Below the pieces are notes generated by a model that saw only the letters and a program-made list of their open reading frames with translations, was not told where the DNA came from and did no database searches. A DNA stretch of 61,738 nt, taken from assembly GCF_004025965.2 (NCBI RefSeq), contig NZ_SAYU02000018.1, forward strand, positions 1 through 61,738, in the 5' to 3' direction. This DNA is from Phycicoccus flavus. GTDB lineage: Bacteria > Actinomycetota > Actinomycetes > Actinomycetales > Dermatophilaceae. Positions 1 to 61,738 of this stretch are shown here, piece after piece; the first letter of the stretch is position 1, and each line of letters opens with the position of its first letter. The position numbers and the translations under genes were made by a program.

Positions 1-959
1 TGGCCAAGCGGGCCGAGGAGCTCGCGGCCGCGGGCGTCGTCCCGCACGGGCTCCCGGCCCTGGTGTCCGCCGACCTGGACGCCGCGTCGGCCCGGGTGCG
101 GCCCGGCTATGTCGCCGGCAGCGAGGACCAGCGCGCCGCCGTCGAGCGGCTCGCCGCCGACCTGCGCGAGTTCGCCGAGCGCGAGGACCTGGCCCGGGTC
201 GTCGTCGTCAACGTCTCCTCGACCGAGGCGCCGGTGGACCCCCAGCCGGCGCACGAGGACCGCACCGCCCTGGAGGCGGCGTGGGACCGCGGCGAGTCGC
301 CGCTGCCCGCGTCGTCGGTCTACGCCGCGGCCGCCTTCGCCGCCGGCTGCGCGTTCGTCGACTTCACCCCGTCGGCCGGGGCCCGGCTGCCCGTCCTCGC
401 CGCCATGGCCGCCGAGGCCGGCCTGCCCTGGGGCGGCAGCGACGGCAAGACCGGCGAGACGCTGCTGAAGTCCGTCCTCGCGCCGATGTTCGCCATGCGC
501 GCGCTGCAGGTGCGCTCGTGGAGCGGCACGAACCTCCTCGGCGGCGGCGACGGGGCCACGCTGGCCTCGGCCGACGCCCGCGAGAGCAAGGCCCGCAGCA
601 AGGCCGCCGGGCTCGGGGCCATGCTCGGCTACCCCGTCGAGGGCCCGCTGCACATCGACGAGGTCACCGACCTCGGCGACTGGAAGACCGCCTGGGACCT
701 CGTGACCTTCGCCGGCTTCCTCGGCACCCGGATGACGCTGCAGTTCACCTGGCAGGGCTGTGACTCCGCGCTCGCCGCGCCCCTGGTCATCGACCTCGCC
801 CGGCTGCTCGACCTCGCCCTGCGCCGCGGCGAGAGCGGGCCGGTCGACGCCCTGGGGTTCTTCTTCAAGGACCCCGTCGGCTCCGACGAGCACGCGCTCG
901 CCGCGCAGCACGACGCCCTGCGCACCTGGGTGCGGACCGGGACGGCCGTGACGCCGTGA
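1..959 (+). CDS. Inositol-3-phosphate synthase family protein, 5'-truncated by the window edge
   Basis: The reading frame is open from base 3 without a start, so the N-terminus lies upstream; 318 residues are visible. The family converts glucose-6-phosphate to 1L-myo-inositol-1-phosphate with NAD. The fragment carries the typical C-terminal half: a stretch reading GGSDGKTGETLLK followed by SWSGTNLLGGGDG, the signature around the active-site lysines and NAD contacts of this family. Its TGA overlaps the next start (GTGA), so it is the first visible gene of a tightly coupled operon. In Ebo-type clusters such a synthase probably makes or modifies a cyclitol or sugar-phosphate head group; that role is inferred from context, and primary inositol synthesis is the alternative. 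Confidence 0.85.
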   Translation, partial: AKRAEELAAAGVVPHGLPALVSADLDAASARVRPGYVAGSEDQRAAVERLAADLREFAEREDLARVVVVNVSSTEAPVDPQPAHEDRTALEAAWDRGESPLPASSVYAAAAFAAGCAFVDFTPSAGARLPVLAAMAAEAGLPWGGSDGKTGETLLKSVLAPMFAMRALQVRSWSGTNLLGGGDGATLASADARESKARSKAAGLGAMLGYPVEGPLHIDEVTDLGDWKTAWDLVTFAGFLGTRMTLQFTWQGCDSALAAPLVIDLARLLDLALRRGESGPVDALGFFFKDPVGSDEHALAAQHDALRTWVRTGTAVTP

Positions 960-1846
960 CCCTCGCCGACCTCGCGGAGCTGGTCCGGGCCCCCGCCGCG
1001 CTCACCGTCCCGGGCGACTCGCTCGCCGGGGGCGCGGCGGCGGGCTGGCCCGGCGGTGCGCGGTCGGCGGTCCTGCCCCTGGCCTCGGTGAGCCTGTACT
1101 GGGCCGGCATGGCCCTCAACGACTGGGCCGACCGCGACCTCGACGCGCTCGAGCGGCCCGAGCGGCCGATCCCCTCCGGGCGGGTCCGCCCGCGCACGGC
1201 GCTGGGGCTCGCCGCGGCGCTGTCCGCGGCGGGGGTCGGGCTGGCCGCCGCCGGCGGGGGCCCCCGGGCCGCCGCGCTCGCCACCGTCCTCGCGGGGGCC
1301 GTCTGGGCCTACGACCTGTCGCCGAAGTCCGGACCGGTGAGCACCGCCGTCATGGCGAGCACCCGCGGGCTCGACGTCCTCCTCGGGGCGGCCGCCGGCG
1401 GCCGGGCGGGGCTGCGCGCCGCCGCGGGGCCCGCCGCCCTGCTCACCCTGCACACCGCGGGGGTCACGGCCCTGAGCCGCGGCGAGGTCCGCGGCACCTC
1501 CGCGCTCGTCGCCCGCGGCGCCCTCGCGACCACCGGTGCCGTCGCCGCGGCGACCCCGTTCCTCGCCCTGGCCCCGAACGGCTCGGGCCTGCCCCGGACG
1601 GTCCGGGCCGCCGTCGCCACCGTGGGCACCGGCCTCTACGCCGCCGCCGTCGGACGGGCGCAGGCCCGCGCCGTCGAGGAGCCGACCGCCGCCACCGCGC
1701 GGGCGGCGACGGTCTCCGGCATCCGCGGCATGGTCCCGCTGCAGACCGCGCTGCTCGGTGCGGCCGGCGCCCCCCGGGTCGCGGCCGGCCTGGCCGCGCT
1801 CACCTGGTCCGCGAGATCGCTGACGCGGAGGGGGACGCCGACATGA
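956..1846 (+). CDS. eboC: EboC, UbiA-like prenyltransferase (SCO3242 type)
   Basis: A 296-residue integral membrane protein of the UbiA superfamily, which joins a prenyl diphosphate to an acceptor. The first aspartate-rich motif is visible near residue 55 (NDWADRDLD), followed by the ERPIPSGR stretch typical of UbiA enzymes; the second motif (YDLSPKSG, then STRGLDVLLG) is weaker. Hydrophobic Ala/Val/Leu segments run through the chain. The GTG start overlaps the previous stop by four bases, and the end overlaps the next ATG. EboC occurs in Ebo clusters, linked to export of the scytonemin precursor in cyanobacteria and to a nematode-repelling trait in Pseudomonas. The substrate here is unknown. 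Confidence 0.8.
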   Translation: MTLADLAELVRAPAALTVPGDSLAGGAAAGWPGGARSAVLPLASVSLYWAGMALNDWADRDLDALERPERPIPSGRVRPRTALGLAAALSAAGVGLAAAGGGPRAAALATVLAGAVWAYDLSPKSGPVSTAVMASTRGLDVLLGAAAGGRAGLRAAAGPAALLTLHTAGVTALSRGEVRGTSALVARGALATTGAVAAATPFLALAPNGSGLPRTVRAAVATVGTGLYAAAVGRAQARAVEEPTAATARAATVSGIRGMVPLQTALLGAAGAPRVAAGLAALTWSARSLTRRGTPT

Positions 1847-2706
1847 GCCTGCGCTTCGGGTACGGCCTCAACGGCTTCGCGGACCACCGGCTCGAGGACG
1901 CCCTCGTCGTCCTCGCCGAGCTGGGGTACGACGGCGTCGCCCTGACCCTCGACCACGCCCACCTCGACCCGTGCGGCCCCGGGCTCGCGCAGCGGGTGGA
2001 CCACGCGCGGCGGCTGCTCGAGCGCTTCGACCTCGACGTCGTCGTCGAGACCGGGGGCCGCTACGTCCTCGACGCCCGGAACAAGCACCACCCGACCTTC
2101 GTCAGCGACGTGGGCGCGCACCGGCGCATCGACCTCGTCGCCACCGCCCTGCGGGTCGCCCGCGACCTCGGCGCGCCGGTCGCGTCCTGCTGGAGCGGCA
2201 CGCTGCCCCCGACGGCGACCGCCGAGCAGGGTCACGCCCGGGTCCGCCGGGCCGTCGAGCAGCTGCTCCCGGTCGCCGACGAGGTGGGGGTCACCCTCGC
2301 CCTGGAGCCCGAGCCGGGCATGTTCCTCGAGCGGGTCGGGGACGTCGCGGGCGTCGTCGAGGCCTTCGGCCGGCCGCGCCGGCTCGGGCTGACCGTCGAC
2401 GTCGGGCACCTGGTCTGCACGGAGGACGAGCGGCCCGAGGACGTCGTGCGCCGCCACGGGGACCTCATCGCGAACGTCCAGATCGACGACATGGTCCGCG
2501 GCGTCCACGAGCACCTGCCCTTCGGCGACGGCGAGGTGGACCTGCCCGACGTCCTCGCCGCGCTCGACGACATCGCCTTCGGCGGGCTCGTCCACGTCGA
2601 GCTCCCCCGGCACTCCTTCGCCGCGCCCGTGCTCGCGGCCCAGAGCATCCGGGCGCTGCGCGAGGGCGCCCACACCGCAGACCGACTCACGAGGAGGACC
2701 TCATGA
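1843..2706 (+). CDS. Sugar phosphate isomerase/epimerase-like TIM barrel
   Basis: A 287-residue cytoplasmic protein of the xylose-isomerase-like (AP endonuclease 2) TIM-barrel family. Metal-ligand-type residues are visible at barrel strand ends: LEPEPGMF, the VDVGHL stretch, QIDDMV and HVELPRHSF near the C-terminus. It has no signal peptide. It is coupled by ATGA overlaps to eboC before and eboA after, so it should act on the same small molecule. It is a second barrel of this fold in the operon, distinct from EboE at 4168. Enzymes of this family isomerise, epimerise or dehydrate sugars and cyclitols; the actual reaction cannot be read from the sequence. Confidence 0.75.
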   Translation: MSLRFGYGLNGFADHRLEDALVVLAELGYDGVALTLDHAHLDPCGPGLAQRVDHARRLLERFDLDVVVETGGRYVLDARNKHHPTFVSDVGAHRRIDLVATALRVARDLGAPVASCWSGTLPPTATAEQGHARVRRAVEQLLPVADEVGVTLALEPEPGMFLERVGDVAGVVEAFGRPRRLGLTVDVGHLVCTEDERPEDVVRRHGDLIANVQIDDMVRGVHEHLPFGDGEVDLPDVLAALDDIAFGGLVHVELPRHSFAAPVLAAQSIRALREGAHTADRLTRRTS

Positions 2707-3290
2707 CCTGGACCGACGACGCACGACGGTCGGTGGCGGCCGACGGGGAGAGCGTGCTCGCCCTCTTCCCCGCCGCGGCCCGGCACGCCCGCACCGAGGG
2801 GCTCGACGGCGAGCGGGTGCGCGCCGACCTGCTCGTCGCCATCCCCGGGCCGGTCGACGAGGTCGCCCGGCTCGTCACCCTCGTCTACCAGCGCGGCGAC
2901 AACGTCGAGAAGCTCGCGGTGCTGCGCGCCCTGCCCGACCTCGACCACTCCACCGGGCGGCGCCCGCCGGTCGGTGGCGCGCTCGTCGACCTCCTGCGGG
3001 ACGCCCTGCGCACCAACGACACCCGGCTGGTCGGGGCGGCCCTCGGGCGCTACGGCGCCGACCACCTCGAGGCCCCCACCTGGCGGCAGGGCGTCGTCAA
3101 GGCGCTCTTCACCGGCGTCCCGCTCGACGAGGTCGAGGAGCTCTCGACCCGCTCCGACGCGACGCTGCGCCGGATGGTCGCCGACCTCGTCGCCGAGCGC
3201 CGCGCCGCCGGCCGCGACGTGCCGGACGACGCCTGGCGGGTGGTCGACGCCGACGCGGCCGAGGCCACCGTCCCGGGGAGGGCGTCGTGA
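2703..3290 (+). CDS. eboA: EboA domain protein
   Basis: A 195-residue soluble alpha-helical protein. I assign it to EboA from its length, its position in the operon and stretches such as RLVTLVYQRGDNVEKLAVLRALPDLD and a later KALFTGVPLDEVEEL, which resemble EboA proteins. No catalytic motif or membrane segment is apparent. The ATG overlaps the preceding TGA (ATGA) and is preceded by a good GAGGA ribosome site, so the start is firm. EboA has no known biochemical activity. The residues suggest HEAT-like or helical-bundle packing, perhaps a scaffold; that is inference. Confidence 0.72.
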   Translation: MTWTDDARRSVAADGESVLALFPAAARHARTEGLDGERVRADLLVAIPGPVDEVARLVTLVYQRGDNVEKLAVLRALPDLDHSTGRRPPVGGALVDLLRDALRTNDTRLVGAALGRYGADHLEAPTWRQGVVKALFTGVPLDEVEELSTRSDATLRRMVADLVAERRAAGRDVPDDAWRVVDADAAEATVPGRAS

Positions 3291-4168
3291 GGATCGTCGA
3301 CCCGCACATCCACATGACCTCGCGGACCACCGACGACTACGAGCGGATGCACGCCGCCGGCGTCCGGGTCGTCGTCGAGCCGTCCTTCTGGCTCGGGCAG
3401 CCGCGCACGAGCGTCGGCACCTTCTGCGACTACTTCGACTCCATCCTCGGCTGGGAGCCCTTCCGCGCCCAGCAGTTCGGCATCGCCCACTTCGCGACGA
3501 TCGGCCTGAACCCCAAGGAGGCCAACGACCCGCGCTGCCGCGAGGTGCTCACCGAGCTGCCGCGCTACCTCGAGAAGGACCGGGTCGTGGCCGTCGGGGA
3601 GCTCGGGTACGACTCGATGACGCGCGAGGAGGACGAGGTCTTCGCCCACCAGCTGGCGCTCGCCGTCGAGCACGGCCTCCCGGCCCTGGTCCACACCCCG
3701 CACCGCGACAAGCTGGCCGGCACCCGGCGCACCCTCGACGTCGTCCGCGAGTCGGGCCTCGCGCCCGGGCGGGTCCTCGTCGACCACCTCAACGAGGTCA
3801 CCGTCGGCGAGGTCGCGGGCAGCGGCTGCTGGATGGGCTTCTCCATCTATCCCGACACCAAGATGGACCCGCACCGGATGGTCGCCGTCCTGCGGGAGTA
3901 CGGCCTCGAGCGGATGGTCGTCAACTCGGCCGCGGACTGGGGGCGCAGTGACCCCCTGCTCACGCTGCGCACCGCCGAGGCCATGCTCGAGGGCGGGTTC
4001 ACCGAGGACGACGTCGACCGCGTCCTGTGGCGCAACCCCGTCGAGTTCTACGGGCAGAGCGAGCGCCTCGACCTCGACGGCGTGCTCGAGGCCGGCGAGC
4101 CGGTGGCGGCGACGTCGGGCGCGACCTTCGAGGGCAACTCCGTGCTGCGCGGGTCGCGGGACGCCTGA
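3287..4168 (+). CDS. eboB: EboB, TatD-like metal-dependent hydrolase
   Basis: A 293-residue amidohydrolase-superfamily barrel. The HxH metal motif is at the start (DPHIHM, residues 5-10), followed by VGELGYD (bridging Glu), HTPHRDK (His), DHLNE (His) and NSAADWG (Asp) in the order found in TatD proteins. The start is the GTG of a GTGA overlap with eboA; the stop shares one base with the next ATG (TGATG). Ebo clusters routinely encode such a protein. Known TatD proteins are nucleases or deacylases, but the role in Ebo clusters is not established, and a small-molecule hydrolase is equally possible. Confidence 0.8.
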   Translation: MRIVDPHIHMTSRTTDDYERMHAAGVRVVVEPSFWLGQPRTSVGTFCDYFDSILGWEPFRAQQFGIAHFATIGLNPKEANDPRCREVLTELPRYLEKDRVVAVGELGYDSMTREEDEVFAHQLALAVEHGLPALVHTPHRDKLAGTRRTLDVVRESGLAPGRVLVDHLNEVTVGEVAGSGCWMGFSIYPDTKMDPHRMVAVLREYGLERMVVNSAADWGRSDPLLTLRTAEAMLEGGFTEDDVDRVLWRNPVEFYGQSERLDLDGVLEAGEPVAATSGATFEGNSVLRGSRDA

Positions 4169-5358
4169 TGCGCCTGCGCCACGCCGACGGCACCGTCGTC
4201 CACCTCGCGTACTGCACGAACGTGCACGCGGGGGACGACCTCGAGGACGTCCTGAACCACCTCGACCGCTTCTGCCTGCCCGTCCGGCGGCACCTCGGGG
4301 TCGACCTGCTCGGCGTCGGGCTGTGGCTCGCCGCACCGGCGGCCGCCGCCCTGGCCGCGGACCCGGCGGCGACGGCCCGGCTGCGGACCGCCCTGGAGGA
4401 GCGCGGCCTGGAGACGGTGACCCTCAACGGCTTCCCCTACCGCGGGTTCCAGGAGCCGGTCGTCAAGCACCGCGTCTACCACCCGGACTGGGCCGACCCG
4501 GCGCGCCTGCGCTACACCCTCGACTGCGCCGAGGCGCTCGCCGGGCTGCTGCCCGACGACGCCGCCCGCGGCAGCGTCTCGACGCTCCCCTTCGCGTGGC
4601 GCACCCCGTGGGAGGAGGAGTCGGCGCAGCGGGCCGCCGCGAACCTGGCCCGCCTCGGCGAGGGGCTCGCCGACCTGGAGCAGCGCACCGGCCGCACCGT
4701 GCGGGTGGGGATGGAGCCCGAGCCCGGCTGCGTCGTCGAGACGACGTCGGACGCCGTGCGCCACCTCGGGGACGTCGACCACGAGCGGGTCGGGGTCACC
4801 CTCGACCTCTGCCACCTGGCCACCGGCTTCGAGGACCCCGACGCCGCCGTGGCCCGGGTCGGCGACGCCGGGCTGTCCGTCGTCAAGGCCCAGGTGTCCG
4901 CGGCGCTGCAGGGGGCGGACCCCTCCGACCCGGACACCCTCACCGCCCTCGCCGACTTCGACGAGTCCCGCTTCCTGCACCAGGTGCGCGGCCGCGAGGC
5001 CGACGGCACCGTCCGCAGCCGGGACGACCTGCCGGACGCCCTGCGCGGCGACGCGCCGCTGCCGGTGCGTGCCGACGGCGTCCCCGTGCCCTGGCGGGTC
5101 CACGTCCACGTGCCGCTCGGGGCCGAGCTGGAGGCCCCGCTCGACTCCACCCTCGCCGACACCTGCGCCTCGCTGGAGGCCCTCGTCGGCGGACCGTCCC
5201 CCCGGACCGACCACCTCGAGGTCGAGACCTACACGTGGGGGGTCCTGCCGGACCACCTGCGCCCGAGCACCGACGACGAGCTCGCCGCCCGCATCGCGGG
5301 CGAGCTCGGCTGGGCCCGGGACGTCCTGGTCGACCTCGGACTCAAGGAGCTGCCATGA
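4168..5358 (+). CDS. eboE: EboE, metabolite-traffic protein (TIM barrel)
   Basis: A 396-residue protein matching EboE: an N-terminal motif YCTNVHAGDDLEDV, then TLNGFPYRGFQEPVVKHRVYHPDW, which is strongly characteristic of the family, and barrel residues such as GMEPEPGCVVE, VTLDLCHL and VVKAQVSAAL. The C-terminus has the DHLEVETYTWGVLP signature. The fold is xylose-isomerase-like and no signal peptide is present. The ATG is placed by the one-base overlap with the eboB stop; the ATGA at the end couples it to eboF. In cyanobacteria the Ebo genes are needed for moving a biosynthetic precursor across the membrane; the enzymatic step is unknown. Confidence 0.85.
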   Translation: MRLRHADGTVVHLAYCTNVHAGDDLEDVLNHLDRFCLPVRRHLGVDLLGVGLWLAAPAAAALAADPAATARLRTALEERGLETVTLNGFPYRGFQEPVVKHRVYHPDWADPARLRYTLDCAEALAGLLPDDAARGSVSTLPFAWRTPWEEESAQRAAANLARLGEGLADLEQRTGRTVRVGMEPEPGCVVETTSDAVRHLGDVDHERVGVTLDLCHLATGFEDPDAAVARVGDAGLSVVKAQVSAALQGADPSDPDTLTALADFDESRFLHQVRGREADGTVRSRDDLPDALRGDAPLPVRADGVPVPWRVHVHVPLGAELEAPLDSTLADTCASLEALVGGPSPRTDHLEVETYTWGVLPDHLRPSTDDELAARIAGELGWARDVLVDLGLKELP

Positions 5359-6755
5359 CCACGCCCCGCCCCGTCCTCCTGCTCGACGTCGTCGGGCTCA
5401 CCCCCCGCGCCCTGGCCGACATGCCCCGGCTCTCGCGGCTCGCCGCCGAGGGCTCGCAGGCGGCGCTGGCGACCGTCCTGCCGGCGGTGACGTGCACCGT
5501 CCAGTCGACCTTCCTCACCGGCGCCCCGCCCGCCGAGCACGGTGCGGTCGGCAACGGCTGGTTCTTCCGCGACCTCGGCGAGGTGATGTTCTGGCGCCAG
5601 CCGAACAGCCTCGTCGCGGGCGAGAAGCTCTGGGACCTGCTGCGCCGGGCCCACCCCGGGGCCCGGGTCGCCAACGTCTGCTGGTGGTACGCGATGGGCA
5701 TGGACGTCGACACCCTCGTGACGCCCCGGCCGGTCTACCACGCGGACGGCCGCAAGTCGCCGGACTGCTACACCCGGCCGGCCTGGCTGCGCGACGACCT
5801 CACCGCCGCCCTCGGCGAGTTCCCGCTCTTCCAGTACTGGGGGCCGACGGCGTCGATCGCGTCCTCCCGCTGGATCGTCGGCGCCACCCGGCGCCTCCTG
5901 CCCGAGCACGACCTCACGATGGCCTACCTGCCGCACCTGGACTACGACCTCCAGCGTTTCGGCCCGCGCTCGGAGCAGGCGCGCCAGGCCGCGCGGGACC
6001 TCGACGAGGTCCTCGCCCCGCTGCTCGACGACGCCGAGCAGCTCGGGGTCGAGGTGGTCGTCGTCAGCGAGTACGGCATCACCGAGGTCGACCGGCCGGT
6101 GCACCTCAACCGGGTGCTGCGCCGGGCCGGCCTGCTCGAGGTCCACACCCAGGCGGGCATGGAGTACCTCGACCCGTGGGCCTCGCGCGCCTTCGCCGTC
6201 GCCGACCACCAGGTCGCGCACGTCTACGTCCGTGACGGCGAGGACCTCGAGCACGTGCGCACCCTGCTGGAGCGGGAGCCCGGTGTCGAGGCCGTCCTGG
6301 ACCGGGCGGGTCAGGCCGAGCAGGGACTGGACCACGAGCGCAGTGGCGACCTCGTCGTCGTCGCCGCCCCGACCGCCTGGTTCACCTACTACTACTGGCT
6401 CGACGACGGCCGCGCGCCCGACTTCGCCCGCGGCGTCGAGATCCACCGCAAGCCCGGCTACGACCCCGCGGAGCTGTTCTTCGACCCCGCGGACCGCTCG
6501 GCCAAGGCGCGGGCGGGCCTCTCGCTCGTCCGCAAGAAGGTCGGCCTGCGCTACGCGATGCGCGTCGTGCCGCTGGACGCGCGCTGGGTCAAGGGCAGCC
6601 ACGGCCGCCTCCCCGACGACGCCCAGGACGGCCCCGTCGTCCTCACCTCCGCGGCCGGCCGGGTCCACGGCACGGTCGCCGCCACCGAGGTCCGAGACCT
6701 CGTCCTCAGCACCGCCGGCGCCGAGTCGCCGGTGGAGGTGGTCACCTCCCGGTGA
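5355..6755 (+). CDS. eboF: EboF-like alkaline phosphatase superfamily phosphodiesterase
   Basis: A 466-residue protein of the nucleotide pyrophosphatase/phosphodiesterase branch of the alkaline phosphatase superfamily. The nucleophile region is PAVTCTVQSTFLTGAPPAEHG, then LPHLDYDLQRFGP, SEYGI and DHQVAHVYV. The usual SDHG ligand pair is replaced by SEYG, which I remember as a trait of this subfamily rather than decay. No export signal is evident. It is the last gene of the overlapping chain and is followed by two hairpins at 6737-6787, so the operon probably ends here. It likely removes or hydrolyses a phosphoester on the cluster product (inference). Confidence 0.78.
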   Translation: MTTPRPVLLLDVVGLTPRALADMPRLSRLAAEGSQAALATVLPAVTCTVQSTFLTGAPPAEHGAVGNGWFFRDLGEVMFWRQPNSLVAGEKLWDLLRRAHPGARVANVCWWYAMGMDVDTLVTPRPVYHADGRKSPDCYTRPAWLRDDLTAALGEFPLFQYWGPTASIASSRWIVGATRRLLPEHDLTMAYLPHLDYDLQRFGPRSEQARQAARDLDEVLAPLLDDAEQLGVEVVVVSEYGITEVDRPVHLNRVLRRAGLLEVHTQAGMEYLDPWASRAFAVADHQVAHVYVRDGEDLEHVRTLLEREPGVEAVLDRAGQAEQGLDHERSGDLVVVAAPTAWFTYYYWLDDGRAPDFARGVEIHRKPGYDPAELFFDPADRSAKARAGLSLVRKKVGLRYAMRVVPLDARWVKGSHGRLPDDAQDGPVVLTSAAGRVHGTVAATEVRDLVLSTAGAESPVEVVTSR

Positions 6756-6787
6756 CCACCTGGCCGGGGGAGGAGCGCCTCCCGGCC
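6737..6787 (+). terminator. Double hairpin after eboF
   Basis: Hairpin one has perfect 10-bp arms at 6737-6746 and 6751-6760 (GGTGGTCACC with its complement), loop TCCC, and contains the eboF stop region. Hairpin two has arms at 6762-6773 and 6778-6787 (GGCCGGG then GAGG against CCTCCCGGCC, one bulged G), loop AGCG. Neither is followed by a T-run, as is common in high-GC actinobacteria. It separates the Ebo operon from thuA. Confidence 0.6.
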
Positions 6788-6846
6788 GGACCGCCCGGCG
6801 GTGGACAGCCGCCGGAAGAAACACCCGATGACAGGGAGATCCAGAC

Positions 6847-8049
6847 ATGACAACGACACAGCGACGTGTCAGCACGGCACGTCTCGGTGCCGGCCTGGCC
6901 GCCGGGGCCGCGCTCCTCGTGGGCCTCACCGGCGCCCCGGCCACGGCGGCCGCTCCCGCGGCCGTCCCGCAGGCGGCACCGCAGGCCGCGGCGCCGAAGG
7001 CCGACGAGGAGAGCGGCGAGTACAAGGTGCTCGTCGTGGGCAAGACGCTCGGCTTCCGCCACTCGCACATCGACGAGACGACGCACGCCGTCATCGAGAT
7101 GGGCGAGGAGAACGGCTTCACCGTCGACGTGTGGGACCCGCCGAACACCTCCGGTGGGTGGTGGGGACCCGGCTCGCCGGGTCAGCCCGAGCTGACGATG
7201 GACAGCACCCCGTTCACGAGCGCCGAGGACCTCTCGCAGTACGCGACGATCCTCTTCGCCTCCCCGGTCGACAACACCAACGACCTCGACCCGAACAAGC
7301 CCCGTCTGCTGAACGACTCCGAGCTCGCCGCCTTCCAGGGCTACATCCGCGGCGGCGGCGGGTACGTCGGGCTGCACGCGGCGACGGACACGATGCACAG
7401 CGTGCCCTGGTACAGCGAGCTCTCGGGCGGTGGGGCGCGCTTCGCGAACCACCCGCGTCAGCAGACGGCGACCATGGTCGTCGAGGACCCGACGCACCCG
7501 TCGACGGAGCACCTGCCGCTGCAGTGGGAGCGCTACGACGAGTGGTACAACTTCACCGCCAACCCGCGTGACGACGTGCGGGTGCTCATCACGCTGGACG
7601 AGTCGACGTACTCGGGCGGCCGGATGGGTGAGGACCACCCGATCGCGTGGTGCCACAACTTCGAGGGCGGACGCGCCTGGTACGAGGGCGCCGGCCACGT
7701 CGACTCCTCGTACTCCGACCCCGTCTTCCTCGAGCACCTCCGTGGTGGCATCGAGTGGACGGCCGGCAAGGTCGACGGTGGCGGCGACTGCGTGACCTTC
7801 GCCGAGGTCGAGGAGTGGCTCGAGGCCGCCGACGACGGGTCGGTGCGCTCGCAGCACCTCCTGGCCCAGCTCGCCGAGCGCCTGGACGCGGCCGAGGCCG
7901 CGGCCGACGCGGGTGACCGGGACGCGGCCCTCGCCGCGCTGCGGACCGCCCGGGGCAAGGCCAACGGCCTGACCGGTGGGCAGGAGATCTCGGGCAAGAT
8001 CGCCGACCTCGTCGAGTGGCAGGAGGGGCTCGCGAAGGCCGGTCTCTGA
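6847..8049 (+). CDS. Secreted ThuA-domain protein
   Basis: A 400-residue exported protein. Residues 1-36 form a Sec-type signal ending in Ala-rich GAPATAAAP. The ThuA domain spans about residues 55-305: KVLVVGKTLGFRHSHIDETTHAV, YIRGGGGYVGLHAATDTM, HPRQQTATMVVEDPTHP, DHPIAWCHNFEGGRAWYEGAGH. ThuA proteins have a class-I glutamine-amidotransferase-like fold and act in 3-keto-disaccharide metabolism in rhizobia. The C-terminal 80 residues are helical and end in a GQEISGKIADLVEWQ stretch like a FIMAH domain. A GGGAGA ribosome site lies 7 bases before the ATG. The next genes, also exported, suggest extracellular sugar oxidation. Confidence 0.85.
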   Translation: MTTTQRRVSTARLGAGLAAGAALLVGLTGAPATAAAPAAVPQAAPQAAAPKADEESGEYKVLVVGKTLGFRHSHIDETTHAVIEMGEENGFTVDVWDPPNTSGGWWGPGSPGQPELTMDSTPFTSAEDLSQYATILFASPVDNTNDLDPNKPRLLNDSELAAFQGYIRGGGGYVGLHAATDTMHSVPWYSELSGGGARFANHPRQQTATMVVEDPTHPSTEHLPLQWERYDEWYNFTANPRDDVRVLITLDESTYSGGRMGEDHPIAWCHNFEGGRAWYEGAGHVDSSYSDPVFLEHLRGGIEWTAGKVDGGGDCVTFAEVEEWLEAADDGSVRSQHLLAQLAERLDAAEAAADAGDRDAALAALRTARGKANGLTGGQEISGKIADLVEWQEGLAKAGL

Positions 8050-8057
8050 CCGACCAC

Positions 8058-8103
8058 GACCCCGCGACACGGGGTCCGGGACCGACGACGCACGTCGGTC
8101 CCG
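8058..8103 (+). terminator. Double hairpin after thuA-type gene
   Basis: Two stem-loops are directly abutted: 8058-8076 (7-bp arms GACCCCG/CGGGGTC, loop CGACA) and 8077-8103 (perfect 11-bp arms CGGGACCGACG/CGTCGGTCCCG, loop ACGCA). No T-run follows. It is a likely intrinsic terminator for the ThuA gene. Confidence 0.7.
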
Positions 8104-8189
8104 GGCCCGGGTCCGGCGCACCTACCGGCAGGTCAGGGCCCGGTCGTGGCCGCTTCTGACCGCATCCGAAAACTCTTTTGCTCTCCGAG

Positions 8190-8253
8190 TGGACACTTTT
8201 GTTGCCCTGCAATACGTTAGTCCGCGGAGCGCCTGTCAACGACGACTAGGAGA
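8190..8253 (+). promoter_or_regulatory. Sigma-70-type promoter and SD for the sugar dehydrogenase gene
   Basis: TGGACA at 8190-8195 is 17 bases before TACGTT at 8213-8218, close to the TTGACA/TAnnnT pattern. The surrounding 60 bases are clearly AT-richer than the flanks. A start near 8225 would give a leader of about 35 bases containing AGGAG at 8249-8253, 7 bases before the GTG. Together with the terminators upstream, this suggests that the dehydrogenase has its own transcript. Confidence 0.5.
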
Positions 8254-8260
8254 CACCCCT

Positions 8261-10414
8261 GTGACACCGATACGACGACGGGTCGGGGCCGCTGGTCTTG
8301 CCACCGGCCTCGTCGCACTCAGCTTCTCGGCGACTGCCGTGGCGCACGAGAACCACGAGCAGAGCAACGCCGCCCTTCCGCCCGACTCCGCCTTCGACAA
8401 GGTGACGATCGACGACACCCCCGGCGAGCCGCTGGACCTCGCGGTCCTCCCGGACTCCCGCGTCCTGCACGTCACCCGGGCGGGCGAGGTCCGCCTGCAC
8501 GACCCGGACTCCGGGCTGACGACGACGGCCGCCGAGCTCGACGTCTACCTGCACGACGAGGAGGGCCTGCAGAGCGTCGCCATCGACCCGAACTTCGAGA
8601 AGAACCACTGGGTCTACATGTACTACTCGCCGGTCCTCGACACCCCGACCGACGACCCGACGTCGCCGAACCGCAACGAGGGCGACGCCCCGGAGAACGG
8701 CACCGCCGCCGACTTCGCCCCCTACGACGGTCACCTGCAGCTGTCCCGCTTCAAGATGGAGGGCGACGAGATCGCGCTCGACACCGAGGAGCAGATCCTG
8801 CAGGTCCCCGTCTCCCGTGGCATCTGCTGCCACGTGGGCGGTGACATCGTCTTCGACGCCGAGGGCAACCTCTACCTGTCGACCGGCGACGACACCAACC
8901 CCTTCCAGTCGAACGGGTACACCCCGATCGACGAGCGGGAGACCCGCAACCCGGCGTTCGACGCCCAGCGGTCCTCCGCCAACACCAACGACCTGCGCGG
9001 CAAGATCCTGCGGGTCACCCCGAAGGCGGGCGGCGGCTACACCGTCCCCGAGGGCAACATGTTCGCGCCGGGGACGGCCAAGACCAAGCCCGAGATCTAC
9101 GCCATGGGCTTCCGCAACCCGTTCCGCATCGAGCTGGACCGCACCACGGGCCTGCTCTTCGTCGGCGACTACTCGCCCGACGCGCGACGCGCCAACCCCG
9201 ACCGCGGCCCCGCCGGCACCGGCCGGTGGATGGTCGTTGAGGGCGGCGAGAACTACGGCTGGCCGTACTGCGTCGACCCCGAGACCCCCTACGTCGACTT
9301 CGACTTCGCCACCCGCACCTCCGGCGAGCCGTTCGACTGCTCGGCACCGGTGAACGACTCGCCGAACAACACCGGGCTCACCCAGCTGCCCCCGGTGGCC
9401 GACAGCGAGGTCAAGTACTCCTACGGCCTGTCCGCCGAGTTCCCCGAGCTCGGCACCGGCGGCATCGGCCCCATGGCCGGCCCCGTCTACCACGGCACGG
9501 CGACCAAGAACCGCAAGGCGACCAAGGGCCGCCCCACCGTCGCCTGGCCCGAGGAGTACGCCGGCCACCCGCTCTTCGGCGAGTGGACCCGGGACTACAT
9601 CAAGATGTTCACGCTGAACGACAGCAACGACGAGGTCACGCAGATCGACTCCGTCCTGCCGTCGATGGTCTTCGACAACCCGATGGACATGGAGTTCGGC
9701 CCCGACGGCGCGCTCTACGTCCTCGAGTACGGCGACGGCTACTTCGCGCAGAACCCCGACGCGCAGCTCTCCCGCTTCGACTACATCGGTGAGGGCGGCA
9801 ACCGCAGCCCGAAGCCGGTCATCGAGACGGACACCACGAGCGGCGCCGAGGCCCCCCTCACCGTGAGCTTCGACGGCACCGGGTCCAGCGACCCGGACGG
9901 CGACCGCCTCAAGTACGAGTGGGACTTCGACTCCGACGGCACCGTCGACAGCCGCAAGGCCAGCGGGACCTGGACCTACGAGGACTACGGCACGTACCGC
10001 GCCAGCCTCAAGGTCACCGACGTCGGCGGCAAGGACCGCGGGCGCTCGGCCTCCACCTACACGGTCATCTCCGTGGGCGGTGAGGCCCCGGTGGTCCGCT
10101 TCGTGACGCCGACCAACGGCAGCTCGTTCACGTGGGGCGACACCATCTCCTACGAGATCGAGGTCACGGACGACCAGCCGGTCGACTGCGACCAGGTCAC
10201 CGTCACCTACATCGTCGGTCACGACCAGCACGGTCACCCCGTGACCACGGCGTCCGGCTGCACGGGGACGATCACGACCTCGCTGCCGCAGGGTCACGAC
10301 CCGGTGCTCGACGACATCAGCGCCGTCCTCGTGGCGAGCTACACCGACCCCGGCGCCGGTGACATCCCGCCGCAGACCGGGACCGCGCAGATCCGGCTCA
10401 ACCCGACCAACTGA
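8261..10414 (+). CDS. Secreted PQQ-dependent sugar dehydrogenase with PKD domain
   Basis: A 717-residue protein. A signal peptide covers residues 1-29 (RRR then LATGLVALSFSATAVA). Residues about 45-515 are a six-bladed propeller of the soluble glucose dehydrogenase/GSDH type: GLQSVAIDPNF, CHVGGDIVFDAEGNLYLSTGDD, YAMGFRNPFRIE, GGENYGWPYC, GDGYFAQNPDAQLSRFDY. Residues about 518-605 are a PKD domain with DPDGDRLKYEWDFDSDGT. The remaining ~110 residues look like a beta-sandwich. The GTG start has AGGAG 7 bases upstream. It probably oxidises a sugar or aldose group outside the membrane using PQQ; substrate and electron acceptor are unknown. The neighbours (ThuA, TIM barrel) fit 3-keto-sugar or related chemistry. 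Confidence 0.85.
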   Translation: MTPIRRRVGAAGLATGLVALSFSATAVAHENHEQSNAALPPDSAFDKVTIDDTPGEPLDLAVLPDSRVLHVTRAGEVRLHDPDSGLTTTAAELDVYLHDEEGLQSVAIDPNFEKNHWVYMYYSPVLDTPTDDPTSPNRNEGDAPENGTAADFAPYDGHLQLSRFKMEGDEIALDTEEQILQVPVSRGICCHVGGDIVFDAEGNLYLSTGDDTNPFQSNGYTPIDERETRNPAFDAQRSSANTNDLRGKILRVTPKAGGGYTVPEGNMFAPGTAKTKPEIYAMGFRNPFRIELDRTTGLLFVGDYSPDARRANPDRGPAGTGRWMVVEGGENYGWPYCVDPETPYVDFDFATRTSGEPFDCSAPVNDSPNNTGLTQLPPVADSEVKYSYGLSAEFPELGTGGIGPMAGPVYHGTATKNRKATKGRPTVAWPEEYAGHPLFGEWTRDYIKMFTLNDSNDEVTQIDSVLPSMVFDNPMDMEFGPDGALYVLEYGDGYFAQNPDAQLSRFDYIGEGGNRSPKPVIETDTTSGAEAPLTVSFDGTGSSDPDGDRLKYEWDFDSDGTVDSRKASGTWTYEDYGTYRASLKVTDVGGKDRGRSASTYTVISVGGEAPVVRFVTPTNGSSFTWGDTISYEIEVTDDQPVDCDQVTVTYIVGHDQHGHPVTTASGCTGTITTSLPQGHDPVLDDISAVLVASYTDPGAGDIPPQTGTAQIRLNPTN

Positions 10415-10425
10415 GCCACGCGCCG

Positions 10426-10510
10426 CCGGCCGGGGACCGCATCCGTCGCGGTCCCCGGCCGGGGGCACCGGCCGGTGGGCGCCCGCCCGTCGCGGCGAGG
10501 GCCCACCGGC
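10426..10510 (+). terminator. Double hairpin after the sugar dehydrogenase
   Basis: Hairpin one is a perfect 15-bp stem, arms at 10426-10440 and 10448-10462, with a 7-base loop. Hairpin two has perfect 10-bp arms GCCGGTGGGC (10471-10480) and its complement (10501-10510) around a 20-base loop. There is no T-run. This is a strong GC-type terminator. Confidence 0.7.
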
Positions 10511-10618
10511 TCCGGCAGGACCACCTCGCACCCCCGCACCACTCAGCACCACCAGGACGCCGGCCCCCCGACCCCCCGGAGGGCCGGTAGCACCACCACT
10601 CTCGAGAGGACCACCACC

Positions 10619-11590
10619 ATGTGTTTCGGATTCGACGGGTTCGCCCCGCTGCGTGAGGCCGCCGAGCGCGGCACCGGCCCCGACCGCCGCTCGCTGCTCC
10701 GCGGCGTCGGCGCGTCGTTCGTCGGCGGCGCCGCCGCCCTGGCCGGCGCCGGGACGGCCTCCGCGGCCCCCGGCGGCAAGGGCCGCCCCGTGCCGCCCGG
10801 CCAGATCAGCATCCAGATGTACACGCTGCGCTCGATCACCAACGGCCAGACCGTCGACAGCGTGCTCGGCACGCTGTCCGACATCGGCTACCGCAAGGTC
10901 GAGCTCGCCGGGTACTACGGCTACACCGCCCAGCAGCTGGGCGCCCTGCTCGCCGCGAACAACATCTCGGCGTCCTCGAGCCACGACGGCCTGAGCGGCA
11001 GCGAGGCGGCGATGCACGCCAAGTTCGAGAACGCCGTCACCCTCGGCCAGCGCTTCATCAACGTGCCCTACCTCCGCAGCGACTCCGCGGACCAGTGGCG
11101 CGCCTGGGCCGAGGCGATGAACGCCGAGGCCGCCGTCGCCAAGACCTACGGCCTGGCGTACGGCTACCACAACCACGCCCACGAGTTCAGCCTCGAGCTC
11201 GACGACGGCTCGCGCGGCTGGGACATCCTCACCAGCACCCTCGACCCGGCCCTCGTGCACCTCGAGGTCGACCTGTTCTGGGCGGTCACCGGCGGTCTGC
11301 AGACCGGCGAGGCGACCGAGGCGACGGCGAGCCGGTTCGCGGCCGACGTCATCGCGGCGGCCCCGCAGCAGACGCTGCAGTACCACGTCAAGGACCGCGA
11401 CGCCGGGGCGGACCCGTTCGCCGGCAACGCCTTCGCCGACGTCGGCACCGGCTTCGTCGACTTCCCGCTGATCTTCGGCTCGCACATGACCAAGGAGTTC
11501 ATCGTCGAGAACGACCGGCCGGACATCGACCCGATCACGACGGCGCGGGTCGGCTACGACTACCTGCGGGCGGTCCGCTCGCAGGTCTGA
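10619..11590 (+). CDS. Tat-exported sugar phosphate isomerase/epimerase-like TIM barrel
   Basis: A 323-residue protein. A twin-arginine signal is visible (DRRSLLRG, arginines 23-24, then a hydrophobic Gly/Ala stretch ending GTASAAPGG near residue 48). The mature part is a xylose-isomerase-like barrel: QISIQMYTLRS, KVELAGYYG, YGYHNHAHEF, LEVDLFWA, YHVKDRD, and a final MTKEFIVENDRP. A folded, metal-bound enzyme exported by Tat fits. The ATG is preceded by GAGAGGA. Members beside ThuA and PQQ dehydrogenases are thought to act on oxidised (3-keto) glycosides; this is inference from context. Confidence 0.82.
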   Translation: MCFGFDGFAPLREAAERGTGPDRRSLLRGVGASFVGGAAALAGAGTASAAPGGKGRPVPPGQISIQMYTLRSITNGQTVDSVLGTLSDIGYRKVELAGYYGYTAQQLGALLAANNISASSSHDGLSGSEAAMHAKFENAVTLGQRFINVPYLRSDSADQWRAWAEAMNAEAAVAKTYGLAYGYHNHAHEFSLELDDGSRGWDILTSTLDPALVHLEVDLFWAVTGGLQTGEATEATASRFAADVIAAAPQQTLQYHVKDRDAGADPFAGNAFADVGTGFVDFPLIFGSHMTKEFIVENDRPDIDPITTARVGYDYLRAVRSQV

Positions 11591-11601
11591 CCCTGCCCGG
11601 G

Positions 11602-11663
11602 GGCGGCCGTCCGGCCGCCGGCCCCGTACCCGGTCCGGCATCCCGCCGGCCGGGTGCGGGGCC
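11602..11663. terminator. Bidirectional double hairpin between convergent genes
   Basis: A 7-bp stem GGCGGCC/GGCCGCC with loop GTCC lies at 11602-11619. It is followed at once by a 14-bp stem with arms at 11620-11633 and 11650-11663 (one G-T pair). It sits between the TIM-barrel gene (+) and the ROK gene (-) and can end both transcripts. Confidence 0.65.
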
Positions 11664-11709
11664 GCTCGGCGTCGTGGTGCCGGCGTCGGAGCGCGCGGAG
11701 GGGTGGCGC

Positions 11710-12909
11710 TCAGACGGCGGCGGCGGAGCCGAGGCGGTCCTCGACCTGCCCGGGCGCGAGGACGTGCTGGATGACCATGGTCGCCGCGCCGACGACCCCG
11801 GCGTGCCCGGCGGTCCGGGAGGCGACGATCTGCAGGTCGCCCGTGGCCAGCGGCAGCGAGCGGCCGTAGACGACCTCCCGGACGCCGGCGAGCAGGTGCT
11901 CGGCGGTCTGGGCCAGGACGCCACCGACGACGATGACCGACGGGTTGAGCAGGCTCACGCACGTCGCGAGCACCCGCCCGATCTCCCGCCCGGCGTCGCG
12001 GATGGCCTCGGTGGCCACGAGGTCGCCGGCCTTGGAGGCGTCGACCAGCCCCTGGCTGTCGGCGATGTCCAGGCCCTGCGCGCGCAGCCGGCGGACGATG
12101 GCCGGTCCGCTGGCGACGGCCTCGAGGCACCCGGTGTTGCCGCAGGTGCAGCGGGCGTCGCCGCCGTGGGGGGCGGCCACGTGGCCGAGGTCGCCCGCCG
12201 ACCCCTGGGCGCCGCGGTGCAGCCGGCCGCCGCTGATGATGCCCGCGCCGATGCCGGTGGCGACCTTGACGAAGAGCAGCTGGTCGACGTGCGGGTAGAC
12301 CGTCGCGTGCTCGCCGAGGGCCATGAGGTTCACGTCGTTGTCGACGAGCACCGGGCCGCGCAGCGCGCTCGAGAGGTGCCCCGGGACGTCGTAGGTGTCC
12401 CAGCCCGGCATGATCGGCGGCAGCACGGGGCGGCCGGTGGCGTGCTCGACGGGGCCGGGCAGGCCGATGCCGACGCCGCTGACGTCGCCGACCCGGCGCC
12501 GACCCGACCGCAGCAGCTCGCGGGCGGCGCGCACGACGTCGTCGAGGACGGCCTTGGGCCCGGAGGCGATGTCGATGGCCAGGGCGCGCTCGCCGACGAC
12601 CCGGCCGCGCAGGTCGGTGAGGGCGACGAGGGCGTGCGTCGCCCCGACGTCGACCCCGACGACGACGCCGGCGTCCGGGTTGAAGGCCAGCCGGGCCGGG
12701 GGCCGACCGCCGGTGGAGGCGGCCTCGCCGGAGGGGACGAGGAGGTTCGCGGACATCAGCGCCTCGACCCGGGCACCTACGGTGGAGCGGGCCAGCCCGG
12801 TGAGCGAGATCAGCTCGGCGCGGGTGCGGGGCACCCCGTCGAGCATGAGGTGGAGGAGGTCACCGGCGCCGGTCCCTCCCGACCCACCGGGTGCGACGTC
12901 GGTGCTCAC
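11710..12909 (-). CDS. ROK-family transcriptional regulator
   Basis: A 399-residue repressor-type ROK protein. An N-terminal winged helix-turn-helix covers about residues 15-75 (LISLTGLARSTVGARVEAL). The ROK sugar-kinase-like domain follows: VVGVDVGATHALVAL, VLVDNDVNLMALGEH, ATGIGAGIISGGRLHRGAQGSAGDLGH and the zinc motif CTCGNTGCLE. It starts at GTG. It is convergent with the exported sugar-oxidation genes and is the obvious candidate to control them in response to a sugar; no operator could be identified with confidence. Its kinase activity is probably lost, as in NagC/XylR-type regulators. Confidence 0.88.
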   Translation of the reverse strand: MSTDVAPGGSGGTGAGDLLHLMLDGVPRTRAELISLTGLARSTVGARVEALMSANLLVPSGEAASTGGRPPARLAFNPDAGVVVGVDVGATHALVALTDLRGRVVGERALAIDIASGPKAVLDDVVRAARELLRSGRRRVGDVSGVGIGLPGPVEHATGRPVLPPIMPGWDTYDVPGHLSSALRGPVLVDNDVNLMALGEHATVYPHVDQLLFVKVATGIGAGIISGGRLHRGAQGSAGDLGHVAAPHGGDARCTCGNTGCLEAVASGPAIVRRLRAQGLDIADSQGLVDASKAGDLVATEAIRDAGREIGRVLATCVSLLNPSVIVVGGVLAQTAEHLLAGVREVVYGRSLPLATGDLQIVASRTAGHAGVVGAATMVIQHVLAPGQVEDRLGSAAAV

Positions 12910-13048
12910 GGGCGGTAGTCAAGCACACGGCGGGGCTCAGCCAGGGCGTTATGCCCCGAACCGGGTCCCTTATGACCGCCGACGTGACAGAAGTCATCTC
13001 CCCGCCGTCGGATGTGGGCCCGGTCGTGCGGCACGGACACGGGTGACC

Positions 13049-13525
13049 TCAGAGGCCGGACTGCTCGACGCCGTATCCGGCCTGGGCCTTGGTGTACCCC
13101 TCGAAGACGAGCTGGTCGACCAGGCCCTTGCGCGAGAACGGGCTGAGGTCGAGGTAGTTCTTCGCCGCCCGGGCGGCCTGCTTCCTGTAGTCGACCCGGA
13201 GGGTGCCGACGGCCTTCGTCGCGTCCTTCTTGCTGTAGCCCTCGAAGACGAGCTGCTCGACGAGGCCCTTCTGCGAGAACGGCGTGAGGTCGAGGTAGTT
13301 GCGGGCCTGGCGGACCGCGTTCCGCTGCTCCTTGGTGAGCGACGGACCCTTCTTGGCCGGCTTCGCGGTCTTGGACGACGCCGCGGACCGGGGGGCGCTG
13401 CTCGTCGTCCCCGCCTCGGACCCGACGTCCTGGGCGGCGTAGGTGTCCACGGACCCGCACCCGGAGAGCAGGGCGAGCACGGCGGCGCCCGCGGCGGCGG
13501 CGAGCGAGAGCTGGCGCGTGTGCAT
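13049..13525 (-). CDS. Ltp-family lipoprotein with two Ltp repeats
   Basis: A 158-residue lipoprotein. The N-terminus is a lipoprotein signal with lipobox LLSGC near residue 22, followed by a Ser/Thr/Lys-rich linker. Two near-identical ~45-residue repeats follow, each with ARNYLDLTPFSQKGLVEQL or AKNYLDLSPFSRKGLVDQL and then VFEGY. This is the host cell surface-exposed lipoprotein (Ltp) domain. In the Streptococcus phage TP-J34 the Ltp lipoprotein blocks superinfection by stopping DNA injection; in chromosomal actinobacterial copies the role is unknown. The ATG at 13525 is preferred because it directly precedes the basic stretch of the signal and has GAGGGG upstream. Confidence 0.8.
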   Translation of the reverse strand: MHTRQLSLAAAAGAAVLALLSGCGSVDTYAAQDVGSEAGTTSSAPRSAASSKTAKPAKKGPSLTKEQRNAVRQARNYLDLTPFSQKGLVEQLVFEGYSKKDATKAVGTLRVDYRKQAARAAKNYLDLSPFSRKGLVDQLVFEGYTKAQAGYGVEQSGL

Positions 13526-13740
13526 GTGGAGGACCCCTCGGTGGTGGCTCGGCGGTCCGGTGGCCGGGCCGCACGGGTGTCCCCGCACGTCCGACGGCTC
13601 CGGTGGCCCGACCGTAGGCGCGCCGTGGCCCCGGCACCGGCGCTTCGGCCCGGTGGGGGACCGGACGGCCGAGGCGACCTCGACCCGTCGGCCGATGCGC
13701 CGCACAGCCGAGGCACAGGCGGCGGCGTGATGATGACGGC

Positions 13741-14379
13741 GTGAGCGGACTCCTGGAGCAGGTGCTCGGCCAGCCGGCCTGGATCGTCTACCTCGTCGTC
13801 GGGATCGTCGTCTTCGTCGAGGACGCGATCTTCGTCGGCTTCGTCGTCCCGGGCGAGACCGCGGCGATCCTCGGCGGGGTGTCGGCCGCGCTCGGCAACA
13901 CCTCGCTCGTCGTCGTCGCCCTCGTCGTCGTCGCGGCGGCGGTCATCGGCGACAGCGTCGGGTTCGAGATCGGGCGGGTGCTCGGCCCGCGCCTGGTCGA
14001 CCTGCGGCTGCTGCGCCGGGCCCGGCCCCGGCTGGAGGCCGCCGAGGAGTTCATCCGCCGGCGCGGCCCGGTCTCGGTCTTCCTCGCCCGCTGGACCGCG
14101 TTCCTGCGGGCCGTCGTCCCGGCCCTCGCCGGGTCCTCGCGGCTGCCGTACCCGACGTTCCTCGTGTGGAACGCCCTCGGCGGTCTCGCCTGGGGCGTCA
14201 CCTGCGTCGTCGGCGGCTACCTCGCGGGCCACTCCTACCGGACGCTCGAGCACTGGCTCGGGGTGGGGCCGGCCGTCGTCGTGGTCCTTCTCGCCGTCGG
14301 GGCCTACGTCGTCTACCGCCGTCGCCGGGGCGAGCGGGACGACGCGCAGGACGTGGGGGCGGCGGAGCGCACCGCCTGA
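13741..14379 (+). CDS. DedA-family membrane protein
   Basis: A 212-residue membrane protein of the DedA/VTT family. Family landmarks are present: FVEDAIFVGFVVPGET near residues 25-40 with the conserved acidic residues, GDSVGFEIGRVLG, FIRRRGPVSVFLARWTAFLRAVVPALAGSSRLPYPTFLVWNALGG (the conserved FxxR and P..aG core), and about five hydrophobic segments. DedA proteins are tied to membrane-lipid translocation; several (UptA) recycle undecaprenyl phosphate. The C-terminal tail is charged and cytoplasmic. It is a single gene, convergent with the LytR_C gene. Whether it moves C55-P or phospholipid cannot be decided. Confidence 0.88.
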   Translation: MSGLLEQVLGQPAWIVYLVVGIVVFVEDAIFVGFVVPGETAAILGGVSAALGNTSLVVVALVVVAAAVIGDSVGFEIGRVLGPRLVDLRLLRRARPRLEAAEEFIRRRGPVSVFLARWTAFLRAVVPALAGSSRLPYPTFLVWNALGGLAWGVTCVVGGYLAGHSYRTLEHWLGVGPAVVVVLLAVGAYVVYRRRRGERDDAQDVGAAERTA

Positions 14380-14389
14380 CCCGCGCCGG

Positions 14390-14950
14390 TCAGGACGACG
14401 GCGACGCCGACGGCTTGGGGCACATCGGCAGCCCGGTCGACTGCGCCTTCGGTGGCAGGCCGTCGAAGCCGGCGCCGAGCACGACGTCGACGGTGCGCGA
14501 CGTCCGCGACGAGAGCACGTGGCCGCGGGTGCCCTTCGGCAGGTCGCCGTCGAGCATGGTCAGGGCCCCGGCGCGTCCCTTCTTGCCGTAGCGCAGCTCG
14601 GCGACCTTGGGGGCCTTGCGGCTCGAGGGGTCGTTCGCCACCTTCTTCACCGTGTACCCGCGCTTCTCCAGGGCCGTGGCCGTCCGGCTGGCCAGGCCGC
14701 TGCGGTTCGTCGCGTTGTAGACGTTGACGGTGATGTCGGCGGGCGTGCGGACCTTGGGGTCGTACGGGCTGCACGTCGGGGTGGGGGTGCGGGGGGCCGC
14801 GCGGGACTCGTCCGCCTCGTAGTAGGACAGCGCGTACCAGAAGGCGAAGAACAGGCCGAGGACGAGGGTGCCGATGGTGATGACGGCGCGCCGGCGCCGC
14901 TGGCGTCGCTCGAGCGAGAGCGGGGACTCGGTGGTGTAGTCGGTCATCAC
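14390..14950 (-). CDS. Membrane-anchored LytR_C domain protein
   Basis: A 186-residue protein. A basic cytoplasmic stretch (RRQRRRRAV) is followed by one transmembrane helix at about 25-47 and an extracytoplasmic LytR_C domain (ITVNVYNATNRSGLASRTATALEKRGYTVKKVAND, about residues 72-170). This domain is usually the C-terminal part of LytR-CpsA-Psr proteins; here it stands alone without the catalytic LCP part. It may bind cell-wall polymer or a partner protein. Its ATG lies four bases downstream of the ParB-like gene stop, so the two are co-transcribed. Confidence 0.78.
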   Translation of the reverse strand: MMTDYTTESPLSLERRQRRRRAVITIGTLVLGLFFAFWYALSYYEADESRAAPRTPTPTCSPYDPKVRTPADITVNVYNATNRSGLASRTATALEKRGYTVKKVANDPSSRKAPKVAELRYGKKGRAGALTMLDGDLPKGTRGHVLSSRTSRTVDVVLGAGFDGLPPKAQSTGLPMCPKPSASPSS

Positions 14951-14954
14951 GGCC

Positions 14955-15245
14955 TCAGAGGGAGAGCACCCGGGCGTGCAGCGTCGGCCGCTGCTGCAGG
15001 GCGGCCCGCAGCGCGCGGTGCAGCCCGTCCTCGAGGTAGAGGGTGTCCTCCCACTCGACGACGTGCGCGAACAGGTCGCCGTAGAAGGTGGAGTCCTCGG
15101 CGAGCAGCTGCTGCAGGTCGAGCTCGCGCTTGGTCGTCACGAGGTCGTCGAGGCGGACGAGCCGGGGTGGGACCGTCGACCACTGCCGCCCCGAGTACCC
15201 GTGGTCCGGGTACGGGCGGTGGTCGCCGACGGCCTTGAAGATCAC
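14955..15245 (-). CDS. Small ParB-N-like conserved actinobacterial protein (often named VapB-type antitoxin)
   Basis: A 96-residue protein starting MIFKAVGDHRPYPDHGYS. The second half (LVRLDDLVTTKREL then EDGLHRALRAALQQRPTLHARVLSL) resembles the ParB/sulfiredoxin-like fold, where a DGxHR loop precedes a helix. Database naming as an antitoxin is common for relatives, but no toxin gene is adjacent. I choose the GTG at 15245 rather than 15254 because TAGAGT (15253-15258 on the minus strand) sits seven bases upstream, as for other apparently leaderless genes here, and relatives start with MIFKAVG. Function unknown. Confidence 0.65.
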   Translation of the reverse strand: MIFKAVGDHRPYPDHGYSGRQWSTVPPRLVRLDDLVTTKRELDLQQLLAEDSTFYGDLFAHVVEWEDTLYLEDGLHRALRAALQQRPTLHARVLSL

Positions 15246-15252
15246 CCCACCC

Positions 15253-15309
15253 ACTCTATGGGGAGGGCCGCGCCGGGCCCGGGTGCGAAACCCGGGTGAC
15301 GGCTAGATT
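15253..15309. promoter_or_regulatory. Divergent leaderless promoters with a 7-bp dyad
   Basis: The minus-strand -10 TAGAGT (15253-15258) serves the ParB-like gene, and the plus-strand -10 TAGATT (15304-15309) serves the HerA-like ATPase, each 7 bases from a GTG. Between them CCCGGGT (15278-15284) and ACCCGGG (15290-15296) form a perfect dyad around GCGAA, a possible shared operator. Confidence 0.5.
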
Positions 15310-15316
15310 GGCGGGC

Positions 15317-16966
15317 GTGAGCGAGAGCAGCGACGACACCCTCATCGACGAGATCCGGGCCGGCTACGCGTTCGACGGCCCGGCCCTCACCTTCGGCGCC
15401 GCCGTCGCCGACGGCACCGCGCACCCGGACGCGGTCGTCCGCATCCCGCTGTCGGCGATGAACCGCCACGGGCTCGTCGCGGGCGCCACCGGTACCGGCA
15501 AGACCAAGACCCTCCAGCTCATGGCCGAGCAGCTGCTCGCGCAGGGCGTGCCGGTGTTCCTCGCCGACGTCAAGGGCGACCTGTCCGGGATGGCGAGCCC
15601 GGGCACGCCGAACGACCGGATCACGGCGCGCTCGCAGGACGTCGGGCTGGAGTGGAGCCCCACGGCCTACCCGGTGGAGTTCTACTCCCTCGGCGGGCAG
15701 GGCAAGGGCGTGCCGGTGCGGGCGGCGGTGTCGACCTTCGGGCCCACGCTGCTGGCCAAGGTCCTCGGGCTGAACGCCACCCAGGAGTCCAGCCTCGGGC
15801 TCGTCTTCCACTACGCCGACAAGCACGGCTACTACCTCGACACCATCGCCGACCTGCGCGCCGTCGTCCAGCACCTCACCTCGAGCGAGGGCAAGGCCGA
15901 CCTCAAGGAGCTCGGCGGGCTGTCCTCGGCCACCGCGGGTGTCATCCTGCGCGAGCTCATCGCGTTCTCCGACCAGGGGGCCGACGCCTTCTTCGGGCTG
16001 CCGGAGTTCGACACCTCGCACCTGCTGAAGACCGCCGAGGACGGGCGGGGGCTGTGCTCGATGCTCGAGCTGCCGGCCGTGCAGGACCGCCCGCAGCTGT
16101 TCTCGACCTTCCTCATGTGGCTGCTCGCCGACCTCTTCCACGACCTGCCGGAGGTCGGCGACGCCGACCGCCCGAAGCTCGTGTTCTTCTTCGACGAGGC
16201 GCACCTGCTCTTCGCGGACGCCTCCAAGGACTTCCTCGCCGCCATCTCGCAGACCGTCCGGCTCATCCGGTCCAAGGGCGTCGGCGTCTTCTTCGTCACC
16301 CAGTCGCCCAAGGACGTGCCCGCCGATGTCCTCGGGCAGCTCGGCAACCGGGTGCAGCACGCGCTGCGCGCGTTCACCCCGGACGACGCCGCGGCGCTCA
16401 AGGCCGCCGTGAAGACCTACCCGCACACCGCCTACGACCTCGAGGAGCTGCTGACGACGCTCGGCACCGGCGAGGCCGTCGTCACCGTGCTGTCCGAGAA
16501 GGGGGCCCCGACGCCGGTGGCCTGGACCCGGATGCGCGCCCCGGAGTCGCTCATGGCGCCCTCGCCGGACGCCGTCGTCGACGCCGCGGTCGCGGCCTCG
16601 CCGCTGCTCGGCGAGTACGGGCAGCCGGTCGAGCGGGACAGCGCCCTCGAGATGCTGGGGCGCGCGGCGGACGAGCGGGTGGCCGCCGAGGAGGCCGCGA
16701 GCGCCGCGGAGGAGAAGGCGAAGGCCGACGCCGCGGCGGCGAAGGAGGCCGAGAAGGCCCGGGCCGCCGCCGACAAGGCCGCGGCCAAGGAGCGCGCCGC
16801 CGCCGAGAAGGCCGCCGCGTCCGCCGCCCGCCGGAAGGCGGCCGAGCCGGGGATGGTCGAGCAGGTCGTGAAGTCCTCGGCCTTCCGGTCGGCGCTGCGC
16901 TCGGCCGGCACCGTCATCGGCCGGGAGATCACCCGCTCCCTCTTCGGCACCTCCCGCCGCCGCTGA
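15317..16966 (+). CDS. HerA/YjgR-like helicase domain ATPase (DUF853)
   Basis: A 549-residue P-loop ATPase. Walker A GATGTGKTK is near residue 57, followed by VFLADVKGDLSGMA, which is typical of YjgR. Walker B is PKLVFFFDEAHLLFADA near residue 290, and a sensor/arginine region is VRLIRSKGVGVFFVTQSPKDVP. The last ~100 residues include a long Ala/Lys/Glu-rich coiled segment (about 455-510) and a basic tail ending SLFGTSRRR. HerA-type proteins pump or remodel DNA, but the YjgR branch has no assigned role. The GTG at 15317 is chosen over an in-frame GTG at 15296 because TAGATT lies at the right distance for a leaderless start. Confidence 0.85.
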   Translation: MSESSDDTLIDEIRAGYAFDGPALTFGAAVADGTAHPDAVVRIPLSAMNRHGLVAGATGTGKTKTLQLMAEQLLAQGVPVFLADVKGDLSGMASPGTPNDRITARSQDVGLEWSPTAYPVEFYSLGGQGKGVPVRAAVSTFGPTLLAKVLGLNATQESSLGLVFHYADKHGYYLDTIADLRAVVQHLTSSEGKADLKELGGLSSATAGVILRELIAFSDQGADAFFGLPEFDTSHLLKTAEDGRGLCSMLELPAVQDRPQLFSTFLMWLLADLFHDLPEVGDADRPKLVFFFDEAHLLFADASKDFLAAISQTVRLIRSKGVGVFFVTQSPKDVPADVLGQLGNRVQHALRAFTPDDAAALKAAVKTYPHTAYDLEELLTTLGTGEAVVTVLSEKGAPTPVAWTRMRAPESLMAPSPDAVVDAAVAASPLLGEYGQPVERDSALEMLGRAADERVAAEEAASAAEEKAKADAAAAKEAEKARAAADKAAAKERAAAEKAAASAARRKAAEPGMVEQVVKSSAFRSALRSAGTVIGREITRSLFGTSRRR

Positions 16967-16992
16967 CCCCACACCGCCCCCGCGCGCGACCC

Positions 16993-17600
16993 GACGACAC
17001 CCCCAGCCCAAACCCGGCATGTCCCGCCAGCTGCGACGCCCGCGAGGGTCATCGTGTCGTCCACCGTCGCGTCACCCGCTTTCCGGTCCCCGCCGCGTCC
17101 CCCGCCTCCCGGTCGTCCCAGGCGTAACTGCTCCTTCTGCTCGCCGGAGTCATCAGGCGTCGTCGCCTACGAGCGGACGACACGTCCAGCCCGAGCCCGG
17201 CGTGTCCCGGCCGTTGCGAGGTCCGGGAGGGTCATCGTGTCGTCCCCCCGTCGCCTCGCCCGTCTTCCGGTTCCCCGCCGCGTCCCCGGCCTCCCGGTCA
17301 TCCCCGGCGTGCCTGCTCCTTCTGCTCGCGGGAGTCACCTGCTGTCGTCGCTGTCGAGCGGACGACACGTCCAGACAGACGCCCGCGTGTCCTGCGTTCT
17401 GGGGAGCCGCCGGGGGTCATCGTGTCGTCCCCCCGTTCGCCTAGCCCAGCCCCGGTTCCCCGCCTCCCGGTCGTCCCAAGCGCGTCACCCTTCTCCTCGC
17501 TGGAGTCATCAGACCTCGTCACCTGCGAGCGGACGACACGTCCAGCCCGAGCCCGGCGTGTCCTGCGTTCTGGGGAGCCGCCGAGGGTGGCCGTGTCGTC
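16993..17600. repeat. Array A: four copies of a 69-bp inverted-repeat element
   Basis: This fills the gene-free gap 16967-17618. Each copy is 69 bp and bounded by GACGACACG and CGTGTCGTC: 16993-17061 (left arm degenerate), 17176-17244, 17361-17429, 17532-17600. Inside, a GCGTGTC-type motif recurs 24 bases from the left end. The spacers are also related (CTCCTTCTGCTCGCsGGAGTCA is partly conserved), so the whole is a tandem repeat with a period of 171-185 bp. It ends 18 bases from the stop of the DUF559 gene. No reading frame is convincing here. Confidence 0.8.
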
Positions 17601-17618
17601 GGCTCGCCGTCCGGTTCG

Positions 17619-18503
17619 TCAGCTGATCGCGCAGATGAGGCAGCGGGTCCGGAGGGCGACGGCGCGCTCGAGAAGGCGACGCACCCGCTCGGGCTCGTGC
17701 ATGGCCATCCGCCACGGCACCCGGATGACGATCCAGCCGTCGCAGGTCAGGCGCGAGTAGCGCTCGCAGTCCCGGGCGAAGTCCGCGGCGCCGGCGTGGA
17801 AGGCGTGCGAGTCGGCCTCGATGACGATGCGCAGCCGCTCGTCCGCGAGGTCGACCCGACCGACGAAGCCGTCCGCGTCACGGATCGCCACCTGGGGGCG
17901 CACGTCCAGCCCCGGGACGTCGAGGGCGATGGCGCGCAGGACGGTCTCGAAGGGTCCGAAGGCCAGGTCGCTGCCGCAGTCCAGGACCCGCTGGATCCGG
18001 GGCCGCATGCGGGGCGGCACCTCGGTGAGGTCGTGCAGGTCCACCGGGGACACGTCGCCGAAACGCAGGGCCGAGTCGAGGACGCACAGGGCCTCGTCGA
18101 AGGGCAGCAGCGCGGCGCAGTCGTGCACGGTCCGGGCCTTGGAGGTGACCCAGCCGTCGACCCGTTGAGCCGGCGGGACGCTCCGCCACCGGATGTCGAC
18201 CTCTCGCTGGACGTCGGCTGGGACCTTGCGCCCGCGCGGGACCGCCACCTGGGGGAGACCCGCAGGGACCTTCGTGGCCCAGCCCCAGTGGGCGGCGGCG
18301 CTCAGGAGGACGACCGTCCCGGACAGGCGATGCGCCGCGGCGCGCGCCTCGTCGTCGGTCGGCAGGGCGTAACGGCCGCGCGCGACCCGTCGCACCGTGC
18401 CGGCGGCGACCGCGGCCTCGAGCGCGGCCCGCCCGGCGCACGCCTCGAGCTCGTGGCGCCGGGCGACACCGCCGAGCCGCGTCAGGTGCTCTGCGACTCG
18501 CAT
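17619..18503 (-). CDS. AbiEi-type N-terminus plus DUF559 (PD-D/ExK nuclease-like) protein
   Basis: A 294-residue protein. Residues 1-60 form a winged-helix-like AbiEi-antitoxin N-terminal region (LTRLGGVARRHELE, VAAGTVRRVARGRYALP). The C-terminal ~110 residues match DUF559, a VSR-like endonuclease fold: VGRVDLADERLRIVIEADSHAFH (the Asp and ExD-type positions), DCERYSRLTCDGWIVIRV. Such genes are common and multi-copy in actinobacteria, function unknown. The ATG at 18503 is the only good start before the domain; the frame stays open upstream only through repeats. It lies between two arrays of the 69-bp element, four copies on each side, which suggests a functional link (inference). Confidence 0.75.
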   Translation of the reverse strand: MRVAEHLTRLGGVARRHELEACAGRAALEAAVAAGTVRRVARGRYALPTDDEARAAAHRLSGTVVLLSAAAHWGWATKVPAGLPQVAVPRGRKVPADVQREVDIRWRSVPPAQRVDGWVTSKARTVHDCAALLPFDEALCVLDSALRFGDVSPVDLHDLTEVPPRMRPRIQRVLDCGSDLAFGPFETVLRAIALDVPGLDVRPQVAIRDADGFVGRVDLADERLRIVIEADSHAFHAGAADFARDCERYSRLTCDGWIVIRVPWRMAMHEPERVRRLLERAVALRTRCLICAIS

Positions 18504-18576
18504 GCCCGCCAGTGTGGTCCGCCGACGCGATTCCGGTCCGGCGTCATCCACAGGCCCCCGGCGGCCTCGACCAGCG

Positions 18577-19040
18577 GACGACACGTCCAGCGGGGAAACG
18601 GCATGTCGGTGGGGGTGTGGCGGCTGGTGGGTGGCGTCGTGTCGTCGGCTCGTCGTCCCGCCGGCGTGTCCTGGCCGGTTGTCGACAGGGCAGCTCTGCC
18701 GTCCAGCGGACGACACGTCCAGCGGGGGAACGGCGTGGCGGTGGGGGTGTGGTGGCTGGCGGGGGCGTCGTGTCGTCCGCCGGTCGTCCCGCCGGCTCGT
18801 CCTGGCTGGCTGTCGACAGGGCAGCGCCGCCGTCCAGCGGACGACACGTGCAGCGGGGGATCGGTGTGTCGGTGGGGGTGTGGTGGCTGGTGGGGGGCGT
18901 CGTGTCGTCCGTTCGTCGTCCCGCCGGCGTGTCCTGGCTGGCTGTCGACAGGGCAGCCCTGCCGTCCAGCGGACGACACGTGCAGCGGGGGAACGGCGTG
19001 TCGGTGAGGGTGCGGTGGCTGGTGGGGGAGTCGTGTCGTC
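18577..19040. repeat. Array B: four copies of the same 69-70-bp element in 131-bp tandem units
   Basis: This fills the gene-free gap 18504-19072. Copies lie at 18577-18646, 18709-18777, 18840-18909 and 18972-19040, all with intact GACGACACG/CGTGTCGTC ends and the GCGTGTC-like motif at the same offset. Unit spacing is 132, 131 and 132 bp, and the spacer (including TGTCGACAGGGCAG) is repeated too. Because 131 is not a multiple of three, the open frame running through it is not a coding repeat. The interior differs from array A, but the ends and the internal motif agree. Confidence 0.8.
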
Positions 19041-19072
19041 TGCCCGCCCCCGACGTCCGGCTGGCGGGTGGG

Positions 19073-19468
19073 TTAGAGGGCCAGGACGGCGCGGGCGTAG
19101 GCGCACTCGAGGTCTGGGTCCTGGACCATCCGCTCCTCGCCGCCGGGCTCGGGGGTGAAGGTCACCTCCCACGCCTCGTCGGTGCGCCGCACGCTGACGA
19201 GGCGGTTGCCGATCAGCCCGCGCAGCTGGTCCTCTCGGGGCAGCCACAGCGCCTGGTCCAGCGTCACCGAGTCCAGCGCCCACTCCGTCGTCCCGTTGAA
19301 GCCGAGCAGCGACTGGCCGCCGTAGTGGTGGACCTCGACGGTGAGGTCGGAGATCCAGAAGACGTCCTCCGTGAGCAGCTCGGTGTCGATGACGAACCGG
19401 TCGCCGGCGGCGGGCTCCCAGAGCACCCCCGTGGCGGCGAGGTCGCGGGCCAGCTGGTTCGAGATCAC
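19073..19468 (-). CDS. Conserved actinobacterial protein of unknown function (sometimes misnamed CpaE)
   Basis: A 131-residue soluble protein beginning MISNQLARDLAATGVLWEPAAGDRFVI. The stretches VFWISDLTVEVHHY, GFNGTTEWALDSV and ALWLPREDQLRGLIG are strongly conserved in actinobacterial relatives as I remember them; some are labelled pilus assembly protein CpaE, but no ATPase motif is present. The GTG at 19468 has GAGGAT about ten bases upstream. It is flanked by repeat arrays on both sides and has no operon partner. Function unknown. Confidence 0.7.
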   Translation of the reverse strand: MISNQLARDLAATGVLWEPAAGDRFVIDTELLTEDVFWISDLTVEVHHYGGQSLLGFNGTTEWALDSVTLDQALWLPREDQLRGLIGNRLVSVRRTDEAWEVTFTPEPGGEERMVQDPDLECAYARAVLAL

Positions 19469-19600
19469 GCCCCCATCCTCACAAGAGGACGGCGTCCGCG
19501 GAAACCCCGGGGCGATCCGCTCTGCCCGCGCGAGGACGCGTGTGAGGCGGCAGCGGATGTGCGGCGAGTTCACACGCGTCCGCAAGGGGTAGGTCGGGGT

Positions 19601-19784
19601 GGGCGGGTGGGGGTGACCCGCAGCCGGGGCAAGGGGGTCAGGCCCAGCTGGCGGCCGGGGCGGGCGGGTGGGGGTGACCCGCGGCCGGGGCAAGGGGGTC
19701 AGGCCCAGCTGGCGGCCGGGGCGGGCGGGCGGGGGTGGCGAGCGGCCGGGGGCGAGGGGGTCAGGCCCAGCTGGCGGCCCGGGT
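19601..19784. repeat. 61-bp tandem repeat running into the 3' end of the VOC gene
   Basis: Three tandem copies with a period of about 61 bp begin at 19601, 19662 and 19723. Each contains GGTCAGGCCCAGCTGGCGGCC. In the last copy this is the final codons and stop of the VOC gene (TCA at 19761); in the first two it is a duplicated, untranslated copy. It occupies the otherwise empty gap 19469-19760. Confidence 0.75.
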
Positions 19785-20132
19785 GAGGCAGAACGGGTGT
19801 CCGCTGGGGTCGAGGACGACGCGCCACGTCTCGCCGGGCTGGTCCTGCGGGAGCGTGCCGCCGAGGGCGACGACCCGCTCGGCCGCGCCGTCGAGGTCGT
19901 CGACCGCGAGGTCGAGGTGGAACTGCTTGCTGCCGTTGGAGTTCGGCCAGCCCGGGGCCTCGTACCCCTCGACGAGACCGAAGCCGAGCGCGAGCCCGTC
20001 GGGCGAGGTGAGCATGCCGTACTCCTCCTCCGTGTGCGCGACGTCCCAGCCGAGCACCTCGGCCCAGAACGCCACGTCCCGGCGCACGTCGGAGCTGTCG
20101 AGCGTGACCATCTTCAGGGAGGCGAGTGCCAT
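19761..20132 (-). CDS. VOC-superfamily (glyoxalase-like) protein
   Basis: A 123-residue single-domain protein of the vicinal oxygen chelate fold, made of two beta-alpha-beta-beta-beta modules: LKMVTLDSSDVRRDVAFWAEVLGWDV at the start, FHLDLAVDDLDGAAERVVALGG in the middle and DPSGHPFCLTRA at the end. Members are dioxygenases, glyoxalases or drug-binding proteins; the small size and sequence fit the generic glyoxalase-like group. It is divergent from the AraC gene with about 50 bases between starts, so regulation by that protein is plausible. Its last codons are tandemly duplicated downstream. Confidence 0.82.
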   Translation of the reverse strand: MALASLKMVTLDSSDVRRDVAFWAEVLGWDVAHTEEEYGMLTSPDGLALGFGLVEGYEAPGWPNSNGSKQFHLDLAVDDLDGAAERVVALGGTLPQDQPGETWRVVLDPSGHPFCLTRAASWA

Positions 20133-20182
20133 GGGGGTCCTTTCCCTCGGTGTCCTGCCCCCACCCTCCTACGCTGTCGGGC

Positions 20183-21040
20183 GTGCCGGATTGGACGAAC
20201 GCGACAGCGTCGACCGACGGGGTGCTGCGCCCCGAGGAGTTCGCCCGGCACGTCGCCCTCGAGCGGCACCCCGTGGGCGAGGCCGTCGCCCCGTGGGCCG
20301 AGAACCACTGGGGCCTGGCGTGGGACCTGCCGGACGGGCGCTGGTTCGCCAGCGAGGTCGTGCCGCACCCGACCGCGAACCTCACCGTGGAGCGGGCGTC
20401 GCACCCGCGACCCAACCTCCCGCCGGGGGAGCGGGTCGTCGTCACCGGGGTCGCCACCCGCCGGTTCGACGTCGGGATCCGCGGCGCCGGGGTCGTGCAC
20501 GGCGTCCGGTTCCGCCCGGGCGGGCTCGCGGCGCTGACCGGTCACCACGCCGCCGGCTGGACCGACCGCACGGTGCCGGCGCGCGAAGTCCTCCCCGCCG
20601 GCACCGTCGCAGACCTCGCGGACGACGTCCTCGTCGACGACCCGCCGGCCTGGCGCGAGGCCGCCGAGGCCGCGCTGGCGGCGGTCGCCGCGGGGCGCGA
20701 CCCGGACCCCGCCTACGCACGCCTCATCGGCGTCGTCGCCGACATGCTCGAGGACCGCGGCCTCGTCACGGTGGCCGACGTCGCCGCCCGGCACGCGACG
20801 AGCGTCCGCACCCTCCAGCGCCTCTTCAAGCGGTACGTCGGCGTCGGCCCGAAATGGGTGCTCGCCCGCTACCGGATGCACGACGTCGTCACCGCGCTCG
20901 ACGCCGGGTACGACGGGTCGCTCGCCGACCTCGCCCACCGGCACGGGTGGTACGACCAGGCGCACTTCACCCGGGACTTCGCGGCGCTCGTCGGCCTCCC
21001 GCCGGGGCAGTACCGCGACGGCCGCACCGGGACGGCGTGA
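20183..21040 (+). CDS. AraC-family regulator with N-terminal DUF6597-type domain
   Basis: A 285-residue protein. The C-terminal ~100 residues are an AraC DNA-binding domain (VADVAARHATSVRTLQRLFKRYVGVGPKWVLARYRMHDVVTAL, then LADLAHRHGWYDQAHFTRDFAALVGLPPGQYR). The N-terminal half (ENHWGLAWDLPDGRWFASEVVPHPTANLTVE) resembles the DUF6597 sensor domain often fused to AraC. The GTG at 20183 follows TACGCT by 7 bases and fits a leaderless start; an ATG further upstream at 20126 would overlap the VOC gene. It probably responds to a small molecule and may control the divergent VOC gene. Confidence 0.82.
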   Translation: MPDWTNATASTDGVLRPEEFARHVALERHPVGEAVAPWAENHWGLAWDLPDGRWFASEVVPHPTANLTVERASHPRPNLPPGERVVVTGVATRRFDVGIRGAGVVHGVRFRPGGLAALTGHHAAGWTDRTVPAREVLPAGTVADLADDVLVDDPPAWREAAEAALAAVAAGRDPDPAYARLIGVVADMLEDRGLVTVADVAARHATSVRTLQRLFKRYVGVGPKWVLARYRMHDVVTALDAGYDGSLADLAHRHGWYDQAHFTRDFAALVGLPPGQYRDGRTGTA

Positions 21041-21056
21041 GCGGCGGCGCGGCCCG

Positions 21057-21410
21057 TCAGTCCGCAGGGCGCACCGGGTCGTGGAGCCCCCGGAGCATCC
21101 CCCGCAGCGAGCTCTGGACGAGCAGCAGCATCCAGGCCCCGACCGCCGCGACGGGCACGGTGACGAGCCACCAGCCGAGACGCGGACCGTCGCCCGCCGG
21201 ACGGATCCACGGGAAGCCCAGCATGCTGACGACCACGACGGCGAAGACCGCGCCCTCGAACAGGCCGGCGCTCATCCAGTAGCGGCGCCAGCCCGGCCGG
21301 TCCTCGAGGTAGTCGCTCCAGTGGTACCGCCCCGACGCGCACAGCAGGTCCCGGTCGCGCAGGTCGGCCCGCACCACCCGCCGCCGGAACCAGCCTCCGA
21401 AGCCACCCAC
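21057..21410 (-). CDS. Small two-helix membrane protein, unknown
   Basis: About 117 residues. Residues 1-45 are charged (DRDLLCASGRYHWSDYLEDRPGWRRYWMSAG). Two hydrophobic segments follow (GAVFAVVVVSMLGF and LGWWLVTVPVAAVGAWMLLLV), and the tail is LRGMLRGLHDPVRPAD. The GTG start at 21410 is supported by AGGGAG upstream. It lies 40 bases downstream of prpE on the same strand and may be co-transcribed. I do not recognise the family. Confidence 0.55.
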   Translation of the reverse strand: MGGFGGWFRRRVVRADLRDRDLLCASGRYHWSDYLEDRPGWRRYWMSAGLFEGAVFAVVVVSMLGFPWIRPAGDGPRLGWWLVTVPVAAVGAWMLLLVQSSLRGMLRGLHDPVRPAD

Positions 21411-21450
21411 GACGCTCCCTCCGACGACCGCGACGACCGCGACGGGCCGG

Positions 21451-23355
21451 TCAGGCCTGCGGACGCAGGACCGGGGCCAGCCGGTCGAGCACGGACGGGT
21501 CCTCGATCGTCGCGGGGACCGCCGGGGTCTTGCCGTCGGCCATCTCGCGCATCGTCTTGCGCAGGATCTTGCCCGAGCGGGTCTTCGGCAGCGCGGGGAC
21601 GATGTCGACCTGCTTGAGACTGGCGACGGCGCCGACCTCGTCGCGCACCCGCTGGACGAGCTCGGAGCGGATCCGGTCGCCGTCGGCCTCGATGTCCACC
21701 GACCCCTTGACGACGACGAGCCCGCGCGGCACCTGCCCCTTGAAGTCGTCGGCGACGCCGATGACCGCGCACTCGGCGACGGCGGGGTGGCCGGCCAGCG
21801 CGGCCTCGATCGACCCGGTCGACAGCCGGTGCCCGGCGACGTTGAGCACGTCGTCGGTGCGGCCCATGACGTAGAGGTAGCCGTCCTCGTCGACGAGCCC
21901 GCCGTCGCCGGTGAGGTAGTGGCCCTCGTACACCGACAGGTACGACGCGACGTAGCGCTCGTCGTCCTGCCACAGGGTCGGCAGGGTGCCCGGGGGCAGC
22001 GGCAGCCGGATGGCGATGGCGCCCTCGGTCCCCGGCGGGACGGGCTCGCCGCGCTCGTCGAGGACGCGCACGTCGTAGCCCGGCACCGGGACCGACGGCG
22101 AGCCGGCCTTGATCGGCATCGGCTCCAGGCCGCGCAGGTTCGCCGCGATCGGCCAGCCGGTCTCGGTCTGCCACCAGTGGTCGACGACCGGCACGCCGAG
22201 CGTCGTCGTCGCCCACTCGTAGGTGTCGGGGTCGAGGCGCTCACCGGCGAGGAACACCGTCTCGAGCCGCGACAGGTCGTGACCGGCGAGCAGCGCCCCC
22301 GCGGCGTCCTCCCGCTTGATCGCCCGGTAGGCCGTCGGCGCCGTGAACATCGCCTTGCAGCCGTACTCGGCGCAGACCCGCCAGAACGCGCTCGCGTCCG
22401 GCGTGCCGACCGGCTTGCCCTCGTAGAGGACGGTCGTCGCCCCGGTGAGCAGCGGCGCGTAGACGATGTAGGAGTGGCCGACGACCCACCCGACGTCGGA
22501 GGCGGTGAAGAAGGTGTCGCCGGGGCCGATGTCGAAGACGTTCTCCATCGACCAGCGCAGCGCCACCGCGTGCCCGCCGTGGTCGCGGACGATGCCCTTG
22601 GGCCGCCCGGTGGTCCCGGAGGTGTAGAGGACGTAGAGCGGGTCGGTGGCCTCGACGTCGACGCAGTCGGCGGGCTCGGCGCCCTCCAGCGCGTCGTCCC
22701 AGGTCAGCTCCCGCCAGGGGGTGTCGTCGCGCAGGTCGGCCGGTGACTGCTCCCGCTGGAGCACGACGAGGGCGTCCGGCACGTGGCTGCTGCGCTCCAG
22801 GGCGCCGCGGAGCATCGGGAGGTAGTCGACGACCCGGGTCGGCTCGATGCCGCAGGACGCCGAGAGGACGACGACCGGCTGCGCGTCGTCGATCCGGGCG
22901 GCGAGCTCGGCCGGGGCGAACCCGCCGAAGACGACGGAGTGGACGGCACCGATGCGGGCGCAGGCCAGCATGGCGACGACGGCCTCGGGGACCATCGGCA
23001 TGTACACGATGACCCGGTCGCCGGGCGCCACCCCGAGCCGGCGCAGGGCGCCCGCGACGAGCGCGACCCGCTCCTGCAGCTCGGCGTAGGTGACCGTCGC
23101 CTTCGTGCCGGTGACGGGGGAGTCGTAGTGCAGCGCCGCCTGGTCGCCGCGGCCGTCGCGCACGTGCCGGTCGACGGCGTTGAAGCACGTGTTGAGCCGG
23201 CCGCCGCGGAACCACCGGTAGAACGGCGGGTTCGAGTCGTCGAGGACGCTTGTGGGCTCGGTGCTCCACTCGACCGCCCGGGCGGCCTCGCCCCAGAAGC
23301 CCTCGGGGTCGGACAGGGACCGCTGGAATGCCGCTGCGTAGGCGCCGGTGCTCAT
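21451..23355 (-). CDS. prpE: Propionyl-CoA synthetase (PrpE-type acyl-CoA ligase)
   Basis: A 634-residue AMP-forming acyl-CoA synthetase. It has the adenylation core LYVLYTSGTTGRPKGIVRDHGGHAVAL; the RDxGGHAVAL extension distinguishes PrpE from acetyl-CoA synthetase. Other motifs are WWQTETGWPIAANL and GYLYVMGRTDDVLNVAGHRLSTG, with the catalytic lysine region LPKTRSGKILRKTMRE near the end, where acetylation controls activity in relatives. The N-terminal NTCFNAVDRHV is typical of Acs/PrpE. It activates propionate to propionyl-CoA in the cytoplasm. No methylcitrate-cycle genes are nearby. The acetate/propionate preference cannot be proven from sequence. Confidence 0.85.
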   Translation of the reverse strand: MSTGAYAAAFQRSLSDPEGFWGEAARAVEWSTEPTSVLDDSNPPFYRWFRGGRLNTCFNAVDRHVRDGRGDQAALHYDSPVTGTKATVTYAELQERVALVAGALRRLGVAPGDRVIVYMPMVPEAVVAMLACARIGAVHSVVFGGFAPAELAARIDDAQPVVVLSASCGIEPTRVVDYLPMLRGALERSSHVPDALVVLQREQSPADLRDDTPWRELTWDDALEGAEPADCVDVEATDPLYVLYTSGTTGRPKGIVRDHGGHAVALRWSMENVFDIGPGDTFFTASDVGWVVGHSYIVYAPLLTGATTVLYEGKPVGTPDASAFWRVCAEYGCKAMFTAPTAYRAIKREDAAGALLAGHDLSRLETVFLAGERLDPDTYEWATTTLGVPVVDHWWQTETGWPIAANLRGLEPMPIKAGSPSVPVPGYDVRVLDERGEPVPPGTEGAIAIRLPLPPGTLPTLWQDDERYVASYLSVYEGHYLTGDGGLVDEDGYLYVMGRTDDVLNVAGHRLSTGSIEAALAGHPAVAECAVIGVADDFKGQVPRGLVVVKGSVDIEADGDRIRSELVQRVRDEVGAVASLKQVDIVPALPKTRSGKILRKTMREMADGKTPAVPATIEDPSVLDRLAPVLRPQA

Positions 23356-23507
23356 GCCCCCATCGTCGTCGGCGGAGGGCGGCGGGACCAGGGTCCGGGA
23401 CGAGAACCGTCCGACCGGCGGGCCTCGCCGGGCGGCGGTCGATCCCCCCGCGCGGACCCGTCGAGCGCCGGCCGGGACCCGTTCGAGTGGCCGATGTCGC
23501 CGAGCGT

Positions 23508-23549
23508 GACTAAGTTACCTACTACTCGACAACGACGTGAACGAGTCAC
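23508..23549 (+). promoter_or_regulatory. Candidate regulator sites in front of nagZ
   Basis: Two motifs recur before murQ. One is GACTAAGTTACCTAC at 23508-23522, whose complement GTAGGTAACTTAGTC resembles the murQ GTAGGAAAGTACC site. The other is GTGAACGAGTCAC at 23537-23549, similar to the murQ palindrome (10 of 13 identical). The stretch is AT-richer than the flanks. A GGAGGA ribosome site follows, before the GTG at 23563. Confidence 0.4.
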
Positions 23550-23562
23550 ACATGGAGGACCC

Positions 23563-25353
23563 GTGTCCCGGACGACCACCCGCCGTACCACCCTCTCCGG
23601 AGCGCTCGCCCTGGCGTTCGCCGGTGCCACCGCCCCCTGGGCCGACGCCTCCGGCCGCCGCCCCGACGACGGCCGAGTCCGCGGCTGGGTCACCTCGACC
23701 CTGGCCCGGATGACCCTGCACGAGAAGGTCGGCCAGCTCTTCGTCCAGCAGGTCTACGGCAGCGACGCGACCACCCCGGACGCCCGCAACCTGCCGCTCT
23801 ACGGCGTGCGGACGCCCGCCGAGGTCGTGCAGAAGTACGCGCTCGGCGGCGTCATCTATTTCGCCTGGACCGACAGCGTCCAGGACCCCGAGCAGATCCT
23901 CGGCCTCTCCAACGGCCTCCAGCGGGCCGCCCTGTCCCGTGACTCCAAGGTCGAGGTGCCGCTGACGCTCAGCGTCGACCAGGAGCAGGGCATCGTCACC
24001 CGCATCGGTCCGCCGGCCACGCAGTTCCCGGGCGGCATGGCCCTCGGCGCCGGCCGCAGCGCCGAGGACGCCCGCACCGCCGCCGCCATCACGGGCATGG
24101 AGCTCAAGGCGATGGGCCTGACGACGGACTTCGCCCCGGTGTGCGACACCAACGTCAACCCGCTGAACCCGGTCATCGGCACCCGCTCGTTCTCCTCCGA
24201 CCCGGCGCTCGCCGCCGAGCTCGCCGCCGCGCAGGTCAGGGGCTACCAGGAGGACGGCGGCGTGATGTCGTCGGCCAAGCACTTCCCCGGCCACGGCGAC
24301 ACCGCCACCGACAGCCACGTCGCCTTCCCCGTCATCACCCACACCCGCGCGGAGTGGGAGAGCATCGACGCCCCGCCCTTCGAGGCCGCGATCGCCGCCG
24401 GCATCGACATGGTGATGACCGCCCACCTGGCCTTCCCGGCCCTCGACGACTCCGGCGACCCGGCCACCCTCAGCCACCCCATCCTCACCGGCGTCCTGCG
24501 CGAGGAGCTCGGCTTCGAGGGCGTCATCATCACCGACTCCCTGGAGATGCAGGGGGTGCGCGACCGCTACGGCGACGCCGAGGTCCCGGTCCGCGCCCTG
24601 CTGGCCGGCGCCGACCAGCTGCTCATGACCCCGGCGATGGACGAGGCCTTCGACGCCGTCGTCGCCGCCGTCCGCTCGGGCCGAATCACGAGGGCCGCGC
24701 TCGACGAGAAGGTCGCGCGGGTCCTCACCCTCAAGGCCAGGCGCGGCCTGGTCAAGGACGCCATGGCCGACCCGGGCGCGCTGTGGGACGTCGTCGGCAT
24801 CCCCGCGCACCTGGCCGCCGCCGACGCGGTCTCGGACCGCACCACGACCCTGGTCCGCAACGACGACGCGGTGCTGCCCCTGGACGCCGCGGGCGCCGAC
24901 CTCCTCGTCACCGGCTACGGGGTGTCGACGACGGCGACCCTGGCGGCGGCGCTGGAGGAGCAGGGCGCCACGACCACCGTGCGGCAGACCGGCACCTCGC
25001 CGTCCGACGCCCAGATCGCGGCGGCGGTGGCCGCTGCCGCCGGCCGCGACGCCGTGGTCGTCACGACGATGAAGGCCTGGACCTCGGCGCCGCAGCAGAG
25101 GCTCGTGGCCGCGCTGCGCGAGACCGGGGTGCCGGTGGTCGTCGTCGCCGTCCGCGACCCCTACGACGTCGCCTACCTCGGCGACGCCCCGACGTACCTG
25201 GCCACGTACAGCTACAGCCCGGTGGCGCTCGAGGCCGCCGCCCGGGTCATCGCCGGGGCCGTCTCGCCCACCGGGAAGCTGCCGGTCGACATCCCCGTCG
25301 CCGGCGACCCCGACACCGTCCTCTACCCGTTCGGCTTCGGCCTCGGCTACTGA
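23563..25353 (+). CDS. nagZ: Exported beta-N-acetylhexosaminidase NagZ-type GH3
   Basis: A 596-residue GH3 enzyme. A Tat-like signal (TTRRTTLSG then a hydrophobic stretch ending PWADAS) covers residues 1-30. The N-terminal barrel has SVDQEQGIVTRI, KHFPGHGDTATDSH (K239-H240; the flexible loop with the catalytic Asp/His dyad of NagZ) and VIITDSLEMQGV, where the Asp is the nucleophile. A C-terminal GH3 domain follows from about residue 420, as in Bacillus NagZ/YbbD. It removes beta-1,4-GlcNAc from muropeptides or chitooligosaccharides outside the cell. The GTG start has GGAGGA at the right distance. It heads the salvage operon. Confidence 0.88.
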   Translation: MSRTTTRRTTLSGALALAFAGATAPWADASGRRPDDGRVRGWVTSTLARMTLHEKVGQLFVQQVYGSDATTPDARNLPLYGVRTPAEVVQKYALGGVIYFAWTDSVQDPEQILGLSNGLQRAALSRDSKVEVPLTLSVDQEQGIVTRIGPPATQFPGGMALGAGRSAEDARTAAAITGMELKAMGLTTDFAPVCDTNVNPLNPVIGTRSFSSDPALAAELAAAQVRGYQEDGGVMSSAKHFPGHGDTATDSHVAFPVITHTRAEWESIDAPPFEAAIAAGIDMVMTAHLAFPALDDSGDPATLSHPILTGVLREELGFEGVIITDSLEMQGVRDRYGDAEVPVRALLAGADQLLMTPAMDEAFDAVVAAVRSGRITRAALDEKVARVLTLKARRGLVKDAMADPGALWDVVGIPAHLAAADAVSDRTTTLVRNDDAVLPLDAAGADLLVTGYGVSTTATLAAALEEQGATTTVRQTGTSPSDAQIAAAVAAAAGRDAVVVTTMKAWTSAPQQRLVAALRETGVPVVVVAVRDPYDVAYLGDAPTYLATYSYSPVALEAAARVIAGAVSPTGKLPVDIPVAGDPDTVLYPFGFGLGY

Positions 25354-25379
25354 GCCGGGCCACCGCTAGGAGATCCGTC

Positions 25380-26696
25380 ATGACCCTCGACCGCCGCCAG
25401 CTCTTCACCGTCTCCGCCGCCTCCGCCGCCGGGGTGGCCGCCACCGCCGCCGCCGCTCCCGGCGCCTGGGCGGCGGGGGCCTCGACCCCGATGCCGAAGC
25501 GTCCCGTCACCCCCGGCGCCGACCGGGCCGCCGCCGACGGGTGGTCCGTCCTCGCCGGGCGCAAGGTCGGCGTCGTCACCAACCCGACCGGCATCCTGCA
25601 GAACCTGCACAGCGTCGTCGACGAGATGGTCGCCTCCGGCGCCGTCGACGTGCGGGGCGTGTTCGGGCCCGAGCACGGCTTCCGCGGCACCGCGCAGGCC
25701 GGCGACTCGGAGGGCACGTCCACCGACGAGCGCACCGGCGTCACCGTGTACGACGCCTACGGCGCCAGCGTCGCCACGTTCGAGTCGATGATGCGCGACG
25801 CCGGCGTCGACACCGTCGTCTTCGACATCCAGGACGTCGGCGCCCGGTTCTACACCTACATCTGGACGATGTACACGGCGATGCGGGCGGCCGTCCGCGC
25901 CGGCGCCGCGTTCGTCGTCCTCGACCGGCCGAACCCCGTCGGCGGCACCGCCCGCGGCCCGATGATGACGCCGGAGTACACCTCCGGCGTCGGCGCCAAG
26001 GAGATCGTCCAGGCGCACGGCATGACCGTCGGCGAACTCGCGCGGTTCTTCGACGGCGAGTTCCTCACCGCCGACGAGGGCGAGCGGCTCTCCTCGCTCG
26101 AGGTGGTGCAGGTCAAGGGCTGGCGCCGGGACGTCACCTTCGAGGGCACCGACCTCCAGTGGGTCATGCCGAGCCCGAACATGCCGACGCCGGACACCGC
26201 GCTGGTCTACCCCGGCACCTGCCTGTTCGAGGGGACGAACCTCTCCGAGGGGCGCGGCACGACCCGCCCGTTCGAGCTCGTCGGGGCGCCGTGGGCGGAC
26301 TTCCGCTGGGCCGAGCGGCTCGCCGGACGCGACGTCCCGGGCGTCGCCTTCCGCGAGGCGTACTTCACCCCGACCTTCAGCAAGCACCAGGGCGCGGTCT
26401 GCAGCGGCGTCCAGGTGCACATCGAGGACCCACAGGCGGTCGACGGCCCGCGCCTCGGAGCGGAGATGCTCGTCGCCGCGAAGGCGCTCTACGGCAGCGA
26501 CTTCGCCTGGCGCAAGGACAGCTGGGACGCCGCCCGCCCCTACTGGGTCGACAAGCTGACCGGCAGCCCGCGCCTGCGGACGATGGTCGACGCCGGCGCC
26601 TCGGCCGACGAGGTCGTCGGCGCGTGGCGGGCCGAGCTCGCCGACTTCGTCGCCACCCGTGAGCAGTACCTCCTCTACGGCGGGCCGACGCGATGA
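25380..26696 (+). CDS. namZ: Exo-beta-N-acetylmuramidase NamZ (GH171, formerly DUF1343)
   Basis: A 438-residue protein. A twin-arginine signal (DRRQLF, then an Ala-rich run to AAGAS) is followed by the DUF1343 domain: GRKVGVVTNPTGIL, GVFGPEHGFRG, TVVFDIQDVGARFYTYIWTM, VLDRPNPVGG, MPSPNMPTPDTALVYPGTCLFEGTNLSEGRGTTRPFE. In Bacillus subtilis YbbC/NamZ releases terminal MurNAc from muropeptides. Its place directly after nagZ matches the Bacillus nagZ-namZ order. The next ATG overlaps the stop (ATGA). Function is assigned with good confidence by family and context. Confidence 0.9.
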   Translation: MTLDRRQLFTVSAASAAGVAATAAAAPGAWAAGASTPMPKRPVTPGADRAAADGWSVLAGRKVGVVTNPTGILQNLHSVVDEMVASGAVDVRGVFGPEHGFRGTAQAGDSEGTSTDERTGVTVYDAYGASVATFESMMRDAGVDTVVFDIQDVGARFYTYIWTMYTAMRAAVRAGAAFVVLDRPNPVGGTARGPMMTPEYTSGVGAKEIVQAHGMTVGELARFFDGEFLTADEGERLSSLEVVQVKGWRRDVTFEGTDLQWVMPSPNMPTPDTALVYPGTCLFEGTNLSEGRGTTRPFELVGAPWADFRWAERLAGRDVPGVAFREAYFTPTFSKHQGAVCSGVQVHIEDPQAVDGPRLGAEMLVAAKALYGSDFAWRKDSWDAARPYWVDKLTGSPRLRTMVDAGASADEVVGAWRAELADFVATREQYLLYGGPTR

Positions 26697-28417
26697 GGCG
26701 CTCCCTCGCGGCCGTCGCCGCGGTGGCCGGGCTGCTGGCCTCGGGCGTCGCGGCCGCCGGACCGGCCACCGCGCACGACTTTGACCGCCCGGAGAACGGA
26801 TTCATGCCCGCCAACACCGTCCTGCAGGACGCCCCGCCGCGCAGCGTCGGCCTGGACCCGGCGCCCATCGCGACGGCGACGGCGCAGATCGACGGCTTCG
26901 AGGAGCCGCAGGCGAACGGCCACCCGATGTACGCCGGGGCCGTCGGGCTCATGGGGCACGACGGCGCGGTCGTCGCGCGCCACCACAGCGGGTACGCCCT
27001 GCGCTACGCGGACGCGAGCACCGAGCTGCCGCGCGAGCAGTGGGTCCCGATGCGCGACGACACCGTCTTCGACCTGGCGTCGGTGAGCAAGCTCTTCACC
27101 TCGCTCGTCACCGTCCAGCTCATCGAGCAGGGCGAGGTCGACCTCGAGGCGCCGGTGGCCACCTACCTGCCCGAGTTCGCGGCGAACGGCAAGGAGGACG
27201 TCACCGTACGGATGCTGCTCACGCACACCTCGGGGTTCACCTCGTGGCTGCCGCTCTACAGCCGCTACCCCGACGAGGCGTCACGGATCCAGGCCGTCAT
27301 GGACCAGCCGCCGACGAACCCGCCGGGCTCGACCTACCTCTACAGCGACCTCAACCTCATCACCCTCGGGGTCCTCGCCGAGCGGGTCACCGGGCAGAGC
27401 CTGGACGTGCTCGTGCACGACCGGATCACCGCGCCGCTCGGGATGGACGACACCGGGTACAACCCGACCGACCGGCAGCGGACGGCCGCCACGGAGTACC
27501 AGGCCACCCCGCCCCGCGGGCTCGTCTGGGGCGAGGTGCACGACGAGAACGCCTGGTCGCTCGGCGGGGTCGCCGGGCACGCCGGGGTGTTCTCGACGGC
27601 CGACGACCTGGCCGTCCTCGCGCAGACCCTGCTCAACGGCGGCACGTACGACGGCGCGCGCATCCTCGACCGTCGCAGCGTCGAGCTGCTCGTCACGAAC
27701 TTCACCGAGGCCTTCCCGGGCGACGCCCACGGCCTCGGCTTCGAGCTGGACCAGCGCTGGTACATGGACGCCCTCTCCGGACCGCGCACCGCGGGCCACA
27801 CCGGGTACACCGGCACCTCGATCGTCATCGACTTCGCGAGCCGCTCGTTCGCGATCCTGCTCACCAACCGGGTGCACCCCTCGCGCAGCTGGGGCAGCAA
27901 CAACGAGGCCCGTCGCGCCTGGGCGCACGGGCTGGCCGCCGCCATGCCCATCGCGCCGCGCCACGGCGCGAGCGCCTGGTACACCGGCGACGAGAACGCG
28001 ACGACCTCGACGCTCACCGCGCCGGTCGCCGTGCCGGCGGGAGGTGCCCGGCTCGGGTTCGACCTGCTGCTGGACACCGAGACCACCGACCGGCTGCACC
28101 TGGAGACCTCGGCCGACGGCGGCGCGACGTGGACCGCCCTGCCGGTCGAGGTGCGCGACCGCGGCGAGACCACGACGGCACCGGACGGCGTCGTCTCCGG
28201 CACCTCCGAGCGGCGCTGGACGCAGGCGCGGGCCGACCTGCCCGCCGGCGACCTGCTGCTGCGCTGGCGGATGGAGACCGACGGTGCCTACCTCGGCCGC
28301 GGGGTCGTCGTCGACGGGGTGAAGGCCACGGCACCGGCCGGGGTCGTCCTCGACGGCGAGCGCCGCCCGGGGGTCTTCGTCGCCGAAGGCTGGAGCGTCC
28401 TGCGCCGCGACGCCTAG
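26693..28417 (+). CDS. Exported serine hydrolase, AmiE/YbbE-like (beta-lactamase fold) with C-terminal sandwich
   Basis: A 574-residue secreted protein with a signal peptide (1-27). The penicillin-binding/beta-lactamase-fold domain spans about 50-430, with SxxK at S130-K133, YSD at 217-219 in place of the usual YxN, and HTG at 369-371 (GHTGYTG). Residues about 440-570 form an added beta-sandwich-like domain (ARLGFDLLLDTE, SADGGATWTALP). In Bacillus the murQ-murR-murP-amiE-nagZ-namZ operon encodes a protein of this fold, AmiE, a MurNAc-L-Ala amidase; the equivalent place here supports the same role. A D-Ala peptidase or esterase is possible. Its TAG stop is part of the murR -10 box. Confidence 0.8.
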   Translation: MRRSLAAVAAVAGLLASGVAAAGPATAHDFDRPENGFMPANTVLQDAPPRSVGLDPAPIATATAQIDGFEEPQANGHPMYAGAVGLMGHDGAVVARHHSGYALRYADASTELPREQWVPMRDDTVFDLASVSKLFTSLVTVQLIEQGEVDLEAPVATYLPEFAANGKEDVTVRMLLTHTSGFTSWLPLYSRYPDEASRIQAVMDQPPTNPPGSTYLYSDLNLITLGVLAERVTGQSLDVLVHDRITAPLGMDDTGYNPTDRQRTAATEYQATPPRGLVWGEVHDENAWSLGGVAGHAGVFSTADDLAVLAQTLLNGGTYDGARILDRRSVELLVTNFTEAFPGDAHGLGFELDQRWYMDALSGPRTAGHTGYTGTSIVIDFASRSFAILLTNRVHPSRSWGSNNEARRAWAHGLAAAMPIAPRHGASAWYTGDENATTSTLTAPVAVPAGGARLGFDLLLDTETTDRLHLETSADGGATWTALPVEVRDRGETTTAPDGVVSGTSERRWTQARADLPAGDLLLRWRMETDGAYLGRGVVVDGVKATAPAGVVLDGERRPGVFVAEGWSVLRRDA

Positions 28418-28426
28418 GGTCGGCGC

Positions 28427-29305
28427 ATGACCAGCAGTCCCGCCGACGGGTCCCCCTCGCTCCTCGTCCGGCTCCGCGGGCTCCGTCCGTCGCTGTCGCC
28501 GGCCGAGGACCGGGTCGCCGAGCAGGTGCTCGCCGACCCGGGGGCGGCCTCGGACCTCACGATCTCCGAGCTCGCCGTCGCGGCCTCGACCTCGGAGACG
28601 ACGGTGCTGCGGTTCTGCAAGCGGCTGGGGCTGCGCGGCTACCCGCAGCTGCGGCTCGCGCTGGCGGCGGCCGGCGCGGGCCCGCGGTCGGCGACGGCCC
28701 CGAGCACCGACATCAGCGCCGGGGACAGCGTCGACGACGTCATCACCAAGGTCGCGTTCGCCGACGCCAGCGCCGTCGAGGAGACCGCGCAGACCATCGA
28801 CCGGGACGCCCTGTCGGCGACGGCCGCCGCCATCGCCGCCGCCGGCCGGGTCGACGTCTACGGGATCGGGGCCAGCGCGCTCGTCGGCATGGACCTCCAG
28901 CAGAAGCTGCACCGGATCGGCTCGATGTGCTTCTCCTGGAACGACCCCCACATCGCCCTCACGAGCGCCACCCTGCTGCGGCCCGGAGACGTCGCCATCG
29001 GGATCTCGCACTCGGGGACGACGACCGAGACCATCGAGGCGCTCGCCCTGGCCCGCGAGCGGGGGGCGACGACGGTGGCGCTGACCAACTTCCCGCTCTC
29101 CCGGCTCGCCGCCGACGCCGACCACGTCCTGGCGACGGCGGCACGGGAGTCGAGCCTGCGCTCGGGGGCGACGGCGAGCCGGATCGCCGCCCTCACCGTC
29201 GTCGACTGCCTCTACATCGCCGTCGCGCAGCACGACCTGCCCCGGGCCGAGGAGGCCGTCGAGGGGACCCGCCGGGCCGTGGCGGGCCACCACGTCCGCC
29301 ACTGA
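28427..29305 (+). CDS. MurR/RpiR-family regulator
   Basis: A 292-residue protein. An N-terminal RpiR helix-turn-helix (residues ~10-85: LSPAEDRVAEQVLADPGAASDLTISELAVAASTSETTVLRFCKRLGLRGYPQLRLAL) is followed by a SIS sugar-phosphate-binding domain (VDVYGIGASALVGMDLQQKL, GDVAIGISHSGTTTETIEAL, TTVALTNFPLS). In Bacillus and E. coli the homologue MurR represses murQ and responds to MurNAc-6P. TAGGGT at 28415-28420 is six bases before the ATG, pointing to a leaderless transcript separate from amiE. Its likely sites are the GTGA-N5-TCAC palindromes before nagZ, murQ and the next SIS gene. Confidence 0.88.
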   Translation: MTSSPADGSPSLLVRLRGLRPSLSPAEDRVAEQVLADPGAASDLTISELAVAASTSETTVLRFCKRLGLRGYPQLRLALAAAGAGPRSATAPSTDISAGDSVDDVITKVAFADASAVEETAQTIDRDALSATAAAIAAAGRVDVYGIGASALVGMDLQQKLHRIGSMCFSWNDPHIALTSATLLRPGDVAIGISHSGTTTETIEALALARERGATTVALTNFPLSRLAADADHVLATAARESSLRSGATASRIAALTVVDCLYIAVAQHDLPRAEEAVEGTRRAVAGHHVRH

Positions 29306-29329
29306 CGCCCGCCCCGCCGGCCGCCGGTC

Positions 29330-29375
29330 GTGAACCGTTCACACGATTGACGCTGGTTGCGTAGGAAAGTACCAT
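29330..29375 (+). promoter_or_regulatory. murQ promoter with palindromic operator
   Basis: TTGACG (29347-29352) and TACCAT (29370-29375) are 17 bases apart and place transcription start at or next to the GTG at 29383. A perfect dyad GTGAAC-C-GTTCAC (29330-29342) sits just upstream of the -35. GTAGGAAAGTACC (29361-29373) overlaps the -10 and resembles a site before nagZ. Confidence 0.65.
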
Positions 29376-29382
29376 CGGGCCG

Positions 29383-30303
29383 GTGAGCATCGAGACCGTC
29401 CTCGCGCCGACCGAGCAGCGTCACCCCGGGACCGAGGGGATCGACACCCTCGACACCCTGGACCTGCTCCGGGTCATCAACGACGAGGACGCCCGGGTCG
29501 CCACCGCCGTGCGCGCGGTCCTGCCCGTGCTCTCCCGCCTCGTCGACGCCGCCGTCGACGCGGTCCGGGCCGGGGGCACCGTCCACTACGTCGGCGCTGG
29601 CACCTCGGGCCGGCTCGCCGTGCTCGACGCCGCCGAGCTGCGGCCGACCTTCAACACCCCGCCCGGGCTCGTCGTCGCGCACCACGCCGGGGGCGCCGAG
29701 GCGATCGTGCGGGCGGTCGAGGACGTCGAGGACGACGCCGGCCAAGGCCGGGCCGACCTCGACGCCGTGGGCGCCCGGGACGTCGTCGTCGGGCTCACCG
29801 CGTCCGGCCGCACGCCCTACGTCGGCGGCGCGCTGCGACTGGCGGGCGAGCGCGGCGCCGTCACCGCGCTCGTCACCTCGAACCCCGGCTCCGTCCTCGC
29901 CCCGCTGGCCGACCACCTGCTCGTGCTCGACACCGGCCCGGAGGTCGTCACCGGCTCGACGCGGCTCAAGGCGGGCACGGCGCAGAAGATGGTCCTCAAC
30001 GCCTTCTCCACCGCCGTCATGGTCCGGCTCGGGCACACCTGGTCAAACCTCATGGTCGACGTCGTCGCGACGAACGCGAAGCTGCGCGGCCGGGTCGTGC
30101 GGATCCTGCGCGAGGCCACCGGCGCCTCCGAGGAGACCGCGCGCCGGGCCCTCGAGCAGAGCGGCGGAGAGCTCAAGCCCGCCCTCGTCGCCCTGCTCGC
30201 CGAGGTCGAGCCCGCCCGGGCCCGCGCCGCGCTGAACGCCGGGAACGGGTCGGTGACGCGCGCCCTCGGCGCCCTGCCCCGGCCCATCGTGACCAACATG
30301 TGA
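29383..30303 (+). CDS. murQ: N-acetylmuramic acid 6-phosphate etherase MurQ
   Basis: A 306-residue SIS-domain enzyme. Signature stretches are THxxxE-like RHPGTEGIDTLDTLDLLRVINDED, GGTVHYVGAGTSGRLAVLDAAELRPTF, VVVGLTASGRTPYVGGAL, TGSTRLKAGTAQKMVLNAFSTAVM and the C-terminal helical UBA-like part. It cleaves the lactyl ether of MurNAc-6P to give GlcNAc-6P and D-lactate in the cytoplasm, the key step of MurNAc salvage. The GTG start is supported by the promoter directly upstream. Length and motifs are complete. Confidence 0.95.
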   Translation: MSIETVLAPTEQRHPGTEGIDTLDTLDLLRVINDEDARVATAVRAVLPVLSRLVDAAVDAVRAGGTVHYVGAGTSGRLAVLDAAELRPTFNTPPGLVVAHHAGGAEAIVRAVEDVEDDAGQGRADLDAVGARDVVVGLTASGRTPYVGGALRLAGERGAVTALVTSNPGSVLAPLADHLLVLDTGPEVVTGSTRLKAGTAQKMVLNAFSTAVMVRLGHTWSNLMVDVVATNAKLRGRVVRILREATGASEETARRALEQSGGELKPALVALLAEVEPARARAALNAGNGSVTRALGALPRPIVTNM

Positions 30304-30377
30304 ATTTCTCACGGTTGCGGCCACAGCGCCGTGGCTTTAGCGTCAGCGGTGAGCGATCCCGAGCGGACCCGCTCACC
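30300..30377 (+). promoter_or_regulatory. Two inverted repeats in the murQ-SIS gap
   Basis: GTGAATTTCTCAC (30300-30312) overlaps the murQ stop and belongs with the GTGA-N5-TCAC sites before nagZ and murQ. A second, perfect dyad GGTGAGCG (30348-30355) and CGCTCACC (30370-30377) has a 14-base spacer. Either may be an operator for the SIS-transporter part of the cluster. Confidence 0.45.
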
Positions 30378-30425
30378 TCGCGTCACCCGACCCGACCGTC
30401 TCCGCTCAGCCGTCAGGAGCCCCTC

Positions 30426-31199
30426 GTGCCGACCGTCCCCCCGGCCCAGCTGGTCGACGACTACGCCCGCGAGGTCACCTCGCGCCTGGACCGCCTCACG
30501 GCGCTCGCCCGCGACGGCGGCCTGGACGCGGCGGTCGAGATCGTCGCGGACGCCGTCGCCGCCGGCGGCGTCGTCCACGCCTTCGGCACCGGGCACTCCG
30601 AGGCCTTCGCCATGGAGGTCGCCGGCCGGGCCGGCGGGCTCATCCCGACCAACCGGGTGGCGCTGCGCGACACCGTGCTGCGCGGCCACCACACCGTCGA
30701 CGAGCTCTACGGCTCGCCGCCGCTGGAGCGCGACCCGGACATCGCCGCCGACCTCTTCGCCACCGTGACCCGCGAGCCCGCCGACGTGTTCGTCGTCGCC
30801 TCCAACTCCGGCGTCAACGGCTCGGTCGTCGGACTCGCCCTGCTGGCCCAGGAGGCCGGCCACCGGGTCGTCGCGGTGACGAGCCTGGAGCACACCGCCG
30901 CCGTCGAGCCCAAGCACCCGAGCGGCCGCCGGCTGTCCGAGATCGCCGACGTCGTCATCGACAACACCGCCCCCTACGGCGACGCGACGCTCACCGCCCT
31001 CGGCGACGTCACCGTCGGCGCGGTCTCGTCGATCACCTCCGCCTACATCGCCCAGCTCCTCACGGTGCTGGCCTCCGCGCGGCTGGTCGAGCGCGGGCAG
31101 GAGGCGCCCCTGTACGTGTCCGCCAACGTCCCCGGCGGCGACGACCACAACCGTGCGCTCGAGGAGCGCTACGGCGACCGCATCCGTCGCGGCGCCTGA
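30426..31199 (+). CDS. SIS-domain protein (UPF0309-like)
   Basis: A 257-residue SIS protein: GGVVHAFGTGHSEAFAMEVAGRAGGLIPTN is the sugar-phosphate loop, followed by ADVFVVASNSGVNGSVVGLALLAQEAGHRVVAVTSLEHT and a C-terminal helix LYVSANVPGGDDHNRALEERYG. These match the UPF0309 group, often found with GlcNAc or MurNAc genes; the reaction is not known, with isomerase or epimerase of an amino-sugar phosphate most likely. The GTG start follows CAGGAG. It lies between murQ and the transporter and probably handles the same phosphorylated sugar. Confidence 0.78.
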   Translation: MPTVPPAQLVDDYAREVTSRLDRLTALARDGGLDAAVEIVADAVAAGGVVHAFGTGHSEAFAMEVAGRAGGLIPTNRVALRDTVLRGHHTVDELYGSPPLERDPDIAADLFATVTREPADVFVVASNSGVNGSVVGLALLAQEAGHRVVAVTSLEHTAAVEPKHPSGRRLSEIADVVIDNTAPYGDATLTALGDVTVGAVSSITSAYIAQLLTVLASARLVERGQEAPLYVSANVPGGDDHNRALEERYGDRIRRGA

Positions 31200-31210
31200 G
31201 CCAGCACCCC

Positions 31211-31235
31211 GCCGGCCCGGACCGTCCGGGCCGGC
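31211..31235 (+). other. Perfect hairpin between SIS gene and ngcE
   Basis: Arms GCCGGCCCGGA (31211-31221) and its complement (31225-31235) form an 11-bp stem with loop CCG. It lies in the 58-base gap before ngcE. It could be a partial terminator, or an mRNA-stabilising stem that raises binding-protein levels relative to upstream genes. Confidence 0.55.
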
Positions 31236-31257
31236 AGCACTCCCGGAGAGGACTCCC

Positions 31258-32697
31258 ATGACACACCCCGAGACCCCGACCCCGACGGGCCGTCCCGTCC
31301 AGCGCCGCACGCTGCTGCGCGCCGTGAGCGCCGCCGGCCTGCTGACGCCGCTCGGGGCGTCCCTGGCCTCGTGCGCGGCGTCCGGCTCCGGGTCGGACAG
31401 CGGCACGACGACGTCGGCCGCGAACACCGGCGACCCGAAGAACCCGTTCGGCGTGGCCCCCGACTCCACCGTCGACGCCGTGATCTTCGACGGCGGGTAC
31501 GGCACCGACTACGCGTCGTTCGCGGCCAAGACCCTCGAGGGCGAGCAGCAGGGCGTCACCGTCAAGGTGAGCGGCACGACCCAGATCGCCCAGGAGCTGC
31601 AGCCGCGGTTCGTCGGCGGCAACCCGCCGGACATCATCGACAACAGCGGCGCCAACGCCATCGGCCTGTCCGCCATCGCGAGCCAGCTCGAGGACCTCCA
31701 GCAGGTCATCGACGCCCCGAACCTCGAGGGCACGAAGATCGCCGACACCCTCTACCCGAACGTCCTCGGCGTCGGCATGTACGACGGCAAGCTCGCCGCG
31801 GTCAACTACGTCCTCACCGTCTACGCGCTCTGGTACTCCAAGACGCTCTTCGACGACAACGGGTGGGCCCCGCCGAAGACCTGGGACGAGGCGCTGGCGC
31901 TCGGCGCCGAGGCCAAGAAGCAGGACAAGTACCTCTTCACCTGGGGCAAGGAGGCGGCGTCGTACTACCTGACGATGCTGCTGGACTCCGCCATCAAGAG
32001 CGGCGGCGACGAGGTGCGCCTCGCGGTGGCCAACCTCCAGCCCGACGCCTGGAGCAACCAGGCCCTGCTGGACACCCTGGCCAAGATGGAGGAGGTCGTG
32101 AAGCAGGGCTACATGCGCCCCGGCGGCGCCGGCACCCAGTTCACCGCCGCCCAGGCCCAGTGGAGCCAGGCCCAGGAGGCGCTGCTCTACCCCTCGGGAT
32201 CGTGGATCGAGAACGAGATGAAGAACGCGACGGCCAAGGACTTCACGATGACCGGCGCCCCGGCGCCCACCGTGACGGACAGCCCGAGCATGCCGTACGA
32301 GGCGATCAACAACACCCCGAACGAGCCGTACGTCGTCCCGAGCAAGGGCAAGAACACCGCGGGCGGTCTCGAGATGCTGCGGGTCATGCTCTCGACCGAG
32401 GCGGCGACGAACTTCGCCAAGACCAAGCTCGCCCCGACCATCGTCTCCGGCGTCGTCCCGAAGGACGCGTTCGGCTCCTCGGCGCTGGCCTCGCAGGTCG
32501 CGATGCTCGAGGGCGCCGGCACGAACACGTTCTCGTACAACTTCGTCGCCTACTACGGCATGACCGCCGACGTGAACGTCCTCTTCAACAGCTTCCTGTC
32601 CGGCTCCTCCGACGCCAAGACGCTGGCCGCCGGCATGCAGAAGATCTCGGACAAGATCCGGGAGGACGACTCGGTCACCAAGGTCCAGGTGTCCTGA
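31258..32697 (+). CDS. ngcE: NgcE-like amino-sugar ABC transporter binding lipoprotein
   Basis: A 479-residue solute-binding lipoprotein. Both a twin-arginine (R16-R17) and a lipobox (LASC, Cys39) are present, as in NgcE of Streptomyces. The mature chain carries family stretches: PRFVGGNPPDIIDNSGANAIG, LAAVNYVLTVYALWYSKTLFDDNGW, YPSGSWIENEMKNATAKDFTM and PNEPYVVPSKGKNTAGGLEMLRVML. NgcE binds GlcNAc and chitobiose; in this cluster MurNAc or a GlcNAc-MurNAc product is also possible. The ATG has GGAGAGGA upstream. The stop overlaps the next ATG by one base. Confidence 0.82.
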   Translation: MTHPETPTPTGRPVQRRTLLRAVSAAGLLTPLGASLASCAASGSGSDSGTTTSAANTGDPKNPFGVAPDSTVDAVIFDGGYGTDYASFAAKTLEGEQQGVTVKVSGTTQIAQELQPRFVGGNPPDIIDNSGANAIGLSAIASQLEDLQQVIDAPNLEGTKIADTLYPNVLGVGMYDGKLAAVNYVLTVYALWYSKTLFDDNGWAPPKTWDEALALGAEAKKQDKYLFTWGKEAASYYLTMLLDSAIKSGGDEVRLAVANLQPDAWSNQALLDTLAKMEEVVKQGYMRPGGAGTQFTAAQAQWSQAQEALLYPSGSWIENEMKNATAKDFTMTGAPAPTVTDSPSMPYEAINNTPNEPYVVPSKGKNTAGGLEMLRVMLSTEAATNFAKTKLAPTIVSGVVPKDAFGSSALASQVAMLEGAGTNTFSYNFVAYYGMTADVNVLFNSFLSGSSDAKTLAAGMQKISDKIREDDSVTKVQVS

Positions 32698-33716
32698 TGA
32701 CGACGGCCGACCCGGCCCCGACCGGGGCGCTCGCCGTCGACGAGCCGTCGTCGCCGTCGCCCCGGAGGACCCCGCGGCGCGGTCGCCGCCGCTGGGACCT
32801 GGACCGGGTCAGCCTCGTCGCGGTCTTCCTCGGGATCCCGTTCACGTTCTACGTGCTCATGGTCCTCTACCCCTTCACCCAGGCGGCGTACTACTCGCTC
32901 ACCGGGTGGTCGGGGTTCAGCCCGACGCAGCCGTTCGTCGGCCTCGACAACTACGTGCGGCTGGCCCAGGACGACGGCTTCATGAGCGCCCTGGGCAACA
33001 GCCTCACCCTCCTCGTCGTGGTGCCCGCCGTGACCATCGTCGCCAGCTTCGCCCTCGCGGTGCTCGTGACGTTCGGCGGGCCCACGTCGGGCGGGGTCCG
33101 GGGGCTGCGCGGGTCGGGCGTGTACCGGGTCGTGTCGTTCTTCCCGTACGTCGTGCCCGCCATCGTCATCGGCATCATCTGGAGCCAGGTGTTCAACCCG
33201 GCGAACGGGCTGCTCAACGGGCTGCTCACCCTCGTCGGGCTCGACCGCTTCCAGGACTTCGCGTGGCTCGGCGACGCCTCGACGGCCATGCCCGCCTCGA
33301 TCGTCGTCATCGTGTGGGCCTTCATCGGCTTCTACATGGTGCTGTTCGTCGCGGCCATCCGCAGCATCGACCTCGAGCTGTTCGAGGCCGCCCGGCTCGA
33401 CGGCGCCGGCCGGTTCCGCACCGCGCTGCACGTCGCGGCGCCGGGCATCGCCGGCAGCGTGCGGACCGCGTACGTCTACATGGGCATCCTCGCCCTCGAC
33501 GCGTTCGTGTACATGCAGGCGCTCAACCCGACCGGTGGCCCCGAGGGCTCGACGAAGGTCGTCACCCAGGAGATCTACGAGACAGCGTTCACCCGGGGGC
33601 AGTTCGGGCTGGCCTGCGCGATGGGCGTCGTGCTCGCCGTCGTCACGCTCGTCTTCACCGCCCTCGTGTTCGCCGTCGTGCGGCTCGTGCGCGGCTCGGA
33701 CGGGAGGACGGCATGA
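32697..33716 (+). CDS. ngcF: NgcF-like ABC transporter permease
   Basis: A 339-residue MalF-type permease with a basic N-terminal tail and about six membrane helices. The EAA loop, which docks to the ATPase, reads IDLELFEAARLDGAGRFRTALHVAAPGI near residue 225. The start ATG shares one base with the ngcE stop, and the end overlaps ngcG by four bases. No ATP-binding gene is in the cluster, so a shared MsiK-type ATPase encoded elsewhere is probably used, as in Streptomyces. Confidence 0.88.
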   Translation: MTTADPAPTGALAVDEPSSPSPRRTPRRGRRRWDLDRVSLVAVFLGIPFTFYVLMVLYPFTQAAYYSLTGWSGFSPTQPFVGLDNYVRLAQDDGFMSALGNSLTLLVVVPAVTIVASFALAVLVTFGGPTSGGVRGLRGSGVYRVVSFFPYVVPAIVIGIIWSQVFNPANGLLNGLLTLVGLDRFQDFAWLGDASTAMPASIVVIVWAFIGFYMVLFVAAIRSIDLELFEAARLDGAGRFRTALHVAAPGIAGSVRTAYVYMGILALDAFVYMQALNPTGGPEGSTKVVTQEIYETAFTRGQFGLACAMGVVLAVVTLVFTALVFAVVRLVRGSDGRTA

Positions 33717-34618
33717 GCGCGGCGACCGGGACGAACGCGCCGGCCGGCACCCGGGCTCCCAGCGGCGGGCCGGTGCGCCACCGCGACGGACGCGGCGAGC
33801 GGGCCGTCACCGTCTCCTCGCACACGGTGCTCACGGTGTGGAGCGTCCTGGTCATCGCGCCGCTGCTGTGGACGCTCATGTCGTCCTTCAAGACGACCCA
33901 GCAGATCTTCGCCTCGCCGTTCTCGCTGCCGACCTCGCTGCAGTGGGAGAACTACGTCAACGCCTGGACGCTCGCGGGCATCGGGACCTACTTCGTCAAC
34001 TCGGTCGTCGTCGTCGCCGCGGCGCTGTTCCTCACGATGCTGCTCGGGGCCATGTCGGCGTACGTCCTCGCCCGCTTCGACTTCCCCGGCCGCGAGGTCG
34101 TGCGGACGCTCATCGTGTCCGGGCTGACCTTCCCGATCTTCCTCGCCGTCGTCCCGCTGTTCTTCATCCTCCAGCAGGCCGGACTCCTCAACACGCTGCC
34201 CGGGCTCGTCGCCGCGTACACGGCCTACGCCTACCCCTTCACCGTGTTCTTCCTCGTGAGCTTCTTCGAGGAGCTGCCGCGCGAGGTCGCCGAGGCCGCG
34301 GCCATCGACGGCGCGAGCGAGTGGCGCACCTTCTTCCAGATCATGCTGCCGATGGCGCGGCCGGGCATGGCGTCGGTCGTCATCCTCAACTTCGTCGGGC
34401 TGTGGAACCAGTTCCTCCTGCCCGTGGTCCTCAACACCGACCAGGAGAACTACGTCCTCACCCAGGGCATGGCCTCCTTCGCGTCCCAGGCCGGCTACTC
34501 CGTCGACTTCGGCGCCCTCTTCGCCGGTGCGGTGACGACGATCGTCCCCGTCCTCGTCGTCTACCTCGTCTTCCAGCGGCGGCTGCAGGGCTCGGTCGTC
34601 CAGGGGAGCGTCAAGTGA
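33713..34618 (+). CDS. ngcG: NgcG-like ABC transporter permease
   Basis: A 301-residue MalG-type permease with six predicted helices. Typical stretches are FVNSVVVVAAALFLTMLLGAMSAYVLARFDFPGR and the EAA loop ELPREVAEAAAIDGASEWRTFFQIMLPMARPG. It forms the second half of the translocation pore with NgcF. It starts by ATGA overlap. A 37-base gap separates it from the kinase gene, so they are probably one transcript. Confidence 0.88.
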   Translation: MSAATGTNAPAGTRAPSGGPVRHRDGRGERAVTVSSHTVLTVWSVLVIAPLLWTLMSSFKTTQQIFASPFSLPTSLQWENYVNAWTLAGIGTYFVNSVVVVAAALFLTMLLGAMSAYVLARFDFPGREVVRTLIVSGLTFPIFLAVVPLFFILQQAGLLNTLPGLVAAYTAYAYPFTVFFLVSFFEELPREVAEAAAIDGASEWRTFFQIMLPMARPGMASVVILNFVGLWNQFLLPVVLNTDQENYVLTQGMASFASQAGYSVDFGALFAGAVTTIVPVLVVYLVFQRRLQGSVVQGSVK

Positions 34619-34655
34619 GGCCCGGCCCCGCGGGCGCGGGGCGGGGACCGGCGGC

Positions 34656-35714
34656 GTGACCCCGGGGCCCGGGGGGGACGGGGGCGGCGTGCCCCCGGGC
34701 GAGGGCGACCTCGTCGTCGGGGTCGACGCGGGCGGCAGCACCACCCGCGCCGTCGTCGCCCGGCTCGACGGCACCTGCCTGGGGTGGGCCCGCGGCCCCG
34801 CCGGCAACCCGACCTCGTCGGGGCCGGAGCGGGCGCACGACGCCATCACGACGACCGCGGCGCGGGCGCTGGCCGGCGCGGACGCCGACCTGGGGCGCGT
34901 CCGGCTGCTCGTCGTCTGCCTGGCCGGTGCCCAGCAGTTGCTCACCCCGGCCACCGTCGCAGCGCACTGGGGCCACCCCGCCCTCGCGCCGCGGGTCGCC
35001 GTGGCCGGCGACATCCTCGCCATGTTCCGCTCGGGCGGGCCCGAGGCCTCCGGCGCCGCGGTCGTCGCCGGCACCGGGTCGGTCGCCGCCCGGGTCGAGC
35101 GCGGCGCGCTGGCCCGGACGGTCGGGGGCACCGGCTGGCTGCTCGGGGACGGCGGCTCGGGGTTCGCCATCGGGCGGGCGGTGGTGCGGGCGGTGCTCGC
35201 CGCGCTCGACGGCTTGGGTCCGGAGACCGCCCTGACGCCGCTGCTGCTGTCCGGGCTCGGCCTCGACGACGAGCGCGAGGTGGCGCACGACGCCCGGCCC
35301 GTCGTCGTCACCCGGCTCATGGGGCGGCTCTACGCCGAGCCGCCGGTCGGCCTGGCCCGGCTGGCCCCGACGGCCTTCGCCGCGTCCTCCGCCGGGGACG
35401 CCGTCGCCGCCGCGATCCTCGACGACGCCGAGCGGCGGCTGGCGACCCTCGTCGACACCGTGCGGACCGGGCCCGACGACGAGCCGCTCGTCCTCGGCGG
35501 CAGCGTGCTGCACCAGGTCCTCGCCCGGTCCGGGGACGGACCGCTGCGGGCCGCCCTCGCCGGGGCGACCGTGCGCACGGCGGCCGACGGGGCCCTCGGG
35601 GCGACGGCCGAGGCGCTGGCTCGGCTGGCCGGGACGGACGGGGAGGTCCCCGCCGACGCCCACGCCCGGCTCACCGCGACCCTGGCCGAGGTCCGCGCCC
35701 GGGTGTCCTCGTGA
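34656..35714 (+). CDS. BadF/BadG-type amino-sugar kinase (MurK- or NagK-like)
   Basis: A 352-residue ASKHA-fold kinase of the BadF/BadG/BcrA family: VVGVDAGGSTTRAVV (phosphate 1 loop), AVVAGTGSVAARV (phosphate 2), GGTGWLLGDGGSGFAIGRAVV and LVLGGSVLHQVL (adenosine loop). A member from Clostridium acetobutylicum, MurK, phosphorylates both MurNAc and GlcNAc. With a non-PTS transporter upstream and MurQ needing a 6-phosphate, this is the expected kinase step. GTG start; the end overlaps the DeoR gene (GTGA). Substrate preference is inferred. Confidence 0.85.
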   Translation: MTPGPGGDGGGVPPGEGDLVVGVDAGGSTTRAVVARLDGTCLGWARGPAGNPTSSGPERAHDAITTTAARALAGADADLGRVRLLVVCLAGAQQLLTPATVAAHWGHPALAPRVAVAGDILAMFRSGGPEASGAAVVAGTGSVAARVERGALARTVGGTGWLLGDGGSGFAIGRAVVRAVLAALDGLGPETALTPLLLSGLGLDDEREVAHDARPVVVTRLMGRLYAEPPVGLARLAPTAFAASSAGDAVAAAILDDAERRLATLVDTVRTGPDDEPLVLGGSVLHQVLARSGDGPLRAALAGATVRTAADGALGATAEALARLAGTDGEVPADAHARLTATLAEVRARVSS

Positions 35715-36487
35715 GGCCGCGGCGCCTCTCGCGCATCGTCGAGATGGTGGGCGGAGCGGGCCACGTCACCGTCGCCGAGGTCTGCGCCGCGCTGGAGGTC
35801 TCACCCGCCACCGCCCGCCGCGACCTCGACGCCCTGGCGGAGCAGCGGCTGGTCCGGCGCACCTACGGGGGCGCGTCGGCGCTGGTGCCGCTCGGCGGTG
35901 GGTCGCCCCCCGGCGGCCGGGCGGAGGGGGAGTCGGGGGCACGGCTCGCGCGCCGGGCCACGGCGCTGGTGCCCCCGGGGTCCACCGTCGGCCTCGGCGG
36001 CGGGGCGGTCACCGTGGCCGTCGCCCGGGCCCTGGCCGTGGCCGACGGGGTCGTCGTGGGCGCCGGCGGCGGACTCACCGTCGTCACCGACGCCCTCGAC
36101 GTCGCCTACGAGCTCGCCGCCCGGCCGCACGTCCACGTCGTCGTCACCGGCGGCAGCGTCCGGCCGCGCTCGCTGCGGCTCGTCGGGCCGGCCGCCGTCG
36201 CCGCCGTGCGCGAGGTCGTCCTCGACGTCGCCATCCTCGGCGTCGACGGGGTGCACCCGCGCTTCGGCACGACGACGGCGGACGCCGACGAGGCGCAGGT
36301 GGGCCGGGCCCTCGCGGCGGCGGCGCACCGGGTGGTCGTCGTCGCCGGAGGTGGGGCGCACGGCGTCACCGGTCCGCAGCGGCTGCTGCCCCTCGACGAG
36401 GTCGACGTGCTCGTCACCGACGCCGCGCCGGCGGGCCCGCTGGCGGAGGCGCTGGCCGCGTCGGGGGTCGAGGTCCTGCTCGCCTGA
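35711..36487 (+). CDS. DeoR-family regulator
   Basis: A 258-residue regulator. The winged helix (RRLSRIVEMVGGAGHVTVAEVCAALEVSPATARRDLDALAEQRLVRRTYGGA) and the C-terminal DeoR sensor domain (VGLGGGAVTVAVARAL, HVVVTGGSVRPRSLRLVGPAA, VDVAILGVDGVHPRFGTTTADADEAQVGRAL) are complete. These proteins sense phosphorylated sugars. It is translationally coupled to the kinase and is the second regulator of the island besides MurR, perhaps acting on the transporter-kinase part. A terminator follows at 36508. Confidence 0.88.
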   Translation: MRPRRLSRIVEMVGGAGHVTVAEVCAALEVSPATARRDLDALAEQRLVRRTYGGASALVPLGGGSPPGGRAEGESGARLARRATALVPPGSTVGLGGGAVTVAVARALAVADGVVVGAGGGLTVVTDALDVAYELAARPHVHVVVTGGSVRPRSLRLVGPAAVAAVREVVLDVAILGVDGVHPRFGTTTADADEAQVGRALAAAAHRVVVVAGGGAHGVTGPQRLLPLDEVDVLVTDAAPAGPLAEALAASGVEVLLA

Positions 36488-36507
36488 CGGCGTCCCCGGC
36501 GCAGGAA

Positions 36508-36534
36508 ACCCCCGGGGCGCGTGCTCCCGGGGGT
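36508..36534. terminator. Hairpin between DeoR gene and tRNA-Ser
   Basis: A perfect 9-bp stem ACCCCCGGG (36508-36516) and CCCGGGGGT (36526-36534) has a 9-base loop. It lies between the end of the salvage island (+) and the 3' end of the tRNA gene (-) and can serve both. Confidence 0.7.
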
Positions 36535-36543
36535 CCTGGTCGG

Positions 36544-36630
36544 CGGAGGATGCGGGATTTGAACCCGCGAGGGGTTTCATCCCCAACACGATTTCCAATC
36601 GTGCGCACTAGGCCACTATGCGAATCCTCC
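36544..36630 (-). tRNA. tRNA-Ser(GGA)
   Basis: An 87-base class II tRNA. The acceptor stem is GGAGGAT/ATCCTCC, the anticodon loop is TTGGAAA (anticodon GGA, reading UCC/UCU) on stem CACGA/TCGTG, there is a long variable arm GGGG..CCCC, and the T arm is GCGGG-TTCAAAT-CCCGC. The discriminator is G. CCA is not encoded. The long variable arm and anticodon agree on serine. Confidence 0.95.
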
Positions 36631-36716
36631 GCCGAGGAGGCTACCCGAGCGGCGCCACGGACCCGAAATCGCCCGGGACGTCGACATGGCGTCGCCGACG
36701 GTGTCACCATCACGGC

Positions 36717-37607
36717 ATGGACCAGGGGGAGGGCGCCGGGGGGCGCGGGCCGACGACCACCGACGAGCCGCGGCCGCAGCCGCCGGCCCGCCGGCCGCCT
36801 GCGTGGTTCTGGCGTCCGACGCCGGGGCTCCCGGACGCCGGGCCGCGCGACCGCGGCACCAGCGACCGGGTCTTCGGCGCGGTCATGGTCCTCCTGTGGG
36901 TGGCCTGGCTCGTCGCGACCACGCTCACCCAGCCCCGGCTCGTCACGCCGGACCGGTTCGAGGCCGACCTCGCCGCCGGACGGGTCGTCGCCGCGCAGGT
37001 CGTCGACCTGCGCTCCCCGGGTGCCGGCGACGCCACGTGGAGCTGGTCGAGGACCGTCGTCCTCGACGCGGTCCCGGACGGCGGGGTCGACGTCTCCACC
37101 GGGGACACCGGCTCCGGCGGGAGCGGTGAGCGGGCGTTCGCCTACCGCGTCGGCGGGGTCTTCGCGCCCCTGCGCATCGTCGACCCGTCGACGTCCGCCG
37201 AGGCGCCGCGGGCGCTGCTCGACCGGGTGCGGGCCGCCGGGGTCGGCGACGGAGGCGCCGGCGGGGCTTCGTGGCTGCCGGACCGGCACGCGAACTGGCC
37301 GGTCTGGGCGGCCTTCCCGCTGACGCTCATGGCGCTGGGCTCGATCATCGCCGGACCCGCCCCGACCCGCGGCACGCGCTGGTTCTGGGTCTGGCTCGTG
37401 TGGGTGACGATGGGCGTCGGGGTGCTCGCCTACGCGCTGCTCGAGCAGCTGCGGCCCGCGCCACGTCGCGGGGAGCCCGGGGCGCCACGCCGCTGGACCG
37501 GGGTCGTCGGGTTCCTGCTCATGCTCCTCGCCGGGCGGCTGCTGGCCGCGGCCGGCACCGGGCTCGCCGACTCGACGCACTGGCTCTGGCTCGTCCGCCC
37601 AGGCTGA
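36717..37607 (+). CDS. Membrane protein of unknown function
   Basis: A 296-residue protein. A Pro/Arg-rich cytoplasmic N-terminus is followed by one membrane helix (VFGAVMVLLWVAWLVATTL, about 57-76) and an extracytoplasmic region to about 190 with VVAAQVVDLRSP. Then come three further helices (WAAFPLTLMALGSIIAG, WFWVWLVWVTMGVGVLAYALL, VVGFLLMLLAGRLLAAAG). CACCAT six bases before the ATG may be its -10. I do not recognise the family and it has no operon partner. Confidence 0.65.
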   Translation: MDQGEGAGGRGPTTTDEPRPQPPARRPPAWFWRPTPGLPDAGPRDRGTSDRVFGAVMVLLWVAWLVATTLTQPRLVTPDRFEADLAAGRVVAAQVVDLRSPGAGDATWSWSRTVVLDAVPDGGVDVSTGDTGSGGSGERAFAYRVGGVFAPLRIVDPSTSAEAPRALLDRVRAAGVGDGGAGGASWLPDRHANWPVWAAFPLTLMALGSIIAGPAPTRGTRWFWVWLVWVTMGVGVLAYALLEQLRPAPRRGEPGAPRRWTGVVGFLLMLLAGRLLAAAGTGLADSTHWLWLVRPG

Positions 37608-37663
37608 GGTCCCCGCGGCGCCCTCGGGCGCGTTCGGATTTCCGGTCGGGGGACGCTCACCCG

Positions 37664-37669
37664 TACCAT
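37664..37669 (+). promoter_or_regulatory. -10 box of the SRP RNA gene
   Basis: TACCAT lies 7 bases before the first base of the RNA, in an AT-richer stretch. The -35 is weak (TTTCCGG region near 37640). Confidence 0.45.
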
Positions 37670-37675
37670 CGAGTC

Positions 37676-37766
37676 CGGCACCCCGCGTGGTGGTACCTCA
37701 CTGAACTCCCCCAGGGCAGGAATGCAGCAAGGGCAGGTGGGCTCTTCCAGGTACGCGGGGTGTCCC
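37676..37766 (+). ncRNA. ffs: Signal recognition particle RNA, small bacterial type
   Basis: About 91 bases. The 5' strand GGCACCCCGCGT pairs with the 3' strand ACGCGGGGTGTCC, and GGTACCT pairs with AGGTAC in the middle. The apical domain has the invariant elements CAGGGCAGGAATGCAGCAAGGGCAG, split around the GGAA-type tetraloop region, which bind Ffh. In many actinobacteria this gene directly precedes dnaX; here about 3.1 kb of oppositely oriented genes separate them. Ends are accurate to a few bases. Confidence 0.92.
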
Positions 37767-37807
37767 CGTGCCCGGCCCCGAACCTGCCGCCGGCAGGGGT
37801 GGTGGGG

Positions 37808-38644
37808 TCAGCGGGTGGTCGCGGGGGTCGGCTGCTGGGTGTCGTCGGGGTGCGCCTCGCCCGGACCGCACACGCCGCCGCAGCCTCCGGCGCCGCACCC
37901 GCAGCCCGCGGCCTCGGCCACGGGCTCGTCGGCCGCCGCGCCCGACCCGCAGGCGCCGCCGCAGCAGCCCCCGCCGCATCCGCCGCCGGCGACCTCCTCG
38001 GGCTCGGTGCCCTGCAGGTCCCAGACCTGGCGGACGGCCTGCAGCAGCACCTCCACCGGCTGGGCGCCCGTGACGCCGTACTTCTGGTCCAGGACGAACA
38101 TCGGGACCGAGGTGATGCCGATCTGCCCGGCCAGCGCCTCGTCGGTGCGCACGTCGATGCCGAAGTCGTCGGAGCCCAGCACGGCGCGCACGGCCTCCTC
38201 CTCGAGCCCGGCCTCGACGGCCAGCCGGACGAGCGTCTCGTGGTCGCCGATCGACGCGCCCTCGGAGTACCAGGCGCGCATGACGCGGGTGGTGACCTCG
38301 TCCTCGCGCCCGACCGAGCGGGCGTAGTGGGTCAGCCGGTGGGCGTCGTAGGAGTTGCCGCCGACGAGCCTCTCCCACTGGAAGTCGAGCCCCACCTCGG
38401 CGGCGTCCTGCGCCATCCGGGTGTGCTGGTCGGCCATCTGCTCCGGGGAGGTGCCGTACTTCGCCGCGACCCGCTCGACCTGCGGACGGTCGTCGACGGC
38501 CGGGGCGTTCCGGTCCAGCTGGAAGCTGTGCCAGACGACGTGCGTGGAGTCGGCGTGCTCGAACTGCTCGAGGGCGAGCTCGAGATGGCGCCGTCCCAGG
38601 TGGCAGAACGGGCACAGGATGTCGGTCCAGACGTCGATACGCAC
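37808..38644 (-). CDS. DsbA/FrnE-family oxidoreductase with Cys-rich tail
   Basis: A 278-residue cytoplasmic thioredoxin-fold protein of the FrnE group: MRIDVWTDILCPFCHLGRRHLE (CPFC, Cys11-Cys14), a helical insertion, and the cis-Pro region GITSVPMFVLDQKYGVTGAQP near residue 180. Residues about 215-260 are a Gly/Cys-rich tail with eight cysteines (GGGCGGGCCGGACGSG, then GCGCGAGGCGGVCG), not part of the usual fold. The tail could bind zinc or copper, or act in thiol relay; this is inference. FrnE-like proteins act in disulfide chemistry and oxidative stress. It is convergent with ffs. Confidence 0.83.
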   Translation of the reverse strand: MRIDVWTDILCPFCHLGRRHLELALEQFEHADSTHVVWHSFQLDRNAPAVDDRPQVERVAAKYGTSPEQMADQHTRMAQDAAEVGLDFQWERLVGGNSYDAHRLTHYARSVGREDEVTTRVMRAWYSEGASIGDHETLVRLAVEAGLEEEAVRAVLGSDDFGIDVRTDEALAGQIGITSVPMFVLDQKYGVTGAQPVEVLLQAVRQVWDLQGTEPEEVAGGGCGGGCCGGACGSGAAADEPVAEAAGCGCGAGGCGGVCGPGEAHPDDTQQPTPATTR

Positions 38645-38683
38645 CCCTCCAGGGTAGGCGACGCCCCCGACGGCCCCCGCCGG

Positions 38684-40117
38684 TCAGTCCCGGTGCGCGA
38701 CCGCGGCCCGGGACAGCGCGCGCGACGCCAGCCCGCTCAGGGCCCCGACCGCGACGACGACGACGAGGGCGGCGGGGACCACCGGCGCCCCGTGCGCCAC
38801 GCCGGCCACCCGGACGACCGCGAGGGTGCCCGCGGCCACCGCGAGCACGACCGGCCAGGCCAGCCAGACCACGAGCACCTGCGGACCGGCCTCAGGCAGC
38901 AGGGCGAGCTCGGGCGGGAGCACCCGGAAGGCCGCCACCCACTGGGCCGCGAGGCACACCGCCGCCAGGGCCGGGACCGCGACGACCGCCGCCGCGACGG
39001 TGCCGCCGTCCGGGTCCGCGACGGCCGACCAGCCCGCCAGCGTCGCCCCGGCGACGAGCAGCGCGAGCCCGCCCGGCACCACCGAGTGCGCCACCGCCTC
39101 CCGGGCCACCGACCCGCCGAGCAGCCGCGGGGAACCGAGGGTGTCGCCGAGCAGCCGGAGGCCCTCGGCCCAGACGCCGACGCCGCCCTGCCACACGAGC
39201 ACCGCCACTGCGGCGCCGAGGACGGGGGCGGAGGGCTCGGCCAGCACCCACGCCAGCCCGGACGAGCCGGCGACGACGAGCGCGCCGCCGGCCACGAGCA
39301 GCACCGGCTGGCGTCGCAGCCCGAGGACGTCCCGGGCGACGACGGTGCGCACGGGCCCTCGTGAGCGCAGCCGCCACCGCCGACCCCGCCGCACCGGCGA
39401 CGCGGCCTCGAGCCGCAGCGCGCGGGGGTCCCCGGCCAGCACCGCCCCGCCGAGCCGCGAGGACCGCGCGCTGTGCGCCCGCAGCCCCTCGAGCCCGAGG
39501 GCCCGCAGCGCCCGACCGGGGCGGACGGCGAGGGCCGGCGCGGCCGCGGCCGGGTGCCGGTCCCCGGCCGGGTCGCCGGCCACCTGGCCGGCCAGCCACA
39601 CGAGCGCGAGCAGCACGCCGTACCCGCCGCCCCCGACCAGCCCGACGACGGCCGTCACCGGACCCGCCGCGCCGCCACCCCACAGCGCGGCGCCGACCAC
39701 CCCGCCGAGCACCGTCCCCACGGCGATCAGGCCCGTCCACGGCAGCAGCCACGCCTCGCGCAGCGCCAGCCGCCGGTCCACCGGCGACGCGACGACGAGG
39801 TCGACCCAGGCCAGGTCCGGGGTCACCGGCCCACGGCGTCGCCCCGCGAGCCGGACGAGCGCCACCACGGCGACCGCGGCGAGCGCGAGCGCCACCCGGG
39901 TGGGGACGACGAGGCCGTCCGCCGCCCAGCGCGGACCGACGACCTCGACGAGCGCCCGCAGCACCGTGAAGCCGTACAGGCCGGCGAGGATCGACACGAC
40001 GTAGACGACGTACAGCAGCTGGCGCCAGGCCCCGGAGCCGCCGGGGCCGTGGAGCACGTGCTCGGCGTCGCGCAGCCGCTCGCGGCCGGGGCCGGCCGGC
40101 GGCTCGTCGGCGCTCAC
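38684..40117 (-). CDS. ABC transporter membrane subunit
   Basis: A 477-residue polytopic membrane protein with about ten hydrophobic segments, no binding-protein-type EAA loop, and conserved-looking cytoplasmic parts (DLAWVDLVVASPVDRRLALREAWLLPW, RTVVARDVLGLRRQPVLL). Such Ala/Val/Leu-rich proteins next to a lone ATPase form two-component exporters. The start GTG overlaps the end of the ATPase gene by four bases (GTGA), so the subunits are made together. Substrate unknown. Confidence 0.7.
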   Translation of the reverse strand: MSADEPPAGPGRERLRDAEHVLHGPGGSGAWRQLLYVVYVVSILAGLYGFTVLRALVEVVGPRWAADGLVVPTRVALALAAVAVVALVRLAGRRRGPVTPDLAWVDLVVASPVDRRLALREAWLLPWTGLIAVGTVLGGVVGAALWGGGAAGPVTAVVGLVGGGGYGVLLALVWLAGQVAGDPAGDRHPAAAAPALAVRPGRALRALGLEGLRAHSARSSRLGGAVLAGDPRALRLEAASPVRRGRRWRLRSRGPVRTVVARDVLGLRRQPVLLVAGGALVVAGSSGLAWVLAEPSAPVLGAAVAVLVWQGGVGVWAEGLRLLGDTLGSPRLLGGSVAREAVAHSVVPGGLALLVAGATLAGWSAVADPDGGTVAAAVVAVPALAAVCLAAQWVAAFRVLPPELALLPEAGPQVLVVWLAWPVVLAVAAGTLAVVRVAGVAHGAPVVPAALVVVVAVGALSGLASRALSRAAVAHRD

Positions 40118-40776
40118 GGGTACCGCCCGTCCTCCCGGACCTCGAGCACCGCGTCGGCGGCCGCGGCGGTGACGTCGGGGTCGTGGCAGGCCATGAGGAC
40201 GGTGACGCCGCCGGCGCAGCGCTCGCGGACGAGGTCGGCGAGGCGGGCGCGGCGGTCGTCGTCGAGACGCTGCTCGGGCTCGTCGAGCAGCAGCAGCCGG
40301 GCCGGGCGGAACCAGGTGAGCGCGAGGTGGAACAGCTGGCGCTGGCCGGAGGAGAGCTCGTGGGTGAACCGGTCGGCCAGGCCCTCGACCCCGAACCGGG
40401 CCAGCGCCTCCTCGACCCGGTCGGCGCAGGTGTCGGGGTCGCGGCCCCACGTCGCGTCGACGAGGACGAGGTGGTCGGCGAGGGTGAGGTCGCGGTAGGT
40501 GGCCGGCGGGCCGAGGAGCGCCGCGACGGCGTCGCGCGTCCACGGGTCGCGCTCGTCGGCGGGGCGGCCGTCCAGCGTCACGGCGCCCTCGGTCGGGGCG
40601 GTGACGCCGGCGACGAGCCGCAGCAGCGTCGTCTTCCCGGCGCCGTTGGGGCCGCGCAGCACGGTGCAGGTGCCCGGCTCCACGCGCAGCGAGACCGGCC
40701 GCAGGAGCACGGCGCCGTCCACCGCCTTCGCCGCTCCGGCGACCTCGACACGCACGCCCGCCGCGGTCCCGCTCAC
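40114..40776 (-). CDS. ABC transporter ATP-binding subunit
   Basis: A 220-residue ATPase with all motifs: Walker A RGPNGAGKTTLL, Q-loop region LLGPPATYRDLTLADHL, signature LSSGQRQLFHLAL, Walker B ARLLLLDEPEQRLD and H-loop LMACHDPD. Small size and isolation with one membrane partner indicate an exporter. The GTG at 40776 is 84 bases from the divergent dnaX start. The exported compound cannot be predicted. Confidence 0.85.
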   Translation of the reverse strand: MSGTAAGVRVEVAGAAKAVDGAVLLRPVSLRVEPGTCTVLRGPNGAGKTTLLRLVAGVTAPTEGAVTLDGRPADERDPWTRDAVAALLGPPATYRDLTLADHLVLVDATWGRDPDTCADRVEEALARFGVEGLADRFTHELSSGQRQLFHLALTWFRPARLLLLDEPEQRLDDDRRARLADLVRERCAGGVTVLMACHDPDVTAAAADAVLEVREDGRYP

Positions 40777-40860
40777 GGCCGACAGCCTCTCACCCGGGGC
40801 CCGTCCACAGCCGAGGACGGCCGTTCCCCGGTGTCCGGGCCCGGCACTAGGGTCGGGTGG

Positions 40861-43092
40861 GTGAGCACCGCCCTGTACCGCCGCTACCGGCCCGAGACGT
40901 TCGCCGACGTCATCGGGCAGGAGCACGTCACCGAGCCGCTCATGCAGGCGCTGCGCACCGGCCGGGTCGGGCACGCCTACCTGTTCTCCGGCCCCCGCGG
41001 CTGCGGCAAGACCACGAGCGCCCGCATCCTCGCCCGCTGCCTCAACTGCGAGCAGGGCCCGACGCCCACGCCCTGCGGCACCTGCGACTCCTGCGTCGCG
41101 CTGGCCCGGGGCGGGCCGGGGACGGTCGACGTCATCGAGATCGACGCCGCCAGCCACGGCGGCGTCGACGACGCCCGCGACCTGCGCGAGCGCGCGTCCT
41201 ACGGACCGGCGCAGAGCCGCTTCAAGATCTACATCATCGACGAGGCCCACATGGTCACCTCGCAGGGCTTCAACGCCCTGCTGAAGATCGTCGAGGAGCC
41301 GCCCGAGCACGTGAAGTTCGTCTTCGCCACGACCGAGCCCGAGAAGGTCATCGGGACCATCCGCTCGCGCACCCACCACTACCCGTTCCGGCTCGTGCCG
41401 CCCGCCCGGCTCAGCGACTACATGGAGTCGCTGTGCGAGAAGGAGGGGGTGCGGGTCGCGCCCGGCGTGCTGTCCTTCGTCGTCCGCGCGGGCGGGGGGT
41501 CGGTCCGCGACTCGCTGTCGGTGCTGGACCAGCTCATCGCGGGGTCCGGGGACGACGGCCTCACCTACGAGTCGGCGGCGGCGCTGCTCGGCTTCACCGA
41601 CTCCGAGTTGCTCGACGCCACCATCGAGGCCCTCTCGGCCGGGGACGCCGCCGCGGTCTTCCGGGCCATCGACCGGGTCGTCGAGACCGGGCTCGACCCG
41701 CGCCGCTTCGTCGAGGACCTGCTCGAGCGCCTGCGCGACCTCATCGTCGTCGCCGCGGTCCAGGAGGGGGCCGGCCAGGTGCTGCGCCACCTGCCCGAGG
41801 ACCAGCTGGAGCGGATGCGCCGCCAGGCCGCCGGGTACGGCGCGGGCGCGCTGTCCCGGGCCGCCGACGTCGTCAACGCCGGGCTCACCGAGATGACCGG
41901 GGCGACGGCGCCCCGGCTGCAGCTCGAGCTCATCGCCGCGCGGATCCTCCTCCCGGGGGCCGCGGGCGAGGCCGGGTACGCCGCCCGCCTGGACCGGCTG
42001 GAGCGGCGGCTCGAGGTCGGCGGGGTCCCCTCGCCCGCCGCGGCGCCCTTCCGGCCCGCGACGAGCCCGCCGCCGGTGAGCGCGCCCGCGGCGAGCCCGG
42101 TACCGCCCACCCCGGCACCGGCCCCCGCCGCTGCGCCGGCCGACCCGACCGCACCGTCATCGGCGCCGCCGGCGGCGGGCGAGCCGACCACACAACCGGA
42201 CCCCGAGCCGTCCCCTGCGCAGGACCGGCCGACGGCCGCGACCTCCGGGTCACCGACCCCGGTGGCCGCCGAGGCGCCGTCCTTCGAGGCCCCGCCCGCC
42301 GCGGACCCGCCGCCGGCCGCGGACCCGCCGCCGGCCGACCCGCCCGCGCGCGGCCCCGGCGGCATCGACACCGACGCCCTGCGCCGCTCCTGGCCCGACG
42401 TCCTGGCCAAGCTCTTCGAGATGCGGCGCGGCACCTGGACGCTCGTCTCCCAGAACGCGCAGGTGGGCCAGTACGACGGCTCGCTCCTCGTCCTCACCCT
42501 CACCACCGCGGGGCTCGCCGAGGCGTTCCGCAAGGGCGCGCACGCCGAGTACGTGCGTCAGGCGCTCATCGACGTCCTCGGCGTCGACGCCCGCGTCGAG
42601 GGGCGTCCCGGCGACGGCCCGCCGCCCGGTGGGCGGCCCGCCGCCGACCCCGGACCGCCCGCGGGCGACCCCGGGCCCCCGCCGCCGGAGCCGCCGGACC
42701 GGTCCGACACCCGGACGGGCGGCGGTGCCGCCCCGGGCCGGGCCGACGGGCCCGCGGACCGCGACCGCAGCGGGCCGACCGGCGGCGACGAGGGCGCCGC
42801 ACGGGCGGAGGCCGTGGGCGTCGCGTCGTCCGGCCCGCCGCGGACGGCCGCCCCGAGCTGGTCCGAGGCGCCGCCCCCGCCGGACTCCGGGCCGTCGTGG
42901 GCGAGCCCGCTGGAGCAGGCCCGGGCCGAGGTCGCCCGGGAGTCGGAGCAGGAGCAGGGCCGCGCCCCGCGGGTCGTCGACGACACGGCGATCAGCGACG
43001 ACGACGAGTCGATCGAGGAGCTCACCGACGTCGGCGTCCCCGTGGTCCAGCGCATCCTCGGCGGCACGGTCATCCGCGAGGACCCGCAGTGA
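40861..43092 (+). CDS. dnaX: DNA polymerase III subunit gamma/tau
   Basis: A 743-residue clamp-loader ATPase. The N-terminal AAA+ domain (1-370) starts STALYRRYRPETFADVIGQEHV, with Walker A GPRGCGKTTSARILARCLNC, a zinc cluster (Cys64, then CGTCDSC), Walker B YIIDEAHMV, sensor 1 FATTEPEKVI and sensor 2 GSVRDSLSVLDQL. From about residue 390 a long Pro/Ala-rich linker leads to a tau-like domain (TDALRRSWPDVLAKLFEMRR.., about 500-585) and a second disordered tail. TAGGGT at 40848-40853 is 7 bases before the GTG, a leaderless arrangement. The GTGA overlap couples it to plsC. Confidence 0.95.
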   Translation: MSTALYRRYRPETFADVIGQEHVTEPLMQALRTGRVGHAYLFSGPRGCGKTTSARILARCLNCEQGPTPTPCGTCDSCVALARGGPGTVDVIEIDAASHGGVDDARDLRERASYGPAQSRFKIYIIDEAHMVTSQGFNALLKIVEEPPEHVKFVFATTEPEKVIGTIRSRTHHYPFRLVPPARLSDYMESLCEKEGVRVAPGVLSFVVRAGGGSVRDSLSVLDQLIAGSGDDGLTYESAAALLGFTDSELLDATIEALSAGDAAAVFRAIDRVVETGLDPRRFVEDLLERLRDLIVVAAVQEGAGQVLRHLPEDQLERMRRQAAGYGAGALSRAADVVNAGLTEMTGATAPRLQLELIAARILLPGAAGEAGYAARLDRLERRLEVGGVPSPAAAPFRPATSPPPVSAPAASPVPPTPAPAPAAAPADPTAPSSAPPAAGEPTTQPDPEPSPAQDRPTAATSGSPTPVAAEAPSFEAPPAADPPPAADPPPADPPARGPGGIDTDALRRSWPDVLAKLFEMRRGTWTLVSQNAQVGQYDGSLLVLTLTTAGLAEAFRKGAHAEYVRQALIDVLGVDARVEGRPGDGPPPGGRPAADPGPPAGDPGPPPPEPPDRSDTRTGGGAAPGRADGPADRDRSGPTGGDEGAARAEAVGVASSGPPRTAAPSWSEAPPPPDSGPSWASPLEQARAEVARESEQEQGRAPRVVDDTAISDDDESIEELTDVGVPVVQRILGGTVIREDPQ

Positions 43093-43784
43093 GCCGTCTG
43101 GCCTACCGGGCCGGGCACCTGGCCGTCGCGCCGCTCGCCATGCTGCTCTGGCGCCCGACCGTCACCGGTCGCGAGAACGTCCCGCGCGAGGGCGGGGTCA
43201 TCCTCGCGAGCAACCACCTGTCCTTCATCGACTCCTTCGCCATCCCCATCGTCGCGCCGCGGCCGGTGAGCTTCCTCGCCAAGTCCGACTACTTCACGGG
43301 GACCGGGCTCGGCGGAGCCGTCCGGCGCGGCTTCTTCGAGGCCATCGAGTCGATCCCCGTCGACCGGCACAGCTCGCGCGCCGCCCAGGAGTCGCTCGAC
43401 GCCGCCCTCGAGGTGCTGCGGGCCGGGCGCGCGTTCGGCATCTACCCCGAGGGCACCCGCTCGCGCGACGGCCGGCTCTACAAGGGGCGCGCCGGGGTCG
43501 CCTGGCTGGCGCTGACCGCCGGCGTGCCCGTCGTCCCGGTGGGCCTGGTCGGCACCGACCGGGTCCAGCCCGTCGGCAGCAGCTTCCCGCGCCCGGCCAC
43601 GGTGCGGGTCTCCTTCGGCACCCCGATCCGGCCCGAGCCGTACGCGGACGAGCCGGCCGGCAAGGCCCGCCGCCTGCTCACCGACGAAGTCATGGACGCC
43701 ATCGCCGGGCTCACCGGGCAGGAGCGCGCGGACACCCACAACGAGCTGCCGCCGGAGTCCTCGGGGGCCGCGGTCGGGATCTGA
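43089..43784 (+). CDS. plsC: 1-acylglycerol-3-phosphate acyltransferase PlsC-type
   Basis: A 231-residue membrane-associated acyltransferase: the HX4D motif is NHLSFIDS near residue 45, followed by FEAIESIPVDR, IYPEGTRSRDGRLYKGRAGVAWLAL and VVPVGLVGTDRVQP. It adds the second acyl chain to lysophosphatidate to make phosphatidate. It has a GTG start within the dnaX stop. The C-terminal 20 residues (DTHNELPPESSG) are a short polar tail. Acyltransferase specificity within the family is not certain. Confidence 0.85.
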   Translation: MSRLAYRAGHLAVAPLAMLLWRPTVTGRENVPREGGVILASNHLSFIDSFAIPIVAPRPVSFLAKSDYFTGTGLGGAVRRGFFEAIESIPVDRHSSRAAQESLDAALEVLRAGRAFGIYPEGTRSRDGRLYKGRAGVAWLALTAGVPVVPVGLVGTDRVQPVGSSFPRPATVRVSFGTPIRPEPYADEPAGKARRLLTDEVMDAIAGLTGQERADTHNELPPESSGAAVGI

Positions 43785-43793
43785 GGGCCCGGG

Positions 43794-43814
43794 GGATACC
43801 CTGGGGAGGTATCC
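43794..43814 (+). promoter_or_regulatory. CsoR-like copper operator before copZ
   Basis: A perfect dyad GGATACC (43794-43800) and GGTATCC (43808-43814) has centre CTGGGGA, 24 bases before the copZ ATG. The ATACCC..GGGGAGGTAT pattern is that of CsoR-family copper-repressor sites. No csoR gene is in the window. Confidence 0.6.
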
Positions 43815-43837
43815 GAACCCCCGGCGAGAGGACCGAC

Positions 43838-44059
43838 ATGAGCACCCAGCAGTTCCAGGCCACCGGGCTGACCTGCGGGCACTGCGCCCACGCCGTCACC
43901 GAGGAGCTCACCGCCCTCGACGGTGTCACCGACGTCGCGGTCGACGTCGTCGCCGACGGCACCTCGACCGTCGCGGTCACCGCCGAGCGCGAGCTCGGCA
44001 CCGACGAGGTCGCCGCGGCGCTCGACGAGGCCGGCGACTACGCGCTCGTCGGCGCCTGA
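43838..44059 (+). CDS. copZ: Copper chaperone (heavy-metal-associated domain)
   Basis: A 73-residue HMA protein with the metal motif TCGHC (the first residues read MSTQQFQATGLTCGHCAHAV) and the ferredoxin-like pattern ending DEAGDYALVGA. It carries Cu(I) to a P-type ATPase or repressor in the cytoplasm. A GAGAGGA ribosome site precedes the ATG. The upstream palindrome suggests copper control. No copA partner is adjacent, which is unusual for copZ genes. Confidence 0.88.
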   Translation: MSTQQFQATGLTCGHCAHAVTEELTALDGVTDVAVDVVADGTSTVAVTAERELGTDEVAAALDEAGDYALVGA

Positions 44060-44076
44060 GGCCGTAGGCTCGGGGC

Positions 44077-44679
44077 GTGTACGAAGGCGCGGTCCAGGAC
44101 CTCATCGACGAGCTCGGCAGGCTGCCGGGCGTGGGTCCCAAGAGCGCCCAGCGCATCGCCTTCCACCTGCTCCAGGCCGACCCGGCCGACGTCGAGCGAC
44201 TGACCCAGGCCCTGGCCGAGGTCAAGGCCCGGGTCCGCTTCTGCGAGGTGTGCTTCAACGTCGCCGAGGCCGAGCGCTGCCGGATCTGCTCCGACCCGCG
44301 GCGTGACGAGACGGCGATCTGCGTCGTCGAGGAGCCCAAGGACGTCGTCGCCATCGAGCGCACCCGCGAGTTCCGCGGCCGCTACCACGTGCTCGGCGGC
44401 GCGATCAGCCCCATCGACGGCGTCGGCCCGCAGGACCTGCGCGTCCGCGAGCTCGTGGCCCGGCTCGGCGACAGTACGGTGCAGGAGGTCATCATCGCCA
44501 CCGACCCCAACCTCGAGGGTGAGGCGACCGCCAGCTACCTGTCCCGGATGCTGCGCGACATCGGGGTGCCGCGGATCAGCCGGCTCGCCTCGGGGCTGCC
44601 GGTGGGCGGCGACCTGGAGTACGCCGACGAGGTGACCCTGGGACGCGCCTTCGAGGGGCGGAGGCTGCTCGATGCCTGA
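44077..44679 (+). CDS. recR: Recombination protein RecR
   Basis: A 200-residue protein with the complete RecR plan: helix-hairpin-helix ([20 protein letters not shown]), four-cysteine zinc finger ([16 protein letters not shown]), Toprim domain ([38 protein letters not shown]) and C-terminal Walker-like [32 protein letters not shown]. It loads RecA in the RecFOR pathway. TAGGCT six bases before the GTG indicates a leaderless start. It lies close to dnaX, as often seen. It overlaps the next gene by 8 bases. Confidence 0.95.
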
Positions 44680-45271
44680 CGCCACGGACGCCGCGGCCAC
44701 CACGCCGGGCCCGGACGAGGTCCCCGCCGACTGGGCGGCCCTGGCCGAGGAGACCGCCGCCGACGCCCGCACCTACCTCGGGACACTGCGCGACGTCGCG
44801 TCGGGCGCGCTGCCGGACGCCTCCCTGCCGATGCTGCTGCTCGCGCTCTCGCAGGTCCTCGTGGCAGGGGCCCGGCTCGGCGCCGTCGAGGACGTCGTCC
44901 CCGAGGAGCGTTTCGAGCCCGACACCCCGGACCCCGAGCTCGTGCCGCTCCAGGACGCGCTGGCCAACCTGTTCGAGGGCCTCGACGAGTACGCCGACGT
45001 CGCCGACCCGCTCACCACCCCGGAGCTCACCGTCGGCTCGGTCTCCGGCGACCTCGTCCACGTCGCCGCCGCGCTGGCGCACGGCCTGGACCACCACGAC
45101 GCCGGCCGGACGTTCGAGGCGCTGTGGTGGTGGCAGTTCAGCTACCTCTCGGTCTGGGGCGAGCGCGCGGCGTCGGCGCTGCGGGTCGTGCAAACCCTGC
45201 TCGCGCACGTCCGGCTCGACGCCGACGAGGACACCGTGTCCGAGGCGGAGTTCGACGCCCTCCACCCCTGA
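44672..45271 (+). CDS. DUF5063 domain protein
   Basis: A 199-residue acidic soluble protein matching DUF5063, which follows recR in many actinobacteria: [99 protein letters not shown]. It is mostly helical with no known activity. Its overlap with recR suggests joint expression; a direct role in repair is not shown. The hairpin after it ends the transcript. Confidence 0.82.
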
Positions 45272-45297
45272 CCCGCCGGGCCGCCGCGCGTCAGGGG
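45265..45297. terminator. Hairpin after the recR operon
   Basis: Arms CCCCTGA (45265-45271, covering the stop) and TCAGGGG (45291-45297) enclose a 19-base GC-rich loop. It lies between convergent genes. Confidence 0.45.
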
Positions 45298-45331
45298 GCC
45301 GGGGGAGCGGCGCGCGGTGCTCGAGCGACGG

Positions 45332-46462
45332 TCAGTCGTCGTCCTCGGCGGGGAGCTCGCCGGACTCGACGGCCTCCTTGATGACGTCGCCGGCGTCCCA
45401 GTCGTTGGCGTGCATGGCCGCCACGACGTCGCCGTCGCGCAGCCAGAAGGCGCGGAACTCGCGGTCCTCCAGGCTGCCCCGCACGACGACCTCGTCGTCC
45501 GCGCCGGCGTGGCCGACGTACTCCATCCCGAGGTCGTACTGGTCGCTGAAGAAGTACGGCATCTCGTCGTACTCCTCCTCGGCGCCGGCGAGGTTGTGCG
45601 CCGCGACCTTGGCCTGCTTGATGGCGGTGTCCCAGTGCTCGACCCGGATCCGCCGGCCCAGCGCGGGGTGGGCCTGGTTGGCGATGTCGCCGACCGCGTA
45701 GACCGACGGCACGGACGTGCGCAGCTGCGCGTCGACGAGCACGCCGTCGTCGACGGCCAGCCCGGCCGCGTGGGCGAGGTCGACGCGCGGCTTGACGCCG
45801 ATGCCGGCGACGACGACGTCGGCGCCCTCGAGGTCGGCCGGCGTCACCTCGGTGCCGAGGCGCAGGTCGACGCCGTGCTCGCGGTGCAGGTCGGCGAACA
45901 CCTCGGCGACGGTGGCGCCGAGCACCCGCTGCAGCGGGAGGTCGTCCATCTCGAAGAGCATGACGTCCGACCCGGCCGTGCGCGCCGCGGCCGCGGCCTC
46001 GAGCCCGATCCAGCCGCCCCCGACGACGACGACCTTCGTGCCCCGGCCGAACGCGGCCTTGAGCCGCTCGGAGTCCTCGCGGGTGCGCAGGTAGGCGACC
46101 GGCACGTCCGCGTCCTCGGCGACGGTGAGGACCCGCGGCTCGGCGCCGGTGGCCAGCAGCAGCCGCTCGTAGGTGAGGTCGCCGCCGGTCGTCGACACGG
46201 TGTGCGCGTCGGTGTCGATGCCGGTGACGGTGACGCCCGTCCGCAGGTCGACGTCGTGCTCGGCGTACCACTCGCGGGGGTGCACGAGCGCCTTCTCGAA
46301 GGGGTCCTCGCCGAGGAGGAAGGACTTGGAGAGCGGCGGGCGCTCGTAGGGCGGGTGCTCCTCGGACCCGACGAGGACGACGGGCCCGGTGTAGCCGCGG
46401 TCGCGCAGCTCGGTGGCGGCGGTGGCTCCGGCGAGCCCTGCTCCGACGATGACGATCGACAT
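45332..46462 (-). CDS. FAD/NAD-dependent oxidoreductase (ferredoxin/rubredoxin reductase type)
   Basis: A 376-residue flavoprotein: FAD-binding GAGLAGATAATELR at the N-terminus, ERPPLSKSFLLGED typical of ferredoxin reductases of oxygenase systems, NAD-binding VVVVGGGWIGLEAAAAARTAG near residue 150, and VYAVGDIANQAHPALGRRIRVEHWDTAIKQAK near 280. The C-terminal ~90 residues form the reductase C-domain (FFSDQYDLGMEYVGHA). It passes electrons from NAD(P)H to a small iron-sulfur partner; none is encoded next to it. The ATG at 46462 fits the Rossmann start (MSIVIVGAG). Confidence 0.85.
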   Translation of the reverse strand: MSIVIVGAGLAGATAATELRDRGYTGPVVLVGSEEHPPYERPPLSKSFLLGEDPFEKALVHPREWYAEHDVDLRTGVTVTGIDTDAHTVSTTGGDLTYERLLLATGAEPRVLTVAEDADVPVAYLRTREDSERLKAAFGRGTKVVVVGGGWIGLEAAAAARTAGSDVMLFEMDDLPLQRVLGATVAEVFADLHREHGVDLRLGTEVTPADLEGADVVVAGIGVKPRVDLAHAAGLAVDDGVLVDAQLRTSVPSVYAVGDIANQAHPALGRRIRVEHWDTAIKQAKVAAHNLAGAEEEYDEMPYFFSDQYDLGMEYVGHAGADDEVVVRGSLEDREFRAFWLRDGDVVAAMHANDWDAGDVIKEAVESGELPAEDDD

Positions 46463-46605
46463 GCGCCCGACGCTACGCCGCGCGCCGTCCGCGGTGGGAG
46501 TTCGCCGCCGGGACTCCGCCGTCGCCGTCCGAGCTGGCGACCACCCCCGGGGCCCGACACCCCGGTTCGTCCTCGAGACCCCCCGTTCGCAACCCCTGTC
46601 TCGAT

Positions 46606-46632
46606 GACATTTCGGGGTCACCCCGAAATGTC
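46606..46632. promoter_or_regulatory. Perfect 27-bp palindrome upstream of lysC
   Basis: GACATTTCGGGGT (46606-46618) and ACCCCGAAATGTC (46620-46632) are perfect 13-base arms around a single C. It lies about 100 bases before the lysC start and 144 bases from the flavoprotein start. It has no loop, so a protein-binding operator or cruciform is more likely than a terminator. Confidence 0.6.
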
Positions 46633-46733
46633 CGCCGGGGGGAGGGCCGGGATGTGGGCACGGTGTCCGGTCCGTGGACACCCCGGTAGAGTTGCGCCGA
46701 TCCGTCCAGCCCCGTCCGACCCGGAGTAGCAGC

Positions 46734-48008
46734 GTGCCCATCGTCGTCCAGAAGTACGGCGGCTCCTCGCTCGCCGACGCCGAGAGCATCAAGCGCGTCG
46801 CCAAGCGCATCTCGGAGACCCGGAAGGCCGGCAACGACGTCGTCGTCGCGGTCTCGGCCATGGGGGACACCACCGACGAGCTGCTCGACCTCGCCCAGGA
46901 GGTCAGCCCGCTGCCGCCGCCGCGCGAGCTCGACATGCTCATGACCGCCGGCGAGCGGATCAGCATGGCCCTCGTCGCCATGGCCATCACCGACCTCGGC
47001 CACAGCGCCCGCAGCTTCACCGGCAGCCAGGCCGGCGTCATCACCGACAGCGTGCACGGCAGGGCGAAGATCATCGACGTCACGCCGGGGCGCATCACCG
47101 AGGCTCTCGGCAAGGGCCACGTCGTCATCGTCGCGGGGTTCCAGGGCGTCAGCCAGGACACCAAGGAGATCACCACCCTCGGCCGCGGCGGCACCGACAC
47201 CACCGCCGTCGCCCTGGCCGCCGCGCTCGGCGCCGAGGTGTGCGAGATCTACACCGACGTCGACGGCGTCTTCACCGCCGACCCGCGCATCGTCCCCAGC
47301 GCCCGCAAGATCGACCGCATCTCGGCCGAGGAGATGCTCGAGCTCGCGGCCTGCGGCTCCAAGGTGCTCCACCTGCGCAGCGTCGAGTACGCCCGGCGCT
47401 TCGACATCCCGATCCACGTCCGGTCCTCGTTCTCGCAGAAGACCGGCACCACCGTCACGGACCAGCCCGCCCCCGAAGGAGTGCCCGTGGAAGCCCCGAT
47501 CATCGCCGGTGTCGCCCACGACCGCAGCGAGGCCAAGATCACCGTCGTCGGCGTCCCGGACCGCACCGGCATGGCCGCGAAGATCTTCGAGGCCGTCGCC
47601 GCCGCCGAGATCAACATCGACATGATCGTCCAGAACGTGTCCGCCACCGAGACCGGACTCACCGACATCTCCTTCACCCTGCCCAAGAGCGACGGCCCCA
47701 CCGCGGTGCAGACGCTCACGAAGATCCAGGGCGAGGTCGGCTTCGCCCAGGTCCAGTACGACGACCAGGTCGGCAAGCTGAGCCTCGTCGGCGCCGGCAT
47801 GCGCTCCAACCCCGGCGTCAGTGCGACCTTCTTCAGCGCCCTCGCGGCCGCCGGGGTGAACATCGAGATGATCTCGACCTCGGAGATCCGCATCTCCGTC
47901 GTCACCCGCGACGAGGTCCTCGACGACGCCGTCCGTGCGGTCCACACCGCCTTCGGCCTGGACTCCACCGAGGGCGAGGCCGTCGTCTACGGGGGCACCG
48001 GGCGCTGA
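46734..48008 (+). CDS. lysC: Aspartate kinase
   Basis: A 424-residue enzyme for the first step to lysine, threonine, methionine and diaminopimelate. The kinase domain starts [15 protein letters not shown], then [53 protein letters not shown]. Two ACT domains from about residue 260 bind the feedback inhibitors ([59 protein letters not shown]). The GTG start follows GGAG; TAGAGT at 46687-46692 is a plausible -10. It is one base from asd in spacing, and an internal start makes a second subunit. Confidence 0.95.
47487..48008 (+). CDS. lysC: Internal in-frame start for the aspartate kinase beta subunit
   Basis: An AAGGAG Shine-Dalgarno at 47476-47481 lies 5 bases before an in-frame GTG at 47487, giving a 173-residue product ([17 protein letters not shown]..) made of the two ACT domains. 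Corynebacterium and Bacillus lysC genes make just such an overlapping beta subunit of about 160-175 residues, which forms the regulatory part of the alpha2-beta2 enzyme. The match in position and size is strong. Confidence 0.75.
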
Positions 48009-48009
48009 G

Positions 48010-49089
48010 ATGAGCACCGCCCCGGCGTTCGGCCGGCGACCCACGCTGGGGGTCGTCGGGGCCACCGGGGCCGTCGGGCGCGTCGTGCTCCAGGTGCTGC
48101 CCATGCGCCGCCAGCACTGGGGCGCGGTCCGGGTGGCCGCGGGCGCCGAGGACGTCGGCAGCACGGTCCGGGTCGGCGACGAGCACCTCACCGTCGAGGC
48201 CGTGGACGCCGCCTTCTTCGACGACCTCGACATCGCGATCTTCGACATCCCGCCCGGCATCGCCCGCGAGTGGGTCGAGCTCGCCGCGTCTCGGGGCGTC
48301 GTCTGCATCGACAACAGCACGGTCTTCCGCACCGAGGAGGACGTCCCGCTCGTCGTCCCGGAGGTCAACAGCCACCAGGTGCGCGACCGGCCGCGCGGCA
48401 TCATCGCCAACCCCGGGGCGACGGTGATGACGATGATCGACGTCCTGGCCGTCCTTCACGGCGGCTGGGAGCTGACCGAGCTCGTCGTCACCACCTTCCA
48501 GGCCGCCTCCGGGCTCGGCCGGGCCGGCATGAGCCGGCTGCACGACGAGCTCGACGTCGTCCACGGCGACCGCGAGCTCGGCACCCGGCCGGGCGACGTG
48601 CGCCGGCTCGTCGAGCACGAGCTGGGGGAGGAGTCGCCGTTCCCGGCGCCTTTGGCGCTCAACCTCATCCCCTTCGTCGGGCACCACGCCGGCGACGGCT
48701 GGACCTCCGAGGAGCGCAAGGTCCGCGACGAGACGCGCAAGATCCTCGACCTGCCGGAGCTGCCCGTGGCGACGACGTGCGTCCGGGTCCCGGTGGTGTC
48801 CTCGCACTCGGTGACCGTGCACGCGACGTTCGCCCGGCGGATCAAGCCGTCGGCAGCCCGCCAGGCCCTCGTCGAGGCGCCGGCCGTCGTCGTCCTCGAC
48901 GACCCGGACCAGCCGGACTTCCCGACCCCCAACGACGTCGTCGGCGCCGACCCCCGGTTCGCCGGCCGGATCCGGCAGCTCGAGGGCCACCCGAACACCC
49001 TCGACCTGTTCATCTGCGGCGACAACCTGCGCAAGGGCGCCGCGCTCAACATGGTGCAGACCGCCGAGCTCGTCGCCGCCGACCTCTGA
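48010..49089 (+). CDS. asd: Aspartate-semialdehyde dehydrogenase homologue lacking the catalytic Cys
   Basis: A 359-residue protein with the Asd fold: LGVVGATGAVGRVVLQVL (NADP loop), IDNSTVFRTEEDVPLVVPEVN, TFQAASGLGRAG (Gln164), ALNLIPFVGHHAGDGWTSEERKVRDETRKIL, TCVRVPVVSSHSVTVHATF (Arg/His). The expected nucleophile motif NPNC (NCTV in E. coli) reads N134-P-G-A137, so the thiolate that forms the acyl-enzyme is absent. It keeps the classical place after lysC. Either another residue serves, or it is a non-canonical dehydrogenase or regulatory paralogue, with a true Asd encoded elsewhere. The ATG is 1 base after the lysC stop. Confidence 0.8.
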   Translation: MSTAPAFGRRPTLGVVGATGAVGRVVLQVLPMRRQHWGAVRVAAGAEDVGSTVRVGDEHLTVEAVDAAFFDDLDIAIFDIPPGIAREWVELAASRGVVCIDNSTVFRTEEDVPLVVPEVNSHQVRDRPRGIIANPGATVMTMIDVLAVLHGGWELTELVVTTFQAASGLGRAGMSRLHDELDVVHGDRELGTRPGDVRRLVEHELGEESPFPAPLALNLIPFVGHHAGDGWTSEERKVRDETRKILDLPELPVATTCVRVPVVSSHSVTVHATFARRIKPSAARQALVEAPAVVVLDDPDQPDFPTPNDVVGADPRFAGRIRQLEGHPNTLDLFICGDNLRKGAALNMVQTAELVAADL

Positions 49090-49177
49090 GCGCGCGGCAG
49101 TGCCCGTTCTGTGAGTTCCGCGATGGGTGGGGCCTTCGTCGACGGACATGTCGAGGTGTTCGACACATTCCAAGAAC

Positions 49178-49206
49178 GTGTTAGTTTTGATCGATATTCT
49201 TAACAC
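49178..49206 (+). promoter_or_regulatory. AT-rich leader with inverted repeat before the fic gene
   Basis: GTGTTA (49178-49183) and TAACAC (49201-49206) flank an AT-rich centre in the only strongly AT-rich stretch nearby (about 49165-49215). GAAGGAG lies before the ATG. The dyad may bind the Fic protein's own helix-turn-helix. Confidence 0.45.
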
Positions 49207-49236
49207 GAATCGTGAACGTGTCGAAGGAGCGAACAG

Positions 49237-50319
49237 ATGCCGTGGAGCCCCGACGTTCCGTACAACGCTCTGCCGGCCCTCCCGCCGCACGGTATCGAGC
49301 TCGAGACCAAGCCAGTGCTGAAGGCCACGATCCAGGCACGGACTGCTTTGGCCACGCTGGCGCAGGCCGGCCGGTTGCTGCCGAACCCCAACATCCTCAT
49401 CCACGCGGTTCCGCTGCTCGAGGCCCAGGCGAGCTCCGAGATCGAGAACATCGTGACCACGGCCGACGAGCTCTTCAAGCACGCGGAGTCTGGTGGCGGC
49501 GACCACGCGACAAAGGAAGCGCTGCGTTATCGATCGGCGCTGTTCACGGGAGTTGAAGCCATCAAGCACCGTCCACTGACGGCGACGACCGCGGGCGAGA
49601 TCTGCTCCACGCTGCACGCCCGAGAGATGGCGGTCCGGGCATTGCCGGGCACCCGCATCGCGAACCCGACGACTCGGGAGGTCATCTACGCCCCGCCGGA
49701 AGGAGCGGACGTCATCCGCGACAAACTCGCGGCCTGGGAGCGCTTCGTCCACGCCGAGGACGACCTCGACCCCCTCGTTCGAATGGCCGTCGCGCACTAC
49801 CAGTTCGAGGCGATCCACCCTTTCCACGACGGAAACGGCCGGACCGGGCGCGTCATCAACATCCTCATGCTCATCGAGGCCGGCCTGCTGAACGACCCGA
49901 TCCTCTACCTCTCCCGCGCGATCATCGCTCGGAAGAACGACTACTACCGCTTGTTGCGGGCAGTCACGGCCGAGCAGGCATGGACGGAATGGGTCCTGTA
50001 CATGCTCGACGTGGTGCGGGACTCCGCCGAGTCCACCACGCGCAAGATCAGCAACATTCGGTCCTGCCAGGACGACATCGCTGAGCGGGCCCGGTTGGCC
50101 ACCCCTGGCGGTCGGGACGCGCAGTTCCTCGCCGTGCTGTTCGAGCAGCCGTACTGCCGGATCACCACGGTTGCCAGGAGATGCGACGTCTCTCGTCAGA
50201 CGGCGTCAACCTGGTTGCACGCACTCGTCGAGGCGGGGCTGCTCAGCGACGTCAAGGTCGGTCGAGAGCTACTGTTCGTCAACCACGACTTCCTCAATGT
50301 CCTGACCCGCCCCGAGTAG
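49237..50319 (+). CDS. Fic-family protein with inhibitory helix and winged-helix C-terminus
   Basis: A 360-residue protein. The Fic motif HPFHDGNGRTGR begins at His194; the N-terminal inhibitory helix motif S66-x3-E70-N71 (SSEIEN) is intact, so it is a self-inhibited class II Fic. Fic enzymes transfer AMP from ATP to Ser/Thr/Tyr of target proteins. Residues about 290-355 form a helix-turn-helix (ITTVARRCDVSRQTASTWLHALVEAGLLS). It shows weaker GC bias at third positions than its neighbours, uses codons such as TTG and CGA more, and stands alone before a decayed stretch, which suggests acquisition by transfer. Confidence 0.87.
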   Translation: MPWSPDVPYNALPALPPHGIELETKPVLKATIQARTALATLAQAGRLLPNPNILIHAVPLLEAQASSEIENIVTTADELFKHAESGGGDHATKEALRYRSALFTGVEAIKHRPLTATTAGEICSTLHAREMAVRALPGTRIANPTTREVIYAPPEGADVIRDKLAAWERFVHAEDDLDPLVRMAVAHYQFEAIHPFHDGNGRTGRVINILMLIEAGLLNDPILYLSRAIIARKNDYYRLLRAVTAEQAWTEWVLYMLDVVRDSAESTTRKISNIRSCQDDIAERARLATPGGRDAQFLAVLFEQPYCRITTVARRCDVSRQTASTWLHALVEAGLLSDVKVGRELLFVNHDFLNVLTRPE

Positions 50320-51019
50320 AAGGCTCGCTCGTAGCGGCCGGCCCGGAGAGACGAGGTCTGCCGGCAGCGTCGGTCCACCGCATTACCGAGTTGCGCATCC
50401 CCTTGGGCCGGGCGAGGTCGAACCCGCACCGCCCGTACATCGTCGTCGTCGCGTTGAAGAGGGACGAGGACGAGGCCTTCTTCTGCGGCGGCGGGGAATG
50501 CGGGTACCCCTCGACGGCGCCCCCCGCCCGCCGCGGGAACGAGGTCGGCGGCGCCGCGCAGCGGGATCTAGGTCAGGCCCTAGCGGTGGTACCGCTCGTC
50601 GACGAGCGACCCGCCCCCGCGTCTCACCGCGTGTCGGCGGGCTTTGTGGAACTCACGAAGTGGCCGCCCTGGCGCTGTCGCCTCCGCCTCCTTTCCACCT
50701 GGCTCGGGCTGGCCGCGTGGTTCACGTGGTCCGGGCGGATGGTTGACCGGACGATCGTCGTCACTAGGGAGGGGCTGACAGAGCGGTGGGCGGGTGTGGA
50801 GCAGTCGGTTCGGTGGGACGACGTCACCTGAGTGGTGGCGGCACGCGAGGGGGTAGACGTCGCGGCCGACCGGTGTCGGTGCGCCGGTTCGTCCCCGGCG
50901 CCGCGCACAGCGGCCGTTGACAGTCGCTCGTCCAGCATCGTGACCGGCGTCACGGCCGGGCCACCGGGCTTGCCATGATGGTCGGCGACACCCTGTCCGC
51001 TCACGAAGGAGCACCTCCC
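50320..51019. other. Gene-poor stretch with a possible decayed PH-like gene end
   Basis: No convincing intact gene fills these 700 bases. From about 50622 to 50831 a plus-strand frame encodes a hydrophobic segment (WLGLAAWFTWSG) followed by VDRTIVVTREGLTERW and SVRWDDVT and a stop, resembling a fragment of a bacterial PH-domain membrane protein. There is no start or N-terminal part. The rest shows no coding pattern. TGACCGG/GTCACGG-type short dyads near 50940 precede the phosphofructokinase leader. Confidence 0.4.
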
Positions 51020-52219
51020 ATGACCGTCCGGACCGTCGCCATGCTCACCGCCGGTGGCCTGGCCCCGTGCCTGTCCTCGGCCGTCGGCGGCCTCATCGAG
51101 CGGTACACCGAGGTCGCGCCCGACGTGCGGATCATCGCCTACGTGGGTGGCTACGCCGGGCTGCTCAAGGGCGAGTACGTCGAGGTGACGCCCGAGGTCC
51201 GCGAGCAGGCGCACCTCCTGCACCGCTTCGGCGGCAGCCCCATCGGCAACAGCCGGGTCAAGCTCACCAACGTCGCCGACTGCGTGCGGCGCGGCCTGGT
51301 CCAGGAGGGTCAGGACCCGCTGCACGTCGCGGCCGAGCAGCTGACCACCGACGGGGTCGACGTCCTGCACACCATCGGCGGCGACGACACGAACACGACG
51401 GCCGCCGACCTCGCCGCCTACCTGCACGACAACGACTACGAGCTGACCGTCGTCGGGCTGCCGAAGACCATCGACAACGACGTCGTCCCGATCCGCCAGA
51501 GCCTCGGCGCCTGGACCGCCGCCGAGCAGGGCAGCCGCTTCGCGCAGAACATCGTCGCCGAGCACTCCAGCAACCCGAGGATGCTCGTCGTCCACGAGGT
51601 CATGGGCCGGCACTGCGGCTGGCTGACCGCCGCCACCGCCGCCGAGTACCACCGCTGGGTCGGCGAGCAGGAGTACGTCCCGGCCATCGGCAACGACCCG
51701 CGGGCCTGGGACGTCCACGCCGTCTTCGTCCCCGAGCGACCCATCGACATCGCGGGCGAGGGCGAGCGCCTCAAGGCCGTCATGGACGAGGTCGGCTGCG
51801 TGAACATCTTCCTGTCCGAGGGCGCCGGCGTCGCCGAGGTCGTCGCCGAGCTGGAGGCCGCCGGTCAGGACGTGCCCAAGGACCCGTTCGGTCACGTCCA
51901 GCTGGACAAGGTCAACCCCGGCGCCTGGTTCGCCAAGCAGTTCGCCGAGGTCCTCGGCGCCGAGAAGACGATGGTGCAGAAGTCCGGGTACTTCTCGCGC
52001 AGCGCCCCGGCGAACGAGGCCGACCTCGACCTCATCAAGCAGTGCACCGACCTCGCCGTCGACGCCGCCCTGCGCGGCGAGGCCGGGGTCGTCGGGCACG
52101 ACGAGGAGCGCGGTGACGAGCTGCGGCCCATCGAGTTCCCGCGGATCAAGGGCGGCAAGGCGTTCGACCCCTCCACGTCGTGGTTCACCGAGCTCCTGGA
52201 GTCCATCGGCCAGGCATGA
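51020..52219 (+). CDS. pfp: Pyrophosphate-dependent phosphofructokinase
   Basis: A 399-residue enzyme converting fructose-6-phosphate and PPi to fructose-1,6-bisphosphate (reversible). The nucleotide-site motif is GGDDTNT (D122-D123), and the substrate loop is PKTIDND with Lys; this Asp plus Lys combination marks PPi rather than ATP use. Also seen are MGRHCGWLTAATA and the C-terminal GYFSRSAPANEADL. The ATG is fixed by GAAGGAG ten bases upstream. It stands alone, with a small membrane-protein gene behind it. Confidence 0.9.
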   Translation: MTVRTVAMLTAGGLAPCLSSAVGGLIERYTEVAPDVRIIAYVGGYAGLLKGEYVEVTPEVREQAHLLHRFGGSPIGNSRVKLTNVADCVRRGLVQEGQDPLHVAAEQLTTDGVDVLHTIGGDDTNTTAADLAAYLHDNDYELTVVGLPKTIDNDVVPIRQSLGAWTAAEQGSRFAQNIVAEHSSNPRMLVVHEVMGRHCGWLTAATAAEYHRWVGEQEYVPAIGNDPRAWDVHAVFVPERPIDIAGEGERLKAVMDEVGCVNIFLSEGAGVAEVVAELEAAGQDVPKDPFGHVQLDKVNPGAWFAKQFAEVLGAEKTMVQKSGYFSRSAPANEADLDLIKQCTDLAVDAALRGEAGVVGHDEERGDELRPIEFPRIKGGKAFDPSTSWFTELLESIGQA

Positions 52220-52255
52220 TCGGGGCATGATCGCGCCGCCGACGACCCCGGGCCC

Positions 52256-52489
52256 GTGAGGGAGACCACCGGCCTCGTCGACGCCTGGTGGGTCGCCGTC
52301 GTCGTCTACGCGCTGCTGCTCGTCGGGCAGCGGCTCTACCGGGCCCGGTCGTGGCGGCCGCCGGAGTGGCCGGACGCCGACTACGGCTGGAAGGTGACCC
52401 ACCTGTTCTGGGTGCCGTTCCACGTCCTCGACGTCGTCTTCGGGGTGCCGCTGGTCTTCGCGGTGTTCATCGCCTTCTTCGCGATCTGA
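52256..52489 (+). CDS. Small two-helix membrane protein, unknown
   Basis: A 77-residue protein. One helix near the N-terminus (WWVAVVVYALLLVGQRLY) and one at the C-terminus (VLDVVFGVPLVFAVFIAFFAI) flank a polar loop RARSWRPPEWPDADYGWKVTHLFWVPFH. GTG start. It sits 36 bases after pfp on the same strand. I do not recognise the family; codon pattern and hydrophobicity support a real gene. Confidence 0.55.
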   Translation: MRETTGLVDAWWVAVVVYALLLVGQRLYRARSWRPPEWPDADYGWKVTHLFWVPFHVLDVVFGVPLVFAVFIAFFAI

Positions 52490-52531
52490 CCCGCGCCGCC
52501 GCGGCGGTCGCCGAGCGGGCAGGATGGCACG

Positions 52532-54211
52532 GTGCTCGACGACCTCTTCCTGCGCGCCGACGAGCGCGGCAACCCCGACACCCGGGTCGACGCCCGGCAC
52601 CCGCAGGGCGAGGCGTGGAGCACCGGGAACAGCGTGCGCCCGATCGTCCACGGCGCGCCGTACTTCGCCGAGCTCCACGAGCGGGTGGGCCGGATGGGAC
52701 GCGGCGACCTGCTGCTGTTCGCCGACTGGCGCGGCGACCCCGACGAGCAGCTGACCGACGACGCGCGCGCCACCCTGTCGGCGACGCTCACCGCCGCCGC
52801 CCGGCGCGGGGTCACCGTCCGCGGCCTGCTGTGGCGCTCGCACTGGCGGCACTTCGGCTTCCACTCCGAGAAGTCACGGCTGCTCGGCATCGAGATCGAC
52901 CGGGCCGGGGGCCAGTGCCTGCGCGACATGCGGGTGGCGCCCGGCGGCTCGCACCACCAGAAGTTCGTCGTCCTGCGGCACGGCGAGGACGCGACGCAGG
53001 ACATCGCGTTCGTCGGGGGCATCGACCTGTGCCACAGCCGCCGCGACACCATCGCCCACGACGGGGACCCGCAGCCCATCGCCATGCCGAGCGTCTTCGG
53101 CCCGCGGCCGGCCTGGCACGACGTGCACTGCGCGGTGCAGGGCCCGGCCGTCCACGACGTCGAGACGACCTTCCGCGAGCGGTGGGAGGACACGACGCCG
53201 CTGACCCTCAACCCCGGGCGCTTCGTCTCCAGCCTCGTCCGGCGCGAGGACCTCGAGCCCACCCCGCTGCCCGAGCAGGCGCCGCCGCCGCCGTCCCCCG
53301 AGGGCGCCCGCGAGGCCGTCCAGGTGCTGCGGACCTACCCCGACCTGCTGACCAAGGGCTTCGACTTCGCCCCCGACGGCGAGCAGAGCGTGGCCCGGGC
53401 CAACGGCAAGGTCGTGCGGACCGCGCGCCGCCTCGTCTACCTCGAGGACCAGTACCTGTGGTCCGAGGAGGTCGGCCGGCACTTCGGCCGGGCGCTGCGG
53501 GACAACCCGGAGCTGCGGATGATCGCCGTCATCCCCATCGCCCCGGACATGGACGGCTCCCTGACCCTGGCCGCGCAGCTCTACGGGCGCCGGCTCGCGA
53601 TGGACCTGCTGCTCGAGGCCGGTCGCGACCGGGTCGCGCTGTACGGGCTCACCAGCCCGGCCGGGTACCCGGTGTACGTGCACTCCAAGGTCTGCGTCGT
53701 CGACGGGCGCTGGGCGAGCATCGGGTCCGACAACTTCAACCGCCGCTCCTGGACCAACGACTCCGAGCTCTCGCTCGCGGTGCAGGACGAGCGGGTCGCG
53801 GCGGGGGAGCCCGCGGGCCACGACTCCTTCCCGCTGCGGCTGCGCCGGCAGCTGGTCGGCGAGCACGTCGGGCTCGACCCGGACGAGGTGCCCGACGACC
53901 CGGACGAGCTGTGGGACCTCATGGCCGCCTCCGCGGACGCCCTCGACGCGTACTACGGTGACGCCGGTCCGCCGCGCGGGCGGGTGCACGTGCCCCGGCC
54001 GAAGGGCCCGCGCCGGGGGACGGCGGTGCGCTGGCGCCGCCGGGGCCGCCCGGCCACCGGGGGCAGCGGGCAGGTCCGCCCGCCGGGGCGCCTGCGCCGG
54101 ATCGGGCCGCCGGAGCTCACCCGCGCCCAGCTGCTCGTCGCGCCCCGCGTCTACGACCTCATCGACCCCAACGGCGTCGTCGGGAAGGGCACCGGGCTGC
54201 CCGAGGCCTGA
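52532..54211 (+). CDS. Phospholipase D family protein
   Basis: A 559-residue protein with two PLD motifs. The second is canonical (VHSKVCVVDGRWASIGSDNFNRRS, HxKx4D). The first, GSHHQKFVVLRHG (H142, K144), has Arg in place of the Asp. Between them lie FVGGIDLCHSRRDT and LEDQYLWSEEVG. No signal peptide is evident. The last ~100 residues are basic and Pro/Gly-rich. Such proteins hydrolyse or transfer phosphodiester head groups in phospholipids. CAGGAT six bases before the GTG may be its -10 box. It is monocistronic. Confidence 0.85.
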   Translation: MLDDLFLRADERGNPDTRVDARHPQGEAWSTGNSVRPIVHGAPYFAELHERVGRMGRGDLLLFADWRGDPDEQLTDDARATLSATLTAAARRGVTVRGLLWRSHWRHFGFHSEKSRLLGIEIDRAGGQCLRDMRVAPGGSHHQKFVVLRHGEDATQDIAFVGGIDLCHSRRDTIAHDGDPQPIAMPSVFGPRPAWHDVHCAVQGPAVHDVETTFRERWEDTTPLTLNPGRFVSSLVRREDLEPTPLPEQAPPPPSPEGAREAVQVLRTYPDLLTKGFDFAPDGEQSVARANGKVVRTARRLVYLEDQYLWSEEVGRHFGRALRDNPELRMIAVIPIAPDMDGSLTLAAQLYGRRLAMDLLLEAGRDRVALYGLTSPAGYPVYVHSKVCVVDGRWASIGSDNFNRRSWTNDSELSLAVQDERVAAGEPAGHDSFPLRLRRQLVGEHVGLDPDEVPDDPDELWDLMAASADALDAYYGDAGPPRGRVHVPRPKGPRRGTAVRWRRRGRPATGGSGQVRPPGRLRRIGPPELTRAQLLVAPRVYDLIDPNGVVGKGTGLPEA

Positions 54212-54284
54212 CCCGCCGCGTCCCGCACGCTCGCGCGCGCACGCCCGGCCCCCGCTTGACCAGCGGTTTCGCGGGGTCGCGAAC

Positions 54285-54313
54285 TTCCCATTTCGCCGAC
54301 CGCGGGTTACCGT
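54285..54313 (+). promoter_or_regulatory. Weak promoter before the sortase-F cluster
   Basis: TTCCCA (54285-54290) and TACCGT (54308-54313) are 17 bases apart in an AT-richer part of the 175-base gap. This gives a leader of about 65 bases with GGGAGGA before the ATG at 54387. Confidence 0.35.
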
Positions 54314-54386
54314 CGAGGAGCGATCGGGTTTGCAGGGGCCCGGGCTTCGCCGGCGTCCCCTGCGCGCGCGCAGAGGGAGGACGGAC

Positions 54387-55919
54387 ATGTCCGTCGTCGA
54401 GCACCACGGGCCGGCCGTCCGCCGCGACGCCGACGCGCGCCCGTGGCTTCCCGCGGTCGAGACGCCCACGCCGGGTCCGCCGCAGTCCCCCGGGGGACCC
54501 CGTGACCCCCGCCGTCCCGGCGGGTACGTCGTCGACCTCGCGGTGCTCCTCCCGCTGCTGGTCGTCACCGGGGTCGTCACGGCCCTCGCCGCCGGACCTG
54601 CTGACCGCCTCCTTGTCGTCGGGCTCGCCGTGCTCGACGCCGCCCTGCTGTGGCTGCTCGCGCAGCGGGTGCCGTTGCCCCGGTGGGTCGCTGCGCTCGC
54701 GGTGCTGCTGGCCGGCCTCGCGCCCGCGGCGGTCGAGGCGCACCGCACGGTGACCCCCGCCGGGCTCGCCCTGCCGCTCGTGCTGGGCGGTCTCGTGCTC
54801 GGCCTCGGCGGACGCCGGCGCTCGATGGAGGCCGCGGCGCTCTGCCTGGCGGCGGCCTGCCTGCTCACCCCCGCGGCCATGCTCGTCCTGCCCGCGCTCG
54901 TCATGTTCCTGTGGCGGGACCGGGTCCGGCAGCACGCCGGCGCCATCGACGCCCTGGACGCCCTGCTCGCCCTCGCGGTCGTCGCCGTGGCCCTCGCGGT
55001 CGCCGTCTACCGCGGGGAGACCCTGACCCTCGCGCCCTGGTCCGGGTGGCAGGACCCGAGCATCTCCTCGCTCGTCGTGCCGGCCACGGTCCTCCTCGCC
55101 ACCGTCCTCGGCCTGCTCGTCTACCGGCTGCGGCCGCACTCGGTGGCCGCCGCCGGCCTGCTCCTCGGCGTGCTGCTCGTCGGCGGGGGGAACGCGACCC
55201 CGGTCACGCTGCTCGTCCCGCTCGCCGCCCTGCTCGTCGCCGGGGCCGTCTACGCCGTCGCCCGCTACCGTCCGACGCGCCTCGCGGGTCGCGACGTCCG
55301 GCGGGCGGGCGCCGTCGTCGGTGTCCTCGCCGCCGGGGTCGTCGTCGGCCTCGTGGCGCCCACGTGGGCCGGCGCCCTGAGCGGGCTCGTCGGTCCGGGG
55401 CGCGCCGGACCGGCCGCCGCACGACCGGCGGCCCCCGACGCGCCGGCCCCCGACGCGCCGGGTCCCGAGGCGCCGGGTCCGAGCGCCGCGGCCCCGAGCC
55501 CGTCCGCCGACGGCGCCGTCCCGGACCGGCCGCCGCGTGGCGACCGGGCCGCCGTGGAGGCCGGCCGCGCCGTGGCCGGCAACCCCGCCCTCGACCTCGC
55601 GCCCGACGCCCGTCGCGACCTCGTCCGCGGGCGGGTCGACCCGCGGCTGTCGACGCTGCTCGCGCTGATGGCCCTCGACCACCGCCTGGCGGTCGGCGAC
55701 TTCGTCACGGCGCAGGGCGCCGACCCGGCCGCCCCGTTGACCGGCGTGCGCCTCGTGCGCGTCGACGGCGGTCCGCCGGTCGAGGACGCCTCCGCCGTCC
55801 GCACCCTCCTCGACGAGCTCGCGGCCCAGCGCGAGGACTACCACCCCGAGGCGTACTTCGACGCCGACGCCGCGGGCAACCCGTGGCTGCTGCTCGTCCT
55901 CGGCGACGGCGCCCCGTGA
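54387..55919 (+). CDS. Polytopic membrane protein of unknown function
   Basis: A 510-residue protein. A soluble N-terminal ~45 residues are followed by about nine hydrophobic segments to about residue 335 (for example VVDLAVLLPLLVVTGVVTALAAG, WVAALAVLLAGLAPAAVEAH) with a GT-C-like look. Then comes a Pro/Ala linker (~340-385) and an extracytoplasmic C-terminal domain of ~125 residues (LDLAPDARRDLVRGRVDPRLSTLLALMALDHRLAVGDF). It is 59 bases ahead of the DUF4397-sortase pair and probably works with them at the cell surface. I do not recognise a named family. Confidence 0.65.
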   Translation: MSVVEHHGPAVRRDADARPWLPAVETPTPGPPQSPGGPRDPRRPGGYVVDLAVLLPLLVVTGVVTALAAGPADRLLVVGLAVLDAALLWLLAQRVPLPRWVAALAVLLAGLAPAAVEAHRTVTPAGLALPLVLGGLVLGLGGRRRSMEAAALCLAAACLLTPAAMLVLPALVMFLWRDRVRQHAGAIDALDALLALAVVAVALAVAVYRGETLTLAPWSGWQDPSISSLVVPATVLLATVLGLLVYRLRPHSVAAAGLLLGVLLVGGGNATPVTLLVPLAALLVAGAVYAVARYRPTRLAGRDVRRAGAVVGVLAAGVVVGLVAPTWAGALSGLVGPGRAGPAAARPAAPDAPAPDAPGPEAPGPSAAAPSPSADGAVPDRPPRGDRAAVEAGRAVAGNPALDLAPDARRDLVRGRVDPRLSTLLALMALDHRLAVGDFVTAQGADPAAPLTGVRLVRVDGGPPVEDASAVRTLLDELAAQREDYHPEAYFDADAAGNPWLLLVLGDGAP

Positions 55920-55978
55920 CCTCCCACCCCGGCGGACGCGGGCGACCGCGCCGGCCGGCTCCCGAAAGGACCACTGCC

Positions 55979-56929
55979 ATGGCACGCACCACCCCGGGGA
56001 CGCTGCGGCGCCTCCTCGCCGCCGTGGCGGCGGCCACCGGAGCCCTCGGCCTCGTCGCGGTCGGCGCCGGACCCGCGGGCGCCGCCGCCCCGGCCGTCCC
56101 CGCAGCGAAGACGACCGCGTGGGTGCGGGCCGCGCACCTCGTCCCGGGCGTGGGGACGATGACGATCCGCCTCGTCCCCTTCTCCGGCTCCTCGACCTCG
56201 GACATCCCCACCGAGGGCGTGCCCGAGGCCCAGGCCGACGGCACGACGCGGGTGCTGGAGCGCGCAGTCGGCTACGGCGGCATCGGTGACTACCGCCAGG
56301 TGCCCTCCGGCCTCTACGCCGTCACCATCCGGCCGGCCGGCTCGGGCACCGACGGGCCGCCGGTGCTCACCGGGACCTTCGACGCCCGCCCCGGGCGGGC
56401 GGTCACCCTGGCCGCGCTCGGCGGGTCGAAGAAGGACCCGCGGGTGGAGGCCATCTCCGACCGGCTGTCCCCGCCGCCCGCCGGCACCGCGAGCATCCGG
56501 CTGCTGCCGGCCGTCCCCGACGCCTCGACCCTCACGGTCCGGGCGCAGGACGGCCCGACGATCGCGACGGACGCGCCCTACGGACGGCCCACCCCCTACC
56601 GGTCGGTGAAGGCCGGGTCCTGGACCCTCGACGTGACGACGGGCGGCGGGGGCGACCCGGTGTCGGCGTCGGTCGACGTGCCCGCCGGCGGCGTCTTCAC
56701 CGTCTTCGTCCTCGCCGACGGCCAGGGCGGCGTGGTCCTCAAGCCCGTGGCCGACGCCCAGGGCGCCGGGACGATGCCCGTGTCCGGGGTGCAGACCGGC
56801 CTCGGGGGGCTCGCGACCCGACCGGCGGACCCGGTGCTGCTCGGCGGCCTCGGCACGGCCGGGGCCGGCCTCGTCGTCCTCGCCTGGCTGGCCCGCCGGC
56901 AGCGCGTGGCGGTGCGGCCGCTCCGGTGA
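55979..56929 (+). CDS. Secreted DUF4397 protein with C-terminal membrane anchor
   Basis: A 316-residue protein with a signal peptide (1-36, ending GPAGAAAP) and two DUF4397-type beta modules (WVRAAHLVPGVGTMTIRLVPFSG; ASIRLLPAVPDASTLTVRAQDGP). A Gly-rich stretch, a C-terminal hydrophobic helix (LLGGLGTAGAGLVVLAWL) and a basic tail (ARRQRVAVRPLR) follow. The helix plus basic tail resembles a sorting region but lacks an LPxTG motif. AAAGGA precedes the ATG. It overlaps the sortase gene (GTGA) and is its likely partner or substrate. Confidence 0.82.
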   Translation: MARTTPGTLRRLLAAVAAATGALGLVAVGAGPAGAAAPAVPAAKTTAWVRAAHLVPGVGTMTIRLVPFSGSSTSDIPTEGVPEAQADGTTRVLERAVGYGGIGDYRQVPSGLYAVTIRPAGSGTDGPPVLTGTFDARPGRAVTLAALGGSKKDPRVEAISDRLSPPPAGTASIRLLPAVPDASTLTVRAQDGPTIATDAPYGRPTPYRSVKAGSWTLDVTTGGGGDPVSASVDVPAGGVFTVFVLADGQGGVVLKPVADAQGAGTMPVSGVQTGLGGLATRPADPVLLGGLGTAGAGLVVLAWLARRQRVAVRPLR

Positions 56930-57663
56930 GACCCGTCCTCGTCCGCGCGCTCGCCGCGGGCGCCGGGCTCGCGGTGGTCGGCGGACTCGGTGTCGCCGCG
57001 GTCGCCGCGACGCACCCCGCCCCCGCCCGGCTCGCCGCCGACCCCGCACCGTCGGCCGCGCCGTCGATCGCGCCGTCGGGGGCCACCCCGCCGGCCTCGC
57101 CGACCCCGACGTCCACCGGCTTCGCGACGCTGCCGCCCGACCAGTGGCCGACCCCGGACGTCCCGGACTCCGTCGCCGTCCGCCGGTCCGGGCGCACCGG
57201 CGCCACCTCCGGGGCGGAGAGCCCGGCCCGCGTGCGGCCGGTCGAGGTGCGGATCCCGGCCATCGGCGTCGACTCGCGTCTCGTCGACCTCGGCATCGCC
57301 GCCGACGGGACGATGGAGGTGCCGGTCGACCCGGACCGGGCCGGCTGGCTCACCACCGCGCCGGCCCCGGGGCAGCTCGGACCGGCCGTCATCGCAGGCC
57401 ACGTCGACACCCGCGAGGGGCCCGCGGTCTTCGCCCGCCTCCACGAGCTCGGGCCCGGCGACCGGATCGAGGTCGTCCGGCAGGACGGCGAGGTCGTCCG
57501 CTTCACGGTCCGCTCGCTGCGCAGCGTCCCGAAGGACCGCTTCCCCACCGACCTCGTCTACGGCCCGGCCGTCGGCCCGGAGCTGCGGCTCATCACGTGC
57601 AGCGGCACCGTCGACCCGGTGAGCGGCCACTACCGCGACAACACGGTGGTCTTCGCCTCCTGA
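56926..57663 (+). CDS. Class F sortase
   Basis: A 245-residue membrane-anchored transpeptidase. An N-terminal helix (ALAAGAGLAVVGGLGVAAVAA) and a Pro/Ser/Thr-rich linker precede the sortase domain (about 105-245). The catalytic triad is visible: His159 in AGHVDT, Cys225 in LITCSG and Arg237 in HYRDN. Class F sortases are typical of actinobacteria and often occur beside DUF4397 genes. It has a GTG start inside the previous stop. The substrate sorting signal is unknown. Confidence 0.9.
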   Translation: MRPVLVRALAAGAGLAVVGGLGVAAVAATHPAPARLAADPAPSAAPSIAPSGATPPASPTPTSTGFATLPPDQWPTPDVPDSVAVRRSGRTGATSGAESPARVRPVEVRIPAIGVDSRLVDLGIAADGTMEVPVDPDRAGWLTTAPAPGQLGPAVIAGHVDTREGPAVFARLHELGPGDRIEVVRQDGEVVRFTVRSLRSVPKDRFPTDLVYGPAVGPELRLITCSGTVDPVSGHYRDNTVVFAS

Positions 57664-57772
57664 GGGCCGCCCGGCGTGCGCCGTCGGAGCACCGACCCCG
57701 GTGTGGGACCCTGGATGGCCGCTGGACCCGTCCGTCCCGCCATCCCCGCCCCGCCGTCAAGGAGATCCGCGC

Positions 57773-59014
57773 GTGCCCGACGCCCCCGCCACGGACTTCC
57801 GCCCGGTCATCCTCGGCGGCGACATCACGGCGTACACGCTGATCCGGACCTTTCACGCGGCCTACGGCGTCCGTCCGATCGTCGTCAACATGAGCACGAG
57901 CGGGCCGGTCGGGCTGTCCACCTTGTGCGACCACGTGTACGTCGAGGACTTCGAGAAGGCCGAGGTCTTCGCCGCCGCCCTGGAGCGGGTCGGCCGCGAG
58001 CACGCGGGTCCCGGCCGCCCCGAGCTGCTCCTCGTCGCGACCGGCGACTGGTACGTCGAGATGGTCGTCGAGCGCAAGGACCACCTCGCGCAGTGGTTCA
58101 CCATCCCGTACATCGACATCGACCTGCTGCGCCGCATCGTGCGCAAGGACGAGTTCTACGCGATCCTCGACGAGGTCGGCGTGCCCCACCCGCGGACCGT
58201 GGTCGTCGACATGGCCGCCGACCACGGGGAGGAGCACGACCTGCCGTTCGGGTACCCGGTCGTGGCCAAGCCCTCGGACAGCTCCGAGTACCACTACGCG
58301 CCGTTCGAGGGGAACGACAAGGTCTTCATCTGCCAGGACGAGGCCGAGCTCGCCACCGTCCTGCGCCGGGTCCGCGCGAGCCCGTACGACGGGACCTTCC
58401 TCCTGCAGGAGTTCGTCCCCGGCGACGACACGAACATGCGCGTCCTCACCTGCTACTCCGACCAGCAGGGCCGGGTGCGCTTCGGCTCCCTCGGCCACGT
58501 CCTGCTCGAGGAGCACCAGCCGCTGGCCATCGGCAACCCCTGCGTCATCATCACGACCGAGGCCGACGAGGTCATCGAGCAGGCGCGGACCTTCCTCGAG
58601 CACATCGGCTACGTCGGGTTCTCCAACTTCGACCTCAAGTACGACCGGCGCGACGGCACCTACAAGTTCTTCGAGATCAACGTCCGGCTCGGGCGCTCGA
58701 ACTTCTACGTGACCGCCAACGGGTACAACGTCTCGGAGTGGTACGTGCGCGACTGGGTCTGCCACGAGCCGATGGAGGGGCTGACCATCGCCCGCGGCGA
58801 GCACCTCTTCGCCTTCGTCCCCAAGGCCGTCATCAGGCGCTACGTCCTCGACGAGGCGCTGCGGGACAAGGCGCTCGGCCTCATGCGGGCCGGCCGGGCG
58901 AGCGACCCCAACGTCTACGCCCCGGACCTCACGCTCAAGCGGCGGGCCTACAACGCGCTCTACCACCTCAACCAGGTGCGCAAGTTCCGGCGCTGGTTCG
59001 TGGACCGCCGATGA
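57773..59014 (+). CDS. ATP-grasp ligase, D-aspartate-ligase-like
   Basis: A 413-residue ATP-grasp enzyme. The N-terminus (FRPVILGGDITAYTLIRTFHAAYGVRPIVVN) and domain order resemble D-aspartate ligase Aslfm of Enterococcus faecium, which adds D-Asp to the Lys side chain of the cell-wall precursor. Grasp motifs are YPVVAKPSDSSEYHY (ATP Lys), TFLLQEFVPGDDTNMRVLTCY and KFFEINVRLGRSNFYVTANG (metal-binding Glu-x-Asn). The GTG has AAGGAG upstream. It is directly coupled to a racemase gene, as in E. faecium. Use of D-Asp or D-Glu is inferred. Confidence 0.8.
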   Translation: MPDAPATDFRPVILGGDITAYTLIRTFHAAYGVRPIVVNMSTSGPVGLSTLCDHVYVEDFEKAEVFAAALERVGREHAGPGRPELLLVATGDWYVEMVVERKDHLAQWFTIPYIDIDLLRRIVRKDEFYAILDEVGVPHPRTVVVDMAADHGEEHDLPFGYPVVAKPSDSSEYHYAPFEGNDKVFICQDEAELATVLRRVRASPYDGTFLLQEFVPGDDTNMRVLTCYSDQQGRVRFGSLGHVLLEEHQPLAIGNPCVIITTEADEVIEQARTFLEHIGYVGFSNFDLKYDRRDGTYKFFEINVRLGRSNFYVTANGYNVSEWYVRDWVCHEPMEGLTIARGEHLFAFVPKAVIRRYVLDEALRDKALGLMRAGRASDPNVYAPDLTLKRRAYNALYHLNQVRKFRRWFVDRR

Positions 59015-59748
59015 CCGCCCCCGAGCCCCCCGAGGTGCCCGGGCCGCCGGGTGGCGTGCTCGGCGGCCTCGGCCCCGCCGCAGCCGTCTACTTCCTGCGC
59101 CGGGTCGTCGAGCTGACCGACGCCCGCCGCGACCAGGACCACGTCGACCTGCTCGTCTGGCAGTTCGGCTCGGTCCCGGACCGCACCGGCTTCCTCCAGG
59201 GCCGGGGCGAGAGCCCGGAGCCCGCCCTCGTCGCCAACGCCGTCGCCCTCGAGCGGGCCGGTGCCACCTTCATCTCCGTCCCGTGCAACACCGCGATCGT
59301 GTGGGTGGACGCGATCCGGGCCGCGGTCGGCATCGAGGTCCTCCACACGGTCGAGGAGACGATCGCCGCTGCGCAGGCCGCCGTGCCAGGGCTCACGAGC
59401 GTCGGGTTGCTCGCGACGGACGGCACCCTGGAGCAGGGCATCTACGCCCGGGCCGCCGAGGCCGCGGGGCTGACGCTGCTCGTGCCCGAGCCGGAGGTCC
59501 AGGAGCGCGTCATGGCCGTCATCTACGACGGCGTCAAGGCCGGCAACCCCGTCCCGCGCGATGAGTTCGACGCGCTCGTCGACCACCTCGCGGACCGCGG
59601 CGCCGAGGCCGTGCTGCTCGGCTGCACCGAGCTGTCCGTCCTCCTCGGCGACCTGGGGATCGAGGACCCGCGGCTCGTCGACTCCATCGACGCCGTCGCC
59701 CGGGCGACGGTCCTGCGCGGCGGCGGCACGCTGCGCGACCCGGCGTAG
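59011..59748 (+). CDS. Aspartate/glutamate racemase family protein
   Basis: A 245-residue racemase with both catalytic cysteines: Cys92 in SVPCNTAIVWVD and Cys205 in LLGCTELSVLL; the N-terminal GGVLGGLGPAAAVYFLRRVVELT is the family signature of the aspartate racemase branch. It interconverts L- and D-Asp (or Glu) without a cofactor. The ATG overlaps the ligase stop (ATGA), so it most likely supplies the ligase. It is distinct from MurI-type essential glutamate racemases in its N-terminus. Confidence 0.87.
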   Translation: MTAPEPPEVPGPPGGVLGGLGPAAAVYFLRRVVELTDARRDQDHVDLLVWQFGSVPDRTGFLQGRGESPEPALVANAVALERAGATFISVPCNTAIVWVDAIRAAVGIEVLHTVEETIAAAQAAVPGLTSVGLLATDGTLEQGIYARAAEAAGLTLLVPEPEVQERVMAVIYDGVKAGNPVPRDEFDALVDHLADRGAEAVLLGCTELSVLLGDLGIEDPRLVDSIDAVARATVLRGGGTLRDPA

Positions 59749-59829
59749 GCCGGCGCCGCACCCCGTCGCGGGCCGGTCGCCGCGGACGTCGGCGCCGGAC
59801 GTCCAGGTCGGCCCGGTACCGTCCTCCGC

Positions 59830-60780
59830 ATGGACGAGGCCCTCGCGACCCCGCCCCCGCCCCGCGCCCGCCGGCTGCTGCCGCTGGACCTCGCGCGCGG
59901 CTTCCTCATCGGCATGGCCGAGCTCGTCCCCGGGGTCTCCGGCGGGACGGTGGCGCTCGTCACCGGGGTCTACGAGCAGCTCATCGGCTCGGCGGCGCAC
60001 GTCGTGGCGGCCGGTCGCCGGCTGGTCACCGGGCCGGACCGGGTCCGCGGGGCGGCCGCCGAGCTGCGGCGCACCGACTGGCGGCTCGTGGTCCCGGTGC
60101 TCCTCGGCATGGCCACCGCGGTCCTCACCGTCGCCGGCGTCATGCACGCCTTCGTCGAGGGCAGCCCCGAGCACGCGCGCGGCCTGTTCCTCGGGCTCGT
60201 CGCCGTAAGCGTGGTCGTCCCGCTGCGGATGCTGCCGGCCGCCCACCGTCCTGCGGCGCTCGACGCCGCGCTGCTCGTCGGCGCGGCGGTCCTGGCCTGG
60301 CTGCTCATCGGGTCCGCGGCCGGCGACCGCTCGCTCTCGGCGACCCCGCCGGTCGTCTTCGTCGCCGCGGCCGCCGCGGTCTGCGCCCTCGTCCTGCCCG
60401 GGGTGTCCGGCTCGTTCTTCCTCCTGGCGGTGGGCCTCTACGGCAGCACCCTCCAGGCGGTCGACGGCCGCGACCTCGGCTACCTCGCCGTCTTCGCCGC
60501 CGGCGCCGCCGTGGGGCTGGCCACGTTCGTCCCCGTGCTGCGGCGGCTGCTGCTGCGCCACCGCCGCACGACGCTGCTCGTCATGGCCGGGCTGATGATC
60601 GGCTCGCTGCGGGCGCTCTGGCCCTGGCAGGCCGGGGACGAGGACGGCCCCGGCAGCCTCGCCGCGCCCGCGCAACCCGTGACGGGGCCGGTCCTGCTCG
60701 CCCTGCTCGGGGCGGTGGTGGTCGGCGTCCTCGTCGTCGTCGAGGCCCGCCGCGACGCCCCCGCGCCCGAGGGCGGGTGA
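59830..60780 (+). CDS. popT: DUF368 undecaprenyl-phosphate transporter PopT
   Basis: A 316-residue membrane protein with the duplicated DUF368 core: RGFLIGMAELVPGVSGGTVALVTGVYEQL in the first half and ALVLPGVSGSFFLLAVGLYGSTLQAV in the second, about eight hydrophobic segments. DUF368 proteins (PopT) return undecaprenyl phosphate to the inner leaflet for reuse in wall synthesis. TACCGT seven bases before the ATG suggests a leaderless transcript. It lies next to the ligase/racemase wall-precursor pair. Confidence 0.9.
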   Translation: MDEALATPPPPRARRLLPLDLARGFLIGMAELVPGVSGGTVALVTGVYEQLIGSAAHVVAAGRRLVTGPDRVRGAAAELRRTDWRLVVPVLLGMATAVLTVAGVMHAFVEGSPEHARGLFLGLVAVSVVVPLRMLPAAHRPAALDAALLVGAAVLAWLLIGSAAGDRSLSATPPVVFVAAAAAVCALVLPGVSGSFFLLAVGLYGSTLQAVDGRDLGYLAVFAAGAAVGLATFVPVLRRLLLRHRRTTLLVMAGLMIGSLRALWPWQAGDEDGPGSLAAPAQPVTGPVLLALLGAVVVGVLVVVEARRDAPAPEGG

Positions 60781-60880
60781 CGCGGGTCAGGACCGGGCGG
60801 CGAGCGCGCGCAGGCGCTCGGCGACGGCCTCGGGACGGGTGTCGGTGACCCACCCACACACCTCGCGGTAGCGTCGGCGG

Positions 60881-61231
60881 ATGGCCGAGGTGAGCGAGAT
60901 CGACCCGTCCGTCCCCCCGAGCGGCACCGGCTGCGCCGAGTGCCTGGACGCCGGCGGCTGGTGGGTGCACCTGCGGCGCTGCGCGGCGTGCGGGCACGTC
61001 GGCTGCTGCGACTCCTCGCCGGGGCAGCACCGCAGCGCGCACTTCCGCGAGACCGGTCACCCGGTGATGACGAGCTTCGAGCCGGGGGAGTCCTGGTTCT
61101 ACGACTTCCGCAGCGGCGAGTCGCTCGACGGGCCGTCGCTGGCGCCGCCGGAGAGCCGGCCCGAGGGCCAGCCGTCGCCCGGGCCGGCGGGTGCGGTCCC
61201 CACGGACTGGCTGCAGCGCATCCACCGCTGA
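60881..61231 (+). CDS. UBP-type zinc finger protein
   Basis: A 116-residue protein. Residues 17-62 form a UBP zinc finger: CAECLDAGGWWVHLRRCAACGHVGCCDSSPGQHRSAHFRETGHPV, with the Cys pairs and three His in canonical order. The rest (SFEPGESWFYDFRSGESLDG and a Pro-rich tail ending TDWLQRIHR) is typical of bacterial stand-alone members. In eukaryotes this finger binds ubiquitin C-termini; bacterial function is unknown. TAGCGT lies six bases before the ATG, a leaderless pattern. Confidence 0.88.
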   Translation: MAEVSEIDPSVPPSGTGCAECLDAGGWWVHLRRCAACGHVGCCDSSPGQHRSAHFRETGHPVMTSFEPGESWFYDFRSGESLDGPSLAPPESRPEGQPSPGPAGAVPTDWLQRIHR

Positions 61232-61263
61232 CCGACCCGCCGGGGTCGGCGGCGGTACGGGCG

Positions 61264-61332
61264 GACGACACGCTGCGGCGGCGGGTGCGCCGGCTCGGCC
61301 GGACACGCCGCGTCCCGGCCCTGCGTGTCGTC
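61264..61332. repeat. Solo copy of the 69-bp inverted-repeat element
   Basis: It has intact GACGACACG (61264-61272) and CGTGTCGTC (61324-61332) ends and exactly 69 bp. Read on the minus strand, the CGGCGTGTCC motif falls at the same offset (22 bases) as in the 17-kb array, so it is in the opposite orientation. It lies in the gap 61232-61428, where nothing else is evident. Confidence 0.75.
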
Positions 61333-61428
61333 GGCTCGTGTGGGTCGTCAGCCCGGGCGGCGCACGCCGGCCCGTGCGGCGCACGCCGGGCGCGCCGCCG
61401 GACGGGTCGTCCTGGCTAGGGTGAGGCG

Positions 61429-61738
61429 GTGCCCGCACCCCGCCCGCAGCCCGCGTGGCTCGCGTCCTCGGTCCTGTACCAGATCTACCCGCAGTCCTTC
61501 GCGGACGGGAACGGCGACGGCATCGGCGACCTCGCGGGGGCGCTGGAGCGCCTCGACCACCTGGCCTGGCTCGGCGTGGACGCCGTGTGGTTCAGCCCGC
61601 TGTTCGCCTCGCCGTTCGCCGACGCCGGGTACGACGTCGCCGACTACCTCTCCGTCGCGCCCCGCTACGGCACGAACGAGGACCTCGTGGCCTTCGTCGA
61701 CGCGGCCCGCAGCCGCGGCATCCGGGTGCTGCTCGACC
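61429..61738 (+). CDS. GH13 alpha-glucosidase-type protein, 3'-truncated by the window edge
   Basis: 103 residues are visible. The start WLASSVLYQIYPQSFADGNGDGIGDLAGALERLDHLAWLGVDAVWFSPLFASPFADAGYDVADY is the N-terminal barrel of GH13 enzymes of the oligo-alpha-glucosidase group, with conserved region I approached at the edge. It hydrolyses alpha-1,4 or alpha-1,6 glucosides, probably in the cytoplasm since no signal is present. TAGGGT (61417-61422) six bases before the GTG indicates a leaderless start. Exact substrate cannot be assigned from this fragment. Confidence 0.88.
   Translation, partial: MPAPRPQPAWLASSVLYQIYPQSFADGNGDGIGDLAGALERLDHLAWLGVDAVWFSPLFASPFADAGYDVADYLSVAPRYGTNEDLVAFVDAARSRGIRVLLD

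Follow-up and report, generated by a model that had tools for sequence, protein, structure and literature searches.

Dispersed palindromes bracketing an AbiEi/DUF559-type nuclease gene in Phycicoccus flavus suggest a new kind of self-spreading repeat system

What connects a family of short inverted-repeat elements to the single nuclease-like gene that they enclose is the question raised by this locus of Phycicoccus flavus. The window, by which we mean the whole stretch of DNA analysed (contig NZ_SAYU02000018.1), is 61,738 nucleotides long. An earlier note on it had described eight elements of 69 or 70 bp flanking the gene and a ninth far off, and had compared them to REP elements and their RAYT enzymes. 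The window was searched with the pattern GACGACACG-N45..60-CGTGTCGTC, which gave 8 exact matches, each 69 or 70 bp long, as compared to a mean of 0.01 in 100 shuffled controls. Together with one copy carrying a single mismatch in its left arm, these are the nine elements of the earlier description, including its remark that only the first left arm is degenerate. Four copies lie downstream of the gene (17619-18503, minus strand), at 16993-17061 (the copy with the mismatch), 17176-17244, 17361-17429 and 17532-17600; the last adjoins the gene's stop codon and forms, with its outer arms, a palindrome from 17525 to 17607. Four more lie upstream, at 18577-18646 (18568-18655 with its outer arms), 18709-18777, 18840-18909 and 18972-19040. 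All eight are on the plus strand, and the solitary ninth copy, at 61264-61332, has its centre box on the minus strand.

A CGGCGTGTC-like box begins 22 bases into all nine copies of the window, once the copy at 61264 is reversed. The fixed offset noted before holds here. On the other contigs the best match begins at an offset of 22-23 or of 32-34 bases, and two copies on contig C84 match poorly. Two features had been overlooked: the repeating unit of the arrays is the element plus its spacer, and pairing continues outward past the nine-base arms. In many copies the stem is prolonged beyond one mispaired position, which in the 40 copies of the P. flavus genome (G000) is C.C in 24 and G.G in 5. 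This position is paired at a frequency of 0.22, vs. 0.37 in shuffles, and the bases farther out are mostly paired. The RNA folds predicted for the elements are strong, as would be expected if the hairpins served transcription termination, RNA stability or chromosome folding; an Rfam search of positions 16500-19500, which gave no match up to E=1, speaks against this explanation, to which we return below.

The gene between the arrays encodes a protein of 294 aa that, by profile matches, combines an AbiEi-like N-terminal part with an MTES_1575/DUF559 nuclease domain. When 19 residues preceding the ATG were included in the query, Pfam returned MTES_1575 (7.4e-6), DUF559 (0.0034) and AbiEi_4 (0.0072), all below the curated cut-offs, and with the 294-aa protein itself only the first two were matched at E<=0.01. 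The best PADLOC AbiEi model matched this protein at 3.4e-8. Among 27 aligned homologues MTES_1575 (PF18741) was found in 26, DUF559 in 25 and AbiEi_4 in 13, and one PADLOC AbiEi model matched 26 of the 27. In a wider alignment of 89 homologues R190, Q204, D218, H236, D245 and R248 are invariant (1.00), and E186 and E229 are nearly so (0.99). These eight are putative catalytic residues; those expected for a PD-(D/E)XK-type, Vsr-like site are conserved, and the protein is predicted to be a nuclease. A sequence profile search of the PDB returned 3hrl alone (E 0.039). Structure prediction from two sequences reached a mean pLDDT of 53.1, too poor for a fold search, with the first 50 residues (block means 65-78) predicted as helix-strand-helix-helix-strand-strand. 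The neighbours of the gene in the window are a HerA helicase gene and an ORF without Pfam match, and no AbiEii-type toxin gene is adjacent to it. A search of the whole genome for the HUH Y1 transposase domain (PF01797) gave no match, while control genomes were positive.

The element family extends well beyond this locus. The assembly (4.26 Mb, 153 contigs) holds 35 exact copies of 68-71 bp on 11 contigs (25 of 69 bp, eight of 70 bp, one of 71 bp and one of 68 bp) and a backwards-read control none, so that the nine copies counted earlier fall far short of the genome total. When one arm mismatch was allowed, the stretches that were read contained 40 copies. By our own crude gene caller, 39 of the 40 are intergenic and the remaining one, on contig C8, reaches into a gene at its 3' end. 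The neighbouring genes of the 40, many of which are in arrays, are convergent in 14 cases, codirectional in 19, divergent in 4 and undetermined in 3. The exact copies fall in 12 places, if both arrays round the window gene are counted as one, and only one of these is near a DUF559 gene; likewise, one of the six DUF559 matches in the genome lies near an element place. With 153 contigs, links across contig ends are invisible and some neighbourhoods of DUF559 genes are hidden. Judged by distance within this genome alone, the proposed pairing of repeat and nuclease gene would have looked disproved. Among 57 relatives the arm pattern was found three times in G002 and once in G010 (70-72 bp), and a single match of 82 bp in G043 looks like chance. 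G010 belongs to the same genus, and no close orthologue of the window gene was found in it. The G002 homologue is 69% identical to the window protein, with the end of an element lying 35 bp away from the match.

A different picture emerged from comparison across species. Of the 186 same-family genomes searched (own genome included), 120 gave a hit with the window protein at E<=1e-8, and at 30 loci where the flanks were read we observed, among the flanks listed, palindromes with different arms. Palindromes were next scored blind to sequence in 90 same-family loci, with a threshold of >=13 (>=12 for geometry and arm comparison). The downstream window first began at the stop codon and gave 12/90; since the palindromes overlap the gene end, it was shifted 120 bp into the gene after this first look, and the shifted settings were then applied unchanged to the controls and to a set of distant loci. 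At a score of >=13 palindromes were found upstream in 47/90 loci, downstream in 44/90, on either side in 62/90 and on both sides in 29/90. In far windows of the same loci, about 600-860 bp away, there were none (0/89), in dinucleotide shuffles 4/450, and of 148 control genes of G000 six had a palindrome. The distant loci gave 16/28 under identical settings, as compared to 1/26 for far windows and 1/140 for shuffles. No palindrome reached the threshold in 28 of the 90 same-family and 12 of the 28 distant loci. The two flanks of one locus shared sequence in 56/90 cases, vs. 320/8010 for flanks of different loci and 12/148 for control genes, and in the distant set in 16/28. Bracketing by two cognate palindromes, with four copies per side at the window gene, is thus found at many homologue loci, though not at all. 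The pairing proposed by analogy to REP and RAYT has good support from the comparison of species, but neither from the distance test within G000 nor down to the level of mechanism.

The geometry of the flanks invites another explanation. Of the 53 upstream palindromes with a score of >=12, 39 have their end 48-68 bp ahead of the gene start that our script had picked, a position that would suit an operator through which an AbiEi-like protein represses its own gene, the dispersed copies then being a regulon or passive. PMC3985639 reports that AbiEi binds in its own promoter an 11-bp inverted repeat with 27 bp spacing, which can be extended to 23 bp with 4 mismatches, and the PADLOC AbiEi model that matches nearly all homologues (26/27) favours the same reading. 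What repression would not predict are the arrays and the palindromes at the 3' end of the gene (44/90), where 45 of 48 downstream palindromes scoring >=12 begin between -65 and +17 relative to the stop.

Comparison of arms between loci revealed a second regularity. When the 64 loci that have a palindrome scoring >=12 were compared, 107 of 124 pairs with at least 55% protein identity had arms in common, vs. 11 of 1892 pairs below that value. Common arms in close orthologues may simply be inherited. More weight attaches to two other facts: paralogues within a genome differ, as only one of 14 within-genome paralogue pairs shares arms and that pair is 70% identical, and dispersed copies match the flanks of the gene in their own genome. 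A HerA helicase gene adjoins the homologue in five of the ten loci checked (L109, L110, L111, L115 and L116), and the arms differ among these five; with the same neighbour yet different arms, the arms appear to have been changed in place. One of them, L111 of genome G004, encodes a protein 66% identical to that of the window, and its own arms occur at 8 places in G004, 4 of them at its gene, and nowhere in the 11 other genomes of its genus that were searched. As to which domain sets the specificity for the arms, the AUC was 0.954 for residues 1-110, 0.943 for residues 111-180 and 0.958 for the rest. The palindrome arms track the protein rather than the genome, and palindrome and protein co-evolve.

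A second pair of this kind is present in P. flavus itself. The DUF559 gene on contig C99 (L139:4560-5462) is bracketed by a compact palindrome family within the region C99:80459-81519 (L139:4457-5526). One palindrome ends 55 bp before the start and the other begins 10 bp after the stop, with identical arms. G000 carries 12 copies of this palindrome. Within its genus, six more genomes have 2-22 copies (22 in G009), and the pattern was absent from another five. Two further palindromes that do not bracket the gene were seen at threshold in each of L139 and L142, one of them inside the C99 gene. Around the DUF559 gene on contig C66, palindromes of like sequence lie farther out, about 217 bp upstream of a likely start and 481 bp downstream of the stop, the gene on contig C33 has a palindrome on one side, and for two of the six DUF559 genes of G000, in stretches near contig ends, no palindrome was found.

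A scan of the named genomes with the arm pattern gave 73 stretches, many of them chance-like. Of 83 stretches tested, only 2 contain a homologue of the window protein, and these two stem from a single gene of G002. Pairing that extends outward beyond the arms was seen in stretches from Marinobacter (L045, L070, L092 and L103), Planctomycetota (L056 and L099) and Bacteroidota (L068), and no homologue of the window protein lies within these stretches. Several closely spaced GACGACACG and CGTGTCGTC motifs occur in five Amycolatopsis stretches (L041, L067, L071, L083 and L086), and five stretches from viral contigs, looked at as sequence only, also carry the arm pattern. In other phyla, GxxExxY genes may also lie between palindromes of a similar kind.

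Dispersal in the genome that carries the gene could be followed in another genus of the set, g61. The arms of its gene recur as pairs with near-constant spacing in 13 of 16 genomes (1-13 copies each; control 0). With a cut-off for close orthologues of E<1e-70, which was chosen afterwards, copies are present in 12/12 genomes with an orthologue and 1/4 without (one-sided Fisher 0.007), and copies away from the gene in 11/12 and 1/4, respectively (one-sided Fisher 0.027), where both values ignore the kinship of these related genomes. The exception is G112 (79% complete), which has 4 copies and in which no close orthologue was found; the other three genomes without orthologue have no copies. The presence test loses force through this exception and through the common ancestry of the genomes. 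Of the 42 dispersed copies 41 are intergenic, as compared to 250 of 2900 random windows, and their neighbours are convergent in 20 cases, codirectional in 19 and divergent in 3, so the copies avoid divergent promoter regions. The two arms covary (0.723 paired vs. 0.659, sd 0.009, in shuffles), mainly at seven positions and with a value that kinship of the copies may inflate, whereas no covariation was detected in the G000 copies (0.678 vs. 0.686). Close to the middle of many g61 copies, e.g. L265 and L287, there is a further palindrome, such as AACCCCGGAATTCCGGGGTT.

These data bear on both explanations raised above. Within one copy, the two halves of an operator would have no need to covary, yet they do in g61, and a regulon would hardly be expected to shun divergent regions (3/42), and we therefore think it unlikely that the palindromes are operators and nothing else. 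For a role in RNA or in the nucleoid, the compensating changes in the arms would fit well, as would the frequent placement of copies at 3' ends or between genes that converge. Such a role does not explain why palindromes bracket one gene family and have lineage-specific arms; it is very improbable as the whole explanation and may instead be a side effect of a REP-like system.

Fixed length and inverted ends also raise the possibility of ordinary MITEs, that is, palindromes moved by an unrelated transposase with the nuclease gene merely captured between them. Element-free places in relatives, which a MITE would leave, were indeed found, in comparisons between species and not as polymorphisms between strains. 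For the array on contig C66, only G001 among 11 relatives has both neighbouring genes side by side, with 24 bp between the aligned parts and no element. At the solitary copy on contig C110 the aligned parts are 0-19 bp apart in G006, G007 and G009 vs. 110-124 bp in G000, and in the remaining relatives that possess both genes the gap amounts to at least several hundred bp. On contig C116 only G008 keeps the genes together, with 31 bp vs. 148. At the gene to the right of the C66 array (L220-L229), other palindromes were seen in some of nine further relatives, with scores of >=13 in three of them and of 11 in two. Direct repeats near the ends of a copy, of 13 bp at the C110 copy and 10 bp at one g61 copy, would likewise suit a MITE. 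However, no general target-site duplication was found: in g61 there is no clear excess (3.9 vs. 3.69, sd 0.14, and similar in wider windows), and the excess of direct repeats in G000 (5.1 vs. 4.13, sd 0.18) includes array units, which are repetitive anyway. Moreover, capture would have to recur at many loci with matching lineage-specific arms, which makes this explanation highly unlikely. The element-free sites in relatives lend probability to the earlier view of the element as a mobilised or processed unit.

Taken together, the 69-bp elements are probably non-autonomous, REP-like palindromes and cognate to the nuclease gene between them, an explanation in which we place moderate confidence and in which binding, cutting and movement by the protein are inferred. 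In such a system the arms would be recognised by the AbiEi-like N-terminal part, and a hairpin or cruciform would be nicked or cut by the Vsr-like nuclease domain. Repair or copying of the processed palindrome could then place new copies elsewhere, and the arrays would be built through tandem duplication of element plus spacer. Since the promoter of AbiEi contains a wide inverted repeat to which the protein itself binds (PMC3985639), the upstream copy may also be an operator that limits expression.

REP-type palindromes have the HUH-type RAYT as their known partner enzyme, and a RAYT/REPtron hairpin is 20-40 bp long, GTAG-tagged and often present in >100 copies. RAYT genes are described in PMC2817692 as flanked by inverted REPs with which they co-evolve, with REP copy number following gene presence and with arrays. 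The system described here resembles REP/BIME-RAYT in having a gene between two inverted palindromes, co-evolution and arrays. In 29 of 40 G000 copies one position of the stem is a C.C or G.G mispair, reminiscent of the unpaired state in the REP stem that E. coli TnpA-REP requires (PMC8266576). Unlike a RAYT, the protein is a predicted Vsr-like nuclease and not an HUH enzyme (no Y1 match in G000), and unlike REPs the elements are 68-71 bp long, have GACGACACG arms without GTAG at the arm ends and occur in tens of copies (35 exact) rather than hundreds. The system is thus REPtron-like in anatomy, yet it is not a REPtron, as both the HUH enzyme and the short GTAG-tagged hairpin are missing. The AbiE type IV toxin-antitoxin system is similar in the AbiEi-like N-terminal part and in its wide upstream inverted repeat (compare PMC3985639), but here the C-terminal half is a nuclease domain and the neighbours in the window are the HerA helicase gene and the ORF without Pfam match. 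CGTC-tagged REPs, extragenic palindromes that end in CGTC and reportedly lack a dedicated transposase, have 8-9 bp stems and 4-5 nt loops, and the available part of PMC3733652 names five phyla, Actinomycetota not among them; by this description they differ from the window family, whose arms of 9 bp or more enclose about 51 bp. The MTES_1575 domain was introduced as a novel Vsr REase within a large HEPN fusion protein (PMC3710099, in part). The same domain (PF18741) is found in 26/27 homologues of the window protein, the HEPN fusion being a feature of the protein in that paper. A word search of the accessible text of PMC3710099 found neither palindromes nor AbiEi mentioned, and one of a 2025 REP survey (PMC12306157, available text) found no RAYT, nuclease, DUF or AbiEi. 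In the open-licence literature, by title and the start of the abstract, none of the matches listed linked these proteins to dispersed palindromes.

Our results suggest a new kind of self-spreading repeat system. It might be that the Actinomycetes harbour an undescribed class of AbiEi-type/Vsr-like nucleases, each owning, recognising and spreading a private hairpin family, a RAYT-like life without HUH chemistry, although we consider this general form just as apt to fail as to hold. Several pairs per genome would be possible, and G000 holds two, the 69-bp family and the compact family round the C99 gene. If true, a REP-type way of life would have arisen more than once, the other time with a nuclease of another fold, and some of the actinomycete proteins annotated as DUF559 or AbiEi would gain a role. 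The family would then also offer many separate protein-palindrome pairs for direct tests of recognition and spreading.
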